From Halomonas sp. GD1P12 (GTDB lineage Bacteria; Pseudomonadota; Gammaproteobacteria; Pseudomonadales; Halomonadaceae): 64,000 nt of DNA. This document shows, one piece after another, positions 1-64,000 of this stretch; the stretch's first letter is position 1, and every line of letters starts with the position of its first letter. The notes beneath the pieces were generated by a model that did not search any database, was not told where the DNA came from, and saw nothing but the letters and a program-made list of their open reading frames with translations. The position numbers were made by a program, and so were the translations under genes. The stretch lies in the NCBI RefSeq assembly GCF_025725645.1, contig NZ_CP107007.1:2480001-2544000 (forward strand). The letters are read 5' to 3'.

Positions 1-11
1 TACCCACGACT

Positions 12-1580
12 ATGTCCCTTGAAGAGCTGCATCTCAATCTTCGCAACCTGACGAGCGACGACTACGACCAGCTGAAAACGCTGATGGACGCGGTTTATCA
101 CGATATCGGCGGCGCCTGGCCCAAGCACACCATCGACAAGCTGATCCAGGCCTTCCCCGACGGTCAGATCGCCATCGAGGACGACGGCGTGCTGGTGGGC
201 GTGGCGCTTACCGTTCAGGTAGATTACGACGAATTCTCCAACCCCCACCGCTACGACGATTTGATCGGCCATCGCGAAGTCATCCTCAACGATGAGGAAG
301 GTGACGCGATGTACGGCCTCGACGTGCTGATTCATCCGGATTATCGCGGCTACCGGCTGGGCCGGCGCCTTTACGAGGCGCGCAAGGAGCTCTGCCGCTC
401 GCACAACCTGCGCGCGATTCTCGCCGGCGGGCGCATTCCGGAGTATCACCAGTACGCCGACGAGCTGACGCCGGCTCAGTACATCGACAAGGTCTCGCGC
501 AAGGAGATCTACGACCCGATCCTGTCGTTCCAGCTGGCCAACGACTTTCAGGTCAAGCGGCTTTTGCGTAAGTACCTGCCGGAGGACGCCCAGTCCCGCG
601 GCTACGCGACGCTCTTGGAGTGGAACAACATTCTGTTCGAGCCCGCCGACAGCGTGCTCGATACCCGCCCCACCCAGGTACGCGTCGGCGCGGTGCAGTG
701 GCAGATGCGTGAGTTCTCCTCGGTGGAAGCCGCCCTTCAGCAGATCGAGTACTTCGTCGATGCGCTGTCGGATTACCAGAGCGACTTTGCCGTCTTCCCG
801 GAGCTTTTCAACGCGCCGCTGATGGGCCTACAGGACCGCGCCGCCCAGCAGGATCAGATGGCCGCGGTGCGTTTTCTGGCCGGCTTCACCGAGCGCTTCA
901 AAAGCGAGCTTTCCCGCATGGCGGTGTCTTACAACATCAATATCGTTGGCGGGTCGATGATCGAGGCGGGCGCGGACGACCGTCTCTATAACGTCGCCTA
1001 CCTTTTCCACCGCGACGGTGAGATCGAAAAGCAGGCGAAGCTGCACATCACCCCGCAAGAGCGCCGCGACTGGGTGATCGAAGGCGGCGATGACCTGCAG
1101 GTGTTCGACACCGACGCCGGGCGCGTGGGCATTCTGATCTGCTACGACGTCGAGTTCCCGGAGCTTGGCCGGCTGCTCGCCGATCAGGACATGGACATTC
1201 TGTTCGTGCCGTTCTGGACCGATACCAAGAACGGCTACCTGCGCGTGCGTCACTGCGGCCAGGCCCGAGCGATCGAGAACGAATGCTACGTGGTGCTGTG
1301 CGGGAGTGTGGGCAACCTGCCATCGATCGAGAATCTCGACATCCAGTACGCCCAGTCAGCGGTGTTCACGCCCTCGGACTTCGCCTTTCCTCACGATGCA
1401 GTGCTGGCGGAAACCACGCCCAACACCGAGATGATCTTCTTCTCGGATCTGGATTTGACGCGGCTCACGGTGGTGCGCGCCGAAGGCTCGGTGACCAACC
1501 TCAAGGACCGCCGCAAGGATCTGTTCGACCTGCGCTGGCGCGACTGGTCCTGGAAGTCCGGCGCCAATCTGGACGACTGA
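12..1580 (+). CDS. GNAT acetyltransferase / nitrilase-family amidohydrolase fusion
   Basis: A two-domain protein of 522 residues. Residues about 8-200 form a GNAT N-acetyltransferase domain, with the acetyl-CoA loop HPDYRGYRLGRRLY near 108-121. Residues about 222-505 are a carbon-nitrogen hydrolase domain with the full Glu-Lys-Cys triad: E264 in FPELF, K343 in AKLHI and C377 in LICYDVEFPE. This architecture is a known bacterial family (bifunctional GNAT/carbon-nitrogen hydrolase); its substrate is generally unassigned. Probably cytosolic, as no signal peptide or membrane segment is seen. The ATG at 12 gives a complete GNAT domain, but only 11 bases precede it in the window, so promoter and RBS cannot be judged. 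A strong terminator follows 35 bases after the stop, so this is the last gene of its transcript. Confidence 0.9.
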   Translation: MSLEELHLNLRNLTSDDYDQLKTLMDAVYHDIGGAWPKHTIDKLIQAFPDGQIAIEDDGVLVGVALTVQVDYDEFSNPHRYDDLIGHREVILNDEEGDAMYGLDVLIHPDYRGYRLGRRLYEARKELCRSHNLRAILAGGRIPEYHQYADELTPAQYIDKVSRKEIYDPILSFQLANDFQVKRLLRKYLPEDAQSRGYATLLEWNNILFEPADSVLDTRPTQVRVGAVQWQMREFSSVEAALQQIEYFVDALSDYQSDFAVFPELFNAPLMGLQDRAAQQDQMAAVRFLAGFTERFKSELSRMAVSYNINIVGGSMIEAGADDRLYNVAYLFHRDGEIEKQAKLHITPQERRDWVIEGGDDLQVFDTDAGRVGILICYDVEFPELGRLLADQDMDILFVPFWTDTKNGYLRVRHCGQARAIENECYVVLCGSVGNLPSIENLDIQYAQSAVFTPSDFAFPHDAVLAETTPNTEMIFFSDLDLTRLTVVRAEGSVTNLKDRRKDLFDLRWRDWSWKSGANLDD

Positions 1581-1614
1581 GGATTGGTCAATAGCGATTC
1601 GTGAATGGTGAATG

Positions 1615-1645
1615 AAAAACGCCGCCCGGTTGGGCGGCGTTTTTT
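1615..1645. terminator. bidirectional intrinsic terminator
   Basis: A perfect 13-bp stem (1615-1627 with 1632-1644) has a GGTT loop and a GC-rich core flanked by A-run and T-run. It lies between two converging genes and reads as a terminator from both sides. Confidence 0.85.
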
Positions 1646-1667
1646 ATGGTGCGCTCAAGAGGTGCGA

Positions 1668-1970
1668 TCAAGGATTGTCCGGCCATACCAGATGACGCGG
1701 CACCCGCCCCTTTTCATCGAAGGCAACCCCTTCGGCGCGCAGCTTTTCATGCTGGCGGGCCGCACCGCCGTGATCGGCCAAGGCAAGGCTTGCCGAGATC
1801 ACCCGGTGCCAGGGCAGCTCGTGACCCTCGGGAAGATGGCGCATGGCGGAGCCGACCGAGCGCGCCGTGGCGCCTTCGGTCATTTTCGCAATACGCCCGT
1901 AGGTGGTCACTCGCCCTTCGGGAATCTGGGCCACGATGGTGTAGATCTGCTCAAGAAGCGCTGCACGCAT
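1668..1970 (-). CDS. atl: alkyltransferase-like protein (ATL), MGMT family
   Basis: A 100-residue protein matching the C-terminal DNA-binding half of O6-alkylguanine-DNA alkyltransferases. The active-site motif PCHRV reads PWHRV at 53-57, so the alkyl-acceptor Cys is replaced by Trp. The helix-turn-helix with its arginine finger (ARSVG, 37-40) is intact. ATL proteins of this type are known to bind O6-alkylguanine without removing the alkyl group and to hand the lesion to nucleotide excision repair. That role is inferred from family knowledge. The gene starts 27 bases after the azoreductase stop on the same strand, so the two may be cotranscribed. The shared terminator at 1615-1645 follows it. 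Confidence 0.9.
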   Translation of the reverse strand: MRAALLEQIYTIVAQIPEGRVTTYGRIAKMTEGATARSVGSAMRHLPEGHELPWHRVISASLALADHGGAARQHEKLRAEGVAFDEKGRVPRHLVWPDNP

Positions 1971-1997
1971 GGACCACCCCGTCGTCGGTAAATCGTT

Positions 1998-2606
1998 TTA
2001 AAGCGCGGCCACCTGCTGGTCGATGGCCTGACACGCTTCCTTGAGCGCGCTTTCGCGCCGGTCGTCACCCATGTTGAGCCCTTCGGCGTAGATCGCGTTC
2101 ACATCCGTGATACCCATCAGCCCCAGCATGCTTTTCAGGTGCGGGGTCTGGCTGTCCATCTCGGTGCCGGCGTACATACCACCGCGGGCGGCCAGAATGA
2201 TCGCGCGCTTGCCTTCGATGAGCCCTTGAGGGCCGTTTTCCGTGTAGCGGAAGGTTTCGCCGGCGCGCAGTACGCGGTCGAACCACGCCTTGAGCTGGCT
2301 TGGCACCCCCAGATTGTACATCGGCACCGCCAGCACGATCACATCGCTTTCACGAAGCTCGAAAAGCATTTTGTCGGAGATGGCCGCCAAGCGCATCTGC
2401 TCGTCGCTGCGCTCATTCACCGGGGTCTGCCAGGCACCGAGCTCGTCGAGCGCCAGGTGCGGCAGCGGGTACTTCACCACGTCGCGTACGCTTACCTCGA
2501 CGCCTTCGCGCGCCTCGGCCTGGTTCTTGAAGTGCTCGGCCAGCGCATTGGACTGGCCATGTTCGCCCAGAATGGAGGAGGTAACGAGTAAAACGCGGGT
2601 GCTCAT
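1998..2606 (-). CDS. azoR: FMN-dependent NADH-azoreductase
   Basis: A flavodoxin-fold quinone/azo reductase of 202 residues, the usual AzoR length. The N-terminal FMN phosphate loop (TSSILGEHGQSNALA) and the PMYNLGVPSQLKAWFDRV motif are clear. Members reduce quinones and azo compounds with NADH by two-electron transfer in the cytosol. The start is the ATG at 2606: it opens on the conserved first beta strand (MSTRVLLVTSS) and has an AAGAGAG ribosome site. A longer reading frame to 2675 adds residues unlike the family and was not used. It lies upstream of the ATL gene on the same strand, with 27 bases between. Confidence 0.92.
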   Translation of the reverse strand: MSTRVLLVTSSILGEHGQSNALAEHFKNQAEAREGVEVSVRDVVKYPLPHLALDELGAWQTPVNERSDEQMRLAAISDKMLFELRESDVIVLAVPMYNLGVPSQLKAWFDRVLRAGETFRYTENGPQGLIEGKRAIILAARGGMYAGTEMDSQTPHLKSMLGLMGITDVNAIYAEGLNMGDDRRESALKEACQAIDQQVAAL

Positions 2607-2710
2607 GACAAAGCTCTCTTGTGCGGATGATGAATCGCGCCATTTTAAATCGAATTTCTGCAATGTGAAGCGCATCCTTTCGCGGCACTAAATCGATAAA
2701 AACGAATGAA

Positions 2711-2739
2711 AAAAAACCCCGCCGGTAAGGGCGGGGTTT
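2711..2739 (-). terminator. intrinsic terminator after the symporter gene
   Basis: A 10-bp stem AAACCCCGCC/GGCGGGGTTT (2714-2723 with 2730-2739) is followed, on the minus strand, by a run of eight or nine T residues. It ends transcription of the sodium:alanine symporter gene. Confidence 0.88.
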
Positions 2740-2761
2740 GCTAATGGCGCTTGACCGGGAA

Positions 2762-4213
2762 TCAGTCGCGGTCCGGCCAGGCGTTGGGGTCGACCTTGTG
2801 CGCGAGTCTGGGGAACTCGCGGGGTCTGAACACCGGCTCCACCCCTGCCTTGAGCTGGGTTTCGTAATCGCGAAACAGCGCAAAGGCGATGGGCGAAAGC
2901 ATCAAAATCGCGATCAGGTTGATGATCGCCATGGTGCCCATGGAGAGATCGGCGAAGTTCCAGATCGCCCCCAGACTCGCGACCGAGCCCACCATGATCA
3001 TGCCCAGCACCGCCAAACGGTAAATCATGATCGCCAGCGGCGCGCGCCCGCCGGCCAGGTACTCGATGTTCGACTCGCCATAAGAGTAGTTGGCGATCAC
3101 CGAGGTGAACGCAAACAGGAGAATGCCCACGGCGACGAAGATACTGCCCCAGTCACCCACATGGCTTGAAAGCGCCATCTGGGTCAGCTGGATGCCGTTG
3201 GTTTCGCTACCCGAGAGAAGCTCCGGGCCGGACATGATGATGATCGCCGCGGTCGCGGTGCAGATCACCAGCGTATCCAAAAACACCCCGAGCATCTGAA
3301 TGAAACCCTGAGCTGCCGGATGATCCGGGCGGGTGCTGGCGGTGGCGGCGGCGTTCGGTGCCGAGCCCATGCCCGCTTCGTTGGAGAAGAGCCCGCGCTG
3401 AATGCCGTTCATGATCGCCTGGGAGATCGCATAGCCCGCGACACCCCCGGCGGCCTGTTCGAGGCCGAAAGCACCGCGAATGATCGTCATGAACGCCGCC
3501 GGAAGCTCGGAAATGTTCAGCGCGATCACCACCAGCGCCAGAATCAGGTAGAGCAGCGCCATCAGCGGCACGACCAGCTCCGCCACCTTCGCGATCGACT
3601 TCAAACCGCCAAAGATGATCGGCGCGACGATCACCATCAATACCAGCCCCATGATCCAGGTCGGGATGGCGAAGGCCTGCTCCATGGCCTGGGCGATGGA
3701 GTTGGCCTGAACGCTGTTGAAGGCCAGGCCAAAGGCGATAATCAGACAGATCGAGAACAGCACCGCCAGCCAGCGAAGCCCCAGGCCGCGCTCGATGTAG
3801 CGCGCCGGGCCGCCGCGAAAGGTGTTGTCGCCGTGATCGACCTTGTAGGCCTGGGCTAGCGTCGACTCGATGAAGCTGGTCGACATGCCGACGATCGCCG
3901 TCATCCACATCCAGAAGATCGCACCGGGGCCGCCGTAGTAGATGGCCACCGCCACCCCGGCCAGATTACCGGTGCCGACCCTGGCGGCCAGACTGGTCGA
4001 GAGCGCCTGAAACGATGAAATGCCGCCGTTGGCCTGACGCGAGCCGCGCAGCAGTTTGAACATGTGGCCAAAATAGCGCACCTGGATCGCGCCGGTGCGC
4101 ACGGTGAAGTAGAGCCCGGCACCGATCAGCAGATAGATCAGCACGCTGCCCCACAGTAGGCCGTTGCCACGATCGACCAGGCCGGTCAAAAGTGACGGAA
4201 GAGAAAAATCCAT
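2762..4213 (-). CDS. alanine/glycine:cation (Na+) symporter, AgcS family
   Basis: A multi-pass inner-membrane protein of 483 residues, about the length of AgcT/AlsT/DagA transporters. Family landmarks are the LSTSLAARVGTGNLAGVA segment near 70-87, GGPGAIFWMWMTA near 93-106 and the region GLFSNEAGMGSAPNAAATA near 273-291. It should import alanine and/or glycine with Na+, which fits a halophile using a sodium gradient. It starts at the ATG 4213, with AGG close upstream. It is transcribed alone: a terminator follows it, and the 258-base gap upstream is divergent with the ProX-like gene. That gap presumably holds both promoters; it also has two TATGACG direct repeats near 4229-4245 of unknown meaning. 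Confidence 0.93.
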   Translation of the reverse strand: MDFSLPSLLTGLVDRGNGLLWGSVLIYLLIGAGLYFTVRTGAIQVRYFGHMFKLLRGSRQANGGISSFQALSTSLAARVGTGNLAGVAVAIYYGGPGAIFWMWMTAIVGMSTSFIESTLAQAYKVDHGDNTFRGGPARYIERGLGLRWLAVLFSICLIIAFGLAFNSVQANSIAQAMEQAFAIPTWIMGLVLMVIVAPIIFGGLKSIAKVAELVVPLMALLYLILALVVIALNISELPAAFMTIIRGAFGLEQAAGGVAGYAISQAIMNGIQRGLFSNEAGMGSAPNAAATASTRPDHPAAQGFIQMLGVFLDTLVICTATAAIIIMSGPELLSGSETNGIQLTQMALSSHVGDWGSIFVAVGILLFAFTSVIANYSYGESNIEYLAGGRAPLAIMIYRLAVLGMIMVGSVASLGAIWNFADLSMGTMAIINLIAILMLSPIAFALFRDYETQLKAGVEPVFRPREFPRLAHKVDPNAWPDRD

Positions 4214-4471
4214 AAACCTGTACCCTTGTTATGACGAGATATGACGCAATTAGCCGGCTCATTCTTCACGCCTGCACCAAAATGGCAAGCAGTTTGCGCC
4301 TTTTCGCCGATACTGCGCCGCTTTTGACTATTTATCGCGCCGGTTGTGAAACGGCTGGCTCGACCGATTCGGCTTCCCTGTCTATCCTGGAAACGTCACT
4401 CACCTTAAGCGCGGCACAGAAATTACGCCAAAATAAAAGCGCTAAATCCTAAAAAAACGACAGGAGACCCC

Positions 4472-5419
4472 ATGAGAAAAAAGTTGCCCAACACTCGCCT
4501 GGCCGCCCCGCTACTGATGACAGGCATCGCCTTGAGCACGGCGCCCCAGGCAGTGGCCGATGACGATACGCTCGATTTCGGCGTGCCCGCCTGGCCCGGT
4601 ATCACGGTCAAAACCGAGATCGCCGAGCAGCTTCTCAACCGACTCGGCTACGACACCCAGGCGCACGAGCTCGGCCTGCAGGTGGTGTATCAGGGTATCG
4701 AAAGCGGCGATGTGGACGCGTTTTTGGGCGTGTGGCTGCCCGCCCAGCGCGCCATGTTCACCCCCCGGCGCGATGACGGCACGCTGGTCGATGTCGCCAA
4801 CAACGTCGACGGCGCGCAGATGACGCTGGCGGTTCCCGAATACACGTATGAGCGCGGCATTCAAAGCTTCAGTGATCTGACCGAGCACCGCGACGCCTTC
4901 AACGGCGAAATTCTCGGCTTCGGCGCGGGCTCGGCGGCGAGTGAAATACTGCAGGCGGCGATCGATGACGACGTGAGCGGCTTCGGCGACTGGCGCCTGC
5001 GTGATACCAGCGAGGTCGGCATGCTCAGCGCGGCGCAGGATGCGATCGCCCGTGAGCAGGACGTGGTCTGGGTCGGCTGGACGCCGCACTGGATGAATCT
5101 CGAGCTTCCGATGCGCTATCTCGACGACCCGAACGACCTCTTCGGCGAGAACAACGGTGAAAGCGAGGTGCTCACAGTGCTGCGCGGCGACTACGCCAAT
5201 GCTCATCCGAACCTGGTCGGCTTTTTCGAACAGTTCACCTTCAGCGCCGACGAGCAGAGCTGGATGATTCAGGCCTTCGGGCGCGACGAAGGCGAACTCG
5301 ACGAGGTGGCGCGGCAGTGGATCACCGAGCATCCCGAACGCGTCGAGGCGATGCTGGCCGATGTCACCACCAAAGACGGCGAACCGGCCTGGCCGGTCAT
5401 TCAGGCCGCTTATCGTTAG
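4472..5419 (+). CDS. glycine betaine/choline-type ABC transporter substrate-binding protein (ProX/OpuAC family)
   Basis: A periplasmic binding protein of 315 residues. A signal peptide of about 29 residues ends at AVA-DDD. The mature part begins with the OpuAC landmark FGVPAWPGITVKTEIAEQLL, followed by ESGDVDAFLGVWLP. Aromatic residues near VWVGWTPHWMN could form the cage that binds quaternary amines. The family captures glycine betaine, choline or related osmolytes. No permease or ATPase gene lies beside it, so it is an orphan that would have to serve a transporter coded elsewhere. The ATG at 4472 has a strong AGGAGA site 7 bases upstream. The TVP38 gene follows on the same strand after 68 bases. 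Confidence 0.9.
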   Translation: MRKKLPNTRLAAPLLMTGIALSTAPQAVADDDTLDFGVPAWPGITVKTEIAEQLLNRLGYDTQAHELGLQVVYQGIESGDVDAFLGVWLPAQRAMFTPRRDDGTLVDVANNVDGAQMTLAVPEYTYERGIQSFSDLTEHRDAFNGEILGFGAGSAASEILQAAIDDDVSGFGDWRLRDTSEVGMLSAAQDAIAREQDVVWVGWTPHWMNLELPMRYLDDPNDLFGENNGESEVLTVLRGDYANAHPNLVGFFEQFTFSADEQSWMIQAFGRDEGELDEVARQWITEHPERVEAMLADVTTKDGEPAWPVIQAAYR

Positions 5420-5487
5420 CGCCATCTTCAACCCACCGGCCGGCTAGCGTATGCTGGCGCCCTTTGAAACGGCCGGTGGTGAACGGA

Positions 5488-6249
5488 ATGTCACGCACGC
5501 TTTTAAAGGGCCTGGGCCTGGTCGCCCTGCTTGTTACGCTCGCCTTCGGTTGGCGCTGGCTGCAGCACTCCGGGTACATGAGCGCCCAGGGGCTCAACGA
5601 CGCCATCGAGTACGTCAGCCGGTGGCGCGACGCCCCCTGGATGTTCGCCGCGGTGCTGGTGGTATACAACGGAACGCTTCTGGTGATGTTTCCGCTGACG
5701 CTTTTGGTGGTGGCCACCGGGCTGTTGTTCGGCCCGGCCTGGGGGCTTTTCTACGCCACGATCGGCACGCTGAGTTTTTCGGTGCTCTCCTACTGGATCG
5801 GCCACTGGCTGGGGCGCGACGCGCTGATGGACTACGGCGGGCGCCATCTGCGGGGGCTGTCGGGCTATCTCTCCAAGCGCGGCATTCGCACCATGATCGT
5901 GATCAACGTGCTGCCGCTGGCACCGTTTCCGCTGACCAACATGCTGGCCGGCGCTTTTCACCTGCGCTTTCGCGACTACATGATCGGCTCGACGATCGGC
6001 ATCGTGCCGGGGTTGGCGGCGGTGATTCTGCTGGGCAGCCAGCTCGGGGCGCTCCTGACCGCCGCCAGCCGCCGCGAAGTCGCCTTTGCGCTCGGTGGGC
6101 TGGCACTGGGTGCGGCGCTTCTTTACGCCCTGAAGCGCTACGCCGATGCGCGCTCGGCGCGACGCAAGGCGCAGCGTGAGGCGCAGCGCGAAGCCCAAGG
6201 TGAAGAAGCGCGTGAACAAACGTGCAAGGATCAGCGCGACGGCGTGTGA
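5488..6249 (+). CDS. TVP38/TMEM64 (DedA-superfamily) membrane protein
   Basis: A 253-residue inner-membrane protein. A first helix at about 5-20 is followed by the conserved TVP38 core: TLLVMFPLTLLVVATGLLFG, then ATIGTLSFSVLSYWIGHWLG and NVLPLAPFPLTNMLAGA. The C-terminus is a charged tail rich in Arg, Gln and Glu (RRKAQREAQREAQGEE). SNARE-associated/DedA-type proteins are linked to lipid scrambling or envelope homeostasis, but the role of this one is unknown. The ATG at 5488 was chosen because it opens the first hydrophobic helix; an in-frame GTG at 5479 is possible. Its 3' end overlaps the converging glycosyltransferase gene by 19 bases. Confidence 0.85.
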   Translation: MSRTLLKGLGLVALLVTLAFGWRWLQHSGYMSAQGLNDAIEYVSRWRDAPWMFAAVLVVYNGTLLVMFPLTLLVVATGLLFGPAWGLFYATIGTLSFSVLSYWIGHWLGRDALMDYGGRHLRGLSGYLSKRGIRTMIVINVLPLAPFPLTNMLAGAFHLRFRDYMIGSTIGIVPGLAAVILLGSQLGALLTAASRREVAFALGGLALGAALLYALKRYADARSARRKAQREAQREAQGEEAREQTCKDQRDGV

Positions 6250-8474
6250 TGCTGGGCCAGGGTTTGCGCGTAGAAGTGGGTGATGGCGTCGGCGAAGCGC
6301 TCGACGTCGTAGTCTTTCGCAAAGGTTCTGGCCTGCTCGCCCAGGGTGTGGCGTAGCGCGGCGTCCCCGCTGATCTCGAGCACTCGTTCGCCCCACACCC
6401 GCAGATTTTGCGGCGTCTTGAAGCCGTTATAGCCATCGCGCACCACGTCGTCGATGCCGCTCGAGCGCACCGCCACCACCGGTAGCCCCGCCGCCATCGC
6501 CTCCAGAATCACCATGCCCTGGGTCTCCGAGGTCGAGGCGAACACGAACAGATCACCCAGGTGGTAGTAGCTCGCCATTGCCTCCGGCGCGACGGCGCCG
6601 GTGAGCGTCACCCGATCCGTCAGCGCAAGCTCGTCGATGCGTGCCTGCAGGCTCTCCCGGTCCGGCCCGTCGCCAATCAGCAAAAGCCGTAGGCGTTCGC
6701 CGCCCTGGCCTTGAAGCTGGGCCAGCGCGTCGAGCATGAAGCCGATATTCTTCTCACGGCTCACCCGCGAGACGCTGATCAACACCCGTTCGTTTTCATC
6801 GATCTTCCACTGCTTTTTGAGCGCCTCGACCTCCGCGTCGTTCGCTTTCGCGTAGCGGCGGGTATCGATTCCCGTGGGCTGCACCAGCGTCGGCGTTTTC
6901 ACCCCGATCATACGCAGGTACTCCTCCGCCGAGTAGGTCGGCACGATCACGCCGTCGCAGCGGTTGGAGAAACGCTTGATCAGGTAGTGCGAAATCAGGT
7001 TGCGAAACAGCGCCCCGGGCAGCGGCACGAAGTGGGCGTAGTGCTCGAGCCGAGTGTGATAGGTGTAGATCACCGGCACGTTCAAACGCCGCCCCATCCA
7101 GAGGCCCATCGACCCCAGCCAGAACGGGTGGTGCACGTGAATCACATCCGGCTGATAGGCGCGAAGGCGCTGGCGAAAGCGGCGGTTGAACGGGTTGGTG
7201 AGGCGGAACTCGCGCTTTTCACCGAAGGCGATGAGCGTGGGCAGGCGCTCCACGCCGTCATCGTCCTGGCGCTGCTCGGCGTAGCGCGGCACCAGCAAAG
7301 TGACGCTGTGGCCAAGCGCTGCCAGGCTTTTGCGCAGCCGCTCGACGGAGATCGACACGCCGGAAACGAACGGAAAGTAGTTATTCGACACCATCGCCAC
7401 GCGCAGAGGCTTGCCAAGATACGGGGTCGGGTCGAGATCGAAGTTGGGGTAGTAGTCGCGCTCTTCGAAAATCAGCCGGTAAAGGCGCATCGCCAACAGC
7501 GTCAACAGCCCGACGATCAAGAGAAAGCGCGGGTAGCTGACGTAGAAAAACGCGTAGATGGTCGAGGCGATACTGCCAATCAGACGCCACCAGCCGGGCT
7601 GATCGACGTTGAGGCGAACCGGGGCGATCTTGACGCCGTCTTCGCCCACCTCGACCACCACGTAGTGGTGAAAGCTGTCCTGAAGGTCCGTCAGGATACC
7701 GCCGGCGCCGCCGGTAGTGACGTAATCCACGCCGTTCAAGGTCTGGTGAGAGAACAGCGACAGGTTGGCCGAGAATACCGCGTCCACCTGATAGCGCTCG
7801 GCGAGCGTTTGAATGCCTTCGCTCATACGCGGATCGTTCAGGTAATTATCGGCCTCGAACGGTGGCGCTTCGCTGATCACATTGTGAAGCGGCAGCCCAA
7901 CGAAGACGAAGCGGTGCGTGGCGGTCGAGGCCGAGAGCTCGCGCTCGAGCCAATCGAGCTGCCAGGAGGTCGAGGATTTGCCCGTCCCGTCGAGAAAGAT
8001 GAAGTGGCTATCACCGGCCACGAAGGCGTAGAAGTGCGGGCCGAAATACTCGTAGAACAGGTAGCTGCCGAAGTCGCTATCTTCGTTGTCGCCGTAGGTG
8101 AGCACGAAGGGCATCGTAAGCTTAGAGAGGCTTTCGTAAATCGCCCGGTAGCTCTCCTGCTGACCGCTCGCGACGGCGTTGCCCGCCGAGACCATGAAAT
8201 CGAGCCCGCTTTCGTTGAGACTCGGCACGATCGTCTTGCCAAACACGTTCACGGAATTATTGATGTTGCCCACCACCGCAAAGCGGTAGCTGTCGCGCCC
8301 GGTCAACGCCGTGCGGATCTTCGACACCTCCAGCGTGTGAAGCGATTCGAACTCCGGCTCGCCGGCGTAGAGCCATACCTGGTGGATCACCAGCCCCGCC
8401 ACCAGCGCCAGGTTGAGCGTAAAGGCAAGGCGCAGCCAGCGCTTGCGAGACAGACGAAGAGAACGTGGGGCCAT
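6231..8474 (-). CDS. metallophosphoesterase-like domain fused to GT4 glycosyltransferase (membrane protein)
   Basis: About 747 residues from the ATG at 8474. Order: basic N-terminus and one helix (about 13-35); a calcineurin-like phosphoesterase fold (about 63-290); a hydrophobic stretch (about 298-335); a complete GT4 glycosyltransferase (about 356-745) with the ES-type motif SETQGMVILEAMAAG. The GT part has TYHTRLEHYAHFVP, reminiscent of diacylglycerol glucosyltransferases, so a lipid acceptor is plausible. The phosphoesterase motifs are degenerate: AGNAVASG where GD is expected, GDNE instead of GNHE, and no GHxH, so that domain may be catalytically dead. With this topology the phosphoesterase-like part would be periplasmic and the GT cytosolic. 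The start is uncertain; a TTG at 8579 would add 35 residues. Confidence 0.85.
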   Translation of the reverse strand: MAPRSLRLSRKRWLRLAFTLNLALVAGLVIHQVWLYAGEPEFESLHTLEVSKIRTALTGRDSYRFAVVGNINNSVNVFGKTIVPSLNESGLDFMVSAGNAVASGQQESYRAIYESLSKLTMPFVLTYGDNEDSDFGSYLFYEYFGPHFYAFVAGDSHFIFLDGTGKSSTSWQLDWLERELSASTATHRFVFVGLPLHNVISEAPPFEADNYLNDPRMSEGIQTLAERYQVDAVFSANLSLFSHQTLNGVDYVTTGGAGGILTDLQDSFHHYVVVEVGEDGVKIAPVRLNVDQPGWWRLIGSIASTIYAFFYVSYPRFLLIVGLLTLLAMRLYRLIFEERDYYPNFDLDPTPYLGKPLRVAMVSNNYFPFVSGVSISVERLRKSLAALGHSVTLLVPRYAEQRQDDDGVERLPTLIAFGEKREFRLTNPFNRRFRQRLRAYQPDVIHVHHPFWLGSMGLWMGRRLNVPVIYTYHTRLEHYAHFVPLPGALFRNLISHYLIKRFSNRCDGVIVPTYSAEEYLRMIGVKTPTLVQPTGIDTRRYAKANDAEVEALKKQWKIDENERVLISVSRVSREKNIGFMLDALAQLQGQGGERLRLLLIGDGPDRESLQARIDELALTDRVTLTGAVAPEAMASYYHLGDLFVFASTSETQGMVILEAMAAGLPVVAVRSSGIDDVVRDGYNGFKTPQNLRVWGERVLEISGDAALRHTLGEQARTFAKDYDVERFADAITHFYAQTLAQHHTPSR

Positions 8475-8598
8475 GGCGCTCGAGATGTTCGACAAGAAAG
8501 TGGACGTTGAGAAGCGATCTTTGAGAAACGAAGCGAAAACGGCCAAGCGTAGCACAGCCCCGACGTCTCGCGGGTTCAAACCGCGCTAAAACAGCGGC

Positions 8599-9018
8599 TC
8601 ACTCGCCCTGCAGCGTCAGCACCAGCCGGCGGCGCCCGCCGTGGTCGCGATGTTCGCACAGATAGATCCCCTGCCAGGTGCCCAGGTTCAATCGCCCGCA
8701 AGTCACCGGCACCTGCACGCTGGCCCCTAAAAGACTCGCCTTGAGGTGGGCGGGCATGTCGTCGCTGCCCTCGAACACGTGCTGATAGTACGGCGCATTC
8801 TCCGGCACCGCGCGGTTGAAATGGCTTTCGAAATCCGTACGCACCGTGGGGTCGGCATTTTCGTTGAGCGTGAGCGAGGCCGAGGTGTGCTGAATGAATA
8901 CGTGCAAAAGCCCCGCCTCGACCGGGGGCATCTCATCGAGCGCGCGGGTGATCTCGTCGGTAATCAGATGGAAGCCGCGCGGGTGCGCCGCCAGGGTGAT
9001 GTCACGCTGTTGCCACAT
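8599..9018 (-). CDS. yjbQ: YjbQ family (UPF0047) secondary thiamine-phosphate synthase-like protein
   Basis: A 139-residue YjbQ-family protein carrying the conserved sequence [19 protein letters not shown] and the C-terminal [17 protein letters not shown], which holds the conserved glutamate and histidines. In E. coli, YjbQ has weak thiamine phosphate synthase activity; its physiological function is not settled, so the product name describes the family only. The ATG at 9018 has a strong AGGAGG site. It is followed downstream by the glycosyltransferase fusion on the same strand after about 125 bases and is divergent from mtfA. Confidence 0.9.
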
Positions 9019-9111
9019 GGCGAACCTCCTGAGTCAAGTATCTGGCATCGAATTGGTGAAAGCTGGTCGATTCCGCCACAATACGCAAGTTGCACGCCAC
9101 GATAGAGACCC

Positions 9112-9891
9112 ATGTTCAAACGCTGGTTCACCCGCGACCCCACCTCGCCATCGGCGGATATCTGGCGCAAGGCTCGTCAGCAGACGCCGCTTCTGGCCGC
9201 ACTTACGCCGACGGAGGCCGATCTTCTGGCTGAGCGTGCTTGGCAGTTTCTTCGCACCAAGCGCCTGACCCGTCACGCCGAGCTTTCAAACGCGCCGTTT
9301 GAGGATGCCGAGCGGCTGGCCATCGCAGGCCAGGCGTGCCTGCTCACGCTTGGCTGGAGCGACGCCGAGCACCGCGAGGCTTTCGCCAACGTTCACGAGA
9401 TCGTGATCCTGCCGGAGAGTTTCACCCGCGAGGTGGAAGAGATGGACGAGTTCGGCGTGGTGCATGAGGGCGTCGACGAGCGTGTCGGCGAAACCTCCTA
9501 CCAGGGCCCGGTGGTCATCGCCTATGCCGATCTGATCGAAAGTGGCGATTTCATCGGCTTCAACGTACTCATCCACGAGCTCGCCCACAAGCTCGACATG
9601 GGCAACTCCATGGATATCGACGGCTTTCCGCCGCTGCCCCGCTCGCTCTCGGCCAAGCGCTGGCACGCGGTATTCTCGAGCGTTTGGGAAGATCTCAACG
9701 CCTGTCTCGAAAAGGGCCTCACCCCGCCCATCGACGACTACGCCGCCAGCCACCCGGGCGAGTGCTTCGCGGTGTGCTGCGAGTACTTCTTCACCGCGCC
9801 GGATCATCTGGTCAACGCCTACCCGGCACTTTATGAGCTGCTGTGCGACTACTTCAACCAGGCGCCTTTGGGGCGCATCAAAACCGCCTGA
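9112..9891 (+). CDS. mtfA: MtfA-type zinc-dependent peptidase (M90)
   Basis: A cytosolic zinc metallopeptidase of 259 residues, close to the usual MtfA length. The gluzincin motif HELAHKLD (H155, E156, H159) is intact. The family signature GPVVIAYADL precedes it, and the downstream segment HPGECFAVCCEYFF supplies the third zinc-side glutamate region. In enterobacteria MtfA binds the repressor Mlc and modulates glucose PTS expression; no Mlc or PTS gene is seen here, so that link is not assumed. It lies between divergent yjbQ and convergent dmlR, whose stop is 12 bases away. Confidence 0.9.
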   Translation: MFKRWFTRDPTSPSADIWRKARQQTPLLAALTPTEADLLAERAWQFLRTKRLTRHAELSNAPFEDAERLAIAGQACLLTLGWSDAEHREAFANVHEIVILPESFTREVEEMDEFGVVHEGVDERVGETSYQGPVVIAYADLIESGDFIGFNVLIHELAHKLDMGNSMDIDGFPPLPRSLSAKRWHAVFSSVWEDLNACLEKGLTPPIDDYAASHPGECFAVCCEYFFTAPDHLVNAYPALYELLCDYFNQAPLGRIKTA

Positions 9892-9902
9892 TTCACGCTA
9901 GC

Positions 9903-10820
9903 TTATGGCAGCGGCGGCACGCGCCCGGCCATTTCGCGGGCCAGTAAATCGATGAAGGCGTGCACCCGGGCACTCGCATGGCGTCTGGCCTGGTACACTG
10001 CGTAGAAGTCCGCGCGCACCCCTAACCACTCGGGTAAAAGTGCGACCAGCGCCCCGCTTTCCAGGTGCGCATGTACGTCCCACCAGGAGCGCAGCATGAC
10101 CCCATGGCCATCCAGCGCGAGTCTTGTGATCACCTCAGCATCATTGCTCGAAAGCCGCCCGCTCACCTTCACCGACTGCGCCGGGCCGCGCCCGCCCCTG
10201 GGCTCGAAGCGCCAGAGCGGAAAGTCCGTATCATTCTCCTGCACCACCAGACACGCGTGGCGGGTCAAATCCTGCGGGGTGTCGAGTGCCGGCATGCGCT
10301 CGATATAGCCCGGTGCGGCGCACAGCACCCGGCGGCTTTCGAGAATCCGTCGGGCAATCAGCCGTGAATCCGGCGGCTCGCCAACGCGAATGCCGATATC
10401 CAGGCCGTGATCCAACAGGCTCAGGGGAAAGTTGGTCAGCTCCAACCAGCCGCTCACGCCAGGGTGAGCGTGGCAGAACGCCGACAGCAGTGGTGCGACG
10501 TGGGCGCGGCCAAAGCCGAAAGTGGCGTTGATGCGCAGCGCGCCGCTGAGCGCCTGGCCCTTCTCCTCATTGAGCGTGCCTTCGAGCTCGGCAAGCTCCT
10601 CGAGAATCAGCGCGCCGCGCGCAAGGTAGCGCTCGCCTTCCGGCGTCAGCGTCAGCCGCCGCGTGGTGCGCGCGGCAAGGCTCACGCCCAGGCGAGCTTC
10701 GAGCTGCTTTAGGCGCTTGCTCACCGCCGACAGCGAAAGCCCGAGCGTGCGCGCCGCGGCGGTCAGGCTGCCGGCGCGGGCCAGGTGCTGGAAAAAGGCA
10801 AGATCGTCGAGGGCGGCCAC
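9903..10820 (-). CDS. dmlR: LysR-family regulator, probable DmlR
   Basis: A 305-residue LysR-type regulator with an N-terminal winged helix (about 3-62, ARAGSLTAAARTLGLSLSAVSKRLKQLE) and a C-terminal effector-binding domain. It is divergent from the tartrate/D-malate dehydrogenase gene with 105 bases between, the same arrangement as dmlR/dmlA in E. coli, where DmlR activates dmlA for growth on D-malate. Family and neighbourhood point to that assignment; the effector is inferred. Translation probably starts at the GTG at 10820, as the only ATG nearby (10824) is out of frame. A weak GAGTGGA lies upstream. Confidence 0.85.
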   Translation of the reverse strand: MAALDDLAFFQHLARAGSLTAAARTLGLSLSAVSKRLKQLEARLGVSLAARTTRRLTLTPEGERYLARGALILEELAELEGTLNEEKGQALSGALRINATFGFGRAHVAPLLSAFCHAHPGVSGWLELTNFPLSLLDHGLDIGIRVGEPPDSRLIARRILESRRVLCAAPGYIERMPALDTPQDLTRHACLVVQENDTDFPLWRFEPRGGRGPAQSVKVSGRLSSNDAEVITRLALDGHGVMLRSWWDVHAHLESGALVALLPEWLGVRADFYAVYQARRHASARVHAFIDLLAREMAGRVPPLP

Positions 10821-10843
10821 GCATTATCCACTCAAAGGCAACA

Positions 10844-10857
10844 ATACCTTGCAGTAT
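10844..10857. promoter_or_regulatory. candidate LysR operator between dmlR and dmlA
   Basis: The sequence ATAC-N6-GTAT is a dyad with the T-N11-A spacing typical of LysR-type sites. It lies between the divergent regulator and dehydrogenase genes, 24 bases before the regulator start. It is assigned from position and symmetry only. Confidence 0.45.
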
Positions 10858-10925
10858 AGCCCGATTATTTCCCGCGCCAAAGCCGCTACACTCGGCTGGA
10901 TCTTCAACCACTCAAGGAGCGACTC

Positions 10926-11999
10926 ATGGCCCACACCATTGCGGTCATCGCCGGCGACGGCATCGGTACCGAAGTCATGCCCGAAGGTATTCGCGCGCTT
11001 GAAGCCGCCGCGAAGCGCTTCAATCTCGACCTGGCGTTCACCACCTTCGAGTTCGGCAGCTGCGACTACTACCTTGAGCATGGCCAGATGCTGCCGGACG
11101 ACTGGTTCGAGCAGCTCAAGGGCTTCGATGCGCTGTTTTATGGTGCCGTCGGCTGGCCGGCGAAAGTGCCGGACCACATATCGCTGTGGGGCTCGCTTCT
11201 GCAGTTTCGCCGCCGGTTCGACCAGTACATCAACCTGCGCCCCTGCAAGCTGATGCCGGGCATCAAGAGCCCGCTGGCCGGCCGTGAGCCCGGCGACATC
11301 GATTTCTACGTGGTCCGTGAAAACACCGAAGGCGAGTACTCGAGCATTGGTGGGCGGATGTTCGAAGGCACCGAGCGCGAGGTGGTCATTCAGGAAACCG
11401 TGATGAGCCGCACCGGCGTCGACCGCGTGCTGAAATACGCCTTCGATCTCGCCCAGACGCGCCCGCGCAAAAAGCTCACCTCGGCGACCAAATCCAACGG
11501 TATCTCGATCACCATGCCCTACTGGGACGAGCGCGTGCTGGAAATGGCCAAACAGTACCCGGAGATCGACGTCGACAAGTTCCACATCGACATCCTGACC
11601 GCGAACTTCGTGCTCCACCCGGACTGGTTCGACGTCGTCGTGGGCAGCAACCTGTTCGGCGATATCCTCTCGGATTTGGGCCCGGCCTGTACCGGGACCA
11701 TCGGCATCGCGCCCTCGGCCAACATCAACCCGGAAGGCCACTTCCCGAGCCTGTTCGAGCCGGTCCACGGTAGCGCCCCGGACATCGCGGGTAAAGGCAT
11801 CGCCAACCCCATCGGACAGATCTGGTCCGGCGCGATGATGCTCGAACACCTGGGTCACCTGGACGCCGCCAAGGCGATGGTCGATGCCATCGAAGCGGTG
11901 CTCGAAGCGGGCGATGAGAAGGTGTTGACGCGGGACGTCGGCGGGCAAGGCACGACCGAGACCCTGGGCCGCGCGATCGCCGAGAAAATCGCGGGCTAA
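10926..11999 (+). CDS. dmlA: tartrate dehydrogenase / D-malate dehydrogenase (decarboxylating)
   Basis: A 357-residue beta-decarboxylating dehydrogenase of the isopropylmalate/isocitrate family. It has the N-terminal IAVIAGDGIGTEV, the substrate-arginine segment LRPCKL and the YVVRENTEGEYS motif. Metal-binding aspartates lie in GSNLFGDILSDLG, and the NAD site is FEPVHGSAPDIAGKGIANP. The DmlA/TtuC subgroup oxidises D-malate (to pyruvate and CO2), tartrate or related acids with NAD+ and a divalent metal. The ATG at 10926 follows AAGGAGCG. The 3' end overlaps the converging hydroxyacid dehydrogenase by 4 bases. Its pairing with dmlR makes D-malate the likeliest inducing substrate. Confidence 0.93.
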   Translation: MAHTIAVIAGDGIGTEVMPEGIRALEAAAKRFNLDLAFTTFEFGSCDYYLEHGQMLPDDWFEQLKGFDALFYGAVGWPAKVPDHISLWGSLLQFRRRFDQYINLRPCKLMPGIKSPLAGREPGDIDFYVVRENTEGEYSSIGGRMFEGTEREVVIQETVMSRTGVDRVLKYAFDLAQTRPRKKLTSATKSNGISITMPYWDERVLEMAKQYPEIDVDKFHIDILTANFVLHPDWFDVVVGSNLFGDILSDLGPACTGTIGIAPSANINPEGHFPSLFEPVHGSAPDIAGKGIANPIGQIWSGAMMLEHLGHLDAAKAMVDAIEAVLEAGDEKVLTRDVGGQGTTETLGRAIAEKIAG

Positions 12000-13174
12000 A
12001 CCGGCTTAAAGGACGCCTCGATGCGCCGGTCGATCAGGTGCTCGCGGCCAAGGTGAGTGATATCGGTCACGCCCATGAGCGCCAAGTCGCGTGCGAGCTC
12101 CTCCTTGACGAGGTTCAGGGCGTGGCGCACCCCGGCCTCGCCCGCAACGGCGGCGGCGTAGTTCATCGGCCGGCCGATGAACACGAACGCGGCGCCCAGG
12201 GCGAGCGCCTTGATCACGTCGGTGCCGCGGCGAAAGCCGCTGTCGATCATGACCGGGATGTGCTCGACCGCGTCGACCACTCCCGGCAGCGCCTCGAGCG
12301 CGGCCGGGCTGTAGTCGAGCTGGCGTCCACCGTGGTTGGAGACGATCACCGCGTCGCCGCCCAGCGCCTCGACCCGTTTTGCATCCGCCGGGTTGAGAAT
12401 GCCTTTGACGATCAGCTTGCCCGGCCACAGCGCCCTGACCCGCTCGAGATACTCCCACTGCAGGTGGCTGCGCCCGGAGAAGTCGCGATTGACGTTTTTC
12501 GACATCACCGCGATGCCGCGCGTGGCGTAGTTGTTCTCGAAGTGCGGCATGCCGTGATGATAGATCGTGCGTAGAAAGGTGCCGAACAGCCAGCGCGGGC
12601 GCGTGATGCCATCCAGCGCCAGGCGTAGGCTCGGGCGCAGCGGCGACGAAAATCCGCTCTTGCGGTTGTTGTCGCTGTTGGGCGGCACAGGGTAATCCAC
12701 GGTGATAACGAGCTTTTTGTACCCCGCACGCTCGACGCGCGCCAGCAGCGCCTCGATCTCCTCGAACGTGCCGGGCAGGTAGGCCTGAAACCAGTCGGTC
12801 TCCCCCACCCGCAGCACCTCCTCCAGTGGTATCAGCGAGCTTCCGCTGAGAATCATCGGCACGCCTTCGCGGGCCGCCGCTCGGGCCTGAACGATATCAC
12901 CGCGGTAAGCGGACAGCGCGCTAATGCCCATCGGCGCAATACCAAAGGGCGCGCGGTAGGTCTCCCCCCAAAGCTCGGTTTGCAGCGAAATGTATGAGAC
13001 ATCCACCAGCGCCTGAGGCATCAGCCCGAATTGATCGAAGCAGCGGCGGTTCGCCGCGTGGGTATGGCCCTCCTCGGCGCTGTTGGCGATATAGCCAAAT
13101 AGCGGGCGCGGAAGGTAACGGCGCCCCAGCGCTTCGAAGTCGTGCAGATTGCGGGCTTTGTCGAGTCGGCTCAC
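11996..13174 (-). CDS. FMN-dependent alpha-hydroxy-acid dehydrogenase (L-lactate dehydrogenase-like)
   Basis: A 392-residue FMN-dependent 2-hydroxyacid dehydrogenase of the LldD/mandelate dehydrogenase family. Visible landmarks are FGIAPMGISAL near the N-terminal FMN site, KLVITVDYPV, the catalytic histidine segment SNHGGRQLDYSP and the FMN phosphate loop IDSGFRRGTDVIKALALGA. It oxidises an L-2-hydroxy acid (lactate, mandelate or another) to the 2-oxo acid and passes electrons to the quinone pool or oxygen. The exact substrate cannot be read from the sequence. It is convergent with dmlA (4-base overlap), and both handle hydroxy acids. The wrbA terminator lies upstream, so it has its own promoter. 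Confidence 0.88.
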   Translation of the reverse strand: MSRLDKARNLHDFEALGRRYLPRPLFGYIANSAEEGHTHAANRRCFDQFGLMPQALVDVSYISLQTELWGETYRAPFGIAPMGISALSAYRGDIVQARAAAREGVPMILSGSSLIPLEEVLRVGETDWFQAYLPGTFEEIEALLARVERAGYKKLVITVDYPVPPNSDNNRKSGFSSPLRPSLRLALDGITRPRWLFGTFLRTIYHHGMPHFENNYATRGIAVMSKNVNRDFSGRSHLQWEYLERVRALWPGKLIVKGILNPADAKRVEALGGDAVIVSNHGGRQLDYSPAALEALPGVVDAVEHIPVMIDSGFRRGTDVIKALALGAAFVFIGRPMNYAAAVAGEAGVRHALNLVKEELARDLALMGVTDITHLGREHLIDRRIEASFKPV

Positions 13175-13218
13175 GCGAGATTCCTTTCAGGTGGACGCCC
13201 CATTTCAGGTTGATGCCC

Positions 13219-13252
13219 TAAAACGCGCAAACCCCACGGGCGTGGGGTTTGC
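13219..13252 (-). terminator. intrinsic terminator downstream of wrbA
   Basis: An inverted repeat GCAAACCCCACG.../...CGTGGGGTTTGC spans 13227-13252 and is followed on the minus strand by GCGTTTTAG. It separates wrbA from the hydroxyacid dehydrogenase gene. Confidence 0.75.
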
Positions 13253-13309
13253 GGGGCTAACGGGCACTATAGTAGCGCTTGGCAGCTGCCAAACAATTAG
13301 CCCATGGTC

Positions 13310-13909
13310 TCAGCGGGTGAGCTTCGCGGTAATGCCCGCCACGTGTTTGCCCTGAAAGCGCGCAAGCTTCAGTTCGCGCTCGCTTGGCTGGCGGGAGCCG
13401 TCGCCGCCGGCCAGCGTTGCCGCGCCGTAGGGATTGCCGCCGGCGACTTCGGAAATGTCGAACTGCTCTTCGATGCCGTAACCGATCGGCACGATCACCA
13501 TGCCGTGGTGGGCAAGCGTGGTCCAGGTGGAGGTCACGGTCATCTCCTCGCCGCCGCCGGTGCCGGTGGAGGTGAATACGCTTGCCACCTTGCCGCGCAG
13601 CGAGCCGTTGGCCCACAGGCCACCGGTTTGATCAAAGAAGGTGCGCATTTGGCCAGCCATGTTGCCAAAGCGGGTGGGCGTGCCGATGATGATGCCATCG
13701 TAGTCGGCGAGTTCGTCGGGTTTGGCTTGTGGCGTTTCGAAGTCCTGCTTGCCGCCGGCGTTCTTGTAGGCCTCCTCGGGCATGGTTTCCGGCACGCGCT
13801 TGACCGTGACCTCGACGCCGTCCACTTCCCTGGCACCTTCGGCGACGGCCGCGGCCAGGGTATCCACGTGCCCGTACATGGAATAGTAAAGTACCAGTAC
13901 CTTGGTCAT
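13310..13909 (-). CDS. wrbA: NAD(P)H:quinone oxidoreductase WrbA
   Basis: A flavodoxin-like quinone reductase of 199 residues, the standard WrbA length. It has [23 protein letters not shown] at the FMN phosphate loop, [24 protein letters not shown], the insert typical of WrbA, and [11 protein letters not shown]. The protein reduces quinones by two electrons and forms a tetramer in the cytosol; it is usually an oxidative or stationary-phase stress protein. The ATG at 13909 has AGAGAGC upstream. It is divergent from the hemerythrin gene, and the 170-base gap should hold both promoters. Confidence 0.94.
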
Positions 13910-14079
13910 TGCTCTCTCCGTTTGAGTCGACAGATAAACCGCCTTTTAAGCCTAGCGGAAAATTAACCCAAGTGAAGGTCGCGGTGGCGTCGCTTGAATT
14001 GCCGGCGTTTGTATCTTGCGCTTTTGCCCATCCCGCACTAGTTTTCAATGCGACCGTCACAGCAAAAAGGGAGTTTTAC

Positions 14080-14520
14080 ATGACGATTTTCGAAGCGCTT
14101 CGTAAGGACCACGACATTCAGCGCGACCTGCTGGCCAAACTGGTCGAAACCCACGGTGATAGCAGCGAGCGCGATACGCTCTATCAACAGATCCGCGCCG
14201 AGCTCAAGTACCACGCCAACGCCGAAGAGCGCGCGCTGTACATTCCGATGATGGACATCGACCTCACCCAGGAGAAGGCCCGCCACAGCGTCGCCGAGCA
14301 CCACGAAATCGACGAGCTGATCGAGCTTCTGGACGAAACCGACTACAGCGCCAGCAACTGGCTGGTGCACGCCAAGGAGCTTCAGCACCTGGTGACCCAC
14401 CACCTGGACGAGGAAGAGCAGGAAGTCTTCCAACTGGCCGGGCGCGGCCTGCCGGAACAGCAGAAAACCTCGCTGGCCGGTGAGTACCAGGACGAGATGC
14501 AGCGCCAGCGCGCCGAGTAA
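14080..14520 (+). CDS. hemerythrin HHE domain protein
   Basis: A 146-residue all-helical protein with the spaced His/Glu ligands of a diiron hemerythrin-like four-helix bundle: H11, H45, E49, H75, H103/H107 and E111. Bacterial HHE-domain proteins bind oxygen or nitric oxide or act in iron and oxidative stress responses; which applies here is not visible. The start is the ATG at 14080, preceded by AAAAAGGGAG; the longer frame to 13909 is an artefact of an open upstream frame. A clear terminator follows 13 bases after the stop, so it is monocistronic. Confidence 0.9.
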   Translation: MTIFEALRKDHDIQRDLLAKLVETHGDSSERDTLYQQIRAELKYHANAEERALYIPMMDIDLTQEKARHSVAEHHEIDELIELLDETDYSASNWLVHAKELQHLVTHHLDEEEQEVFQLAGRGLPEQQKTSLAGEYQDEMQRQRAE

Positions 14521-14533
14521 TTCATGTCGTCCC

Positions 14534-14567
14534 AAAGCGCCTGACCCGACAGGGCAGGCGCTTTTTT
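14534..14567 (+). terminator. intrinsic terminator after the hemerythrin gene
   Basis: A 10-bp stem AAAGCGCCTG/CAGGCGCTTT (14534-14543 with 14555-14564) is followed by a T-run. Confidence 0.88.
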
Positions 14568-14686
14568 GTGCCGGTTCACTGCGATCCCACTGCCCAAGCG
14601 AACGTCGGCTTACACCCACGCCCGCCTCTTTTACAGCCTGGCGACACCGCTTTTTGTTTAACCCGGCCCAACGTGCTACATCTTCT

Positions 14687-14750
14687 AGTCTCGAAAACGA
14701 ATAGCTCGAAAGACAGATAGCTCGAACAACAAATATCGCGAAAGCAATAG
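14687..14750 (+). repeat. four degenerate 16-bp tandem repeats in the astE leader
   Basis: Four consecutive 16-base units begin at 14687, 14703, 14719 and 14735. The first three share the pattern A-G-[TC]-C-T-C... or AGCTCGAA followed by an A-rich second half ending in AT; the fourth is more diverged (ATCGCGAAAGCAATAG). They end exactly where the astE ribosome site GGGAGAA begins. They could bind a regulator at the DNA or RNA level. Confidence 0.6.
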
Positions 14751-14762
14751 GGAGAATCGCGC

Positions 14763-15755
14763 ATGCTGAGCCAGTGGCTGGACGGGGCGCTCGATGACAA
14801 CATGCCCGCCAGGCGTGAGGGCCGCTTCGCCAGCGGCCACTACCGCCTTGGCGCCCCCGGGGTGCTGGAACTCATCCCGAACGCCTCGAACACCAATGCC
14901 TACGCCTGCGTCTTTTCCGCCGCGATTCACGGCAATGAAACCGCCCCGGTGGAGCTTCTGGGCCAGTGGCTCTGCGCGCTGGAAGCGGGTAGCGCGCGCT
15001 TAAGCGCACCTGTGCTGGTGATACTGGGCAATATTCCCGCCCTCAAGGCGCAAACCCGCTTTGTGGAGACCAACCTGAACCGGCTTTTCGAGCGCGGCCT
15101 GACCCAACAAGGCCAAGAGGCCGACCGGGCGCGCGAGCTGATGCGCGAGGTGGATCGTTTCTTCGAGCGCCATGAGGGCCGCCCGCGGCTTCACTACGAC
15201 CTGCACACCGCGATCCGCCAAAGCCTCTATCCGCGCTTCGTGGTCGAGCCCTTTGGCGAAACGGCCACTAACGCCCGCCAGTGGGCCTGGCTTGCCGGCG
15301 CCGATATGCAGGCGGTGCTGCACCAGCACCAGTCGAGCTTCACGTTCTCTCACTACAGCAAGCACTACCATCAGGCCCAGGCGTTTACCTTCGAGCTTGG
15401 CCAAAACGCGCCCTTTGGCCAAAACGATCTGGCGCCGCTTGCTCCCATGCTTGAGCTCATCCAGGCGCTCGGCACCGGCGAAACGCCAAAAGAGGGCGCC
15501 GAGCTTCCGCGCTTTTTCAGAGTCGAGCACGAGCTGATGCGCCGCTCGCAGGCGTTTACACTCTGCTTTGCCGAGGACGTGGCGAACTTCACCCGTTTCG
15601 AACCCCACACCAAACTCGCCCAGGACGAAGAGGCCGGCGACTTCATCGTCGGTGAAACGCCGCTTCATGTGGTGTTCCCCAACGCGCGGGTAGAAATCGG
15701 CGCGCGGGCAGCACTTTTGGTCACGCCGGTCGCCAGCCGAGCAGTCAGACCATAA
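14763..15755 (+). CDS. astE: succinylglutamate desuccinylase
   Basis: A 330-residue zinc carboxypeptidase-like enzyme of the AstE/aspartoacylase family. Zinc ligands are H56 and E59 in AAIHGNETAP and H148 in YDLHTAIR. The catalytic glutamate lies in FTFELGQNAPFG. It catalyses the last step of the arginine succinyltransferase pathway, succinylglutamate to glutamate plus succinate. The other ast genes are absent from the window; instead a basic amino acid importer follows 200 bases downstream, which suggests an arginine or ornithine utilisation block. The ATG at 14763 has GGGAGAA upstream, preceded by the tandem repeats at 14687-14750. Confidence 0.93.
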   Translation: MLSQWLDGALDDNMPARREGRFASGHYRLGAPGVLELIPNASNTNAYACVFSAAIHGNETAPVELLGQWLCALEAGSARLSAPVLVILGNIPALKAQTRFVETNLNRLFERGLTQQGQEADRARELMREVDRFFERHEGRPRLHYDLHTAIRQSLYPRFVVEPFGETATNARQWAWLAGADMQAVLHQHQSSFTFSHYSKHYHQAQAFTFELGQNAPFGQNDLAPLAPMLELIQALGTGETPKEGAELPRFFRVEHELMRRSQAFTLCFAEDVANFTRFEPHTKLAQDEEAGDFIVGETPLHVVFPNARVEIGARAALLVTPVASRAVRP

Positions 15756-15955
15756 ACGCCCTACACTAGGCAAAACCGTTGAACACGATCGAAGGCGGCG
15801 CTCACAGGCCGCCAGGATCAGCGCATTAAATCGCATAACAACGAGCGCATCGGGTATAAGGCCTGATAGAATCGCTCCCTTTTTCGCGCCAGCCGCTACG
15901 AATATCCGTGTCGACACCGTTCGCTTAAGCGGCAACTCTGCTCTGGAGCCTGGTT

Positions 15956-16726
15956 ATGGCCACTACACCGACCCCTCTTGAAGTGCGCAACATCAAAAAG
16001 CGCTTCGGGGATACCGAAGTTCTCAAGGGACTCTCACTCGAAGCCCATAAGGGAGATGTCATCACCCTGATCGGCGCTTCGGGCTCGGGAAAAAGCACGT
16101 TTCTTCGCTGCATGAACCTGTTGGAGCAGCCCGACGAAGGCGAGCTGATCGTCCACGGCGACCCCATCCGTTTCAAGAACACGCGCCAGGGGCGCGAACC
16201 GGCGGATAAGAAACAGGTCGTTGCCATGCGGGCGAAGCTTTCGATGGTGTTTCAAAGCTTCAACCTCTGGGCGCACATGACGCTTCTGGAGAACATCATC
16301 GAAGCCCCCGTGCACGTGCTGGGCCAATCGAAAAAGGAAGCCACCGAACACGCCTACGCCCTTTTGGAGCGCGTGGGCCTGACCGCGCGTGCCAAGGCGT
16401 ACCCGGCGCAGATGTCCGGCGGCCAGCAGCAGCGCGGCGCGATTGCCCGGGCGCTCGCCATGGACCCGGACGTGATGCTGTTCGACGAGCCGACCTCGGC
16501 GCTGGACCCGGAGCTCGTCGGCGACGTGTTGAAAGTGATGCGCGATCTCGCGAAAGAGGGCCGCACCATGATCGTGGTGACCCACGAAATGAACTTTGCC
16601 CGCGACGTCTCGAGCCAGGTCATTTATTTGCAGGAGGGGCTGATCGAGGAGTCCGGCACGCCCGGGGAGGTGCTGGACAACCCGCGCTCGCCCCGGCTCA
16701 AGCAGTTTCTCACCCCCAACCACTGA
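15956..16726 (+). CDS. aotP: basic amino acid (Arg/Orn/His type) ABC transporter ATP-binding protein
   Basis: A 256-residue ATPase of the HisP/GlnQ/AotP class. Walker A is GASGSGKST (about 37-45), the signature is MSGGQQQR and Walker B is VMLFDEPTSALDPE. The extra segment between the Q-loop and Walker A (HGDPIRFKNTRQGREPADKKQV) is typical of HisP-type proteins. It energises import of a basic amino acid through the two permeases that follow. It is the first gene of a four-gene operon (ATPase, permease, permease, binding protein), with 14 bases to the next gene. The 200-base upstream gap should contain the promoter. The choice of arginine/ornithine over histidine rests on the neighbouring astE. 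Confidence 0.92.
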   Translation: MATTPTPLEVRNIKKRFGDTEVLKGLSLEAHKGDVITLIGASGSGKSTFLRCMNLLEQPDEGELIVHGDPIRFKNTRQGREPADKKQVVAMRAKLSMVFQSFNLWAHMTLLENIIEAPVHVLGQSKKEATEHAYALLERVGLTARAKAYPAQMSGGQQQRGAIARALAMDPDVMLFDEPTSALDPELVGDVLKVMRDLAKEGRTMIVVTHEMNFARDVSSQVIYLQEGLIEESGTPGEVLDNPRSPRLKQFLTPNH

Positions 16727-16740
16727 CCGACGAGGCGACC

Positions 16741-17442
16741 ATGCTGGATTTGCAAGGCTACGGCCCGCGCCTTTTCGAAGGGGCGCTCGTCACCGTCGAG
16801 CTCGCCGCGCTTTCGCTCGGGCTTGCGATCATACTGGGGCTGATCACCGCCACGGCGAAAATGTCACGAAGCTGGATTCTTCGGCGCGTGGCCGGCGTCT
16901 ATACCACGCTGATTCGCGGCGTGCCGGATCTGGTGCTGATGCTGCTGTTGTTCTACGGCGGTCAGATCGGCGTCAACGCCATCAGTGACGTGCTCTACTA
17001 CAACTACGATATCGATATCTACTTAAGCTTCAACGCCTTTGCCGCCGGCGTGCTGACCATCGGCTTTATCTTCGGCGCCTACATGGGCGAGACCTTTCGC
17101 GGCGCCTTCATGGCCGTGGACGCGGGCCAGATCGAGGCAGGCAAGGCCTACGGCATGGGCAGCGCTCTGCTCTTTCGCCGCGTGCGCTTTCCACAAATGA
17201 TGCGCCACGCCCTGCCCGGCCTCTCCAACAACTGGATGGTGCTGTTGAAAACCACCGCGCTGGTCTCGGTGATCGGGCTGACCGACATGGTGCGCGTCGC
17301 CGCCGAGGCCTCGCGCGCAACTCACGAACCCTTCGTCTTCTTGATTCCCGTGGCGGTGGCGTACCTGCTCATCGCAAGCGTCACCGAGTGGATCTTCGCG
17401 CGCTTGCAAAAGCGCTACGACATCGGCTTCGGGGAGCACTGA
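16741..17442 (+). CDS. aotQ: basic amino acid ABC transporter permease (HisQ/AotQ type)
   Basis: A 233-residue inner-membrane permease of the His/Glu/Gln/Arg family, with about five helices. It has the N-terminal family start LFEGALVTVELAALSLGLAI and the EAA coupling loop GQIEAGKAYGMGSALLFRRVRFPQMMRHALPG, which docks on the ATPase. It forms a heterodimer with the next gene product. It follows the ATPase by 14 bases and precedes the second permease by one base, so translation is probably coupled. GAGGCGACC serves as ribosome site. Confidence 0.92.
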   Translation: MLDLQGYGPRLFEGALVTVELAALSLGLAIILGLITATAKMSRSWILRRVAGVYTTLIRGVPDLVLMLLLFYGGQIGVNAISDVLYYNYDIDIYLSFNAFAAGVLTIGFIFGAYMGETFRGAFMAVDAGQIEAGKAYGMGSALLFRRVRFPQMMRHALPGLSNNWMVLLKTTALVSVIGLTDMVRVAAEASRATHEPFVFLIPVAVAYLLIASVTEWIFARLQKRYDIGFGEH

Positions 17443-17443
17443 C

Positions 17444-18175
17444 ATGTCCGATCTTTCTACCTGGTATCACGACCTGCTCGACGGCAACGCCATCTTCACC
17501 CCGGCCACCATGGCCCACTACTGGGAGGGGCTCGTCACCACCACGCAGCTGGTGTTTCTCTCGCTGGTAGTAGGCCTGGTGCTGGCGGTGCCGCTGGCCA
17601 TCCTGCGAAGCTCCAAACGCAAATGGATCAGCCTTCCCATCTACGCGTACACCTACGTGTTTCGCGGCACGCCGCTTCTGATCCAGCTCTATATCATCTA
17701 CTACGGCGTGGTGTTTTTCGATGGCATTCAGGAGAGCGTTCTCTGGCCGATCTTTCGGGAAGCCTTCTATCCGGCGCTGATCGCCTTCACGCTCAATACC
17801 GCCGCCTATACCACGGAAATCTTTCGCGGCGCGATCAAGGCCACCGCCAAGGGGGAGCTCGAGGCGGCGCGGGCCTACGGCATGTCGGAGTCCTTGATGA
17901 TGCGGCGCATCGTGATTCCCAGCGCCTTTCGCCGCGCCCTGCCCGCCTACGGTAACGAGGTGATCTTCATGCTCCACGCCAGCGCCATCGCAAGCGTGGT
18001 GACGCTGATGGATTTGACCGGCGCGGCGCGCTACGTCTACTCGCGCTTCTACACGCCCTTCGAGCCGTTTCTGTTCGTCGCGCTGATCTATCTCTGCCTG
18101 ACCTTCGCCATTCTGTTCTTTTTCCGCTTTCTGGAAAAGCGGCTGTTGGCGCACCTGAGCCCGCCGTCGCTGTAA
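17444..18175 (+). CDS. aotM: basic amino acid ABC transporter permease (HisM/AotM type)
   Basis: The second permease of the importer, 243 residues. It carries the YWEGLVTTTQLVFLSLVVGLVLA start, the segment YVFRGTPLLIQLYIIYYG found in HisM/ArtM proteins, and the EAA loop KGELEAARAYGMSESLMMRRIVIP. It pairs with the preceding permease. Start codon 17444 lies one base after the preceding stop, with GGGGAGCAC as ribosome site inside the end of that gene. A gap of 121 bases separates it from the binding-protein gene; the gap has no obvious terminator and could hold an extra promoter to give more binding protein. Confidence 0.92.
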   Translation: MSDLSTWYHDLLDGNAIFTPATMAHYWEGLVTTTQLVFLSLVVGLVLAVPLAILRSSKRKWISLPIYAYTYVFRGTPLLIQLYIIYYGVVFFDGIQESVLWPIFREAFYPALIAFTLNTAAYTTEIFRGAIKATAKGELEAARAYGMSESLMMRRIVIPSAFRRALPAYGNEVIFMLHASAIASVVTLMDLTGAARYVYSRFYTPFEPFLFVALIYLCLTFAILFFFRFLEKRLLAHLSPPSL

Positions 18176-18296
18176 GCGGCGGCTGCGTCAAACGAACGTT
18201 GGTTTTTAATGCGTTTTCGACTTTGCGCTCGCCCTCGCTTGGGTTACGTTAAAGAGGATCACTGAATACACCCGTTCACGACAGTGGAGTTTGATG

Positions 18297-19067
18297 ATGA
18301 AAAAACTGCTTTCGCTCTCTTTGGTAGGCCTTGCGGTCGCCGCCGCATCCTCGGCCCAGGCGCGCGACTACGATACCGTGCGCATCGGCGTGGACGTTCC
18401 CTACGTGCCCATGGAGTACCGCACCCCGGAAGGCGAGCTTACCGGTTTCGATATCGACCTAGGCAACGCGCTGTGTGAAGAAGTCGGCGTGACCTGCGAG
18501 TGGATCGAGCAGGAGTGGGACGGCATCATTCCCGGCCTTCTGGCGCGCAACTACGACGCCGTGATGTCGTCGATGACGATCAACGACGAGCGCCGCCAGC
18601 AGGTGCTGTTCTCCGAGCCCTATATCACCATGCCGTCGGCCTGGTTCGCGGCAAGCGATCTGGACATCAGTGAAGCCAATGAAGAAACGCTGGACGGCCT
18701 GACCATCGGCGTTCAGCGCGGCACGCTGCAGGACAACTACGTCACCGACAAGTACGGCAGTATCGCCGACATCAGCCGCTACTCCACCGCCGATGACATG
18801 GTGCTGGACATGGACGCCGAACGTCTGGACATCGTTTTCCTCGACTTCCCGATCGGTCAGTCCACGCTGGTCGAAAGCGACGAAGGCGACTACACCATCG
18901 TCGGCGAGCAGATCACCGAACCCAAGGAGTACTTCGGTGATGGTTTTGGCATCGCCTTCCGCCAGCGCGATGAAGACCTGGCCGAACGCTTCAACGAAGC
19001 GCTCGCGACGCTGCAGGAAGATGGCACCTACGACGAGATTCACGCGCGCTACTTCGACGGCGAATAA
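18297..19067 (+). CDS. aotJ: basic amino acid ABC transporter substrate-binding protein (ArgT/HisJ/AotJ type)
   Basis: A 256-residue periplasmic binding protein. The signal peptide is MKKLLSLSLVGLAVAAASSAQA, cleaved before RDYDTVRIGVD. The SBP_bac_3 landmarks YVPMEYRTPEGELTGFDIDLGNAL and SSMTINDERRQQVLFSEPY are present; the latter holds the alpha-amino and carboxylate contacts. GVQRGTLQDNYV and the FLDFPIG segment follow. It delivers the amino acid to the AotQM permease. ATG codons at 18294 and 18297 and a TTG at 18291 are possible; 18297 is best spaced from GTGGAG. A strong terminator after the stop ends the operon. Confidence 0.92.
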   Translation: MKKLLSLSLVGLAVAAASSAQARDYDTVRIGVDVPYVPMEYRTPEGELTGFDIDLGNALCEEVGVTCEWIEQEWDGIIPGLLARNYDAVMSSMTINDERRQQVLFSEPYITMPSAWFAASDLDISEANEETLDGLTIGVQRGTLQDNYVTDKYGSIADISRYSTADDMVLDMDAERLDIVFLDFPIGQSTLVESDEGDYTIVGEQITEPKEYFGDGFGIAFRQRDEDLAERFNEALATLQEDGTYDEIHARYFDGE

Positions 19068-19095
19068 CCTCTTTTCGTAAGCGTCGAGTAAGTAT

Positions 19096-19130
19096 GCAAA
19101 ACCCCGGCAAACGCCGGGGTTTTGCTTTTG
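19096..19130 (+). terminator. intrinsic terminator of the aot operon
   Basis: A perfect 13-bp stem GCAAAACCCCGGC/GCCGGGGTTTTGC (19096-19108 with 19113-19125), AAAC loop, is followed by TTTT. Confidence 0.9.
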
Positions 19131-19157
19131 GGGCAACGCTTGAGAGCTTTGGGGTAT

Positions 19158-19213
19158 AGTACGTATGGACAGTACGTATGGAGTACGTATAGATCGCACG
19201 TATGAATCGTACG
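19158..19213. repeat. array of iterated TACGTA-type elements upstream of the traX-like gene
   Basis: GTACGTAT occurs at 19159, 19172 and 19083+100 (19183), then a variant GCACGTAT at 19196 and CGTACG at 19208. The spacing alternates 13, 11 and 13 bases, near one DNA turn. Each core is itself a palindrome. The array lies about 100 bases before the gene start and just after the aot terminator, so it sits in the promoter zone. Confidence 0.6.
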
Positions 19214-19310
19214 CGCCGATACTCCTGAGCGGCGAACGCGCGACCGGGCTTGAACTCGACGCGACCGATCAAGTCTGAAGCCATTCTGGCCATCTCAACA
19301 CGGAGGTTTT

Positions 19311-20144
19311 ATGGCACACGCTCCCGGCGATACCGCCCCCCCGGCTTCTTCGCCGCGACCCACGGCGGCTGTTGATCGCCCGCTATCACACTGGACGGCC
19401 TGGGCGCAGTGGCTGGCGCTTTTGACCATGACCATCGACCACCTGGTGCGCTACGTGCTCCCGGACAGATGGGATTTGAGCTGGGCGGGGTCGTCGATTG
19501 GGCGCATCGCCTTTCCGCTGTTCGCGGCCATGGTGGCCTGGCATGGGCTGTTCAATACGCGTAATCCGCTGCGCTACGCCCGGCGGGTACTGGTCATCGG
19601 TCTCATCGCCCAGGTGCCGTACATGATGATGCCGCGATCGAGTGATGCCTTCATCCTCAACGTCTGCTTTACACTGGCAAGCGGTTTGGCACTCGGGGCG
19701 TTGGCCCGCCAGGGCTGGCAACACTACCGTCAGGAGACGCTCGGGTTTGGCTGGCTGCTACTGGGGGCGGCGGTGGCGGTCACGCTTTGGTATCTGCTCG
19801 GCTTTTGGGTCGAGTATGGCCATAACGGCCTGATGCTGATCCCGTTTTTCATGTTCGCCATGTACGCGCTCAACGATAGCGACAATGCGCTGAAATCGAG
19901 GCTCTGGGCGGGGCTGGCGGCGTTTCCGGTGCTCTGGATCGCCGGCCAGATGAACGCCTCGGACATGTCCAAGTCGTTCACCGTGGGCACGTGTATCGTC
20001 GTTCTCATCCTCGCCGCCGGCGGCGCCCGCTACGTCCCGAAGGTGTTCAAAAACATGCCGCGGCGGCTTTGGCTTGCCTGGTATCCGGGCCACTTCGCGC
20101 TCATCGCGCTTTGGGTGGTGCTTAGCGGTCAATTAGCGATGTAA
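19311..20144 (+). CDS. TraX-family membrane protein
   Basis: A 277-residue multi-pass membrane protein. After a Pro/Ala-rich start (1-25) it shows the TraX hallmarks WLALLTMTIDHL and GRIAFPLFAAMVAWHG, then RYARRVLVIGLIAQVPYMM, and further helices to the C-terminus. F-plasmid TraX acetylates pilin, and chromosomal relatives are acyltransferase-like proteins of unknown target. No pilin or conjugation gene is nearby, so a conjugative role is unlikely. The ATG at 19311 follows a strong ACGGAGGTTTT site. The 3' end overlaps the converging diguanylate cyclase by 23 bases. Confidence 0.85.
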   Translation: MAHAPGDTAPPASSPRPTAAVDRPLSHWTAWAQWLALLTMTIDHLVRYVLPDRWDLSWAGSSIGRIAFPLFAAMVAWHGLFNTRNPLRYARRVLVIGLIAQVPYMMMPRSSDAFILNVCFTLASGLALGALARQGWQHYRQETLGFGWLLLGAAVAVTLWYLLGFWVEYGHNGLMLIPFFMFAMYALNDSDNALKSRLWAGLAAFPVLWIAGQMNASDMSKSFTVGTCIVVLILAAGGARYVPKVFKNMPRRLWLAWYPGHFALIALWVVLSGQLAM

Positions 20145-21738
20145 CGCGGTCAGGCAGCGCGGCCTTTTTCATGACGTCGCGCATTTCCGGGCGGTAGCGG
20201 CAAAGCCGCGCCCGCCCTTGCGCCTTGGCCTGGTACATCGCGACATCGGCCTGCTTGAGGATCTCGGCATGGTCGCACTCGTCGGCATTGAAGCAGGTGT
20301 AGCCCATGCTCGGCGTCACCTCTACCTGCTGGCTCTCCAGGTGATAAAACCCGCCCAGCTTGCTTCTCAGCGTTTCCAGGCACGCCTTCGCCATCTCTTC
20401 GGCCCGGTCGTCAAAGGGCCAGTCGAACAGTTTGAGCATCACGAACTCATCGCCACTTAGCCGTGCCGCCATGTCGTCGTCGCCCAGGTGAGCCTCGAGA
20501 CGCTTGGCCACCTGTATGAGCAGATCGTCCCCGGCGGCGTGGCCGAAGGTATCATTGATCATCTTGAAGCGGTCCAGATCCAGAAACATCACTACGCCGG
20601 TTCGCTCGCGGTTTGAGGATTCCTTGCAAAGCGACATCAGCCGCTCGATGAACAGACGCCGGTTGGGCAGATCGGTCAGCGAGTCGTAGTAGGCCTGGCG
20701 GTAGATGGTCGCCTCGTGCCGGGTGCGCTCGGTGAAATCCTCGACGATCGCCATCCCGCCGATGCGATGGTTATTGTCGCAATTCACGCCGTTGAAAATG
20801 GCGCGCAGCGGCGTACCCTTCTCAGCGCCGGGCAGATAGAACGTACCTTCGAAATAGCCCGAGCCCTTCTCGAGGCTGTCGCGTACCCCTTGAGCGACCT
20901 GCTGATTCGCCGAGCGGTCGAGCATGCGATAACCCATGAAGCTGTCACGCGTGCCGCCCAGAATTTTGAGCAATTGCTCGTTACAGTCGGTGATCACTCC
21001 GTTGCGGTCGAAGTGCAGCACTCCCAGCGGCGAGTGATCGAAGATCGAGCGGTAGCGGTTTTCACACTCCTGCAGCTGCGCCTTGCGCGACTCGACACTC
21101 ACCTTGAGCGCGATGTTATCGTGAATGATGCGATGAAACCGGATACAGGTGGTTAGCATCAGTGCCAAAAATACCAGCACGATAATGCCCATCAGTATCG
21201 ATAGCATGGTTGCTCGCAACAAGAAGACGGCGGCCAGCGGCAGTAAAATGAGGCTGATGAAGCCAACCCCAAGCCACTTGACCGGTGAAAGCGTGGTCGT
21301 GCCGCCGGCGGCGATACCGCAGGCGATGACCGCCAGCGCCGCGGTTTGAGTCGGATCGGTCGGGGCAAAAAAGAGAACCCCCGCGGCCCCCCAGAGGGCC
21401 GCCGAGCCAAGCGAGCCCGCGCTGAAAATGTAGAGCCACCGTTTTTGATGGGCGCTGGCCGTGCCCTGCTCATACCAGCGAGCAAACACCAGCCGCAACA
21501 GTGATATGACGCCAAGCGTTAAAAACCAGGCCATGACGGCCACCGGCGAATGCGCCGACCAGAGGATCGCGGCGGTAAAGGCGGCCACGACCAGGCTGCT
21601 GACAACGGGCTGCCATAGATTTTCATATAAAAGTGCCACTTTCGCCGCTTCAAGATCGCATAGCGAGAGCGGCTCATCGGCGTCGACGGGGCCATATTGG
21701 GCAACCCCGGCGAGTTTAAGCTTCCACAGCATGTCCAT
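20122..21738 (-). CDS. membrane PAS-GGDEF diguanylate cyclase
   Basis: A 538-residue signalling protein. The first 190 residues hold several hydrophobic helices (about 45-180) of a MASE-like membrane sensor. A PAS domain follows (about 215-330, RYRSIFDHSPLGVLHFDRNG), then a GGDEF domain (about 370-530). The active-site signature reads RLSGDEF near 427 rather than GGDEF, a variant found in some active cyclases. No RxxD inhibitory site is visible five residues upstream (the residues are GDDD). It would make cyclic di-GMP, a second messenger for biofilm and motility. There is no EAL domain. The start ATG is 21738, with an alternative at 21732. Confidence 0.88.
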   Translation of the reverse strand: MDMLWKLKLAGVAQYGPVDADEPLSLCDLEAAKVALLYENLWQPVVSSLVVAAFTAAILWSAHSPVAVMAWFLTLGVISLLRLVFARWYEQGTASAHQKRWLYIFSAGSLGSAALWGAAGVLFFAPTDPTQTAALAVIACGIAAGGTTTLSPVKWLGVGFISLILLPLAAVFLLRATMLSILMGIIVLVFLALMLTTCIRFHRIIHDNIALKVSVESRKAQLQECENRYRSIFDHSPLGVLHFDRNGVITDCNEQLLKILGGTRDSFMGYRMLDRSANQQVAQGVRDSLEKGSGYFEGTFYLPGAEKGTPLRAIFNGVNCDNNHRIGGMAIVEDFTERTRHEATIYRQAYYDSLTDLPNRRLFIERLMSLCKESSNRERTGVVMFLDLDRFKMINDTFGHAAGDDLLIQVAKRLEAHLGDDDMAARLSGDEFVMLKLFDWPFDDRAEEMAKACLETLRSKLGGFYHLESQQVEVTPSMGYTCFNADECDHAEILKQADVAMYQAKAQGRARLCRYRPEMRDVMKKAALPDRVTSLIDR

Positions 21739-21851
21739 TCCCTGTGCTGTTGGATCGCCTAAACAAAGGCAACCCGTCTTCGTTCAATGAAGTCTTGAGC
21801 CGTAGTTGTAAACGATTTATCTCGTTAAAGCGAATACCAAAATCGACTTAT

Positions 21852-21878
21852 AAAAAAACCGCCTGATAGCAGGCGGTT
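21852..21878 (-). terminator. intrinsic terminator of purEK
   Basis: A 9-bp stem AACCGCCTG/CAGGCGGTT (21857-21865 with 21870-21878) is followed by seven T on the minus strand, 22 bases after the purK stop. Confidence 0.9.
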
Positions 21879-21899
21879 AATGAAGCGTTATCGCGCCCC

Positions 21900-23015
21900 T
21901 TACAGGGTGAAACTCCACTTTACCGAAGGGGCCTCCGGCAGCAGCGTCTGGCACCGACGAACTTTCTCCAAAAGCTCTGCGTGCGAGTCGGCGAGAACGT
22001 TGATGTGCGCAAGCTTGCGCCCGGCGCGCTCGCCCTTATCGTAGCGATGCAGGTGAGCATGCGGGATTGCCAGAAGCGCGGCGTTGTCGCCTTCGCGGCC
22101 GATGACGTTGACCATGCAGGTCGGCGCCATGGCCTCGGTCGAGCCCAGCGGCAGCCCTTGAATCGCCCTCAGATGATTTTCGAACTGACTGGTCGCGGCG
22201 CCGTCCATCGTCCAGTGGCCGGAGTTGTGCACACGCGGCGCCATCTCGTTGGCCAACAGGCTTCCATCTTTGGCTTGGAAAAGCTCCAGCGCCAGCACGC
22301 CGACGTAGTCGAGCTCGTCGAGCAACTGGCGAATATAGCCATCGGCCAGTGCCTGGACGCTGTCGTCGAGATCCGGTAGCGGTGCCACGGAGTAGCGCAG
22401 AATGCCGCCCTCGTGCTGGTTCTCCGCCATCGGGTAGAACACGACCTCGCCGTCGCGACCGCGCACCGCGATGATCGATACTTCGCGCACGAAATCGACG
22501 AACGCCTCGACGATCAGCTGGGAATGGCCAATCGACGCCCAGGCATCACCGGCCTGATCGGCGGATGTGAGCACGGCCTGGCCCTTGCCGTCGTAGCCCT
22601 CGGTGACCGACTTGGCGACCACCGGGCAGCCAAGCTCCTCGGCGGCCTGGGCCAGCGCCTCGGCGCTCTCCACCACGCGGTAGGCCGGCGTGGGAATAGC
22701 AAGCCGGTCGAACAGCGCCTTCTCTTCTACCCGGTTTTGGCACACCGCGATCGCTTTACTGCTGGGATAGACCGGCTTGTGCTGCTCGATCTCGCGCACC
22801 AGCTCGACCGGCAAGTGCTCGAACTCGTAGGTCACGACATCGACCTTCTCGAGAAACGTGGCCAGGTGCTCGTTGTGCGGGTCGACGATCACCTCGCCAA
22901 TGCCCGCACTGGGGCTCCCGGTGGTGTCCAGAAAGGTGAAACGATTGCCCAGCGGGTAGCCTGCCAAGGCGAGCATACGACCGAGCTGGCCGGCACCCAA
23001 AACGCCAATGTTCAT
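21900..23015 (-). CDS. purK: 5-(carboxyamino)imidazole ribonucleotide synthase
   Basis: A 371-residue ATP-grasp enzyme that carboxylates AIR to N5-CAIR with ATP and bicarbonate in purine synthesis. The start is GVLGAGQLGRMLALAGYPLG, the nucleotide-binding segment is VVAKSVTEGYDGKGQAVL, and metal-site residues lie in LANEMAPRVHNSGHWTMDG. The ATG at 23015 has a GAGGAG site. It follows purE by 10 bases and ends with the terminator at 21852-21878, so purEK is a two-gene operon. Confidence 0.96.
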   Translation of the reverse strand: MNIGVLGAGQLGRMLALAGYPLGNRFTFLDTTGSPSAGIGEVIVDPHNEHLATFLEKVDVVTYEFEHLPVELVREIEQHKPVYPSSKAIAVCQNRVEEKALFDRLAIPTPAYRVVESAEALAQAAEELGCPVVAKSVTEGYDGKGQAVLTSADQAGDAWASIGHSQLIVEAFVDFVREVSIIAVRGRDGEVVFYPMAENQHEGGILRYSVAPLPDLDDSVQALADGYIRQLLDELDYVGVLALELFQAKDGSLLANEMAPRVHNSGHWTMDGAATSQFENHLRAIQGLPLGSTEAMAPTCMVNVIGREGDNAALLAIPHAHLHRYDKGERAGRKLAHINVLADSHAELLEKVRRCQTLLPEAPSVKWSFTL

Positions 23016-23025
23016 GGTGGTCTCC

Positions 23026-23538
23026 TCAGGCCTGATCGGTATCGATGCGGGGGTCCGGGTTATCGAGCACGGCTTGGGTCTGCTCGGCGCGAAACGCCTC
23101 GACCGCCTCGCGCACGGCGCTATCCTGAAGCCCCACGATCTGCGCGGCCAGAAGGCCTGCGTTGGTCGCCCCGGCCTTGCCGATGGCTAGCGTTCCCACG
23201 GCGATACCGCCGGGCATCTGGGCAATGGAGAGGAGCGAATCGAGCCCCTTGAGCGATTTGGACTCCACCGGCACGCCCAGCACGGGAAGCGGCGTTTGAG
23301 AAGCCACCATGCCCGGCAGGTGCGCCGCCCCGCCCGCGCCGGCCACGATCACCTGAAGCCCGCGCTCCGCCGCACCCTTGGCGTAGTCGAACAACAGATC
23401 CGGCGTACGGTGCGCCGAGACCACGCGGGTCTCAAAAGCAACGCCCAGGCGCTCGAGCATTTGGGTGGCGTGTTCCATCACGGGCCAGTCGGATTTGGAT
23501 CCCATAATTACGCCCACTTGGGGTGCGCGGCTGGACAT
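23026..23538 (-). CDS. purE: N5-carboxyaminoimidazole ribonucleotide mutase
   Basis: A class I PurE of 170 residues with the phosphate-binding [16 protein letters not shown], the [16 protein letters not shown] active-site histidine segment and the [14 protein letters not shown] loop. It converts N5-CAIR to CAIR, the step after PurK. The start ATG 23538 has GAGGAG 7 bases upstream. The AT-rich stretch at about 23595-23635 upstream is the probable promoter on the minus strand; no PurR box was confirmed. Confidence 0.96.
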
Positions 23539-23742
23539 GGATTCGCTCCTCGGCCGAAGGCCATCAATCGGTAAAAGATGAAAAGCCGCAAGGCTTGGCT
23601 ATAATTTTAAAGGCGCATAGTTTACCAGAGCGGGCCGAATTAGGGGCTTCGATCGGTGGATGAAATTTTAGCCGGATCAGGCATTGAAAAGCGCTTCCGT
23701 TAGCGTCATTGTGTAGGTGTCACTTTTGACCCATGGAGTCAC

Positions 23743-24021
23743 ATGAGTACGGCAACGTCGACTGCTCACGCAGAAACGCTGGACCCTCCTCGAAGCAGCC
23801 CTGACCTCGACGTCAGGGAATTGGAAAAACGCACGCGCTTGATGCGCATCATCACTCGTCTGGTCGCCGTATCGGATCTGGGAAGCCGCGAAATCGCCCG
23901 CCGGGCCGGCCTTCCCGTCCAGAAGATCAGCGACCTGCTCGCCGGAAGGCTCGAGCATCTGAATCTGGACGAACTCAACGTCCTGCGCCGCACATTAGAG
24001 CTGGAGGCGCCAACGCCATAG
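23743..24021 (+). CDS. small HTH protein, HigA/XRE-like
   Basis: A 92-residue protein. The first 25 residues are disordered (Ser, Thr, Pro rich). Residues about 30-88 form a helix-turn-helix of the HTH_37/XRE type: SREIARRAGLPVQKISDLLAGR is the recognition unit. Such domains occur in HigA-like antitoxins, but no toxin-sized gene lies beside it: it stands alone between divergent purE and a terminator. It is either a solitary regulator or an orphan antitoxin relative. The ATG at 23743 has ATGGAGTC upstream. Confidence 0.75.
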   Translation: MSTATSTAHAETLDPPRSSPDLDVRELEKRTRLMRIITRLVAVSDLGSREIARRAGLPVQKISDLLAGRLEHLNLDELNVLRRTLELEAPTP

Positions 24022-24040
24022 CCTCCAGGTGTGAACCGAT

Positions 24041-24071
24041 AAACGCCTCGCCAAACGCGAGGCGTTTTTTT
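24041..24071 (+). terminator. intrinsic terminator after the small HTH gene
   Basis: An 11-bp stem AAACGCCTCGC/GCGAGGCGTTT (24041-24051 with 24057-24067) is followed by T residues. It may also act on chrA from the other side, though the T-run there is weak. Confidence 0.85.
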
Positions 24072-24132
24072 GTGCTCAAAGCACGGCTTGGCCCGTCATG
24101 AATAAGCACGTTATGAATAAGCCCGCCATGAC

Positions 24133-25314
24133 TCAGCCCAGCACTATTCCACCCAACAGGACGATGATCACGACCGCCCAGGCGGGCAGGCGCCACACGC
24201 TCAGCAGAAGAAAACCGGTGAGCGCCAGCGCGACATCGATAGGCACCAGCACCGCGCTGACCCACACCGGGTCGAAAAGCGCGAGCCCCAGAATGCCCAC
24301 GACCGCCGCACTGGCGCCACGCAGAAGTGCCTGGGCACGCTCGCCGCGGCGAAAACGGTGCCAGAACGGCAGCACCCCCACCAGCAGTAAAAAGCCGGGG
24401 GCGAAAATCGCCACCAACGCCAGCGCCGCCCCGGCCCCGGCATTGACGCCCGGCCACAGCGCGCCAAGGTAAGCGGCGAAGGTGAAAAGCGGCCCCGGAA
24501 TCGCCTGGGCGGCGCCGTAGCCGGTCATGAACGCATCATTTGAGATAAGACCTAGCTGAACCGTTTCGGCGCTCAGAAGCGGTAGCACCACGTGGCCGCC
24601 GCCAAAGACCAGCGCCCCGGCGCGGTAAAAGGCATCGACCATATCGAGCCCAACCGCCATCGGCGCTAGCAGCGGCAGCGCCCCCAACAGCAGCGCGAAA
24701 AGCGCAAGCGCGACGGCCCCGGCGCGGCGCGAGACGCCAAAGGAGAATGTATCCACCTCCCCCCGGGGCGACGGCGACCGGCAGAGCCAAAGCCCCGCCG
24801 CCGCACCCAGCGCAATGGCGCCGACCTGGCCCGCCGGGCCGCTTGCGAGCGCGGCCACGAACACCGCGCCCAGCGCAATCCCCGCCCGCGCTCTATCCGG
24901 GCAAAGGCTTTTCGCCATTCCCCAAACGGCGTGGGCCACCACCGCCACGGCCACAAGTTTGAGGCTATCGATCACGCGCTCGAACAGCGGACCCTCGAGT
25001 GCTGTCGCGCCCAGCGCGAACAGTGCCAGCAGTAGCGCCGAAGGCAGCGTAAACGCCACCCACGCCGCGGCAGCCCCCCAGGGGCCGGCGCGCAAGAGCC
25101 CGAGCGCAAAGCCCACCTGGCTGCTCGCCGGGCCGGGCAAAAACTGGCAAAGCGCCACCAGTTCCGCATAGGCCGCCTCGGACAACCAGCGACGTCTGAC
25201 GACGAACTCGGTATGGAAATAGCCCAGATGCGCGACGGGGCCGCCAAAAGAGGTGCAGCCCAGCCACAAAAACGTTCGAAAGACATCGAAAACTCGCCCG
25301 TGCCGACTCGCCAT
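24133..25314 (-). CDS. chrA: chromate efflux transporter, long-chain CHR family
   Basis: A 393-residue inner-membrane protein with two homologous CHR halves. The N-half has LWLGCTSFGGPVAHLGYFHTEFV and the CQFLPGPASSQVGFALG motif; the C-half has GALVFGGGHVVLPLL and TGYGAAQAIPGPLFTFAAYLG. The bidomain form exports chromate or takes part in sulfate/chromate transport. The start ATG 25314 has a strong GAGGAGG site. No chromate regulator (ChrB) is adjacent. It is a single gene between the ilvD terminator and the terminator at 24041. Confidence 0.92.
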   Translation of the reverse strand: MASRHGRVFDVFRTFLWLGCTSFGGPVAHLGYFHTEFVVRRRWLSEAAYAELVALCQFLPGPASSQVGFALGLLRAGPWGAAAAWVAFTLPSALLLALFALGATALEGPLFERVIDSLKLVAVAVVAHAVWGMAKSLCPDRARAGIALGAVFVAALASGPAGQVGAIALGAAAGLWLCRSPSPRGEVDTFSFGVSRRAGAVALALFALLLGALPLLAPMAVGLDMVDAFYRAGALVFGGGHVVLPLLSAETVQLGLISNDAFMTGYGAAQAIPGPLFTFAAYLGALWPGVNAGAGAALALVAIFAPGFLLLVGVLPFWHRFRRGERAQALLRGASAAVVGILGLALFDPVWVSAVLVPIDVALALTGFLLLSVWRLPAWAVVIIVLLGGIVLG

Positions 25315-25376
25315 CGAAAGGCCTCCTCATGAAACGAAAGCCCCACTCTAGCCCAGCCGTTTGACGCCGACGTGAC

Positions 25377-25401
25377 AAAAAAAGGGCCGCGAGTGCGGCC
25401 C
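25377..25401 (-). terminator. intrinsic terminator after ilvD
   Basis: Stem GGGCCGC/GCGGCCC (25384-25390 with 25395-25401) with GAGT loop; the minus-strand transcript continues into seven T (25377-25383). It lies 20 bases after the ilvD stop. Confidence 0.88.
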
Positions 25402-25421
25402 TGGGCGTTGGCTAAAAGTGT

Positions 25422-27155
25422 TCAGTCGTCCTGGTCGGTGACCGCGCCGGTGCTGGCGGAGCTTACGTGGCGCGCGTACTTGGCGAGCACGCCACGGGTA
25501 TAGCGGGGCTCGGGCTTTTGCCACTGGCTTTGGCGACGGGCCATCTCTTCATCGCTAACGTCGATATCGATGGTGTCCGCCTCGGCATCGATGGTGATGA
25601 GATCGCCGTTTTCGACCAGCCCCAGCGGGCCGCCTTCGAAGGCTTCCGGCGACACGTGGCCCACCACGAACCCGTGGCTGCCGCCGGAGAAGCGCCCGTC
25701 GGTGATCAGTGCGACGTCGTTACCCAAGCCCCGGCCCATGATGGCGGAGGTCGGCGTCAGCATTTCACGCATGCCCGGCCCACCCTTCGGGCCTTCGTAG
25801 CGAATCACGACCACGTCACCGGCGACCACGGTACCGTCGTTGATGCGCGCCTGGGCTTCCTCTTCCGAGCCGAATACCCGGGCAGGTCCTGAAAAACGCG
25901 TGCCTTCCTTGCCGGTGATCTTGGCAACCGCCCCTTCCGGCGCCAGGTTGCCGTAGAGAATGCGCAGATGGCTTTGCGCCTTGATCGGCTTATCGAGCGG
26001 CGCGATGATCGACTGATCCATCGGGTAGGGCTCGACGCCCGCCAGGTTTTCGGCCAGGGTCTTGCCGGTAACGGTCAGGCAGTCGCCGTGCAAAAGCCCG
26101 GCCTCGAGCAGAATCTTCATCAGCGGCTGAATACCGCCAATGGCGACCAGCTCGCTCATCATGTAGTGGCCGCTGGGGCGTAGATCCGCCACCACCGGTA
26201 CGCGCTTGCCGATCTCAGTGAAGTCCGAAAGCGAGAGCTCAACCCCGATGGTGCGCGCCATGCCGATCAGGTGCAGCACCGCGTTGGTGGAGCCGCCAAG
26301 CGCGATGATCACGGTGATCGCGTTCTCGAAGGCCTGGCGGGTCATGATGTCGGAGGGTTTGATGTCGGCTTTCAAAAGCTCGAGTACTGCTTCGCCGGCC
26401 GCTTTACAGTCGTCGCGCTTCTCCTGGGAGATGGCGTTTTGCGCGGAGCTTCCCGGCAAGCTCATGCCGAGTGCCTCGATCGCCGAGGCCATCGTGTTGG
26501 CGGTGTACATGCCGCCGCAGGAGCCGGGGCCGGGAATCGCGGTCTCTTCGATCTGCTTGAGCTCGATCAGGTCCATGTCGCCGCGCGAATGCGCGCCCAT
26601 GGCCTCGAACACCGAGACGATATCGGTGTGGCCCTTGCCCGGCATGATGGTGCCGCCGTAGACGAACACGCTGGGGCGGTCCAGGCGCGCAAGGCCCATC
26701 ACGCAGCCGGGCATGTTCTTGTCACAGCCGCCAATCGCGACCAGCCCATCGAAGCCCTCACAACCGGCCACGGTCTCGATGGAGTCCGCGATGACTTCAC
26801 GCGAAACCAGCGAGTACTTCATGCCCTCGGTGCCGTTGGCGATGCCGTCGCTGATGGTGATGGTGTTGAACACCACGCCCTTGCCGCCGGCGGCGTCGGC
26901 GCCTTCGCGGGCAAGCTCGGCCAGCTCACCGATATGGCTGTTGCACGGCGTCACCATGCTCCAGGTCGAGGCCACGCCCACCTGAGGCTTTTTGAAATCC
27001 TCGTCGTTGAAGCCTACTGCGCGCAGCATCGCGCGGCTGGCCGCCTTACCCGGACCGTCGACGACGGGGGCGGAGTGGCGGCGCGAGCCTTGCGCTGCGT
27101 CTTGCGATGTGGCGTCTTGTGAAGCGTTCTGAGAAGGGCTAGTCGGCTCGGTCAT
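25422..27155 (-). CDS. ilvD: dihydroxy-acid dehydratase
   Basis: A 577-residue iron-sulfur dehydratase making 2-oxoisovalerate and 2-oxo-3-methylvalerate in valine and isoleucine synthesis. Cluster ligands sit in the [10 protein letters not shown] and [14 protein letters not shown] motifs; the C-terminal [20 protein letters not shown] is also intact. The first 27 residues (Ser, Gln, Ala, Asp rich) are a low-complexity extension before the conserved [18 protein letters not shown]. The ATG at 27155 has AAGGAGC and is used, though a later start cannot be excluded. It is transcribed alone. Confidence 0.95.
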
Positions 27156-27350
27156 GGCGGGCTCCTTATGTTTTTCGTGTTCTAAAAAACGTCATAGCTT
27201 GGCGATGCGCGGGCCTCACTGCAAGATGCACAGGGCAATTATCCGGCAAAATTCTACCCACGCCGCGAGTAAAGACAAACGTGTCGAAACTCATTAAGAT
27301 CATGACCTTCCAACAACGTATTGATTTTCAAACGACACCGTGAGGTCACC

Positions 27351-27713
27351 ATGGAGCCGCAAGAGAAAAACGAGCTGTTGAAAAGCGTCGCGGAGCCGCT
27401 TTACCGCGGTAAACTCTGGATGCAGCTGATCGGCGTCATGCTTATTCTGGGCGGGGTGTTAACGGCGATTACCGTCGTCGGTATCATCGTCGCCTGGATA
27501 CCGATCTGGGCGGGCGTCGTGCTCTTCCAGGCGGCCAGTGCCAGTCAGCGCGCCTATCAAAGCGGCGACGAGCGTGAGCTTCGCTTTGCGCTTTCAAAGC
27601 TCAAGACCCACTTCACCATTTTCGGCGTGCTGGTGCTGCTCTACCTTCTGCTGTTCGTGGGCATGACCTTTCTTGGCCTGATGGGGATTGGTAACGTCAC
27701 GCTCTCCTACTGA
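27351..27713 (+). CDS. small two-helix membrane protein (DUF5362-like)
   Basis: A 120-residue protein with a short soluble start (MEPQEKNELLKSVAEPLYRGKLWMQ). Two adjoining hydrophobic helices (about 25-60) are followed by a charged amphipathic stretch (ASQRAYQSGDERELRFALSKLKTHF) and a last helix (about 88-112). The layout resembles the DUF5362 family; function unknown. The ATG at 27351 has TGAGGT upstream and was preferred to the longer frame from 27321. It ends 29 bases before recC on the same strand, so it may be the first gene of the recC transcript. Confidence 0.7.
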   Translation: MEPQEKNELLKSVAEPLYRGKLWMQLIGVMLILGGVLTAITVVGIIVAWIPIWAGVVLFQAASASQRAYQSGDERELRFALSKLKTHFTIFGVLVLLYLLLFVGMTFLGLMGIGNVTLSY

Positions 27714-27742
27714 CGAAACGTTCAACCTGCCGGGATGTGTCC

Positions 27743-30700
27743 ATGTCGCGCCTTTCTACGCCCCCACTGACGCCCGGTTTCATGGTGGTACACGCCAACC
27801 GGCTCGAGGACCTACGCGCCGTGGCCATCGAGTGGATGCGCCTGCACCCGCTGGGGCCGCTGGAAAACGAAACCATTCTGGTGCAGAGCAACGGCATCGG
27901 CCAGTGGCTCAAACTCGCGCTCGCTGAAGACCCCGAAAACGGTGGCGCGGGCATTGCCGCCGCGCTCGACGTGACCCTGCCCGCCCGCTTTCTCTGGCAG
28001 GCCTACCGCACCGTGCTGACGCACATAAGCGGCGCGGATGATGCGGTGCCGGAAACCTCGCCGTTCGATAAGTCGCGCCTGGTGTGGCGGCTCTTGCGCC
28101 TGCTGCCCGCCCTGGTAGCAGAGCCGGTCTTCGAGCCGCTCGCCCGCTTTCTCGAGTTCGACCGCGACCAGCGTAAGCACTACCAGCTCGCCGAGCGGCT
28201 GGCGGATCTGTTCGATCAGTACCAGGTGTACCGGGCGGACTGGCTCGACGCCTGGGCTAAAGAAGACGACGTGCTCATCGGCGCCCGAGGCGAGCGCCGC
28301 GCGTTGGAAGAGCACCAGCGCTGGCAGCCCGCGCTCTGGCGCCGTCTTAGAGAGGACGTCGCCGCCACCCAGGGCCCCCGCGGGCTCGAGAGCAGCCGGG
28401 CAAGCGTCCATCAGCGCTTTCTCGAGGCCACCGAGCATCTGGAGGGCCAGGCCTGCCCGCCCAAGGTGCCCAGGCGGCTGATCATCTTCGGCATTTCGTC
28501 GCTGCCAAGCCAGACCCTCGAGGCGCTGGCCGCGCTTTCGCGCTGCTGCCAGATCGTGCTCTGCGTACATAACCCTTGCCAGTACTACTGGGCGGACATC
28601 ATCGAGCACAAGGACCTCTTGCGCGCCAGCCGCTACCGCCAGACCCGCAAGGCCGGTATGCCGGAAGCGCTCGACGTACTCGGTACCGGCGACGCCGAGG
28701 GCGCGCTGCACCTGCACGCCCAGCCGCTGCTCGCCGCTTGGGGCAAACAGGGCCGCGACTACCTGCGCCTGATCGACGAGCACGACGACACCGGCGATTA
28801 TCAGAGCCTTTTCGAGCAGCGCGCGCTGCGCATCGACATGTTCGAGCCCTTCTCGCTGGAAGGCGGCGGCACGCTCTTGAGCCAGCTTCAGGACGATATC
28901 CGCGAGCTGCGCCCGGTGCCCGAGACCCGCGAGCACTGGCCGGCCCCGATTGATACCGACGACTCGATCGTCTTTCACATCGCCCACGGCCCCCAGCGTG
29001 AGGTCGAGATTCTGCACGACCAGCTTTTGGCCGCGTTCAGCCGTGATCCGAACCTGCGCCCGCGGGACATTATCGTCATGGTACCGGACATCGACCGCTA
29101 CGCGCCGCACATCGAGGCGGTGTTTGGCCAGCTCAATCAGGACGACCCGCGCTTCATCCCGCACACGCTTTCGGACCAAGCCAGCCGCCACCGGCTGCCG
29201 CTGATGATCGCGCTGGAAAAACTGCTGCGCCTGCCGGAGCTTCGCCTCTCCACCAGCGACGTGCTCGATCTGCTCGACGTGCCGGCGCTGCGCCAGCGCT
29301 TTGGGCTCGAGGAGCGCGACCTGCCCACGCTTGCGCGCTGGATGGAAGGCGCGGGCATTCGCTGGGGGCTAAACGCCCGCGCCCGAGCGCATCTGGAGCT
29401 GCCCGGCGGGCTCGCCCAAAACACCTGGGCCTTTGGGCTTCGACGGCTACTGCTTGGCTACAGCGTGGGCGAGGCTGGCGCCTGGCAGGGCATCGAGCCG
29501 TTTGACGATATCGGCGGGCTGGAGGCGCGCCTGGCCGGGCCCCTGGCCACACTTCTGGAAAAACTCGAAGCCACTTGGGAGCGCTTTTGCGAGCCGGTGG
29601 ACGCCGCCACCTGGGTGGCGCGGCTGCGCGAGCTGTTGGAGACCTTCTTTCTCACCGACGACCCGGCCGAGAGCGTCATGCTGGCAAAGCTCGAAAACGG
29701 CCTGCAGCAGATGCTCGAGAGTACCCGGGAAGCCGCGCTCAATGAGGCGCTTCCGCTCTCGATGGTGCGCGAGCACTGGCTGTCACAGATCGACGAGCAT
29801 AGCCTTTCCCAGCGCTTTCTGGCCGGCGCGGTCAACTTCGCCACGCTCATGCCGATGCGCGCCATTCCCTTCAAACGGGTGTGCCTTTTGGGGATGAACG
29901 ACGGCGAGTATCCGCGCTCCCAGCCGCCGCTGGATTTCGACCTGATGGGCGGCGACTACCGCCCCGGCGACCGTTCACGGCGCGAGGACGACCGCTATCT
30001 GTTTCTGGAGGCGCTGCTCTCCGCCCGTGACCAGCTCTACGTGAGCTGGGTGGGCAAAAGCCAGATCGACAACGCCCCGCTCCCGCCGTCGGTGCTGGTC
30101 GGCCAACTGCGCGAACACCTGGCCGCCGGCTGGCAGCGCGACGGCGATGATCTTCTGGCGCGGCTCACCACCGAACACCCGCTGCAGCCCTTCAGCCGGC
30201 GCTACTTCGGCCAGGACGATGCGCTTTTCACCTACGCCCACGAGTGGCGCGAGGTGCACACCGCGCAGAGCGCCCGCGAATCGGCCCCGCTCACCGCGCC
30301 TGCCGAGAGCGAGCCGGCCACGCTCAATCTCGCCCAGCTGGGCAGTTTCCTGCGTGAGCCGGTGAAGAGCTTTTTCAACGCGCGACTGGGCGTCTACTTC
30401 GAGCAGGAAGCGATTGCCGAGCTCGACGCCGAACCCTTTGCGCTGGACGGCCTGCAGAACTGGCAGCTTCAGGACCGGCTGATCGCCGCCCAGCGCCGCG
30501 CGGTGGACAATAACGAGCCGCGCATCGAGGCGCTCGACGAGCAGCTGTCGCGCTTTCAGGGCCAGGGCGTGCTCGCCATCGGCGCCTTTGGCGAGCGCAT
30601 GCGCGACGCGCTCGCCGAGCCGATGGAGGCGCTGTTCGAAAAGTACGAGGAAATGCTGGCCGCCTGGCCGCACCAGGCGAGCGCCGCCCAACGGGTATGG

Positions 30701-31321
30701 CTCGCTTTCGAGCAAGGCCCAACGCTCGAGGACTGGCTGGGCGAGGTGCGTTTGAACGAGGCCGGCGAGCGCTGCCGGGTGCTGCTGTTGAGTTCGAGCC
30801 TGGTGAAGCAGAGCAAATATCAGTGGCACCACCTGCTGCGCCACTGGGTCGCGCACCTGGCGGGCAATCTCGATGCCCCCATGACCACCGCGCTGATCTC
30901 AAAAGCCGGTAGCGTCACGCTTGAGCCGGTAGCGCCCGACACTGCGAAGGCGCACCTTGCGACCCAGCTCGATGCCTGGCAACAGGGCCAGCAAGGGCCG
31001 CTGCCGCTGGCGACGCAGGCCGGGTTCGAGTGGCTTAACAAGCTCGGCACGACCGATAGCGACCGGGACAGCCCCGCGTTTGCCGCCGCCGAAAGTGCCT
31101 ATGAGGGCGGGCGCTACCAGAGGGGGGATGTCACCCAAAGCGCTTATCTCGCTCACCAGTGGTCGAGCTTCGAGCAGCTGTTCACCGCCCGCACCGCTCA
31201 GGGCGAAGGCTTTGCCGAGCTGGTCGAGCGCCTTTATGCACCGCTGTTCAAGGCGGTCAAGGGCGACAAGAAAGGTGACAAAAGAGCTGACAGGAAAAGC
31301 GACTCAAAAGGCGGGCGTTAA
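27743..31321 (+). CDS. recC: exodeoxyribonuclease V, gamma subunit
   Basis: The RecC subunit of the RecBCD helicase-nuclease, about 1192 residues (E. coli 1122). RecC holds an inactivated SF1 helicase fold that reads Chi. Landmarks are the N-terminal MVVHANRLEDLRAVAIEWMRLHPLGPLENETILVQSNGIGQWL, given here only as a position (about 14-56), RRLIIFGISSLPSQTLEAL, PFKRVCLLGMNDGEYPRS and SRREDDRYLFLEALLSA. The last 24 residues are a Lys/Asp tail (KGDKKGDKRADRKSDSKGG) not typical of the family. The start could be GTG 27737 or ATG 27743. It is separated from recB by pncB on the opposite strand, unlike E. coli. Confidence 0.95.
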   Translation: MSRLSTPPLTPGFMVVHANRLEDLRAVAIEWMRLHPLGPLENETILVQSNGIGQWLKLALAEDPENGGAGIAAALDVTLPARFLWQAYRTVLTHISGADDAVPETSPFDKSRLVWRLLRLLPALVAEPVFEPLARFLEFDRDQRKHYQLAERLADLFDQYQVYRADWLDAWAKEDDVLIGARGERRALEEHQRWQPALWRRLREDVAATQGPRGLESSRASVHQRFLEATEHLEGQACPPKVPRRLIIFGISSLPSQTLEALAALSRCCQIVLCVHNPCQYYWADIIEHKDLLRASRYRQTRKAGMPEALDVLGTGDAEGALHLHAQPLLAAWGKQGRDYLRLIDEHDDTGDYQSLFEQRALRIDMFEPFSLEGGGTLLSQLQDDIRELRPVPETREHWPAPIDTDDSIVFHIAHGPQREVEILHDQLLAAFSRDPNLRPRDIIVMVPDIDRYAPHIEAVFGQLNQDDPRFIPHTLSDQASRHRLPLMIALEKLLRLPELRLSTSDVLDLLDVPALRQRFGLEERDLPTLARWMEGAGIRWGLNARARAHLELPGGLAQNTWAFGLRRLLLGYSVGEAGAWQGIEPFDDIGGLEARLAGPLATLLEKLEATWERFCEPVDAATWVARLRELLETFFLTDDPAESVMLAKLENGLQQMLESTREAALNEALPLSMVREHWLSQIDEHSLSQRFLAGAVNFATLMPMRAIPFKRVCLLGMNDGEYPRSQPPLDFDLMGGDYRPGDRSRREDDRYLFLEALLSARDQLYVSWVGKSQIDNAPLPPSVLVGQLREHLAAGWQRDGDDLLARLTTEHPLQPFSRRYFGQDDALFTYAHEWREVHTAQSARESAPLTAPAESEPATLNLAQLGSFLREPVKSFFNARLGVYFEQEAIAELDAEPFALDGLQNWQLQDRLIAAQRRAVDNNEPRIEALDEQLSRFQGQGVLAIGAFGERMRDALAEPMEALFEKYEEMLAAWPHQASAAQRVWLAFEQGPTLEDWLGEVRLNEAGERCRVLLLSSSLVKQSKYQWHHLLRHWVAHLAGNLDAPMTTALISKAGSVTLEPVAPDTAKAHLATQLDAWQQGQQGPLPLATQAGFEWLNKLGTTDSDRDSPAFAAAESAYEGGRYQRGDVTQSAYLAHQWSSFEQLFTARTAQGEGFAELVERLYAPLFKAVKGDKKGDKRADRKSDSKGGR

Positions 31322-31367
31322 CCGCCCGCCGATTGGCGCTTTAAAGTACGAGCCGCGCCTGGCTCGA

Positions 31368-32561
31368 TCAGGGGCAGGTTTCCGGCGTGGCGTGGCTTAA
31401 CGACAGAATACGTTTGGCCAGGGCGATCATGTCCGGGTCGCCGGTGTGTTTGTCCGGCACGTCCGAGAGCTTGATGACCGGAAGCCACCCCTGGCCTTCC
31501 GGGCGCGCCTTAACCATCTTGATCACCATGTTCATCGGCTCCACACCCACATCGTTGGTGAAGTTGGTACCGATGCCAAAAGCGGTACCGATGCGTCCCT
31601 GGCAGAACGCCTGGATACGCTCGACCCGCTCCGGCGTCAGCGCGTCGGAAAAGATGATCGTTTTGGTTTGCGGGTTCACGCCCAGGCGCTTGTAGTGCTC
31701 GATGGTCGCCTTGGCGAACTCCACCGGGTCGCCGCTATCGTGGCGCACGCCGTCGAAGAGCTTGGCGAACTTCTTGTCGAAGCTTTCGAAAAACGCCTTG
31801 GTGGTGAAGGTATCGGTCAGCGCGATGCCGAGATCGCCGCGATACACGTCCACCCAGTGCTCGAGCGCCAGGCTGTTGGCCATTTTGAAGCCAAAGCGCG
31901 CGCCGTGGAACATGAACCACTCGTGGGCGTGGGTGCCGATCGGCTTCACCCCGTGGCGCATGGCCAAAAGCACGTTGCTGGTACCGGTGAAGGTGTCGCC
32001 GCCGTAGTGGCGAAGCGCGCCCACGACCCGGTCGTGCACTGCAAACGAAAAGCGCCGCCGCGTGCCGAACTCGGCGATCTTGAGGCCCAGATCGCGGTAG
32101 TGTTCGATCTTCTCGCGGGTACGCTCTTCTATCAGCTCCGCCGTGTTGTCCGGGGCGTGTTCGTCGCGCAGCACGTACCAGAGCTCGCTGATCAGCGCCA
32201 TCAGCGGCACTTCCCACAGGATGGTGCGGTACCAGGGGCCTTCGATGACCACCGACACGTCGCTTCCCTGCTGCTCGACGACCACCTCGGAGGGGTCGTA
32301 ACGAAACCCGGCGAGAAAATCGAGGTAGGTCGGGTCGAGGTACGGGCAGGTGGTTTCCAGATAACGCTTCTCGTCCTCGCTGAGCGCAAGCGATGCCATC
32401 TTGTCCACTTCCCGGCGAAGCGCGGCGCCAAACCCGTCAGGAAAGCGATGCTCTCCCCGGTTGATGAAGGCGTAGTGCGCGTGGGCGTAGGGGAAGCGCT
32501 TGATCACGGCGTTTTGCATCGTGATCTTGTAAAAATCGTTATCGAGAAGCGATGTCAGCAT
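31368..32561 (-). CDS. pncB: nicotinate phosphoribosyltransferase
   Basis: A 397-residue NAPRTase that makes nicotinate mononucleotide from nicotinate and PRPP with ATP, in NAD salvage. The autophosphorylated histidine region is GTSNVLLAMRHGVKPIGTHAHEW, with the substrate loop RHDSGDPVEFAKATIEHYKRLG and the later FGIGTNFTND. The ATG at 32561 opens LTSLLDNDFYKITMQNAV, the exact family start. It is convergent with recC (46 bases apart; a GC-rich hairpin at 31310-31330 overlaps the recC stop but lacks a T-run) and divergent from recB. Confidence 0.95.
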   Translation of the reverse strand: MLTSLLDNDFYKITMQNAVIKRFPYAHAHYAFINRGEHRFPDGFGAALRREVDKMASLALSEDEKRYLETTCPYLDPTYLDFLAGFRYDPSEVVVEQQGSDVSVVIEGPWYRTILWEVPLMALISELWYVLRDEHAPDNTAELIEERTREKIEHYRDLGLKIAEFGTRRRFSFAVHDRVVGALRHYGGDTFTGTSNVLLAMRHGVKPIGTHAHEWFMFHGARFGFKMANSLALEHWVDVYRGDLGIALTDTFTTKAFFESFDKKFAKLFDGVRHDSGDPVEFAKATIEHYKRLGVNPQTKTIIFSDALTPERVERIQAFCQGRIGTAFGIGTNFTNDVGVEPMNMVIKMVKARPEGQGWLPVIKLSDVPDKHTGDPDMIALAKRILSLSHATPETCP

Positions 32562-32764
32562 GGTGTCTCATCGTCAGCATAAACTTAAAGCCACGACAGC
32601 GTATGACGGCTATCCTGGCGTGGCTGGCCGACAAGATTAGCAGGTGACGGGCCTGACTCACAGCCCGGGCAAACGCCGCCCGCCTTTTGATCCCCTCAAA
32701 CCATCGCGATATAGTGCCAAACCTGCGCCTCCGGGCGCCTTTTCCTGCCGCACCCGGAGACCTC

Positions 32765-35700
32765 ATGAGCCAACCCGCCCCACTCGACCCACTGGGCCTG
32801 CCGCTACACGGCAGCCGCTTGATCGAGGCCAGTGCCGGCACCGGCAAGACCTTCACGATCGCGCTTTTGTACGTGCGCCTGGTGCTGGGCGGTCATTCTC
32901 AAGAGGACGACACCGCCTACCCGCGCCCGCTCACCCCGCCGGAAATTCTGGTGGTGACGTTCACCAATGCCGCCACCCAGGAGCTTCGCGAGCGTATTCG
33001 CGCGCGGCTGGTGGAAGCCGCGGCGGTGTTTCGCGGTGCCCAAAATGACGACCTGCTGTGTGAACTTCGCGCCCAGTACGATGAAGGCGCCTGGCCCGCC
33101 TGCGCCCGCCGGCTGGAGTTGGCCGCCGAGTGGATGGACGAGGCGGCGGTGTCCACCATTCACAGCTGGTGCTACCGCATGCTGCGCGAGCACGCCTTCG
33201 ATAGCGGCAGCCTCTTCTCACTGAACCTGGAAAACGACCAGCGCGAGCTCGAGCAGGAGGTGGTACGCGACTACTGGCGCACCTTCTACTACCCGCTGGA
33301 TATCGAGGCGCTTGCCCACATCACCCGCTACTGGAAAGCGCCGAAAGAACTGCATGAGACGCTTTCACGGCTGTTAGCGGAGTGCGAGGCGCTTGGCGAG
33401 CCGCGCCCGGCCCCACAAACGACCCTGGCCGCGGTGGAGGCGCAAAAGTATGAGGCGCTGGCGGCGCTGAAAGCCCCCTGGCCCCAATGGCTCGACGAGC
33501 TGGTGCCGGCACTGGAAGACGCGGCGAAGGCCAAGGCGTTCAAGGGCCAGAGTTTCAACGCCAAAAGCCGCGCCAACTGGCTGGGGGCGCTCAAGGAGTG
33601 GGCCCAAAGCGATCAGGAGCGCCCGGCGCTGACCGACTCGGCCTGGAAGCGCCTGACGCCGGAAGGCATGGCGGAGATCTGGATAGAGGGCGAGCCGCCC
33701 TGCCCCGAGGCCTGGCAGGCACTGGCCGCGCTCAAGCCCGCGCTCGATAGATTGCCAGAGCCCTACAGTGATCTTCTGATTCACGCCGTGCAGTGGTGCA
33801 AGGTGCGCCTGGAGCGCGAGCAGCAGCGCCGCGCCGAAATGGGCCCGACCGAGCTTTTGACCCATCTGGACCGAGCGCTCAAGGGCCCCAACCGCGAGGC
33901 GCTGGCGGCTCAGATCCGCCGCCAGTTTCCGGTCGCGCTGATCGACGAGTTCCAGGACACCGACCCGGTGCAGTACCGCATTTTCGATGCGGTCTACCAG
34001 GTAGCCACTCAACGCCGCGACAGCGCGATTCTGCTGATCGGCGACCCCAAGCAGGCGATCTACGCCTTTCGCGGCGCGGATATCTTCACCTACCTGCAGG
34101 CCCGCCAGGATACCGACGGCCGCCACGTGACGCTGTCGACCAACTTTCGCTCCACCCGCGCCATGGTCGAGGCGGTCAACCACTGCTTTCGCTACGCCGA
34201 CGCGCATCCGCGCGGCGCATTTTTGTTTCGCGACGAGCACGGCGACAACCCGCTGCCGTTTCTGCCGGTGGAGGCCCGCGGGCGCAACGAGCAGCTGGTA
34301 CACGAAGGCGCCCCGCTTGCCGCAATGACGCTCTGGCCGCTTTCAAGCGACGAGCCGCTCTCGAAAAGCGCCTACCAGACCGAGATGGCCGAGCGCTGCG
34401 CCTCTCACATGGCCGCACTTCTGGAGGCGGGCCGCCGGGGGCAAAGCGGCTTTCAAAGCGAGCAGGGCCTGACGCCGCTGAAGCCTTCCGACATGGCGGT
34501 GCTGGTCAACGGCCTGAGCGAGGCCCGCGCAATCCGCCTGGCGCTTTCAAGCCGCGGAGTAAAAAGCGTGTACCTGTCGGATCACGACAAGGTGTTCGCC
34601 TCGCCCATGGCCGCCCAGGTGGAGCGGTGGCTTCGCGCCTGCGCCGAGCCGCTGGCAAGCTCGCGCCAGGCCGAGGCGCACCTGAGAGCGGCACTGGCCA
34701 CACCCGCGCTGGGGCTAAGCCTCGCCGAGCTCGACCACCTGCAGCAAAACGAGCTGGCCTGGGAGGCGCGGGTGGTGCAGTTCGGTCACTACCACCGCCT
34801 GTGGCAGCGCCAGGGAGTACTTCCGCTGGTGCGCCGGCTGATGGCGGACTTCGAGATTCCCGCTCGTCTTCTGGCCGAGTTCGAAGACGGTGAGCGCTTA
34901 CTCACCGATCTTCTGCACCTGGGCGAGCTTCTACAGCAGGCAAGCCAAGAGCTCGACGGCGAGCACGCCCTGATCCGCTTTCTGATGGAAGCCATTGCCG
35001 ACCCAAACAGTCAGAACGACAGCCACAAGCTGCGCCTGGAGAGCGACGCCGACCTGGTCAAGGTGGTCACCATTCACAAGTCCAAGGGCCTCGAGTACCC
35101 GCTGGTGTTTCTGCCCTTCATCCAGAACCACCGCCCAGTGAAGGCGGACGATCTGCCGCTTCGCTGGCACGACGGTGACGGCCAGCTGCGCCTTAGCCTG
35201 AACGCCGACGAGGAAATACTCACGATTGCCGAGCGTGAACGCCTGGGTGAGGATTTGCGCAAGCTGTACGTGGCGCTGACCCGCGCCCGCCACGCGACCT
35301 GGCTGGGCCTAGCCCCGCTGAAGGAGGGCGAGGCGAGCGCAATGGGCTATCTGTTGAACGCGGGCCAGCCCATCGCCCCCGCCGCGCTCGCCACGGCGCT
35401 GGAGGCGCTTGCGAAAGGCAGCGACATCCACGTGGCCGAGCCGCCGGCGCCCACCGCGCTGCGGCTGGCCCCGGCGCTTGATAGCGAGACGCTGGGCCAC
35501 GCCCGCGTGCCAACGCGGCCGGCCCGCGAGCACTGGTGGATCGCCAGCTATTCGGCGCTGCGCCTTTCCGGCACGCTCACCGCACCTTCGAGCGCGCCGC
35601 TGGAGCCCACTACCGCCCAGGAAGCGACCGCGTTCGAGGTGCTTAATGAGCCCCAGGACCTGGCCGAGCCCCAGGCGTTTCACCTGCACAAGTTCCCCCG

Positions 35701-36421
35701 CGGGCCGGGGCCGGGCACCTTTCTGCACGGCCTGCTCGAGTGGGCGGGCCGCGCCGGCTTTCAGGCCGCACTCGATGATGACGAGGCCTTCGGGGACATG
35801 CTCTGGCGCCGGGTGCAGCTTCGCGGCTGGCAGGTGTGGCAGGCGCCGCTTTCCGGCTGGCTAAAGGCGCTTTTAGCCACGCCCCTGCCGCTTGGTGGGG
35901 CGCAAAGCGTGGCGCTGACCGAGCTCAGTGATTACCAGGTGGAGCTCGAGTTCTGGCTGGCCGCGAAAGCGGTGGATACCCGCCGGATCGACGCGCTGGT
36001 AAGCCGCCACCTGCTACCCGGCCACGCCCGCCCGGCGCTGGACCGCGACACGCTCAACGGCATGCTCAAGGGCTTCATCGACCTGGCCTTCGAGCACGAC
36101 GGCCGCTTTTACGTGCTCGACTGGAAATCCAACTACCTGGGCCCGACGGATGCCGCCTACGAGCAGGAAGCGCTGCGCCAGGCGCTGCTGGAGAAACGCT
36201 ACGACCTGCAGGCCGCGCTCTACCTGCTCGCCCTGCACCGGCTTTTGAAAGCGCGCCTGAGTGACTACGACCCGCACCGCCACTTGGGCGGCTCGCTCAC
36301 CGTGTTCCTGCGCGGCAGTTCGAGCCAGGGCCGGGGCGTGTACGCCGAGCCCGCGCCCATCGCGCTGATCGAGGCGCTGGACGCCCTGTTCACCGGCGCC
36401 CAGCAGGAGGCCACCGTATGA
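32765..36421 (+). CDS. recB: exodeoxyribonuclease V, beta subunit
   Basis: The RecB 3'-5' helicase and nuclease, about 1218 residues. Walker A is EASAGTGKTFTI (about 21-32); other helicase motifs are VALIDEFQDTDPVQY, STNFRSTRAMV, VTIHKSKGLEYPLVF and LYVALTRARHATW. The C-terminal nuclease has GTFLHGLLEW, GFIDLAFEHDGRFYVLDWKSNYLG (metal residues D and K of DWKSN). It unwinds and degrades linear DNA until Chi, then loads RecA. The ATG at 32765 has a CCGGAGA site; an upstream in-frame start at 32687 would add residues unlike the family. It overlaps recD by 4 bases (ATGA). Confidence 0.96.
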   Translation: MSQPAPLDPLGLPLHGSRLIEASAGTGKTFTIALLYVRLVLGGHSQEDDTAYPRPLTPPEILVVTFTNAATQELRERIRARLVEAAAVFRGAQNDDLLCELRAQYDEGAWPACARRLELAAEWMDEAAVSTIHSWCYRMLREHAFDSGSLFSLNLENDQRELEQEVVRDYWRTFYYPLDIEALAHITRYWKAPKELHETLSRLLAECEALGEPRPAPQTTLAAVEAQKYEALAALKAPWPQWLDELVPALEDAAKAKAFKGQSFNAKSRANWLGALKEWAQSDQERPALTDSAWKRLTPEGMAEIWIEGEPPCPEAWQALAALKPALDRLPEPYSDLLIHAVQWCKVRLEREQQRRAEMGPTELLTHLDRALKGPNREALAAQIRRQFPVALIDEFQDTDPVQYRIFDAVYQVATQRRDSAILLIGDPKQAIYAFRGADIFTYLQARQDTDGRHVTLSTNFRSTRAMVEAVNHCFRYADAHPRGAFLFRDEHGDNPLPFLPVEARGRNEQLVHEGAPLAAMTLWPLSSDEPLSKSAYQTEMAERCASHMAALLEAGRRGQSGFQSEQGLTPLKPSDMAVLVNGLSEARAIRLALSSRGVKSVYLSDHDKVFASPMAAQVERWLRACAEPLASSRQAEAHLRAALATPALGLSLAELDHLQQNELAWEARVVQFGHYHRLWQRQGVLPLVRRLMADFEIPARLLAEFEDGERLLTDLLHLGELLQQASQELDGEHALIRFLMEAIADPNSQNDSHKLRLESDADLVKVVTIHKSKGLEYPLVFLPFIQNHRPVKADDLPLRWHDGDGQLRLSLNADEEILTIAERERLGEDLRKLYVALTRARHATWLGLAPLKEGEASAMGYLLNAGQPIAPAALATALEALAKGSDIHVAEPPAPTALRLAPALDSETLGHARVPTRPAREHWWIASYSALRLSGTLTAPSSAPLEPTTAQEATAFEVLNEPQDLAEPQAFHLHKFPRGPGPGTFLHGLLEWAGRAGFQAALDDDEAFGDMLWRRVQLRGWQVWQAPLSGWLKALLATPLPLGGAQSVALTELSDYQVELEFWLAAKAVDTRRIDALVSRHLLPGHARPALDRDTLNGMLKGFIDLAFEHDGRFYVLDWKSNYLGPTDAAYEQEALRQALLEKRYDLQAALYLLALHRLLKARLSDYDPHRHLGGSLTVFLRGSSSQGRGVYAEPAPIALIEALDALFTGAQQEATV

Positions 36422-38682
36422 GCCGCAAGGACACGCAGACCTTCGATCTTTTCGATGCGCCGGATGAGCCCGCCACGCATGAGCCAAGCGCCCCAGCCGC
36501 ACCGCACGCCGCGCTTTTTGACCCTCAGGCGCTGCTCGATCTGCTCGAGCGCTGGGTGGCGCGGGGCTGGCTGCGCGACCTGGACCGGGCGCTGGCGCGC
36601 TTTCTGCTGACGGAAGCCCCGGACGCCCCGGCGCTGTTGCTGCTGGCGGCGGCGCTTGCCAGCCACCAGCTCGGCCGTGGGCACGTGTGCCTGGAGTTGG
36701 CCGCCACGCTGGACGCGCCGGATTTCGCGCTGTCGCTGCCGCCGGAAGGCGACGACCTGATCGAGCCGCCGCTGCTGCCAAGCGCGCTGCTCGAAACGCT
36801 AACGCTTGCCCAGTGGCAGGCCGCGCTCGATCACCCGCTGCTGGTAAGCTACGGCCCTGGCAACACGCCACTGGTCGCCAGCGCCACGCGCCTTTATCTG
36901 CGCCGTTTTTGGCAGTACGAGCAGACCCTGCACGCGGAAATCGCCACCCGCCTCACCGCAAACGAAGATGTATTTGAGCAGGCTAATACGGGTAGGAGCC
37001 CAGTTCACTGGGCGATGGATGACGCCAGTCATCCCGATCACGCCACAGCAACTAACCTTCTTTCCCGGGCCCTAAACACCCTCTTCACTAATACCCAAAC
37101 CCTGGACTGGCAAAAAACCGCCTGTGCGCTGGCCGCACGGCGCCGCTTCGCCGTGATTACCGGCGGCCCCGGCACGGGCAAGACCACCACCGTGGTGCGC
37201 CTGCTCGCGCTGCTGCAAACCCTGCGGTTGTCCCACGCCCCGGCGGAGCCGCTACGCATCCGCCTGGCCGCCCCCACCGGCAAGGCCGCCGCGCGGCTCA
37301 ATGAGTCCATCGCCGGCCAGGTCAGCGGCTTGCCCACCGCCTCGCTCGAGGCGCTGCTGGGCGAGCACTTTGATGGCGCGCTAGACGGCGCCATCCCTAC
37401 CGAGGTCACCACCCTTCACCGGCTACTGGGTGCGCGCCCCGACACCCGCCACTTCCGCCACGGCCCGCACAACCCGCTCGCACTCGACGTGCTGGTAATC
37501 GACGAAGCCTCGATGGTGGATATCGAAATGATGACCGCCGTGCTCAGCGCCCTGCCCGCAAACGCCCAGCTGGTGCTGCTGGGCGACAAGGATCAGCTCG
37601 CCTCGGTCGAGGCCGGCGCGGTGCTCGGCGAGCTGTGCCGCCGCGCCGAGGCCGCCCACTACACCAGGGCGACCGCCGCCTGGCTCGAAGCCGCCACCGG
37701 CCAGCCGATACCGGAGGCCTTCATCGACGAGCAGGGCCAACCGCTGGACCAGACGATCACCATGCTGCGGGTCAGCCACCGCTTCAATGAGCAAAGCGGC
37801 ATCGGCCAGCTCGCCCAGGCGATCAACCAGCCCGGCGACGCCATGAGCGAGCGTGACAAACAGCAGGCGGTGAACCAGCTACTGCGCCAGGGCTACCCGG
37901 ATGTACAGCACCGCGTGCTGGGCGGCGCGAGCGAAGGCGATGCCGCGCTTGACGCGCTGGTGATCGACGGCAGCCCCGCGGGCTTTGCGCAAAATGGCGA
38001 AGGCCGCACCGATCACAAGGGTAACCCCGTGGCCCCGCCCACCGGCTACCGCCACTATTTGAGCGTGCTCAAGGCCCAGCGCCCCGAAGGCGCCTCCTTC
38101 GAGGCGGACCCGGGCGCATTCGACGCCTGGGCCGGCCAGGTGCTGACCGCTTACGGGCGCTTTCAGCTTCTGTGCGCGCTGCGCAAGGGCCCCTGGGGCG
38201 TGGAAGGGTTGAATCCGCGCATCGCTCATACTCTTCGCCGCAACGGGTGGCTAAGTGCCAACGACGTGACGCTGGAGAAAGGCTGGTACGAGGGCCGCCC
38301 GGTGCTGGTCACCCAGAACGACTATGCGCTAAAACTGATGAACGGCGACATCGGCATCACGCTGGCCGTGCCCGCCCCGCGCGCGCCCGGCCAGTCGCTG
38401 CTACGCGTTGCGTTTCCAACGAGCGACCCGGCCCACCCCATCCGCTGGGTGCTGCCCTCGCGCCTGCACTCGGTGGAAACCGTGTTCGCGATGACGGTAC
38501 ACAAATCCCAGGGCTCGGAGTTCGTCCACACGGCACTCCTGCTGCCCGCCACGATCAACCCGATTCTAACGCGCGAACTCGTCTATACCGGCATCACCCG
38601 CGCCCGCGAGTGGCTGACCGTGGTGGAAGCCAAGCGCGGCATTTTGAATGAGGCGGTGGTGCGGGAAGTCATGCGGGCTTGA
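36418..38682 (+). CDS. recD: exodeoxyribonuclease V, alpha subunit
   Basis: The RecD 5'-3' helicase subunit, 754 residues against about 608 in E. coli. Walker A is ITGGPGTGKTTT (about 247-258), Walker B LVIDEASMVD, and later motifs are VTQNDYALKLMNGDIG, MTVHKSQGSEFVH and YTGITRAREWLTVV. The extra length is mostly in the region before the helicase core and in an insert after FNEQSGIGQLAQAI. It speeds the holoenzyme and is needed for nuclease control. The start overlaps the recB stop (ATGA), so translation is coupled. A stretch at about 36963-37120 uses AT-richer codons than the rest of the gene. Confidence 0.96.
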   Translation: MSRKDTQTFDLFDAPDEPATHEPSAPAAPHAALFDPQALLDLLERWVARGWLRDLDRALARFLLTEAPDAPALLLLAAALASHQLGRGHVCLELAATLDAPDFALSLPPEGDDLIEPPLLPSALLETLTLAQWQAALDHPLLVSYGPGNTPLVASATRLYLRRFWQYEQTLHAEIATRLTANEDVFEQANTGRSPVHWAMDDASHPDHATATNLLSRALNTLFTNTQTLDWQKTACALAARRRFAVITGGPGTGKTTTVVRLLALLQTLRLSHAPAEPLRIRLAAPTGKAAARLNESIAGQVSGLPTASLEALLGEHFDGALDGAIPTEVTTLHRLLGARPDTRHFRHGPHNPLALDVLVIDEASMVDIEMMTAVLSALPANAQLVLLGDKDQLASVEAGAVLGELCRRAEAAHYTRATAAWLEAATGQPIPEAFIDEQGQPLDQTITMLRVSHRFNEQSGIGQLAQAINQPGDAMSERDKQQAVNQLLRQGYPDVQHRVLGGASEGDAALDALVIDGSPAGFAQNGEGRTDHKGNPVAPPTGYRHYLSVLKAQRPEGASFEADPGAFDAWAGQVLTAYGRFQLLCALRKGPWGVEGLNPRIAHTLRRNGWLSANDVTLEKGWYEGRPVLVTQNDYALKLMNGDIGITLAVPAPRAPGQSLLRVAFPTSDPAHPIRWVLPSRLHSVETVFAMTVHKSQGSEFVHTALLLPATINPILTRELVYTGITRAREWLTVVEAKRGILNEAVVREVMRA

Positions 38683-38799
38683 TCCGTATAGCGGGCAAGG
38701 TTAAAACACTTACGGTCGAGCGCACGGGAACGGCGCTTGGCATTAAAAAACCCGCTTTAATCGAGGCGGTACAACGCGATCAACGCAAGGGATTTGCCA

Positions 38800-39555
38800 A
38801 TGAAGTATCAAAAACGGATGGGCCACATGGGGCGTCAGGCTTTTTCCCTGCTGTCGCGGCTTGGCCGCCACGAACTGGCCCTGCTGCTGTGCCTGGCGAT
38901 CATTTCCGGCGGCATTTGGGGCTTCGTCGCGCTGGCGGGTGAAGTCATCGAGGGCGACACCCAGAGCTTCGACGAGCGCCTGCTGCTCGCCCTTCGCAAC
39001 CCCGCCGACCTGAACGACCCGATCGGCCCGGGCTGGGTCGAGGAGATGGGCCGGGACTTCACCGCGCTCGGCGGCGTGGGCGTGCTGGTAATGCTCACGC
39101 TGGGGGCGCTTGGGTATCTGCTACTCGCCAAACACTTTCGCGCCGCACTCTTCGCGCTGGTGGCGGTGCCCGGCGGCATTTTGCTCAGCACCGTGATGAA
39201 GCTGGGTTTTGATCGCCCCCGCCCGGATCTTGTGCCCCACGAAGCCATGGTCTACACCGCGAGCTTTCCCAGCGGCCACTCCATGATGTCCGCCGTGACG
39301 TATCTCACGCTGGCCGCCCTCCTCATCCGCATCCAGCCCGCGCTGCGCCTGAAAGCGTACCTGTTGATACTGGCGATACTGCTGACCCTGCTGGTGGGCG
39401 CAAGCCGCGTTTATCTCGGCGTTCACTGGCCGACCGACGTGCTCGCCGGCTGGACCGCCGGCGCGTGCTGGGCCGCGATTTGCTGGGGCGTGATGCACTG
39501 GATGCAGGGCCGCGGGCAGATTGAGAAGGAAGAGAGTGAGGCGAGCAGCGAATAG
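38800..39555 (+). CDS. PAP2-family membrane phosphatase
   Basis: A 251-residue phosphatidic-acid-phosphatase type 2 protein with about six helices. The three catalytic motifs are intact: KLGFDRPRP (C1), FPSGHSMMSAV (C2) and SRVYLGVHWPTDVLAGW (C3, catalytic His and Asp). The family dephosphorylates phosphatidate, undecaprenyl pyrophosphate or similar lipids at the outer face of the inner membrane. The ATG at 38800 has CAAGGGAT upstream and opens the mature-looking start MKYQKRMG. The 3' third of the gene (from 39190) is repeated at 40321-40644 downstream. Confidence 0.9.
   Translation: MKYQKRMGHMGRQAFSLLSRLGRHELALLLCLAIISGGIWGFVALAGEVIEGDTQSFDERLLLALRNPADLNDPIGPGWVEEMGRDFTALGGVGVLVMLTLGALGYLLLAKHFRAALFALVAVPGGILLSTVMKLGFDRPRPDLVPHEAMVYTASFPSGHSMMSAVTYLTLAALLIRIQPALRLKAYLLILAILLTLLVGASRVYLGVHWPTDVLAGWTAGACWAAICWGVMHWMQGRGQIEKEESEASSE
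39190..39555 (+). repeat. copy A of the duplicated PAP2 3' region
   Basis: This 366-base part of the intact PAP2 gene is the counterpart of 40321-40644 (324 bases). Both begin at ACCGTGATGAAG and run to the stop codon. The second copy lacks 42 internal bases and has scattered substitutions, mostly at third positions. The DUF1993 gene lies between the copies on the other strand. Confidence 0.85.
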
Positions 39556-39653
39556 CCCGACCTTGATGCGGGAACGGGTGTAGACCGACATCACCCGCGC
39601 CCACGAACGGCTGCCCCTCAAGAAGCCAAGGGCTACGCCGCCAAACCAGCCGC

Positions 39654-40220
39654 TTAGCCTTTGGGCAGCGTTTCAGGGCGAATATAGGGAAACAGGTGCG
39701 CGACATAATCGGCCTTCCCAAGCTCGACCTTCTCGCTGCGCAAGATGGAATAGGCGGTCATGATGTGGAAGTAGAACTGCCCCAGCGTCCAATCACGGGC
39801 ATACTGCTCGGCGGTTAAATCGAGAATCATACCGTTGGGCAGCTCGTGCACTAACGGCTTATCCGCCTGGGCATCCAGCGCATCAAAAGCCAGGCCGCTG
39901 AGCAAGGCGAGGGTTTCCTCAATACGCGCCTGCGCCTCTGCAAACGTTCCAGGGCTCTCACCGGCATTTCGTCCCTCGTCGAGCATTTCCTTGATAGAAG
40001 CCGGTAGCGCCTCACCCTGCAACCGGTGAACGGCCTCTTGCGCCTGCACGCAAGCAAACCGCACCTGCGTCGACAGTGGGAACATATCCGGCGCAAGCCG
40101 CGCGGAGAGCAGCGCTTGTGCCTCGTCATCCGGCAGCTGGCTTTGGGCCTTCTTTAACCAGTTGGAAAGCGCGCCCAGCATTTGGGTGTAAGTGGGTACC
40201 AGCAGCTGCGTTAGTGACAT
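39654..40220 (-). CDS. DUF1993 domain protein
   Basis: A 188-residue soluble, mostly helical protein of the DUF1993 family: LTQLLVPTYTQMLGALSNWL at the start, the FPLSTQVRFACVQAQEAVHRL helix, and QFYFHIMTAYSILRSEKVELGKADY near the end. The four-helix layout is like DinB proteins, and metal binding or thiol transfer has been proposed for relatives; no function is established. The ATG at 40220 has AGGAAGAGTATCC upstream. The longer frame to 40379 runs into the repeated PAP2 sequence on the opposite strand and is not real. The gene is enclosed by the two PAP2 copies. Confidence 0.85.
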   Translation of the reverse strand: MSLTQLLVPTYTQMLGALSNWLKKAQSQLPDDEAQALLSARLAPDMFPLSTQVRFACVQAQEAVHRLQGEALPASIKEMLDEGRNAGESPGTFAEAQARIEETLALLSGLAFDALDAQADKPLVHELPNGMILDLTAEQYARDWTLGQFYFHIMTAYSILRSEKVELGKADYVAHLFPYIRPETLPKG

Positions 40221-40320
40221 GGATACTCTTCCTTTGAATCGGTAATCGACGAATGGTCGCAATGGCGAGGGTTCTTTATAAACGTGAGTGATTACGAATG
40301 GTAGCCACCAAGCCGATTGC

Positions 40321-40644
40321 ACCGTGATGAAGTTGGGCTTTGGACGCCCCCGCCCGGATCTGGTGCCCCACGAAGCCATGGTCTACACCGCGAACTTTCC
40401 CAGCGGCCACTCCATGATGTCCGGCGTGACGTATCTTACGCTGGCTGCCCTGCTTATCTTGGCGATACTGCTGGCGCTGCTGGTGGGCGCAAGCCGCGTT
40501 TATCTGGGCGTTCACTGGCCGACCAACATACTCGCCGGCTGGACTGCCGGTGCGAACTGGGCGGCGATCTGCTGGGGCGTGATGCACTGGATGCAGGGGC
40601 GTGGGCAGATTGAGAAGGAAGCGCGTGAGGCGAGCAACGAATAA
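40321..40644 (+). pseudogene. truncated duplicate of the PAP2 phosphatase gene
   Basis: The frame corresponds to residues about 131-251 of the PAP2 protein at 38800-39555, but the first 130 residues and their helices are missing. Fourteen residues between the second and third motifs are also lost (42 bases). The C1 motif reads KLGFGRPRP, Asp to Gly, and the C3 motif has HWPTN instead of HWPTD, losing a conserved acidic residue. An in-frame start 33 bases upstream (40288) gives a 118-residue frame, yet the protein could not form the phosphatase fold. I call it a decaying duplicate. Confidence 0.85.
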
Positions 40645-40656
40645 CCCGCTTCAAAC

Positions 40657-40693
40657 AAATATAGGGCAACACGGTGTGCATTGCCCTGTATTT
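40657..40693. terminator. inverted repeat at the edge of the AT-rich cassette
   Basis: A 13-bp inverted repeat with one mismatch (40657-40669 with 40681-40693; core AGGGCAA/TTGCCCT) has an 11-base loop and an AT-rich outer stem. It lies 13 bases after the PAP2 fragment and before the AT-rich genes. It may terminate transcripts from either side, or mark the cassette boundary. From 40694 to 40835 nothing else is seen. Confidence 0.4.
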
Positions 40694-40835
40694 GGAAATG
40701 TATATTTGGGGTGAGTGTTTTTTCAAGGGGGGTCAGCTTTCGTCCAAATGCAGCCGTTTAAATAGCTCTGGTGTAACGCTCTTTAGTATTTCAGACCGAA
40801 AAGGAGTTAATAACCTTACTTTAAAAGGTGTTTCA

Positions 40836-42194
40836 TCAAGCTCCAAGTGAGTCTCGCAATAGCTTTAACTTATCGCTTGATGCTACAATCTTATTGTTTA
40901 TTACCGCTTGCTCATATAAAATAACTAAGTCGTTTAAATCTTCTTTTTTCATCAACCCTTTATTTTTGGCGGACTTGGCGGTTTCTATAATCTTAAGCAC
41001 TAATAGTTGTGATCGTACGTTACTAACCCTTTCGATAAGAAAAAATGCTTGAGCATTCGTGGGGTTTTTCTCTACTTTACACCAGAAGTATTCCATCGCC
41101 TCTACGATACCGAAGCAGCCTTTTTCAAATCGAACAGCAGAAATATATATATCCAAGATAATATTCTTAGAAAAAACATTCGTTAACCATGGTGCCAAAG
41201 AAAGCTCTATAAACTTTCTTCGATAGGTTTTTTGCAAATCTGAAATAAACAGTGTCCTTATTACCTGCTGCACGATAGTTGAGCCTCCGGACCTCGGTTT
41301 TATTTTGACTAGACCGAGAATGCTTCGTAAAATTGACTTATAATTAATTCCGTTATGATTATAGAACCTTCTATCCTCAATATGAATAAGAAAATCTTTA
41401 ATCCTCTTAGTTTTTATTCCTAGTCTTTCCGTTTCATAGAAAGAAAGCTTTGCTCGATAAATTATATATTCAATATTTTCTACGAGAGGTAAACCAATGG
41501 CCTTAGCCAAGAGCCTATAAAAAATTAATCTAGACGTTTCATGCACATCTAACAAAGAAGTTCTATAAACTAGCATTGTAGCGACAAACCAAATGATAGC
41601 GCAGCAAGCTATAAATGCGCCGGTAGAAATTTGGTTAAAAACATTTTGGTTTTGTTTAACCAGGTTAGCGATCAAAAAAAACACTACCGAGGTGGATATA
41701 ATTGAGACAATCCAAAACGGGTAAGCAACATAAGTAAACCATCCTGGAAACAGACGGACGGCTAATGGTTGGTCAGCGCCCTCAACTCTCCAATTAGGCA
41801 ATAGTAGTTGTATCCTACCGTAACTGAGACCAAGCATTCTTCTTAAAACAATGACTTTTCGACCTGAGAAAACTATGGATCTTTGCCGATCAGAAAAATA
41901 CTTGAGTGTGACAAACGAAAACCCTGATATTATTAATAATAATATAATGGAGATAATATAAGGTGGTATTATACCCTCAAAAACTGACGCTAGTCGGTCT
42001 GATGAACCGACTAGCAGCGAGCCCAATGCTGCTGAAGAAACGAGAGACACATTCGAGGCATTAAGAAAAACACGTTCTTCCGACTCTAAATTTTTAGCTG
42101 CTACTTTATATTCCTCTAGGGCAATATCGCGATCTTCGAAGTGGTAAGTCGGAAAGTGCTGTCGCCAACCATTTTTATAATCTTCCTCTATCAA
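40836..42194 (-). CDS. membrane protein with stand-alone GT51 peptidoglycan glycosyltransferase domain
   Basis: 452 residues. Four hydrophobic segments (about 47-64, 75-98, 149-179, 189-210) precede a GT51 domain (about 255-400). Its motifs are intact: EDRRFYNHNG (273-282, catalytic E273), GGSTIVQQ (303-310), RRKFIE (325-330, E330) and KNIILDIY followed by FGIVEAMEYFW (343-371). No transpeptidase domain follows; instead there is a Lys-rich helical tail. The loop at 99-148 is Arg/Lys rich, so the positive-inside rule puts the GT51 domain in the cytoplasm, opposite to normal penicillin-binding proteins. It starts at TTG 42194 with AAGGAA 6 bases upstream. Base composition is far more AT-rich than the neighbours, which indicates transfer. 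It follows the 290-residue gene on the same strand. Confidence 0.8.
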   Translation of the reverse strand: MIEEDYKNGWRQHFPTYHFEDRDIALEEYKVAAKNLESEERVFLNASNVSLVSSAALGSLLVGSSDRLASVFEGIIPPYIISIILLLIISGFSFVTLKYFSDRQRSIVFSGRKVIVLRRMLGLSYGRIQLLLPNWRVEGADQPLAVRLFPGWFTYVAYPFWIVSIISTSVVFFLIANLVKQNQNVFNQISTGAFIACCAIIWFVATMLVYRTSLLDVHETSRLIFYRLLAKAIGLPLVENIEYIIYRAKLSFYETERLGIKTKRIKDFLIHIEDRRFYNHNGINYKSILRSILGLVKIKPRSGGSTIVQQVIRTLFISDLQKTYRRKFIELSLAPWLTNVFSKNIILDIYISAVRFEKGCFGIVEAMEYFWCKVEKNPTNAQAFFLIERVSNVRSQLLVLKIIETAKSAKNKGLMKKEDLNDLVILYEQAVINNKIVASSDKLKLLRDSLGA

Positions 42195-42314
42195 TCTAAT
42201 TTCCTTATAAAATTTAAAAATATGTTAAACAGCTCATTATAATTTTATTGCCTTATTAGCATGTTAGCTTGCGGTCGTCAACTGCCTCAGCCGTTCTATC
42301 AGCTTATATTACGG

Positions 42315-43187
42315 TTAAGTGCCATCTGCTATGTCCTTGAATTTCCCTTCAAGACGCCAGATTGTTGATTTGTGATCTTCGAATTTACCACCAATTTCTA
42401 ATCCGGTCTTACTAATTGCTGCCTTTAATCCAGCATTGACACCGAAATCATCTTCATAGGATACAGATAGAGAAAAATCTTGGAGACCATAACTTTTTCG
42501 GCCTTTAGCAATAGACTGCCAAGTTGGTTCATGTTCATACCAAACCAAATCTTTAGGGATTGATGGTGTTACAGCTCCTGATAGCCTCGCCTCAAAAAGT
42601 AGTTGTGATCCGGATTTTGATGATGATGCAGCTTCAGCCCCCACCTTACTTTCGGCTTCCCCTAGTGGTACTGAAATACGGCTAGAGAAATCTCTTGACC
42701 AACCGCTAACGTGCTCAACGCGAATTGAAGTAGCTCCTAAACTCATAAGTAAATCCGTTGCTTCACAGAATTTGTGTTCAAAAGTGACGCGGTGAAAATC
42801 AGCCAGAGTGTAATAAACTTTAGGCAGTGCGGGATGCCCGATGTAAAGAACACCATCTCGAGGATGGCCCGGAGGAAATGAAAGTAATTTTGCAATCGTA
42901 TTTCCAACCGGTAACACTAAAAGACCATCATCTCGCGCACGCCCCCACGCCTTTATAGCCTCGCGAGTTACTTCCGCTATCGTTCTACCTAGTGAAACAG
43001 GAAGAACATCAAAAACAATCGATTCAGTAATTTTCTTCCAGTCAAGGCCATTTTCACGAAGTTGAACAGCTCTTCGTTCCTCTTGTTCCGCAGCTTTAAC
43101 AATCACATCGTCAGTAACAACAATCAATTGTCTGCTCGAATATGGGAGTTCTAAGAAGCGAGAAAAATTGTTCTCAATGTCATTCAT
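42315..43187 (-). CDS. unrecognised soluble protein, first gene of the AT-rich cassette
   Basis: I do not recognise this 290-residue protein. It has no signal peptide or membrane helix. Residues 25-85 look helical and charged (EQEERRAVQLRENGLDWKKI). Residues 88-135 look mixed (LLVLPVGNTIAKLLSFPPG, VLYIGHPALPKVYYTLADF). A Ser/Ala-rich linker (178-195) is followed by a C-terminal part with alternating beta-strand pattern (DFSLSVSYEDDFGVNAGLKA, then IGGKFEDHKSTIWRLEGKF). That C-terminal strand pattern repeats Gly-Leu-x-x-x-Ile. The ATG at 43187 has AGGA upstream. It is followed after 120 bases by the GT51 gene on the same strand, and a 10-bp inverted repeat lies 54 bases upstream. AT-rich codons as in the next gene. 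Confidence 0.8.
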   Translation of the reverse strand: MNDIENNFSRFLELPYSSRQLIVVTDDVIVKAAEQEERRAVQLRENGLDWKKITESIVFDVLPVSLGRTIAEVTREAIKAWGRARDDGLLVLPVGNTIAKLLSFPPGHPRDGVLYIGHPALPKVYYTLADFHRVTFEHKFCEATDLLMSLGATSIRVEHVSGWSRDFSSRISVPLGEAESKVGAEAASSSKSGSQLLFEARLSGAVTPSIPKDLVWYEHEPTWQSIAKGRKSYGLQDFSLSVSYEDDFGVNAGLKAAISKTGLEIGGKFEDHKSTIWRLEGKFKDIADGT

Positions 43188-43240
43188 TGGTATGAATTCC
43201 TATTGCGCTTAATTAGTAATGGACTTCCTATCTTGTGATT

Positions 43241-43266
43241 GGATAAACGTACCAGCACGTTTATCC
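43241..43266. promoter_or_regulatory. perfect inverted repeat upstream of the AT-rich cassette
   Basis: GGATAAACGT (43241-43250) is repeated inverted as ACGTTTATCC (43257-43266) with a 6-base spacer. No T-run follows on either side. Its position 54-79 bases before the first gene start fits an operator or a regulatory hairpin in the leader. Confidence 0.55.
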
Positions 43267-43661
43267 GTTAAATACAGCCTGCGAAATTTTCTCTAAACAT
43301 TTGAAATAAATAGAAAAAACTAAAATTCAGCTTCATACCTGAAACTTACATTATTGCTGCATTTTTCGGCAATGTTTGCTTTGGGTAGAAAGGTGACATT
43401 TTGTTGAAGCGTTGCTCCCTCTAAAACGCCAACATTACCAGTTAACTTAGGTTAGTCCTACCTCAACGACCTAGCTTTTAGTCGATAGTAAAAGCTCTAC
43501 AACTCGATTGAAGCCCCACTTCATTGCTATCGCTTACCTCACCATAAATCATGCGATGCTACTCATCTGAGCTGTGCCTACTGGTTGATGGCGAAGACAC
43601 AATAGGTGAGCCGAAATCCGCAGCTTCCTCACATGGCGTTAGCTCGGCTGTCTTCGCGCCA
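43267..43661. other. intergenic region without a gene
   Basis: This stretch between the AT-rich cassette and the secreted-protein gene shows no frame with coding character on either strand. The first 80 bases are AT-rich like the cassette; from about 43450 the composition rises toward that of the host. The promoter of the cassette should lie near 43260-43340 on the minus strand. Confidence 0.6.
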
Positions 43662-43689
43662 TTGAATATATTAGCCCCATCTATATTAT
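43662..43689 (+). promoter_or_regulatory. probable sigma-70 promoter of the first small secreted protein
   Basis: TTGAAT (43662-43667), 16-base spacer, TATTAT (43684-43689). The same two boxes at the same spacing, with most flanking bases conserved, precede the paralogous gene (45362-45389). That conservation supports function. Confidence 0.6.
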
Positions 43690-43802
43690 GTTCAGGTTTC
43701 AGCGAGTCACGATGATGCGAGCCGTTTTACTGCCAGTGCGTTTTGTACGCTGAGCCAACCGCCTCGACCCACCGTCAAAGCCATTTCAAAGGAAACCATA
43801 CA

Positions 43803-44297
43803 ATGAAACCCATCGTGATAGTGACGGGCCTGCTGGCGTGCTCTACCACTGCCGCCTTTGCGCAGGATCACATGGATAGCGGCCTGGCTTACTTTCAGGA
43901 CTACTGCCTGAAACCGGGCGGGAAGCTGGAAAAGTCGATAGACCTGTTTTCCAATTCCGACACGTTTGGCAACGAACGCAGCATGGGGTCAGACTTCACC
44001 TATGTCAGCTACACCGGCCCAGACGGCATTAATGCCTCGGTGCTGATCGGCGCCTCATTTACGGACGACAAATGCACCATCATCATGACCGGCGTGGACG
44101 AGCCGATGGTGCAGAGCGAAGCGCTGGCGGCCACCCTGACGGAGACCGCCGGTGCCGAGTTCATGGAGTGGGAGGCGTTCGAGGATTATGGCAACGGCGG
44201 CTTTGGCTATCGCGATGCCCAAGGGGATGTGGTCGTCGCGCCCGTGACCACCGGTATTTCGGATGACATCGTGCATCTGAGCTTCTATCCGAATTGA
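43803..44297 (+). CDS. small secreted protein, paralogue A
   Basis: A 164-residue exported protein I do not recognise. Signal peptide 1-20 ends AFA-QDH; the LLAC at 10-13 is a weak lipobox alternative. Mature domain about 144 residues with two cysteines (C35, C91) that are also in the paralogue and could pair. The conserved opening is SGLAYFQDYCL and the end is YGNGGFGYRDAQG...VVVAPVTTGISDDIVHLSFYP. The paralogue at 45485-45982 is alike over the whole length but nearly identical only in the last 35 residues. The ATG at 43803 has AAAGGAAA. Role unknown; location presumably periplasmic. Confidence 0.8.
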   Translation: MKPIVIVTGLLACSTTAAFAQDHMDSGLAYFQDYCLKPGGKLEKSIDLFSNSDTFGNERSMGSDFTYVSYTGPDGINASVLIGASFTDDKCTIIMTGVDEPMVQSEALAATLTETAGAEFMEWEAFEDYGNGGFGYRDAQGDVVVAPVTTGISDDIVHLSFYPN

Positions 44298-44360
44298 TGG
44301 CGTTGCCCGGTGCGATTTAAGCTCTGATAAGAAGTAACCCGTTCAAATCGAACTGGGCAT

Positions 44361-45056
44361 TTATTGCCTTAGCTGCTCACCCAGCGCAATGAAATTCTCC
44401 GCCACGAAATCCCACGCTTTCTCAGCTTCCAAATCCTTGCTCTGCTGCGGACCATACTCCGTGGGCCGGGGGATGAACGCCGTTTTCAAGCCTAACGCCC
44501 TCGCCGCTCGTAAATCCGCATTATGCGCCGCGCACAGCATCACCTCTTCCGGCGGCAGATTCAGCAGACGGCTCGCGCCGAGATAAACCTCCGCGTCTGG
44601 CTTGTAGTGCTCGAAGAGCTCGGCGCAGAAGATCATGTCCCAAGGCAGTTTGGCGTGGCGGGCAACGTCGACCATCAGCGAGACGTTGCCGTTGGTCAGC
44701 GTGCCGATGATGTAATTCTCTTTCAGACGCGCAAGGCCTGACTGTACGTCCGGCCAGGGCGTAAGGCGGTGCCAGAAGCGGTTGATGCGCTCGATCGTCG
44801 AAGCATCCAGTTTAATGCCGTGTTGATCGAGCAGTTCGACCAGGCTTTCGCGATGCAGGTCATCGAGGTTCGTCCAAGGGCATTCGCCCTTGCGGACCCG
44901 GTCCATCGAAGGCACGTAGCGTCCGCGCCACTGGTCGGTCAGCGTCTCTTTTGGCAACTCGATGCCCAGCTCCTGCTCCAGCTTGCCGAACTGCTGGATC
45001 AGGCTGGTGCGCCAGTCGACCACGGTACCGAATACGTCGAACAGGATCGCTTTCAT
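44361..45056 (-). CDS. haloacid dehalogenase type II (HAD superfamily)
   Basis: A 231-residue HAD hydrolase of the L-2-haloacid dehalogenase type. The nucleophile is D8 in ILFDVFGTVVDW; motif II is GTLTNGN, the lysine is in EHYKPDAEVY, and motif IV reads CAAHNADLRAARALGLKTAFI, the dehalogenase pattern rather than the phosphatase DD. The family converts L-2-haloacids to D-2-hydroxy acids, though many members are annotated without a proven substrate. The ATG at 45056 has AGGAGA upstream. It lies on the opposite strand between the two secreted-protein paralogues, so they are not a simple tandem. Confidence 0.9.
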   Translation of the reverse strand: MKAILFDVFGTVVDWRTSLIQQFGKLEQELGIELPKETLTDQWRGRYVPSMDRVRKGECPWTNLDDLHRESLVELLDQHGIKLDASTIERINRFWHRLTPWPDVQSGLARLKENYIIGTLTNGNVSLMVDVARHAKLPWDMIFCAELFEHYKPDAEVYLGASRLLNLPPEEVMLCAAHNADLRAARALGLKTAFIPRPTEYGPQQSKDLEAEKAWDFVAENFIALGEQLRQ

Positions 45057-45361
45057 TCATGTCTCCTTTTTGGCCTGTTGTTATTTTGAGTCTTGTCAGT
45101 ACGGGGCTGAATTGCGCCCATCGATGACACGATCAGGCTGGTTGAAATGAAAGATAACGTGGCGCTAGGCGTTTCGCTTATTGCGCCTCGGTGACCTGTC
45201 GTCGCGAGCCGAAGCTCTCTCCCATAGAGCATGGTGTGCCTGCGGCTCCTTGAGAGTGTCCTCCAGCTTTTGCGTAGACGCTCATTTTCATCGCGCAGCT
45301 TTACGCCCACCCGTTAGTTGCCGATAGCCCCATATTGCTGCCATGCCGGTTGCGCACGCCG
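45057..45361. other. intergenic region without a gene
   Basis: No coding frame with host-like character is seen between the dehalogenase start and the next promoter. The first 80 bases should contain the dehalogenase promoter on the minus strand. Nothing else is recognised. Confidence 0.5.
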
Positions 45362-45389
45362 TTGAATACATTAGAGTCATCTATATTAT
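45362..45389 (+). promoter_or_regulatory. probable sigma-70 promoter of the second small secreted protein
   Basis: TTGAAT (45362-45367), 16-base spacer, TATTAT (45384-45389). It matches the promoter at 43662-43689 in boxes, spacing and flanks (CATCTATATTAT shared). Confidence 0.6.
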
Positions 45390-45484
45390 TTTCTGGCATC
45401 CAGGATCGCGACGATCAGGTGGTCGTGCAGCCGGCACATCAAGCGCTTCGGGCAGACGTTGGAAGCACTCAAGGGAGAGTCACA

Positions 45485-45982
45485 GTGAAACAGATTTTGA
45501 TAGCGGCGGGCCTGTTGGCATGCGCGACCTCAACGGTTTACGCGCAAGAGCGCACGGATTCCGCGCTTGCCTATTTTCAGGACTACTGCCTTGAAGCGGG
45601 TGGGGATATGCAAAAGTCGATCGCCCTGCTGTCCGCATCCGAGCACTTTGATGCTCCGTTCGACCAAAGCTCAGGCAATTACACCGCGCTGCTGTTCATG
45701 GGATTGGACGGTACCCTTGCCACCGTCACCATCGGGGGCGAGGTGGGGTACGATCGCTGCATTATCACGGCAAGCGGCGTGGCCGACCCGATGGCGCAGA
45801 GCGAAACCTGGGCCGGTATTTTGGCCGATGAGCAGGGCGCCGACTTCACGCAGTTAGCGCCCTTCGATATGTATGGCAACGGCGGCTTTGGCTATCGCGA
45901 TGCCCAGGGGAATGTGGTTGTCGCGCCCGTAACCACCGGTATTTCGGATGACATCGTGCATCTGAGCTTCTACCCGAAGTGA
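45485..45982 (+). CDS. small secreted protein, paralogue B
   Basis: A 165-residue exported protein, paralogue of 43803-44297. Signal peptide 1-20 ends VYA-QER. Cysteines C35 and C92 match C35 and C91 of paralogue A. The N-terminal match is SALAYFQDYCL; the middle differs widely (residues 40-125); the last 35 residues are almost identical, including at third codon positions. It starts with GTG at 45485, supported by GGGAGAG just upstream and by alignment with paralogue A. Function unknown. Confidence 0.8.
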   Translation: MKQILIAAGLLACATSTVYAQERTDSALAYFQDYCLEAGGDMQKSIALLSASEHFDAPFDQSSGNYTALLFMGLDGTLATVTIGGEVGYDRCIITASGVADPMAQSETWAGILADEQGADFTQLAPFDMYGNGGFGYRDAQGNVVVAPVTTGISDDIVHLSFYPK

Positions 45983-46102
45983 TTAAGTTGCCCAACTACT
46001 CAAGACATGCCATCGAAAGCCGTTTCAGACTGTAATACCCCTCAGTCAAGCCTGGCCAGCGGTTATGGATAGAGGATTTCGCTCGCGGCTGGTCGTCAGC
46101 CA

Positions 46103-46146
46103 AGGCGCCTGAGGGCGCCCTTCGCCCGCTGAAGCGGGCTCCTACA
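46103..46146. repeat. REP-like double hairpin
   Basis: Two small inverted repeats stand side by side: GGCGCC-TGAG-GGCGCC (46104-46119) and CGCCCGCT-GA-AGCGGGC (46123-46139), followed by TCCTACA. The second resembles the palindromic intergenic elements common in Pseudomonas and Halomonas. It lies in the 342-base gap between paralogue B and the SMI1-like gene, which holds no gene otherwise. Confidence 0.5.
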
Positions 46147-46324
46147 ATAAATCCGGCGGCCATGTAGTAGGTACAGACTCATACCGGTGACCGCGTAGGA
46201 GTTGAGCACCCAGCTCACGAATCCCTTGAAGAAAAGCGAAGTGTTCAAGTCGCGTTACTTCAAGCCCTTCTGCTATCGAAACACGCTTACCATTACCGCC
46301 CGTATTCAAAAAATCAGTGTTGGC

Positions 46325-46849
46325 TCACTCAGGATGACACAGGCGTTCGAGCTCCTCGGTAAAGCCCGGGTAGGTCAGATGGGCGTTATCGATGACTTCG
46401 AACACGCTCTGCTCGCGGGAGTGGGCGTGCTGATGGGCGAAGGCCTGAAAGGCGGCGTTGGGTGTGGCGCTCACGTGGGGGTAATCCAGCGCTTCACGTG
46501 GGCCGACCCCGCCGGCTAAAAGCCACAGAAAGTCGTCAAGATCCCGGGCGATCACGCCGCTTTCGCCTTCCGAGCCTAAAAACACGATCGGCTGCTGCTC
46601 GATGGGCGTTTGCGGCAGCACCATCCAGAACGCGGCGTAGCCGCCGGTGCCGTCCTGGCCGAAAACGCGAAACTGCGCGCCGGTCGCGTGCGGGTTGCCG
46701 CTCCAGGCCTGTAGCCACTGCGCGGTGTCCTCGGCGGTCAAGAATCGCGTGTAGGGTTCAAAGTCATAGCCTTCCTCGATATCGAAACTCAGCTGATGGA
46801 GCAATGCCAACCGCTCCGGTAACTCGGTATCCCAGGGGTCAATGCTCAT
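46325..46849 (-). CDS. SMI1/KNR4-like protein
   Basis: A 174-residue acidic soluble protein. The segment QPIVFLGSEGESGVIARDLDDFLWLLAGGVGP fits the SUKH (SMI1/KNR4) fold, in which a strand-rich core is followed by a helix with a WLL motif. SUKH proteins often serve as immunity proteins against secreted nuclease or other toxins; no toxin gene lies beside it. The ATG at 46849 was chosen, as the longer frame to 46894 has unlikely residues. It stands 79 bases downstream of the esterase stop on the same strand... transcription order is esterase then this gene. Confidence 0.65.
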   Translation of the reverse strand: MSIDPWDTELPERLALLHQLSFDIEEGYDFEPYTRFLTAEDTAQWLQAWSGNPHATGAQFRVFGQDGTGGYAAFWMVLPQTPIEQQPIVFLGSEGESGVIARDLDDFLWLLAGGVGPREALDYPHVSATPNAAFQAFAHQHAHSREQSVFEVIDNAHLTYPGFTEELERLCHPE

Positions 46850-46928
46850 GGTGTACTCCGTTCGATGAGTGATGCTTCGAACCTGCGATAGCACGTGGGT
46901 TCAGCATGTGCGATCACGCCCCAAAACG

Positions 46929-48275
46929 CTAGCGCGCTTTCCACCACGCCAGTATGCCCGGCGCAAGCTCGCCCTTCTCGGCCAGCTGCCCGCCTCTGGC
47001 GAAGTCCGCCCAGAGCGTGCGCAGGCGCTGGCCACACTGGTGAAGCTCGCTCTCCTCCACGCCCTTGACGATATCCGCATCGCGCCAGCTAGCCTGCTCG
47101 CCCAGTAGTAACGGTAGCTCAAGCGTGTGAGCGGCGCCGTAAGGGGCACGGCCCTTGTTCCAGTCGAAGCGGTAAACGAAGGCGTTTCCACCAGCGCTTA
47201 CGTGGCGGCGGGCGAAGGCGTGGGCATCATGCCGGTACACCTTGCGCGTGGTGGCGGCGACCATGGCGCCGGTAAGCGGCGCGCCCAGAAGCGGCGTTTG
47301 GCGCAGGCGCATCAGCCCCGGCGACATGACCAGAAACAGCGCGGTTTCTTCACAGGTAGTGCCGATGAACACATCGATCTTTTTCGCCGCGCGCTGCCAG
47401 GCGGCGGGCGCCTGCTTCTCCTGGGGCAGCGGGTAGTGGCCGTACTGGGTCGAAAACGGCATGGCAGATTTAAGCCCAAAGCCCTGGGCGGTCTTGACGA
47501 CCTTCGTTTGCAGGGCGAGCACCTCGCCCAGCGGCATGTCATCGGTGGCTGAGGCGGCCTGCTGGAACATTTTGGCGTTCATTTTCGCCCGTCCCCGGCT
47601 GATGCCGAGCGGCGCGCTCTGAATGATGGCGCGCTGGAAAAGCCCCTCGGCGCCGTCGGCAATCATCAGGTGCGCCGCCGCGTCGCCGCCGGCGGAGTGG
47701 CCGAATAGCGTGACGTTGTCGGGGTCGCCGCCGAACGCGGCGATGTTGGCGTTAATCCAGCGCAGCGCCGAGATCAGATCGAGCAGCCCCAGGTTCGCCG
47801 GGCGCCCTTCCCCGCCGAGAAACCCCAACAGCCCCAGCCGGTAGTTCACGCCCACCACGATCACATCGTTTTCAAGTGCCAGCGGGCGGGTGTCGAATAC
47901 GGGCAGATCCGCCGTGCCGAATACATAGGAGCCGCCGTGGATCCAGACCATGACCGGGCGCGGCGTACTGGCGGGGCTTTCCGGCAGCGTCACGGAAAGG
48001 TGCAGCGCCTCTTCCGAGACGACGAACTCGCCCGCACTCACGCCCAAGGCGTGGTTGAGCTCCGGCACGATATTCTGCGGCGCGGCGGGTGACCATTCGG
48101 TGGCGTGAATGGGCGCGCTCGAAGGCGGCTCGTCCACCGGCGGGCAAAAGCGCTCAACGCGTGCGTAGCGGATGCCGGTGGCGCGAATCGCGCCGCGATC
48201 ACGCCAGCCGATGATATCGCCGGCGGGGGCGGTAAAGCGCGGGGTGTCTTGCGGGGCGGGCTCAGCGTGGGTCAT
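46929..48275 (-). CDS. type-B carboxylesterase/lipase family protein
   Basis: A 448-residue alpha/beta hydrolase of the carboxylesterase type-B family, somewhat shorter than the usual 500 or more. Oxyanion-hole motif WIHGGSYVFG, nucleophile serine in LFGHSAGGDAA, and a histidine in AAHTLELPLLLG. The acidic residue probably lies in TTCEETALFL. No signal peptide is visible, so it is likely cytosolic. It would hydrolyse carboxylic esters of unknown kind. The ATG at 48275 was chosen because the longer frame overlaps the divergent peptidase gene and gives residues unlike the family. It may be cotranscribed with the SMI1-like gene that follows. Confidence 0.85.
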   Translation of the reverse strand: MTHAEPAPQDTPRFTAPAGDIIGWRDRGAIRATGIRYARVERFCPPVDEPPSSAPIHATEWSPAAPQNIVPELNHALGVSAGEFVVSEEALHLSVTLPESPASTPRPVMVWIHGGSYVFGTADLPVFDTRPLALENDVIVVGVNYRLGLLGFLGGEGRPANLGLLDLISALRWINANIAAFGGDPDNVTLFGHSAGGDAAAHLMIADGAEGLFQRAIIQSAPLGISRGRAKMNAKMFQQAASATDDMPLGEVLALQTKVVKTAQGFGLKSAMPFSTQYGHYPLPQEKQAPAAWQRAAKKIDVFIGTTCEETALFLVMSPGLMRLRQTPLLGAPLTGAMVAATTRKVYRHDAHAFARRHVSAGGNAFVYRFDWNKGRAPYGAAHTLELPLLLGEQASWRDADIVKGVEESELHQCGQRLRTLWADFARGGQLAEKGELAPGILAWWKAR

Positions 48276-48434
48276 GGGCGGTCGCTCGTACAATGGCACA
48301 TCATCATGAGCCGACGAGCATAGCACGCGTGACCGGCGGTTAGAGGCCACGCGCGCGAGGCGGCGTTGAGATGCCAGCGAAGAAGTCATTGGACGGCTCG
48401 GCTTGCCACCACCTAGACTCAAGGCTCCTTCCCC

Positions 48435-49418
48435 GTGAGTGCCCTGCCCATGCGCGTTTTCTCCAACCCGGTCGGTGCCGGTTCGTTGTGGTTCGATAAC
48501 CTGGTCACCGCCGACGGCGTGCCGGTCGCCTACGACCCGCAGGCCCGCGCGTTCATCCCCATGCCGCCGTTTTGCGCCAACCGCGAGGTGGTCGGCTGTA
48601 ACTGGATCGCGCCGAAGGCCGGCGAGCTTTGCCGCGCCTGCGCCATGACCGCCGTCGCACCGGACCCGAGCATTCCCAACGCCACTGCCAACTGGGCGCA
48701 AACCGAAGCCGCCAAGCGCTGGGTGATCGACAATCTGGGCCGCTGGAACTGGTTTCGTCCGGAAGACCCAGGCGCCCCGCCGGTGTTCCACCTGCTGGCG
48801 GAAGGCAAAAAACCGGTGATGATGGGCCACGTGGATGGCGTGGTGACGATCAGCATCGCCGAGGCCGACCCGGTACTGGTCACCACCCGGCGCGAGGCGC
48901 TGGAAGAACCCTACCGCACCATGATCGGCCACATGCGTCACGAGATTGCGCACATGCTGTGGTGGCGGTTAAGCCTGCGCGAGGACTTTCTCGAAGCGTT
49001 TCGCGACATGTTCGGCGACGAACGCGCCGATTACGGCGAGGCGCTCAAGCATCACTACAACGAAGGCCCGCCGGAGAACTGGCGCAAGGATTTCGTCTCC
49101 ACCTACGCCTCGGCCCACCCCCACGAGGATTGGGCGGAAACCGTTTCGCACATTCTGCACCTGACCGACATCACCGACAGCTTCGTGTCATCGGGCATGG
49201 ATTCGCCGGAGCTGCCCCGCGATCACAAGTGGGATGCCTACGCCGAGCCGGACGCCGAGCGCTTGATTCACATTGCCACCGCGCTGATCGCCGGGGTGAA
49301 CCACGTCAACCGCGCAATGGGGCTTTCCGACGTTTACCCCTTCATGCTGACCGAAGTCACGCTCAAGAAGATGGCGTTCGTGCATGGGTGGCTACGCCGG
49401 GGGGCGCAGGGGCTGTAA
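48435..49418 (+). CDS. zinc-binding metallopeptidase (DUF2248/zinc peptidase family)
   Basis: A 327-residue protein with an N-terminal zinc ribbon (cysteines in FCANREVVGC and GELCRACAM, about 47-71) and a central gluzincin-like motif RHEIAHMLWW (about 168-177). Later acidic and histidine residues in HEDWAETVSHILH (about 230) could give the third ligand. The family is widespread and uncharacterised. It begins at GTG 48435 or ATG 48450; neither has a clear ribosome site. Divergent from the esterase; its end is 18 bases from the converging GNAT gene. Confidence 0.85.
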   Translation: MSALPMRVFSNPVGAGSLWFDNLVTADGVPVAYDPQARAFIPMPPFCANREVVGCNWIAPKAGELCRACAMTAVAPDPSIPNATANWAQTEAAKRWVIDNLGRWNWFRPEDPGAPPVFHLLAEGKKPVMMGHVDGVVTISIAEADPVLVTTRREALEEPYRTMIGHMRHEIAHMLWWRLSLREDFLEAFRDMFGDERADYGEALKHHYNEGPPENWRKDFVSTYASAHPHEDWAETVSHILHLTDITDSFVSSGMDSPELPRDHKWDAYAEPDAERLIHIATALIAGVNHVNRAMGLSDVYPFMLTEVTLKKMAFVHGWLRRGAQGL

Positions 49419-49436
49419 CCTCCTTGAGCGCAGGCC

Positions 49437-49868
49437 TCAGGCACTGGGGCTGTCGCTCAACACGAACGAATGCAGCTCGATATCGGTTCGAAACTGCCAG
49501 CCCAGGCGTTGCCAGAACCGCTTGCCGGATTCGTTATCCGTAAGCAGCATCAGGTGCGCCTTGTCGATGCCTTCACCCCGCAAGGCGTTCAGGCAGCGCT
49601 CGACCAGAGCGGTACCGACGCCCTGCTTACGGTGACGTTCGGCCACCGCCAGGTGCTGGATGAAACCTCGATGGCCGTCGTGGCCCGCCATGATCGTGCC
49701 GATGATCTCCCCGTCCTGTTCGGCAATGAAGCTCAACCCCGGGTTACGCGATAGATAGCGCGTGATGCCTTCGAAAGAGTCCGCATCACGCAGGCGCACG
49801 CCCGGCGTTTGCTGCCAAAGCGCCACGGCGGCGTGGTAGTCCTCGAGGGTCATGGGGCGGTAGTGCAT
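49437..49868 (-). CDS. GNAT N-acetyltransferase
   Basis: A 143-residue single-domain acetyltransferase. The acetyl-CoA loop is LAVAERHRKQGVGTALVERCL (about 73-93), preceded by the strand FIAEQDGEIIGTIMAG and followed by LTDNESGKRFWQRLGW. It acetylates an unknown amine. It is the last gene of a compact minus-strand cluster (anchored protein, NUDIX, GNAT) with gaps of 15 and 16 bases. Confidence 0.9.
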   Translation of the reverse strand: MHYRPMTLEDYHAAVALWQQTPGVRLRDADSFEGITRYLSRNPGLSFIAEQDGEIIGTIMAGHDGHRGFIQHLAVAERHRKQGVGTALVERCLNALRGEGIDKAHLMLLTDNESGKRFWQRLGWQFRTDIELHSFVLSDSPSA

Positions 49869-49884
49869 GAAGAATTCCAGAAAG

Positions 49885-50274
49885 TCAGTTCGTCAGGGCG
49901 TGGAAGGTGTGAATCGAGTGGGCGTAGCCCGGCGGCAGGTTGGCCGGCAGCGCGTCGAGCGCGAAGGTGGCGATGCGCGAATGCTCGTCGCTCACTTCAG
50001 GTGCGAAAGGGCCTACCAATTCGCAGCCATAGGTCACGATGAAGACCTGCTTGCCGGGAATTACCTCGAACAGATAGCTGTCGATGATCGATGAGACGCG
50101 CACCTCGACATCGAGCTCTTCCTTGAACTCTCGCGCCAGGCACTCAGGCGCGCTCTCGCCAACCTCGATACGCCCGCCGGGCAGCTCCCACTCGTCGCGG
50201 TCGTTCAGTGCCAACACCACCTGGCCGTTGGGAAGTCTCAATACGCCCTTGATCGATACTGGAAACACAAGCAC
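49885..50274 (-). CDS. NUDIX hydrolase
   Basis: A 129-residue NUDIX protein. The Nudix box spans GGRIEVGESAPECLAREFKEELDVEV (about 33-58): the glutamates of REFKEEL are intact, while the glycine that usually follows the glutamates is Asp. Members hydrolyse nucleoside diphosphates linked to another group, such as oxidised nucleotides or sugar nucleotides; no substrate can be assigned. Translation starts with GTG at 50274, or GTG 50268, which is better spaced from GGAAGG. It lies between the anchored-protein and GNAT genes. Confidence 0.88.
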   Translation of the reverse strand: MLVFPVSIKGVLRLPNGQVVLALNDRDEWELPGGRIEVGESAPECLAREFKEELDVEVRVSSIIDSYLFEVIPGKQVFIVTYGCELVGPFAPEVSDEHSRIATFALDALPANLPPGYAHSIHTFHALTN

Positions 50275-50289
50275 CCTTCCCGTTCAATG

Positions 50290-50604
50290 CTAGAAGTTGA
50301 GTCCCAAGCGCAGCGCCTGTAGCCCATCGAGGGTGATCGTGACCTCATCAGAAAACAGCGGATGCCCTTCGACGCCCAGATTCAGCGCCGCCTGGCTGCC
50401 GCGGTAGGCCACGTTCAGCGTGATCTCCGTCGAGGTACTGATCGGCGCCCAGAGCCTGTAATCGACGCTTTCCACCGTAACGTTGGAAAGCCCGCGCTCA
50501 CTCAGCGCCTGCTCCACCTCGCGCTCCACGGCGTGGCCGTAGTAGACATAAACCCCCGCATAGCCCAGCGCCAACACCCCGATCAACGACAACAGCTTAC
50601 CCAT
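50290..50604 (-). CDS. small membrane-anchored protein of unknown function
   Basis: A 104-residue protein with a single N-terminal hydrophobic helix (about 4-22), probably an anchor or uncleaved signal, and a strand-rich rest with the pattern STEITLNVAYRG...ALNLGVEGHP. I do not recognise the family. The ATG at 50604 opens MGKLLSLIGVLALGYAGVYV, and upstream CGATGATGCGAGGCG gives GAGG. It is the first gene of the minus-strand cluster with NUDIX and GNAT. Confidence 0.65.
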   Translation of the reverse strand: MGKLLSLIGVLALGYAGVYVYYGHAVEREVEQALSERGLSNVTVESVDYRLWAPISTSTEITLNVAYRGSQAALNLGVEGHPLFSDEVTITLDGLQALRLGLNF

Positions 50605-50751
50605 AAAACGCCTCGCATCATCGCCGTTCGATCAACGGCCAAAAGCGGGATAATGCCGGGCATGGGTCGGGGGCACAAGGGGCAGGCATCGCGCCCCATT
50701 TTTCTTTATTCTGCTGCCCACGCTTTGCTTTCACCCCTCCGGAGTCTATCC

Positions 50752-51243
50752 ATGACCTCACCTGTTTTGCGACTCGCCACGCCCAACGACACCGACCGCT
50801 GCTACGACATCGAGGCTGCCGCCTACGAGGGCGACGAAGGCGCCACGCGAGAGAAAATCGCCACCCGCATCGCCCAGTATCCCGAAGGGTTTCTGGTCAT
50901 GACGCTCAATGACGAGATCATCGGCTTTATCAACGGCGGCTGCGCGCATGAGGTGATCATGTCCGACGAGGCGTTCAAGGAGCTAATCGGCCACGACCCC
51001 GCCGCGCTCAACGTGGTCATCATGTCGGTGGTGATCGACCCCGCCCACCAGGGCAACGGTTACGCCACGACGTTGATGCAAGCCTTCGTCGAGCACATGA
51101 AAGCGCTTGGCAAGCAGACCATCCACCTGATGTGCAAGGAGCGCCATGTCCCGCTCTATGAGCGCATGGGCTACCGCTACGTAAAGCCTTCTGACTCCGA
51201 CCACGGCGGCATGGCGTGGCATGAGATGGTCATGGTGTTGTAG
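50752..51243 (+). CDS. GNAT N-acetyltransferase (AANAT-like)
   Basis: A 163-residue acetyltransferase with acetyl-CoA loop VVIDPAHQGNGYATTLMQAFVEHM (about 96-119) and the AANAT-type later segment IHLMCKERHVPLYERMGYRYV. The order of motifs resembles arylalkylamine acetyltransferases, so the acceptor may be an amine or polyamine; that is inference. The ATG at 50752 has CGGAGTC. A single gene between the divergent cluster and the AraC regulator. Confidence 0.88.
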   Translation: MTSPVLRLATPNDTDRCYDIEAAAYEGDEGATREKIATRIAQYPEGFLVMTLNDEIIGFINGGCAHEVIMSDEAFKELIGHDPAALNVVIMSVVIDPAHQGNGYATTLMQAFVEHMKALGKQTIHLMCKERHVPLYERMGYRYVKPSDSDHGGMAWHEMVMVL

Positions 51244-51331
51244 CTTGTCGGCCCGAATGTGAGCAATTCTGTACAAGCATTCGAACGGCCAACTGCCTTA
51301 AGCTTACCGGGTGACATGCGAGGAGCGCGGT

Positions 51332-52162
51332 ATGCGAAACGCCAGCCGATTTGAATTTATCAAAAGCCAGCACGTGCCGAGTTTGACCGTGCTGCACGCG
51401 GCGATGGAGGATTTCAGCTATGACCGCCACGCCCACGAAGAGTACGCCTTTGGCGTGACCCTGGCCGGGCGGCAGGATTTCTTCAGTGGCGGGCAGTTTC
51501 ACAAGAGCCCGCCGGGCAACGTCATTCTGTTCAACCCAGAAGAGGTGCACGACGGCCAGCCCGGCGGCGAGGATACGCTGGACTACCTGATGCTCTACGT
51601 TCACCCGGAGCAGGTGGCGCCGCTTTACGCCGAAGTGCTGGGCCATGAAAGCAAGACAGCGTTTCACTCGCCCAATACGCTGATTCAGGATGCCCGGTTG
51701 AGAGGCGATATCCTTGAGCTGGCGCGACTGATCACCCAGGGGAGGGGAAGCTGCATCGACCAGGAAAGCGCGCTGTACCGGATGGTGGAGCGCACGGTGC
51801 AGCTGGGCGGCACTTCAACGCCCCTGCCGCGCCTTACTCGGCCGGAGGCGCTGCTGGTCCGGGCAAAAGCCTACATTCACGCTCACTTGGAGCGGGACAT
51901 GTCGCTGGATGAAATCAGTCAGGCGGCGCATCTTTCCAAGTACCACTTTCTGCGCCTTTTTCGTCAGCGCTACGGCATCACACCCCACCAGTACGTGATC
52001 AACTGCCGCATCAACGCGGCGCGCACGGCGCTGGCCGCGGGGGCTGACACTACCGAGGTGGCGCTGCGCTTCGGGTTTGCCGACGCGAGCCATTTCAACC
52101 GCCGTTTCAAGCGTATCTACGGTATGACGCCGAGCCAGTACAGGCGCGACATTTCACGCTAA
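51332..52162 (+). CDS. AraC-family transcriptional regulator
   Basis: A 276-residue regulator with an N-terminal cupin-like sensor (HEEYAFGVTLAGRQDFFSGGQF, FNPEEVHDGQPG) and a C-terminal double helix-turn-helix (about 175-272: LDEISQAAHLSKYHFLRLFRQRYGITPHQYV and VALRFGFADASHFNRRFKRIYGMTP). It probably senses an amino acid and controls the LysE exporter whose gene follows after 21 bases on the same strand. The ATG at 51332 has GAGGAGCG; a start at 51311 is less likely. Confidence 0.92.
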   Translation: MRNASRFEFIKSQHVPSLTVLHAAMEDFSYDRHAHEEYAFGVTLAGRQDFFSGGQFHKSPPGNVILFNPEEVHDGQPGGEDTLDYLMLYVHPEQVAPLYAEVLGHESKTAFHSPNTLIQDARLRGDILELARLITQGRGSCIDQESALYRMVERTVQLGGTSTPLPRLTRPEALLVRAKAYIHAHLERDMSLDEISQAAHLSKYHFLRLFRQRYGITPHQYVINCRINAARTALAAGADTTEVALRFGFADASHFNRRFKRIYGMTPSQYRRDISR

Positions 52163-52183
52163 ATCCCCCTCCGAGGTTTTACC

Positions 52184-52798
52184 ATGCTGGGAATCATCCT
52201 GTATGGACTGGGCGTCATGTACACGCCCGGGCCCGTGAATCTGCTCGGCCTGAACGTAGGCATTAACGGCCAAGCCAAACGCTCCGTCGGCTTTTGTCTG
52301 GGCGTGGGCAGCGCGATGCTGTTCTATCTACTGGTGCTGGGCTTTGCCGGAGCGGCGTGGATCGGCGGCCAGGCACTGGTGGTGCTCAGCGCACTGGGCT
52401 GCGGTTATATTCTCTACCTCGCCTACAAGATCGCTCGCGCCAGCGCAGAGCTCGAAACCGATGGCGCGCCCACACGGGTTTTCAACTTTCGCGATGGGCT
52501 GGTGATGCAGCTTCTCAATCCCAAAGCGCCGGTAGCAGTGCTGCCCATCGTCACGCTGCAGTTCCCCGCAGCGGATATTCATGGAACGAGCCTGGTCCTC
52601 TGGGCAGTTGGCCTTGGCCTGCTCGCCGCTGGTGCCCCGGGCAGCTACATGGCGCTGGGCGGTTTGCTTGGCCAGGGTGTTACGAACCCTGGCTGGGTGA
52701 AGCGCTTCAACGTGATAATGGCGCTGCTGCTGACCGGCGTGGCGCTGTCGATCGGCTTTGAACACGTGTGGGTGCCGCTTGCCAGCGCGGCGGATTAG
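52184..52798 (+). CDS. LysE-family amino acid exporter
   Basis: A 204-residue membrane protein with about six helices of the LysE/RhtB type. The start GLGVMYTPGPVNLLGLNVGINGQ carries the conserved proline-glycine-proline, and the later NFRDGLVMQLLNPKAPV is the typical LysE loop. It should export an amino acid or analogue. It follows the AraC gene by 21 bases, with CCGAGG as ribosome site, so both form a transcriptional unit. Its stop lies 10 bases from the converging HTH gene. Confidence 0.92.
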   Translation: MLGIILYGLGVMYTPGPVNLLGLNVGINGQAKRSVGFCLGVGSAMLFYLLVLGFAGAAWIGGQALVVLSALGCGYILYLAYKIARASAELETDGAPTRVFNFRDGLVMQLLNPKAPVAVLPIVTLQFPAADIHGTSLVLWAVGLGLLAAGAPGSYMALGGLLGQGVTNPGWVKRFNVIMALLLTGVALSIGFEHVWVPLASAAD

Positions 52799-52808
52799 GC
52801 CGATCAGA

Positions 52809-53276
52809 TCATAGCTTTCTACCCAGTCGTTTTTCGACCTGCTTTCGCTCCCACTCGGGCCCGAAGAAGTTCAGCACCTCAAAAGCGGTCAGGCCATGAC
52901 TGATGATGCCGATCCCCCAGCCCATGGCCGGCCACCACGCCCACATGTAGCCCGAGCCGGTCATAAAGTTGATGATAAACAATAGCGAGATGATCAGTGT
53001 GTAAGAGATGAGATGCGCATAGAAATCCTTGATCGCTTTGACCTTCTCGATCACGGCCTTCTCATCGTCGGTGATGTTGATGTCGCTGTTCATGTCAGGA
53101 GCCCCTTCAAGGTCCGAAACGTCGATTTCGAAGACAGCGGCCAGGGATTTGAGCGACTCAAGGCCAGGCTTTTGACCGCCCTCGATTCGCTGCACGGTTC
53201 TCACGCTCAATCCACTGAATTGAGACAGCTGATCCTGCGACCAGCCTCGTTGCAACCTGAGCTTCTTGACGATCAT
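52809..53276 (-). CDS. XRE helix-turn-helix protein with C-terminal 2TM domain
   Basis: A 155-residue fusion. Residues 3-60 are a Cro/C1-type helix-turn-helix (KLRLQRGWSQDQLSQFSGLSVRTVQRIEGG). Residues about 85-150 form the 2TM domain: two hydrophobic helices (AHLISYTLIISLLFIINFMT and MWAWWPAMGWGIGIISHGL) followed by a charged tail (FGPEWERKQVEKRLGRKL). It is a membrane-bound DNA-binding protein by prediction; target unknown. The ATG at 53276. Confidence 0.88.
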   Translation of the reverse strand: MIVKKLRLQRGWSQDQLSQFSGLSVRTVQRIEGGQKPGLESLKSLAAVFEIDVSDLEGAPDMNSDINITDDEKAVIEKVKAIKDFYAHLISYTLIISLLFIINFMTGSGYMWAWWPAMGWGIGIISHGLTAFEVLNFFGPEWERKQVEKRLGRKL

Positions 53277-53463
53277 CGTTGACTCCCTCCCCCGCTGTTC
53301 CAGACATCATCATTCAGTCCCGACACCGCAAAAATCAACGTCACGAACACGTCAGCAGCCCGACACTTATTTATTTTCAGCAACTTGAGTACGACCAAAC
53401 CCGACTCCAGTCTCTCACCCTCAGCACCGGAACGTGTCTTGCACGAAAGCAATTCATGCCCCG

Positions 53464-53928
53464 TTAAACGGCCCGATGCAAAAGCAAACCGAGCGCACGG
53501 TTCACTTCATCATAGATGGTGGCGCAGTGACTGGCGCTCGGTCCAGCAACATTCAGGATGGCTAGATCGAACTCACGCACGAAGTCGGCCAGAAGTGCGG
53601 CGGCGACATTTGTGCTCACCACGTCGATATCGATCAGCTTGTAGGGCTTGGCCTGGCGAATACAGAACAGCACGGTAGCCTCGGTGCCGCCGCGCGGGTA
53701 AGCGCTATAGAAAATGGCGGTGCCGTCGGCGTCCTGCACATTGCGTTTGGTGCGCTGACGATAGCCGCCGCCGATCTCGTCAAGCGTGTAAACAGGGTCA
53801 AGCGGCCCATCCTCGGCCACCCGCCCCACCGGGCAGGCGCCGCCGATCGGAAAACCCGCGGCGAGCGCGGCATCGAGGGCTGCCCGGTCGGCGCCGGTCT
53901 GGCCGCCGCTGATGATTTTTTGTAACAT
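53464..53928 (-). CDS. putative molybdenum carrier / DprA-like Rossmann protein
   Basis: A 154-residue protein of the putative molybdenum carrier family. It opens with IISGGQTGADRAALDAALAAGFPIGGACP, the shared loop of the YpsA/DprA/MCP group, and has TAIFYSAYPRGGTEATVLF and a later conserved region. Members of the group bind a nucleotide or a molybdate ligand. The biological role is uncertain. The start is ATG 53928; the longer frame to 54012 is unlikely. Confidence 0.8.
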   Translation of the reverse strand: MLQKIISGGQTGADRAALDAALAAGFPIGGACPVGRVAEDGPLDPVYTLDEIGGGYRQRTKRNVQDADGTAIFYSAYPRGGTEATVLFCIRQAKPYKLIDIDVVSTNVAAALLADFVREFDLAILNVAGPSASHCATIYDEVNRALGLLLHRAV

Positions 53929-54048
53929 CTGTCGTGATTTACCTTGAGCCCAATACCGGGACCTAAGTACTCGGCAAACCGGAGGGCTTATCATCGGTTT
54001 GTTGTTAAGCAATGTCTTGAAGTAAGACTTTATACTTTTTCGATCATT

Positions 54049-54942
54049 TCAATTCGCACCCAACAAGCGGCTTTCGGCAATTTCGATCAACTTCTGAACG
54101 GCGGATAATCCCGAGTTACGGCGCCAGACCAACATCAATGACAGTTTCATGTCGAGATCGCTGATACGGTGGCTAACCACACCTTCAGGCGCACCTGCCA
54201 TGGTCATGGCAGGTAAGACCGTGCAGCCCATGCCGGCAGCCACCAAACAAAGCATCGTTGCATTATCAGTGCCCTCTTGCACCACGTGCGGGGTAAAATT
54301 GGCGCGTTGAAAGGCATGTATCAACTTGTCGTGGTAAGCCGGTGTTGCACTTCTATCGAACCAGATGAACTCCTCATTATTGAGCTCGCTAAGCTTTTTA
54401 GGTGGGTGTTTGGCCAAACGCGAGGTTGCGCTAGTCACGAGCACTAGATGATCCTCGTAAAGACAATAGCTGCATAGATTCTCGTCGTCGGGGGGAAAAT
54501 AAAGAATCCCCGCATCCAGCTCTTCTCGACGTATCGCCTCAACTTGGGGTGCGGACAGCAGTGAATTGACTTTCAATGAAACTTGGGGATAGCGCTCGCG
54601 AAAACAGTTCAATAACCCCGTGATCTGCGGCACCCAGAGATGCATGACCGTCACGCCTAGATGCAACCGTCCTAATTGGCCATCCGCGATTCGCTGCGCA
54701 TTACGTTTCGCCTGCTCGAACTCGACTAACAGCTTGCGTGTATCGCGATAAAACGCCCGACCAGCCATCGTCAAGCGAACCCCTGTACGCGACCGGGTTA
54801 ATAATATTGTACCCACCTCGTCTTCCAGCAACTGTAGTTGGCGGGTCAAGGCGGGCTGCGCCAATGGAATACGCTTTGCAGCTGCGGTAATCGACCCTTC
54901 TTCCACGACCCATTGAAAATAGCTCAAGCGCTTGAAGTCCAT
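54049..54942 (-). CDS. LysR-family transcriptional regulator
   Basis: A 297-residue LysR regulator: helix-turn-helix 2-61 (VVEEGSITAAAKRIPLAQPALTRQLQLLEDEVG) and effector domain. The GQLGRLHLGV hinge fits the CbbR/CatR-like group. It is divergent from the M20 amidohydrolase, with a 136-base gap, and so probably controls the amidohydrolase-DUF3311-SSS genes. The gap and this gene are more AT-rich than the core, but less than the cassette at 41 kb. Confidence 0.9.
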   Translation of the reverse strand: MDFKRLSYFQWVVEEGSITAAAKRIPLAQPALTRQLQLLEDEVGTILLTRSRTGVRLTMAGRAFYRDTRKLLVEFEQAKRNAQRIADGQLGRLHLGVTVMHLWVPQITGLLNCFRERYPQVSLKVNSLLSAPQVEAIRREELDAGILYFPPDDENLCSYCLYEDHLVLVTSATSRLAKHPPKKLSELNNEEFIWFDRSATPAYHDKLIHAFQRANFTPHVVQEGTDNATMLCLVAAGMGCTVLPAMTMAGAPEGVVSHRISDLDMKLSLMLVWRRNSGLSAVQKLIEIAESRLLGAN

Positions 54943-55034
54943 CTCGTCCTCGCTGACATTCTACTTTTTGTTGGTCGGCCATCTAATGACAGCATGGAAA
55001 AGCATAAAAAAAACGATTTTCTCTATATGAGTTA

Positions 55035-55054
55035 ACACTTCAAGATAAAAGTGT
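55035..55054. promoter_or_regulatory. candidate LysR operator before the M20 gene
   Basis: ACACTT (55035-55040), 8 bases, AAGTGT (55049-55054): a perfect half-site dyad with a T-N-A arrangement suited to a LysR dimer, 25 bases before the amidohydrolase start. Based on symmetry and position only. Confidence 0.4.
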
Positions 55055-55078
55055 CATCCACAACAATGCGTATACATC

Positions 55079-56275
55079 ATGACAAACTTCATTGACTCGG
55101 CATTTTTTGAAAAGCACCACCTCGAACTCACCCTCCTGCGACAAGAACTTCATCGCTACCCTGAGCTTGGTTTTCAGGAACACGAAACGGCCAAACGTAT
55201 TGCTGCCGAGCTGGAGCGCCTGGGCTTGCCTTTTGAAAGGGGTATCGGAAAAACGGGCATCGTCGCAACGGTGGCGGGCGCTCAGCCCGACAATGGCCGA
55301 CGGATTGGATTGCGCGCGGATATCGATGCGCTTCCCATTAAGGAGCTCAATGAGCACGAGTATGTCTCCCAGTCCCCGGGGCGTATGCATGCGTGCGGTC
55401 ATGATGGACATACCACCATGCTGTTAGGCGTGGCACGTTATCTAGCCGAGCATCGCGATTTTGCCGGCACTCTTTACCTCGTTTTCCAACCCGCCGAAGA
55501 GGGCCTGGGCGGCGGTCGAGAGATGGTCAAAGAGGGCTTGTTTGATCGCTTTCCCATGCAGGCTATTTACGCCCTGCACAACTGGCCTACGCTCCCGGTG
55601 GGCCAGGTAGCCGTTCGTACGGGGGCAATTATGGCAGCCACTGACCGTCTCGATATCACCGTGCGAGGGAAAGGCGGCCACGGCGGCGTCAACCCGCATT
55701 TATCGATCGACCCAGTCCGCACGGCGGCTTCGCTGATCCAAAGCCTGCATTCGGTCGTCTCACGAGAAATCGATCCGCTCTCCCCCGCGGCGGTAAGCCT
55801 TTGCGGGCTACAGGGCGGCGATCTGGATGGTTTCGCCGTTATCCCCGATGAAGTGCGTATCAGCGGTACCGCGCGAAGCCTCGATGAGGTGACACATGGC
55901 CGGCTCGAGAACGCAGTGCGACGTATCTGTGAAGGCACCGCCGCCACTTATAACTGCGAAATCGAACTCGATTACCAGCGTATTTTTCCTGCCACCATCA
56001 ACACCGCCGCGGAAGTGCTGCATGTCGAGCAGTGCGTCGTCGATACCTTGGGTGAGCCGGCGCTGATCAGAGATACCGACCCGAGTCTGGGAGGCGAAGA
56101 TTTTTCCTTCATGCTTGAGAAATGCCCTGGGGCTTATTTCTTTCTAGGCACCTCGAAAGATGGCAACGACTATCCGCTTCATAATGCGCGGTATGACTTC
56201 AATGACGCCATTATCCCAACCGGCTGTCGGCTGCTGGTCAACATTGGCTTGAGCGCACTGTCAGCGTCTAACTAA
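55079..56275 (+). CDS. M20-family metal-dependent amidohydrolase
   Basis: A 398-residue amidohydrolase of the M20D group (hippurate or N-acyl amino acid hydrolases). Metal residues are in HACGHDGHT (C and H), VFQPAEEGLGG (E pair), ALHNWP and the C-terminal LGGEDFSFM. The dimerisation domain is about 185-290. It would hydrolyse an N-acyl amino acid or a similar amide. No clear ribosome site is seen before the ATG at 55079 (ACATC), so translation may be weak or leaderless. It is followed by a small DUF3311 gene and an SSS transporter gene on the same strand. Confidence 0.9.
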   Translation: MTNFIDSAFFEKHHLELTLLRQELHRYPELGFQEHETAKRIAAELERLGLPFERGIGKTGIVATVAGAQPDNGRRIGLRADIDALPIKELNEHEYVSQSPGRMHACGHDGHTTMLLGVARYLAEHRDFAGTLYLVFQPAEEGLGGGREMVKEGLFDRFPMQAIYALHNWPTLPVGQVAVRTGAIMAATDRLDITVRGKGGHGGVNPHLSIDPVRTAASLIQSLHSVVSREIDPLSPAAVSLCGLQGGDLDGFAVIPDEVRISGTARSLDEVTHGRLENAVRRICEGTAATYNCEIELDYQRIFPATINTAAEVLHVEQCVVDTLGEPALIRDTDPSLGGEDFSFMLEKCPGAYFFLGTSKDGNDYPLHNARYDFNDAIIPTGCRLLVNIGLSALSASN

Positions 56276-56315
56276 ACGCTTTCCTTGATTACAACCCTAA
56301 AAAAGAGGATGTCGC

Positions 56316-56540
56316 ATGAACTATCATCCCAAGCTGCCCCCCCGCTGGACACTCATCTACTTCTCTATCTGTACCCTGGCCATGGTCTGGCCAGGCGCTT
56401 TAATCGCCAATCGAATCGAGCCGTTCGTGCTGGGTCTGCCGTTTTTTATATTCTGGTATGTGGCTTGGGTGTTTGCGCTCTTCGTGGGATTTGCGCTCGC
56501 TTACCAAAGTGACAAGACAGAGGAGACGCACGATGAGTGA
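56316..56540 (+). CDS. DUF3311 small membrane protein
   Basis: A 74-residue protein with two hydrophobic helices (about 12-35 and 40-62) and a charged end. DUF3311 proteins are typically encoded just before SSS-type symporters and are thought to be a partner subunit. The ATG at 56316 has AAGAGGA. It overlaps the symporter start by 8 bases. Confidence 0.88.
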   Translation: MNYHPKLPPRWTLIYFSICTLAMVWPGALIANRIEPFVLGLPFFIFWYVAWVFALFVGFALAYQSDKTEETHDE

Positions 56541-58005
56541 TCCGCTGATCATCACCGGCATTACTATTGCCTATCTGGCCATCGTTCTGACTGTCGGTCT
56601 TCGGGCACGACACAACCAGAGCTCATCGCTGGAAAGCTACGTGACCGGTGGCCGCCATATGGGCTTGCTGGTCCTCTTCTTCATTCTGGGAGCCGAGGTA
56701 TTCTCCGCCTTTGCCTTTCTCGGTGGTCCCGGATGGGCCTATAGCCGAGGCGCCCCTGCTTTATACATCATTGCCTATATCACGCTCTCCGTCGTCGTAT
56801 GGTGGTTCATGGCCCCCTACATATCGCGCCTTGGGCGGTCGCATGGCTACCTGACCCAGGCCGAACTACTTTCCGCCTGCTACCCGACCCGCAACAACTT
56901 TCTGGGGCTTTTCATTGGCGTCATTAGCGTACTTGCCATGATCCCTTACATGACGATCCAGATCGCTGGCGCCGGCCTGTTATTCGAGGCGGCGACCTCG
57001 GGCACCATCCCTTTCTGGCTGGGCAGTCTTCTCGCCTGCGGCGTGGTCACGGCATATGTCTACGCCAGTGGCTTGCAAGGCATCGGCTGGACCAACCTTC
57101 TGCAAGGCATCATGATGGTCGCCGTGGCGTGGTTTTTGGGGCTGGCCACCGCCGACCAGCTCTTTGGCGGGATCGGCGAGATGTTCCGCGAGCTTCAGCG
57201 CGAAGCCCCGGAATACCTGACGATGCCCGGTGCCACCGGCATGGGCTGGGGGGCGTTTTCTACCGCCATTCTGGTCAGCGCGCTGGGCTGTGTGATGTGG
57301 CCACACATCTTCATGAAGTTCTACAGCGCCAAGAGCGAGCGAACGCTGAAACGCGTTTTCGTGCTCTATCCTCTCTATAGCTACCTGCTGATACCGCTGC
57401 TGATCATCGGCTTCGCCGGGGTATTGCTGATAGACACACCGCTCGATTCCGCCGACCGCGTTTTGCTGACCATCGTGGTCGAGATCGCGGATTTCCCGGC
57501 TTGGCTGGTGGGGCTTGCCCTTTCCGGCGCATTGGCGGCGGCCATGTCGACAGCAGCCAACCTCGCGCATACCTCGGCGACCATATTGGTTCGCGACGTG
57601 GGTCAGCATCTTCCTTCACTGCGCGGCATGTCGGATCAAAAGTCACTCAAGCTGACCCGCTACGGCGTCGTGCTGCTCTCTTTTCTGGCTTACCTGCTGG
57701 CACTGGCCAATCCAGGGTCGTTGGTGAGCCTGCTGCTGGGGGCTTACGGCATCATCGTTCAACTGCTGCCGATGCTGATAGGCGCGCTTTTCTGGCGACG
57801 CGCTTCCAAGGCTGGCGCGCTTGCGGGCTTGGCGGTTGGCGCCTTCATTACCCTGCTGCTCGAATTCGGTATTGACGCGCCCTTCGGCTGGCATGCCGGG
57901 TTCTGCGGTCTGCTCGTCAATAGCATCGTATTCATTGCGGCCAGCATGGCCACGGCAAGTACCTCGCAGCACTCGCCCGCTCAAGCGTTGAGCGAGACAA
58001 GATAG
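56533..58005 (+). CDS. sodium:solute symporter (SSS family)
   Basis: A 490-residue, about 13-helix symporter. LeuT-fold marks are LESYVTGGRHMGLLVLFFILGAEVFSAFAFLGGPGWAYSRG near helices 1-2 and AAAMSTAANLAHTSATILVRDV, the family sodium-site helix. Related to monocarboxylate or pantothenate-type carriers. Its substrate is probably the acylated compound acted on by the amidohydrolase, or its product. The ATG at 56533 overlaps the DUF3311 gene by 8 bases. A hairpin terminator follows 41 bases after the stop. Confidence 0.9.
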   Translation: MSDPLIITGITIAYLAIVLTVGLRARHNQSSSLESYVTGGRHMGLLVLFFILGAEVFSAFAFLGGPGWAYSRGAPALYIIAYITLSVVVWWFMAPYISRLGRSHGYLTQAELLSACYPTRNNFLGLFIGVISVLAMIPYMTIQIAGAGLLFEAATSGTIPFWLGSLLACGVVTAYVYASGLQGIGWTNLLQGIMMVAVAWFLGLATADQLFGGIGEMFRELQREAPEYLTMPGATGMGWGAFSTAILVSALGCVMWPHIFMKFYSAKSERTLKRVFVLYPLYSYLLIPLLIIGFAGVLLIDTPLDSADRVLLTIVVEIADFPAWLVGLALSGALAAAMSTAANLAHTSATILVRDVGQHLPSLRGMSDQKSLKLTRYGVVLLSFLAYLLALANPGSLVSLLLGAYGIIVQLLPMLIGALFWRRASKAGALAGLAVGAFITLLLEFGIDAPFGWHAGFCGLLVNSIVFIAASMATASTSQHSPAQALSETR

Positions 58006-58046
58006 CTCTACCCACCTCCCAAGGCATTCTCTAATGCCAGACACAT

Positions 58047-58081
58047 CGCAGGCCGGTAGTGAACGCCACTACCGGCCTGCG
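58047..58081 (+). terminator. hairpin terminator of the amidohydrolase-symporter operon
   Basis: A perfect 15-bp stem (58047-58061 with 58067-58081), loop AACGC, followed by a pyrimidine-rich run without a strict T tract. Confidence 0.7.
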
Positions 58082-58234
58082 GCTTCTACTCTCTATGATT
58101 TCATAAATTGACTTCTACAGACACGCACCCGGCTTTTGTCGATTCTTTAAAAATTGCCAGAATTTTTCAGGTCATGAAGCAGGAAATTTCCTCTAAGCTG
58201 TTTCACGATATGCTCGAACAAGAGGGGAACACAC

Positions 58235-58969
58235 ATGAACACACAGAAAGTGGCGCTGATCACTGGCGGCTCGCGCGGTATCGGCGCAAGCATTGCCCAA
58301 AAGCTCGCCAATGGCGGCTTCACGGTGATCGTCAATTACGCAAACAGCTTTGATGAAGCGGCGAAGGTGGTCGAGGAGATCGAGCGCCAGGGCGGCAGCG
58401 CCAAGGCATTTCAGGCGGATGTGGCTAACGCGGACGCGGTGCGCCAGCTCTTCGACGAGATCGAAGCGCAGTACGGCCGGCTCGACGTGCTGGTCAATAG
58501 CGCCGGGATCCTGAAGCTCGCGCCGCTCGTTGAGTGCGACGATGCGCTTATCGACGCCCACATCGATATCAATCTGAAAGGCTCTATCTACACCATGCGC
58601 GAGGCGGCCAAACGCCTGCAAAGCGGCGGGCGCATCATTAACCTTTCGACCAGCGTGGTGGGGCTCAAGCTCGAGAACTACAGCGTGTACGCGGCGACCA
58701 AAGCGGCGATGGAAACCCTGGGGGCGATTCTCTGCAAGGAGCTTCGCGGACGCGAGATCACCGTCAACAGTGTCGCCCCCGGCCCGACCGCCACGAAGCT
58801 CTTTTTCGACGGCAAGTCCGACGAGTTGATCGACAAACTCGCCAAAATGCCGCCGCTGGAACGTCTGGCCGAGCCCGAGGACATCGCAAGCGTGGTGGCG
58901 TTTCTCGCCTCGCCCGCCGGCGGCTGGATCAACGGGCAGACGCTGCGCGCCAACGGCGGCATCGTTTAA
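58235..58969 (+). CDS. SDR-family oxidoreductase
   Basis: A 244-residue classical short-chain dehydrogenase: cofactor loop [13 protein letters not shown] (9-21), VNSAG, catalytic YSVYAATK and the C-terminal segment [15 protein letters not shown] typical of 3-oxoacyl reductase relatives. The cofactor preference is probably NADP(H) from the Arg after Ser in the loop. Substrate unknown. GAGGGGAA lies upstream of the ATG. Its stop overlaps trpA's stop by 4 bases on the opposite strand. Confidence 0.9.
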
Positions 58970-59817
58970 CTCACGGTCTCTTCTTCGCGGCAGCGGCGAA
59001 CGCTATCTGCCAGCTCGCGCGCCAGCCCATGTACGCCTTCGACGGCTTCGTCACCGGTCGTGGCGTGCTCGATGCGCTCGACCAGCGCCGAACCAACCAC
59101 CACGGCATCGCTGAAGCGGCCGATAGACGCGGCTTGTTCCGGCGTCCGAATACCAAACCCTACGCCGACCGGGAGCTGCGTATGGCGTTTCAGGTCAACG
59201 ACCGCGCGCTCGATACTTTCCGGCGTGGCCGCACCGACGCCGGTCACGCCGGCGACCGAGACGTAGTAGATGAACCCGGAGGCGCGCTCGAGCACCTGCG
59301 GCAGGCGCCTAGCATCGGTGGTGGGCGTGGCCAGGCGGATGAAGTCGATACCGTGGCGGGCGGCGGGCGTGCAGAGCTCGTCGTCGTGCTCCGGCGGCAG
59401 GTCCACCACGATCAGCCCGTCCACGCCGGCCTCACGCGCGTCTTCCAGAAAGCGCTCGACGCCGTAGCAGTAGATCGGGTTGTAGTAGCCCATCAGCACG
59501 ATCGGCGTGTGCTGATTCTTCTCGCGAAAGCGCTTCACCATCGCCAGCGTTTTGGCCTGGGTCTGGCCCGCGTCCAGCGCGCGCAGCGCCGCTTTCTGAA
59601 TCGCCGGGCCGTCGGCCATCGGGTCGCTGAAGGGCATGCCCAGCTCGATGATGTCCACGCCCGCGTCGGGCAGCCCGTCGAGCAGGCGTTGCGAGGTCTC
59701 CGGGTTCGGGTCGCCGGCAGTCAGAAAGCTTACCAGCGCCGGGCGATTCTGCGCTTTCAGCGCGGCGAAGCAGCGCTCAATACGTTGGGTGCCGACGGTC
59801 GAGTTGGCCTGGCTCAT
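58966..59817 (-). CDS. trpA: tryptophan synthase alpha subunit
   Basis: A 283-residue TIM-barrel protein that cleaves indole-3-glycerol phosphate. Catalytic E in [17 protein letters not shown] and D in [13 protein letters not shown]; the phosphate-binding [12 protein letters not shown] is present. Its ATG overlaps the trpB stop (TAATG), so translation is coupled. Confidence 0.96.
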
Positions 59818-61043
59818 TAGAACTTGTCTCCTAGCGTGTCTTTGAGATGGTGAGCAACGCTCATCATGTCCTTGTCGCCGCGCCCGCTCAGATTGACCAC
59901 CATCAGGTGATCTCGGGGTAACGTGGGCGCGCGCTTGGCGACGTCGGCCAGGGCGTGGGCGGTTTCGAGCGCCGGAATGATGCCCTCTTCGCGACAGCAG
60001 ATCTGAAACGCCTCGAGCGCCTCGTCGTCGGTGGCCGAGACGTACTCGACGCGGCCCTGCTCGTGAAGCCAGGCGTGCTCGGGGCCGATGCCCGGGTAGT
60101 CGAGCCCCGCCGAGATCGAATGAGCGTCGATGATCTGGCCATCCTCGCTTTGCAGCAAGAAAGTGCGGTTGCCGTGGAGCACGCCGGGGGTGCCGCCGTT
60201 CAGGCTCGCCGCGTGCTGCCCCGTTGCCACGCCCTTGCCGCCGGCTTCGACGCCGATCATCTGCACGCTTTCATCGGCAAGGAACGGGTGGAAAAGCCCC
60301 ATGGCGTTGGAACCGCCGCCGATGCAGGCGACGAGCGAATCCGGCAGGCGCCCCTCTTTCTCCTGCATCTGGCGGCGGGTTTCATGGCCAATCACCGCCT
60401 GGAAGTCGCGCACCATGGCGGGGTACGGGTGGGGGCCGGCCACGGTGCCGATGATGTAGAAGGTGTCGTCGACATTGGTCACCCAGTCGCGCAGCGCTTC
60501 GTTCATGGCGTCCTTGAGCGTGCCGGTGCCCGACGTCACGGGCACCACCTTGGCGCCTAAAAGCTTCATGCGAAACACGTTGGGCTGCTGGCGCTCGATG
60601 TCGGTGGTGCCCATGTAGATCACGCATTCGAGGCCGAAGCGCGCCGCCACCGTGGCCGTGGCCACGCCGTGCATGCCCGCGCCGGTTTCGGCAATGATGC
60701 GCTTCTTGCCCATCTGCCTGGCGAGCAGCACCTGCCCGATGCAGTTGTTGATCTTGTGCGCGCCGGTGTGATTGAGCTCTTCGCGCTTCAAGTAGATTTT
60801 CGCGCCGCCGAAGTGCTCGGTCAGCCGCTCGGCAAAATAGAGCGGGCTTGGCCGACCCACGTAGTCGGTTTGAAAGTAGGCGAGCTTGCGCTGAAACTCG
60901 GGGTCCGCCTTGGCCGCGGCGTATTCATCGCGCAGCTCGTTGATCAGCGGCATCAGCGTTTCCGCCACGAAGCGCCCGCCGAAGCGGCCGAACATACCGT
61001 TGCCATCGGGCAAGGCGGTCGAAGGAGTAAAAGGCTGGTTCAT
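59817..61043 (-). CDS. trpB: tryptophan synthase beta subunit
   Basis: A 408-residue PLP enzyme that joins indole and serine. The PLP lysine is in [35 protein letters not shown] binds the phosphate. It forms the alpha2beta2 complex with TrpA. The ATG at 61043 opens [19 protein letters not shown]. It is divergent from the LysR gene trpI, as in Pseudomonas, so indoleglycerol phosphate induction is expected rather than attenuation. Confidence 0.96.
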
Positions 61044-61134
61044 CGCGACCTCGAAGGGCTGAAAAGACGTTGCCGGCTAAGGCGTTCATTGATGTCTTTA
61101 CGTTACCCGAGACGCGAGGGTCAAAAAATCGATA

Positions 61135-61149
61135 AGATAGCGGCTATCT
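61135..61149. promoter_or_regulatory. candidate TrpI operator
   Basis: The dyad AGATAG-CGG-CTATCT lies between divergent trpB and trpI, 34 bases before the trpI start. Placement and symmetry suit a LysR-type activator; no experimental site is known here. Confidence 0.45.
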
Positions 61150-61183
61150 GTGAGTTTTAATCAACTATCGAGAAGCCATCTTC

Positions 61184-62083
61184 ATGCAGAATAGCCTGCC
61201 CCCGCTGAGCGCGCTGCGTGCTTTTGAGGCCACCGCGCGGCTTGGCAGCGTAAGCGGCGCCGCCGGTGAGCTCAGCGTGACCCACGGTGCGGTCAGCCGC
61301 CAGCTCAAGACGCTGGACGAACATTTTGAGACGGCGCTGTTCGCCAAATCCGGCCGGCGCCTGGTGCTGACCCCGCACGGCGAAACGCTGCAGCGCGGCC
61401 TTGGCGAGGCCTTCGCACAGCTGCGCGATAGTTGCGCATCGCTCAAGCGTGAGGTAGAGGGCGCACCCTTTACCCTGGCCTGCCCCGGCAGCCTGTTGGC
61501 GCGCTGGTTGATTCCTCGGCTCGAACCGCTGCGCCGGGCGCTGCCCGAGCTCAACCTCCAAGTGGTAGTCAGCGACACCGAACAGCCCGGCGGCCAGCAG
61601 AGCGCCAGCGCCACCCTTGCGTTTCTGGAGCCGCCCTGGCCCGTTAGCGGCGAAGTAATCGAGCTGATGGCCGAGGAGATCTGCGCGGTGGCAAGCCCGG
61701 CACTTGCCGCGCGTCTTGACGCCAATGTACCGGCGTCGCTGTTCGAACAGACGCTTCTGACGACCGCCTCACGCCCGCAGGCGTGGCCGGCCTGGGCCCA
61801 CGGCCAGGGGCTCGATGAAAGCGCTCTCGACAAGGCGCTGGAACAAAGCCTGGGGTTCGACCACCTCTACTACCTGATGGAGGCCGCCGTGGCGGGGCTC
61901 GGGGTCGCGATCGCGCCCCGGCTGCTGGTGAAGGATGATCTGAAAAGCGGGCGGCTGGTCGCGCCCTGGGGAAGTATCGCCACCCCCGCCCGCCTCTGCC
62001 TGTGGCTACCCGACGAGCGCCGCACCGGCGCGGGAGAAAAGCTGGCGGCGTGGCTCGAACGGGCGCTTAAAGCATCAAATTAG
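61184..62083 (+). CDS. trpI: LysR regulator of trpBA
   Basis: A 299-residue LysR regulator of the GcvA/TrpI group (LPPLSALRAFEATARLGSVSGAAGELSVTHGAVSRQLKTLDE). It is divergent from trpBA, as is TrpI of Pseudomonas, which activates trpBA with indoleglycerol phosphate. The assignment rests on family and gene order. The ATG at 61184. The 3' end overlaps the converging mmuM by 9 bases. Confidence 0.85.
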   Translation: MQNSLPPLSALRAFEATARLGSVSGAAGELSVTHGAVSRQLKTLDEHFETALFAKSGRRLVLTPHGETLQRGLGEAFAQLRDSCASLKREVEGAPFTLACPGSLLARWLIPRLEPLRRALPELNLQVVVSDTEQPGGQQSASATLAFLEPPWPVSGEVIELMAEEICAVASPALAARLDANVPASLFEQTLLTTASRPQAWPAWAHGQGLDESALDKALEQSLGFDHLYYLMEAAVAGLGVAIAPRLLVKDDLKSGRLVAPWGSIATPARLCLWLPDERRTGAGEKLAAWLERALKASN

Positions 62084-63034
62084 CGTTTGGCGGTACTCGG
62101 CCAGCGCGGCGATATCCGAAGGCGTGGTGCGACAGCACCCGCCGATACCCGCGGCCCCGGCGGCAAGCCAGGCGGCCGCGCCCTGGACGAGGTTGGGCGG
62201 CGCGCCGTTGTGGTCGCACGCCGCCGGGTGCCAGGTTTTGGTGGCGGGTTCGTACTGCTCGCCGGAGTTGGGGTAGACCAGCACCGGCAGATCGCACGAC
62301 TGTCTGATGGCCTCGATCAGCGGCGCGATATGGGCGAGTGCTGTACAGTTCACGCCGATCGCCGCCACGCCCGGGCGCCCTGCCAGGGCTCGGGCGCATT
62401 CGGCAATCGGCGTGCCGTCGCTGATGTGCGCGTCATCCTTTGCCGAGAAGGTAATCCAGGCCTGCGCGCCGGGGTGCTCGGCGAGCAGGTCGCTGATCGC
62501 CAGCGCCTCGTCAAGCGACGGCAGCGTCTCCGCCGCCAGCAGGTCCGCCCCGGCCTCCAGCAGCAGCGCAAAGCGCTCGCGGTGAAAATCGACGAGCCCG
62601 GCACGATCCAGGTCATAGCCGCCGCGGTACTCGCTGCCGTCGGCCAGGTACGCGCCATAGGGCCCCACAGAAGCTGCCACCAGCGGTTTCGGGCGCGCGC
62701 TGTCCGGCTGCCAGGCGGCGTCGCGGGCATCACACGCCAGCGTTACCGAGCGCGTAATCAGCGCGCGGGCCTTTGCCTCGGTAAGCCCTGCCTGCATGAA
62801 GCCGGGAATGGTCGCCTGGTAGCTTGCGGTGATCGCACAGTCGGCGCCGGCCTCGAAGTAAGCCTGGTGAACCTGGCGGATCTTCTCCGGCGCCTCGCTT
62901 AAGAGCCGCGCCGACCAGAGGCTATCGCCCAGATCACACCCCAACGCCTCGAGTTCGGTGGCCAGCGCCCCGTCGATCACCATGAAAGGAACGTCGCGCA
63001 GCAGGGTCTGGATGGGGTTGGCGTGCTGGCTCAT
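62075..63034 (-). CDS. mmuM: homocysteine S-methyltransferase
   Basis: A 319-residue zinc methyltransferase. Zinc cysteines are in VNCTALAHI and GGCCRTTP. It opens with VIDGALATELEALGCDLGDSLWSA. It transfers a methyl group from S-methylmethionine (or SAM) to homocysteine to give methionine. It overlaps the permease gene by 4 bases (ATGA), which points to an mmuPM-type operon. The ATG at 63034 was chosen; the longer frame overlaps the permease coding region. Confidence 0.93.
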   Translation of the reverse strand: MSQHANPIQTLLRDVPFMVIDGALATELEALGCDLGDSLWSARLLSEAPEKIRQVHQAYFEAGADCAITASYQATIPGFMQAGLTEAKARALITRSVTLACDARDAAWQPDSARPKPLVAASVGPYGAYLADGSEYRGGYDLDRAGLVDFHRERFALLLEAGADLLAAETLPSLDEALAISDLLAEHPGAQAWITFSAKDDAHISDGTPIAECARALAGRPGVAAIGVNCTALAHIAPLIEAIRQSCDLPVLVYPNSGEQYEPATKTWHPAACDHNGAPPNLVQGAAAWLAAGAAGIGGCCRTTPSDIAALAEYRQTLI

Positions 63035-64000
63035 GCGGGGGTCTCCTCGGCGGTGCGGGCGCGTTTGGCCGTCTGGCGGCGGTGCAGGTAGTGAATCAGA
63101 TAGCAGAGTACGATGAACGGCACGCCGAAGTAGAGCGCGATGCGCTGCTGCGGATCGAAGGCAATGCCGATACAGGCGGCCAGGCAGGCGCCGAAGGCGA
63201 TCAGCGGCACGAACGGGTAGCCCGGCGTGCGGTAAACCAGATCCTCGAGCTGGCCGCCTTCCCGCAGGTACTGGCGGCGAAAGTTGAACTGGCTCAGCGC
63301 GATCGCCATCCACACGATCACCACCGCAAGCCCCGAAATGGACACCAGCACCAGATACACCGACTCCGGCGCGTAAACGCTCGAGAACAGCGCCCCGAAG
63401 CCGCCGACCATGCTCAAGAGCAGCGCGTTCATGGGAATGCCGCGCTTGTTGAGCCGGCCAAGAGACTTGGGCAGCGTGCCCTGGTCCGAGAGCGTCCAGA
63501 GCATGCGCGCCGAGGCGTAGAGACCGGAGTTGGCCGCCGAGAGCAGCGCGGTGATGATCACGAAGTTCATGATGTCCGCCGCTCCCGGCACGCCGATGCG
63601 CTGGAAGACCGCGACGAACGGGCTCTGGCTGAGTCCGGCCTCGGTATGAGGCAGGAGCGCGGCGATCACCACCATGGTACCGACGAAGAACAGAATCAGC
63701 CGCCAGAGCGTGGCACGAATCGCTTTAGGGACGTTGCGCGCCGGATCCTCGGCTTCGCCGGCGGCGATGCCAATAAGCTCGGTACCGGAGAAGGCGAACA
63801 TCACCGCCAGAAGCGTCATGCCGATGGTCAAAAGGCTCGGCGGCATCGCGCCCTCGCCCCACAGCGCCGAAAGCCCGGGGGAGGCCACGGTAGCGCCGGT
63901 TTCATCCTGCAGCGGCACGAAGCCGATGATCGCCGCCGCGCCGATCAACACGAAGGCGACCACCGCCAGCACCTTGATCAGCGAGAGCCAGAACTCGGAT
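63031..64000 (-). CDS. amino acid permease (probable S-methylmethionine permease), partial
   Basis: The C-terminal part of an APC-family permease; the 5' end lies beyond the right window edge (frame is open to 64000, beginning SEFWLSLIKVLAVVAF). About 320 residues and eight or nine helices are present, including FSGTELIGIAAGEAEDPARNVPKAI and ALLSAANSGLYASARMLW, both AAT-type. It is translationally coupled to mmuM (ATGA), so S-methylmethionine is the likely substrate, as with MmuP of E. coli. Confidence 0.85.
   Translation of the reverse strand, partial: SEFWLSLIKVLAVVAFVLIGAAAIIGFVPLQDETGATVASPGLSALWGEGAMPPSLLTIGMTLLAVMFAFSGTELIGIAAGEAEDPARNVPKAIRATLWRLILFFVGTMVVIAALLPHTEAGLSQSPFVAVFQRIGVPGAADIMNFVIITALLSAANSGLYASARMLWTLSDQGTLPKSLGRLNKRGIPMNALLLSMVGGFGALFSSVYAPESVYLVLVSISGLAVVIVWMAIALSQFNFRRQYLREGGQLEDLVYRTPGYPFVPLIAFGACLAACIGIAFDPQQRIALYFGVPFIVLCYLIHYLHRRQTAKRARTAEETPA

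Follow-up and report, generated by a model that had tools for sequence, protein, structure and literature searches.

A GT51 glycosyltransferase gene in the defence-gene slot downstream of Halomonas recD: a possible inward-facing lipid II polymerase

Two AT-rich genes in a slot downstream of recD

The window analysed is a stretch of 64,000 nucleotides (positions 2480001-2544000) of the 3.78-Mb chromosome of Halomonas sp. GD1P12 (G000), the nearest relatives of which in our searches were Vreelandella/Halomonas. Two genes lie side by side on its minus strand, one encoding a protein of no recognised domain (gene 1) and the other a membrane protein with a GT51 domain. Both were reported in the initial annotation as an AT-rich pair next to a duplicated gene fragment, and this description was confirmed. 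The GC contents of gene 1 and the GT51 gene are 0.426 and 0.368 (0.29 and 0.34 at third codon positions) versus 0.56-0.65 in the surrounding DNA (PAP2 gene 0.654, PAP2 fragment 0.616 and DUF1993 gene 0.584 on the left; kilobase windows of 0.589 and 0.562 on the right), and the AT-rich stretch extends to about 43740 (GC 0.42). The duplicated fragment consists of two blocks copied from the PAP2 gene, 40319-40458 from 39188-39327 at 92% identity and 40460-40648 from 39371-39559 at 90%. Neither gene resembles chance coding, judged by the numbers of homologues at E up to 0.001 (532 for gene 1 and 357 for the GT51 protein) and by dN/dS (0.21 and 0.09, one pair each).

Table 1 Features of the recD-downstream region (coordinates of the window)
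Feature	Position	Strand	Remarks
recD, slot anchor	36418..38682	+	
Decayed partial copy of recD 3' end	39568..39633	+	67 alignment columns, 76%
PAP2 gene 3' fragment	40319..40648	+	copy of 39188-39559 of PAP2 gene
Variable slot relative to G601 (L059)	40649..44466		DUF4062 gene there instead
GT51 membrane protein gene	40836..42194	-	452 aa, TTG start, intact ORF
DNA homology, GT51 gene and G576 copy	40864..42220	-	gene minus last 28 bp, plus 26 bp before start
GT51 domain core	41010..41414	-	residues 261-395; E273, R313, K322, E330 conserved
N-terminal module	41550..42194	-	residues 1-215; AF2 helices 23-71, 78-120, 155-181, 191-213
DNA homology, gene 1 and halomonad relative L002	42305..43213	-	gene plus 10 and 26 bp
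Gene 1	42315..43187	-	290 aa, ATG start, intact ORF; unrelated family, no recognised domain

Homology to the G601 genome runs unbroken from 38148 to 40648 and starts again at 44467. The DUF1993 gene, which is flanked by the PAP2 gene and its 3' fragment (38794-40648), lies in DNA where the homology to G601 (L059) is unbroken at 85%. Two small proteins that resemble each other and may be secreted are encoded at the slot edge, at 43743-44297 and 45335-45982. Their DNA agrees at 82% of 223 and 73% of 171 alignment columns, and Pfam gave no match for the first protein. The corresponding slot of G601 is filled by an AT-rich gene for a 395-residue DUF4062 protein (L059:5616-6800) that lacks a PADLOC match and is possibly an uncharacterised defence gene.

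recD is present in 40 of the 41 genomes of the genus. The DNA on its 3' side (38683-44466 in the window) was compared in 20 genomes picked from the list plus G576 (21 stretches; L039 and L045-L064). At least one ORF of at least 100 residues with a GC content under 47% was present in 18 of these stretches, and the contents differed. When one or two AT-rich proteins per slot were tested against PADLOC (1e-8), 10 of the 18 slots gave matches: AbiU (L039), HerA plus DUF4297 (L046), ThsB (L048), a partial Ppl (L050), LmuB (L052 and L058), a type IV restriction enzyme (L054), Drt3b (L060), Drt8 (L062) and a retron reverse transcriptase plus PDC-S21 (L063). The proteins tested from L047, L051, L053, L055, L056, L057, L059 and L061 had no PADLOC match. 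Among these slots Pfam gave TIR and SLOG domains in L061 and DUF4062 in L059, together with genes of non-defence type, an amino-acid permease in L047 and a glycosyltransferase 2 in L056. A joint scan of 65 AT-rich slot proteins was also made, as a tally without locus assignment. The site downstream of recD is a turnover slot for defence genes in this genus.

In 6 of the 21 stretches, parts of the recD 3' end turn up again at a distance downstream, as if modules had arrived with recD tails of their own. The gene order in G576 is recD, the GT51 gene, a recD 3'-end copy and AbiU; the GT51 gene, between recD and the recD copy, forms a module of its own there. AbiU is thus cargo of the same recD site and the next gene past the GT51 gene and recD copy, but its protein is unrelated to the GT51 protein. 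The GT51 gene occupies recD slots in two genomes, G000 and G576, of the four contexts of the family that were read (G000, G576, G384 and G979). The other relatives lie beside an NYN/OST-HTH protein (G384, L040:8588-9319) or Pfam-less ORFs (G979, L042:9223-12324), in small AT-rich islands in which no common partner was seen.

Separate occurrence of gene 1 and the GT51 gene

The initial annotation proposed that the two genes form a system in which a soluble sensor acts with a membrane effector. The two are neighbours on the same strand, 120 bp apart and both AT-rich. A pattern scan found no promoter-like site on their strand within the 120-bp gap, and cotranscription is therefore possible; in all, the scan gave 10 promoter-like sites versus 7.1 expected and 6 terminator-like sites versus 2.4 expected. 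Against the proposal, the GT51 family was absent from the DNA of all 29 external gene-1 loci, three of which are shorter than 6 kb and three of which are near-identical halomonads. Among 275 genomes of the halomonad family the GT51 protein was found in three (G000, G576 and G384) and gene 1 in four (G000, G600, G614 and G633), with both genes together in G000 alone. Moreover, G576 carries the GT51 gene in the same slot without gene 1, and outside the homology block given in Table 1 its DNA matches only 38 bp more (43450-43487). With a homology block of its own that stops close to its ends, each of the two genes seems to move independently. The two genes are more likely separate arrivals that landed side by side, the proposed pairing is very probably wrong, and we assign a genuine sensor-effector system only a very slight probability.

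Leaving aside gene 1 and what the near-identical halomonad loci share, clustering of the ORFs of the gene-1 loci, in which groups present in at least three loci were considered, gave a single group. This group spans 8 loci, 3 of which are the near-identical halomonads. P-loop motifs were found in 10 members examined of its 12, with LSGG-type motifs in 7 of those 10, and we read its members as probable generic ABC-type ATPases lying at varying distances from gene 1. Apart from this loose P-loop ATPase group no conserved partner of gene 1 was found across the diverse loci.

Gene 1 is thus an independent neighbour of the GT51 gene and belongs to a separate, widespread family. Its product went unrecognised in the initial annotation, and it also gave no match in Pfam, NCBIfam, PADLOC or PHROG at E up to 1. 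Its relatives in named loci come from taxa as far apart as Proteobacteria, Actinobacteria, Firmicutes and Cyanobacteria. The predicted structure is confident (pLDDT 85.9), and structure searches with this model returned no recognisable relative. Searches of plasmids and phages found no relatives; one was found in a viral contig (L038). In L002 gene 1 lies near a Lamassu LmuB gene, and the same neighbour is present in L005 and L014. A PADLOC scan (1e-15) of 106 near neighbours from 28 gene-1 loci, given as tallies among 25 of 57 families listed, matched LmuB, ThsB and PDC-S03 in one locus each and the type I methylase, type II methylase, mad2 and mad3 models in two loci each. For comparison, 68 distant genes of the same loci gave one locus each for a type II restriction enzyme and for a type II methylase, and two for mad3; in tallies of this kind, near and distant genes did not differ clearly.

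Active site, membrane module and predicted orientation of the GT51 protein

The assignment of the second gene to GT51 was borne out by a match of residues 263-392 to PF00912 (E 3e-29; 102 bits versus a curated cut-off of 27) and by the active-site residues of motifs I to III. E273 (the catalytic Glu of motif I, which aligns to E100 of the Staphylococcus aureus MGT), R313 and E330 are kept in all 62 aligned relatives, and position 322 is lysine or arginine in all 62. By eye, motifs IV and V differ from what we take to be the canonical GT51 pattern, and these differences could alter the activity. The gene is rare in the sampled genomes and appears to be under purifying selection (dN/dS 0.087 versus G576, a single pair with dS of 1.5, near saturation). 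PADLOC has no family for the protein at E up to 1, and no relatives were found in viral contigs or, at E up to 1e-30, in plasmids. The phage search matched 42 records, none over 80% of the query; coverage was 24-37% among the 20 matches listed. Some metagenomic members (P0249, P0252, P0261 and P0266) break off prematurely, either close to where the GT51 domain begins or inside the membrane module, and are decayed copies or assembly errors. Inside the coding sequence near its 5' end, the minus strand of 41988-42016 has a terminator-like 12-pair stem followed by a T-rich tail, which could be chance or an attenuator.

The S. aureus MGT (PDB 3vmq) shares the GT51 fold, the active-site positions and a transmembrane helix directly preceding the domain, with 21% identity over the aligned part. 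MGT has a single N-terminal transmembrane helix and faces out, whereas the domain of the 452-residue protein follows a segment of about 215 residues in which four membrane helices are predicted, and its charges suggest the cytosol. A search with the N-terminal module alone, the length window of which leaves out full-length members, returned 37 proteins. Five are known or named GT51 proteins with PF00912, and the other 32 match the family profile and have at most 62 residues beyond that match (the maximum being in P0249). At the sensitivity used, this search found no fusion of the module to another effector, and GT51 was its sole partner domain. A structure search of the membrane part (VIA-align) gave helical bundles, including designed proteins and XPR1, and no clear relative.

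The helix layout of the N-terminal half prompted us to consider that it might be a SLATT domain, the layout of which is 2TM, and this identity was rejected. No SLATT match was found in Pfam or NCBIfam at E up to 1 or in 45 family members scanned at 0.05, and hhalign gave a probability of 0.5% against a single SLATT_5 protein, the comparison being limited to one protein because only 1 of 114 genomes had a SLATT match. According to the predicted model the protein shares with the SLATT 2TM effectors of conflict systems a hairpin of two long helices, but it differs in adding two further helices and the GT51 domain.

Charge distribution was used to predict which side of the membrane the GT51 domain faces (means over 62 members). 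Residues 101-152 contain 8.3 lysines plus arginines with a net charge of +5.0, helices 153-178 and 191-210 are practically uncharged, and residues 211-260 and 261-395 have net charges of +2.7 and +10.3. The short loops 72-77 and 179-190 contain 0.1 and 1.0 lysines plus arginines. Since two hydrophobic helices come between the 101-152 loop and the GT51 domain, both should lie on one side of the membrane, whether or not the first helix crosses, and by the positive-inside rule their positive charge points to the cytosolic side. In the comparable stretch the two other GT51 proteins of this genome have charges of +11/-14 and +18/-15. Note that the positive-inside rule is statistical and that the GT51 domain could owe its basic character to something else. 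Moreover, a cytosolic N-terminus (residues 1-47; net -4.1) would agree poorly with the rule. The first helix is marginally hydrophobic (best 19-mer mean 1.43). With a hydropathy cut-off of 1.4 we counted four helices in 33, three in 24 and five in 5 of the 62 members, and with a cut-off of 1.2 five in 38, four in 17 and six in 7. The most common count at 1.2 is odd, which would argue against an inward orientation; the hydropathy count is not decisive. That the GT51 domain faces the cytosol is thus no more than a prediction, reasoned from the charge distribution.

Possible functions of the GT51 protein

The initial annotation had suggested for the pair a role as a defence or toxin system, with abortive damage to lipid II or peptidoglycan as a plausible effect. 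The pair part of this proposal fell, and a putative defence role of the GT51 protein through action on lipid II gains support from its location in the recD slot, which turns over defence genes. Our preferred reading, which we hold tentatively and at somewhat less than even probability, is that the GT51 gene is single-gene mobile cargo of the recD defence slot and encodes an inward-facing lipid II polymerase with anti-phage function. More speculative is the reading as an inside-out peptidoglycan glycosyltransferase, a mobile single-gene immune effector that would make unusable glycan from unflipped lipid II and thereby halt wall synthesis in the infected cell; this we regard as possible and somewhat doubtful. 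Lipid II is made by MurG and lies on the inner leaflet until it is flipped. In our preferred reading the protein would be triggered, most likely in phage infection and through its conserved N-terminal segment together with the loop at 101-152, and the GT51 domain would then polymerise lipid II on the inner leaflet. The polymer would be unusable by the flippase and the wall machinery, the undecaprenyl carrier and precursors would be trapped, and this putative toxicity would stop growth before phage release. Consumption of inner-leaflet lipid II would explain why the gene of a wall polymerase travels by itself as mobile cargo of a defence slot.

The protein could instead be a horizontally acquired accessory peptidoglycan synthase of the ordinary, outward-facing kind, which would reinforce or mend the wall, perhaps in response to phage lysins or some other stress. 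To our knowledge the known peptidoglycan glycosyltransferases, GT51 enzymes included, act outside the membrane and none encounters lipid II on the inner leaflet. Were the helix number odd, for instance with a weakly hydrophobic first helix that does not cross, the domain would lie in the periplasm, and odd counts are common at both cut-offs. The retained active-site residues also fit such a synthase. However, this requires the strongly positive 101-152 loop and GT51 region to lie outside, and the gene occupies a slot that turns over defence genes. We consider this reading unlikely, though it deserves real weight.

The division of labour could also be the reverse, with the membrane module as the effector, forming a pore or leak, and the GT51 domain as a sensor of lipid II or of a phage-altered envelope precursor. 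The two long helices resemble the SLATT layout, and in one paper (PMC7159879) SLATT figures as a predicted pore-forming effector. The failed SLATT comparisons argue against this, and a mere sensor would not require so strict a conservation of the active site; we judge this reading improbable. Neutral or selfish cargo, kept by chance at a recombination-prone site, would account for the patchy distribution of the gene in a slot that also holds non-defence genes, but the apparent purifying selection and the conserved active-site positions speak against it, and we give it little credence.

Titles and abstract beginnings in the open-access literature yielded no paper that places a GT51 protein in phage defence and none about the halomonad recD slot, and the main text of the DefensePredictor paper (PMC13092281) does not mention transglycosylase, peptidoglycan, glycosyltransferase, lipid II or penicillin-binding. 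If the predicted orientation is true, the protein would be the first GT51 enzyme known to us that meets lipid II on the inner leaflet. Intracellular consumption of lipid II would then be a new route to abort infection, and the gene would provide a genetic handle on the consequences of polymerising unflipped lipid II. With an outward-facing enzyme, too, a wall polymerase as the lone cargo of a defence slot is unexpected, and the site downstream of recD is a useful place to seek new halomonad defence genes.
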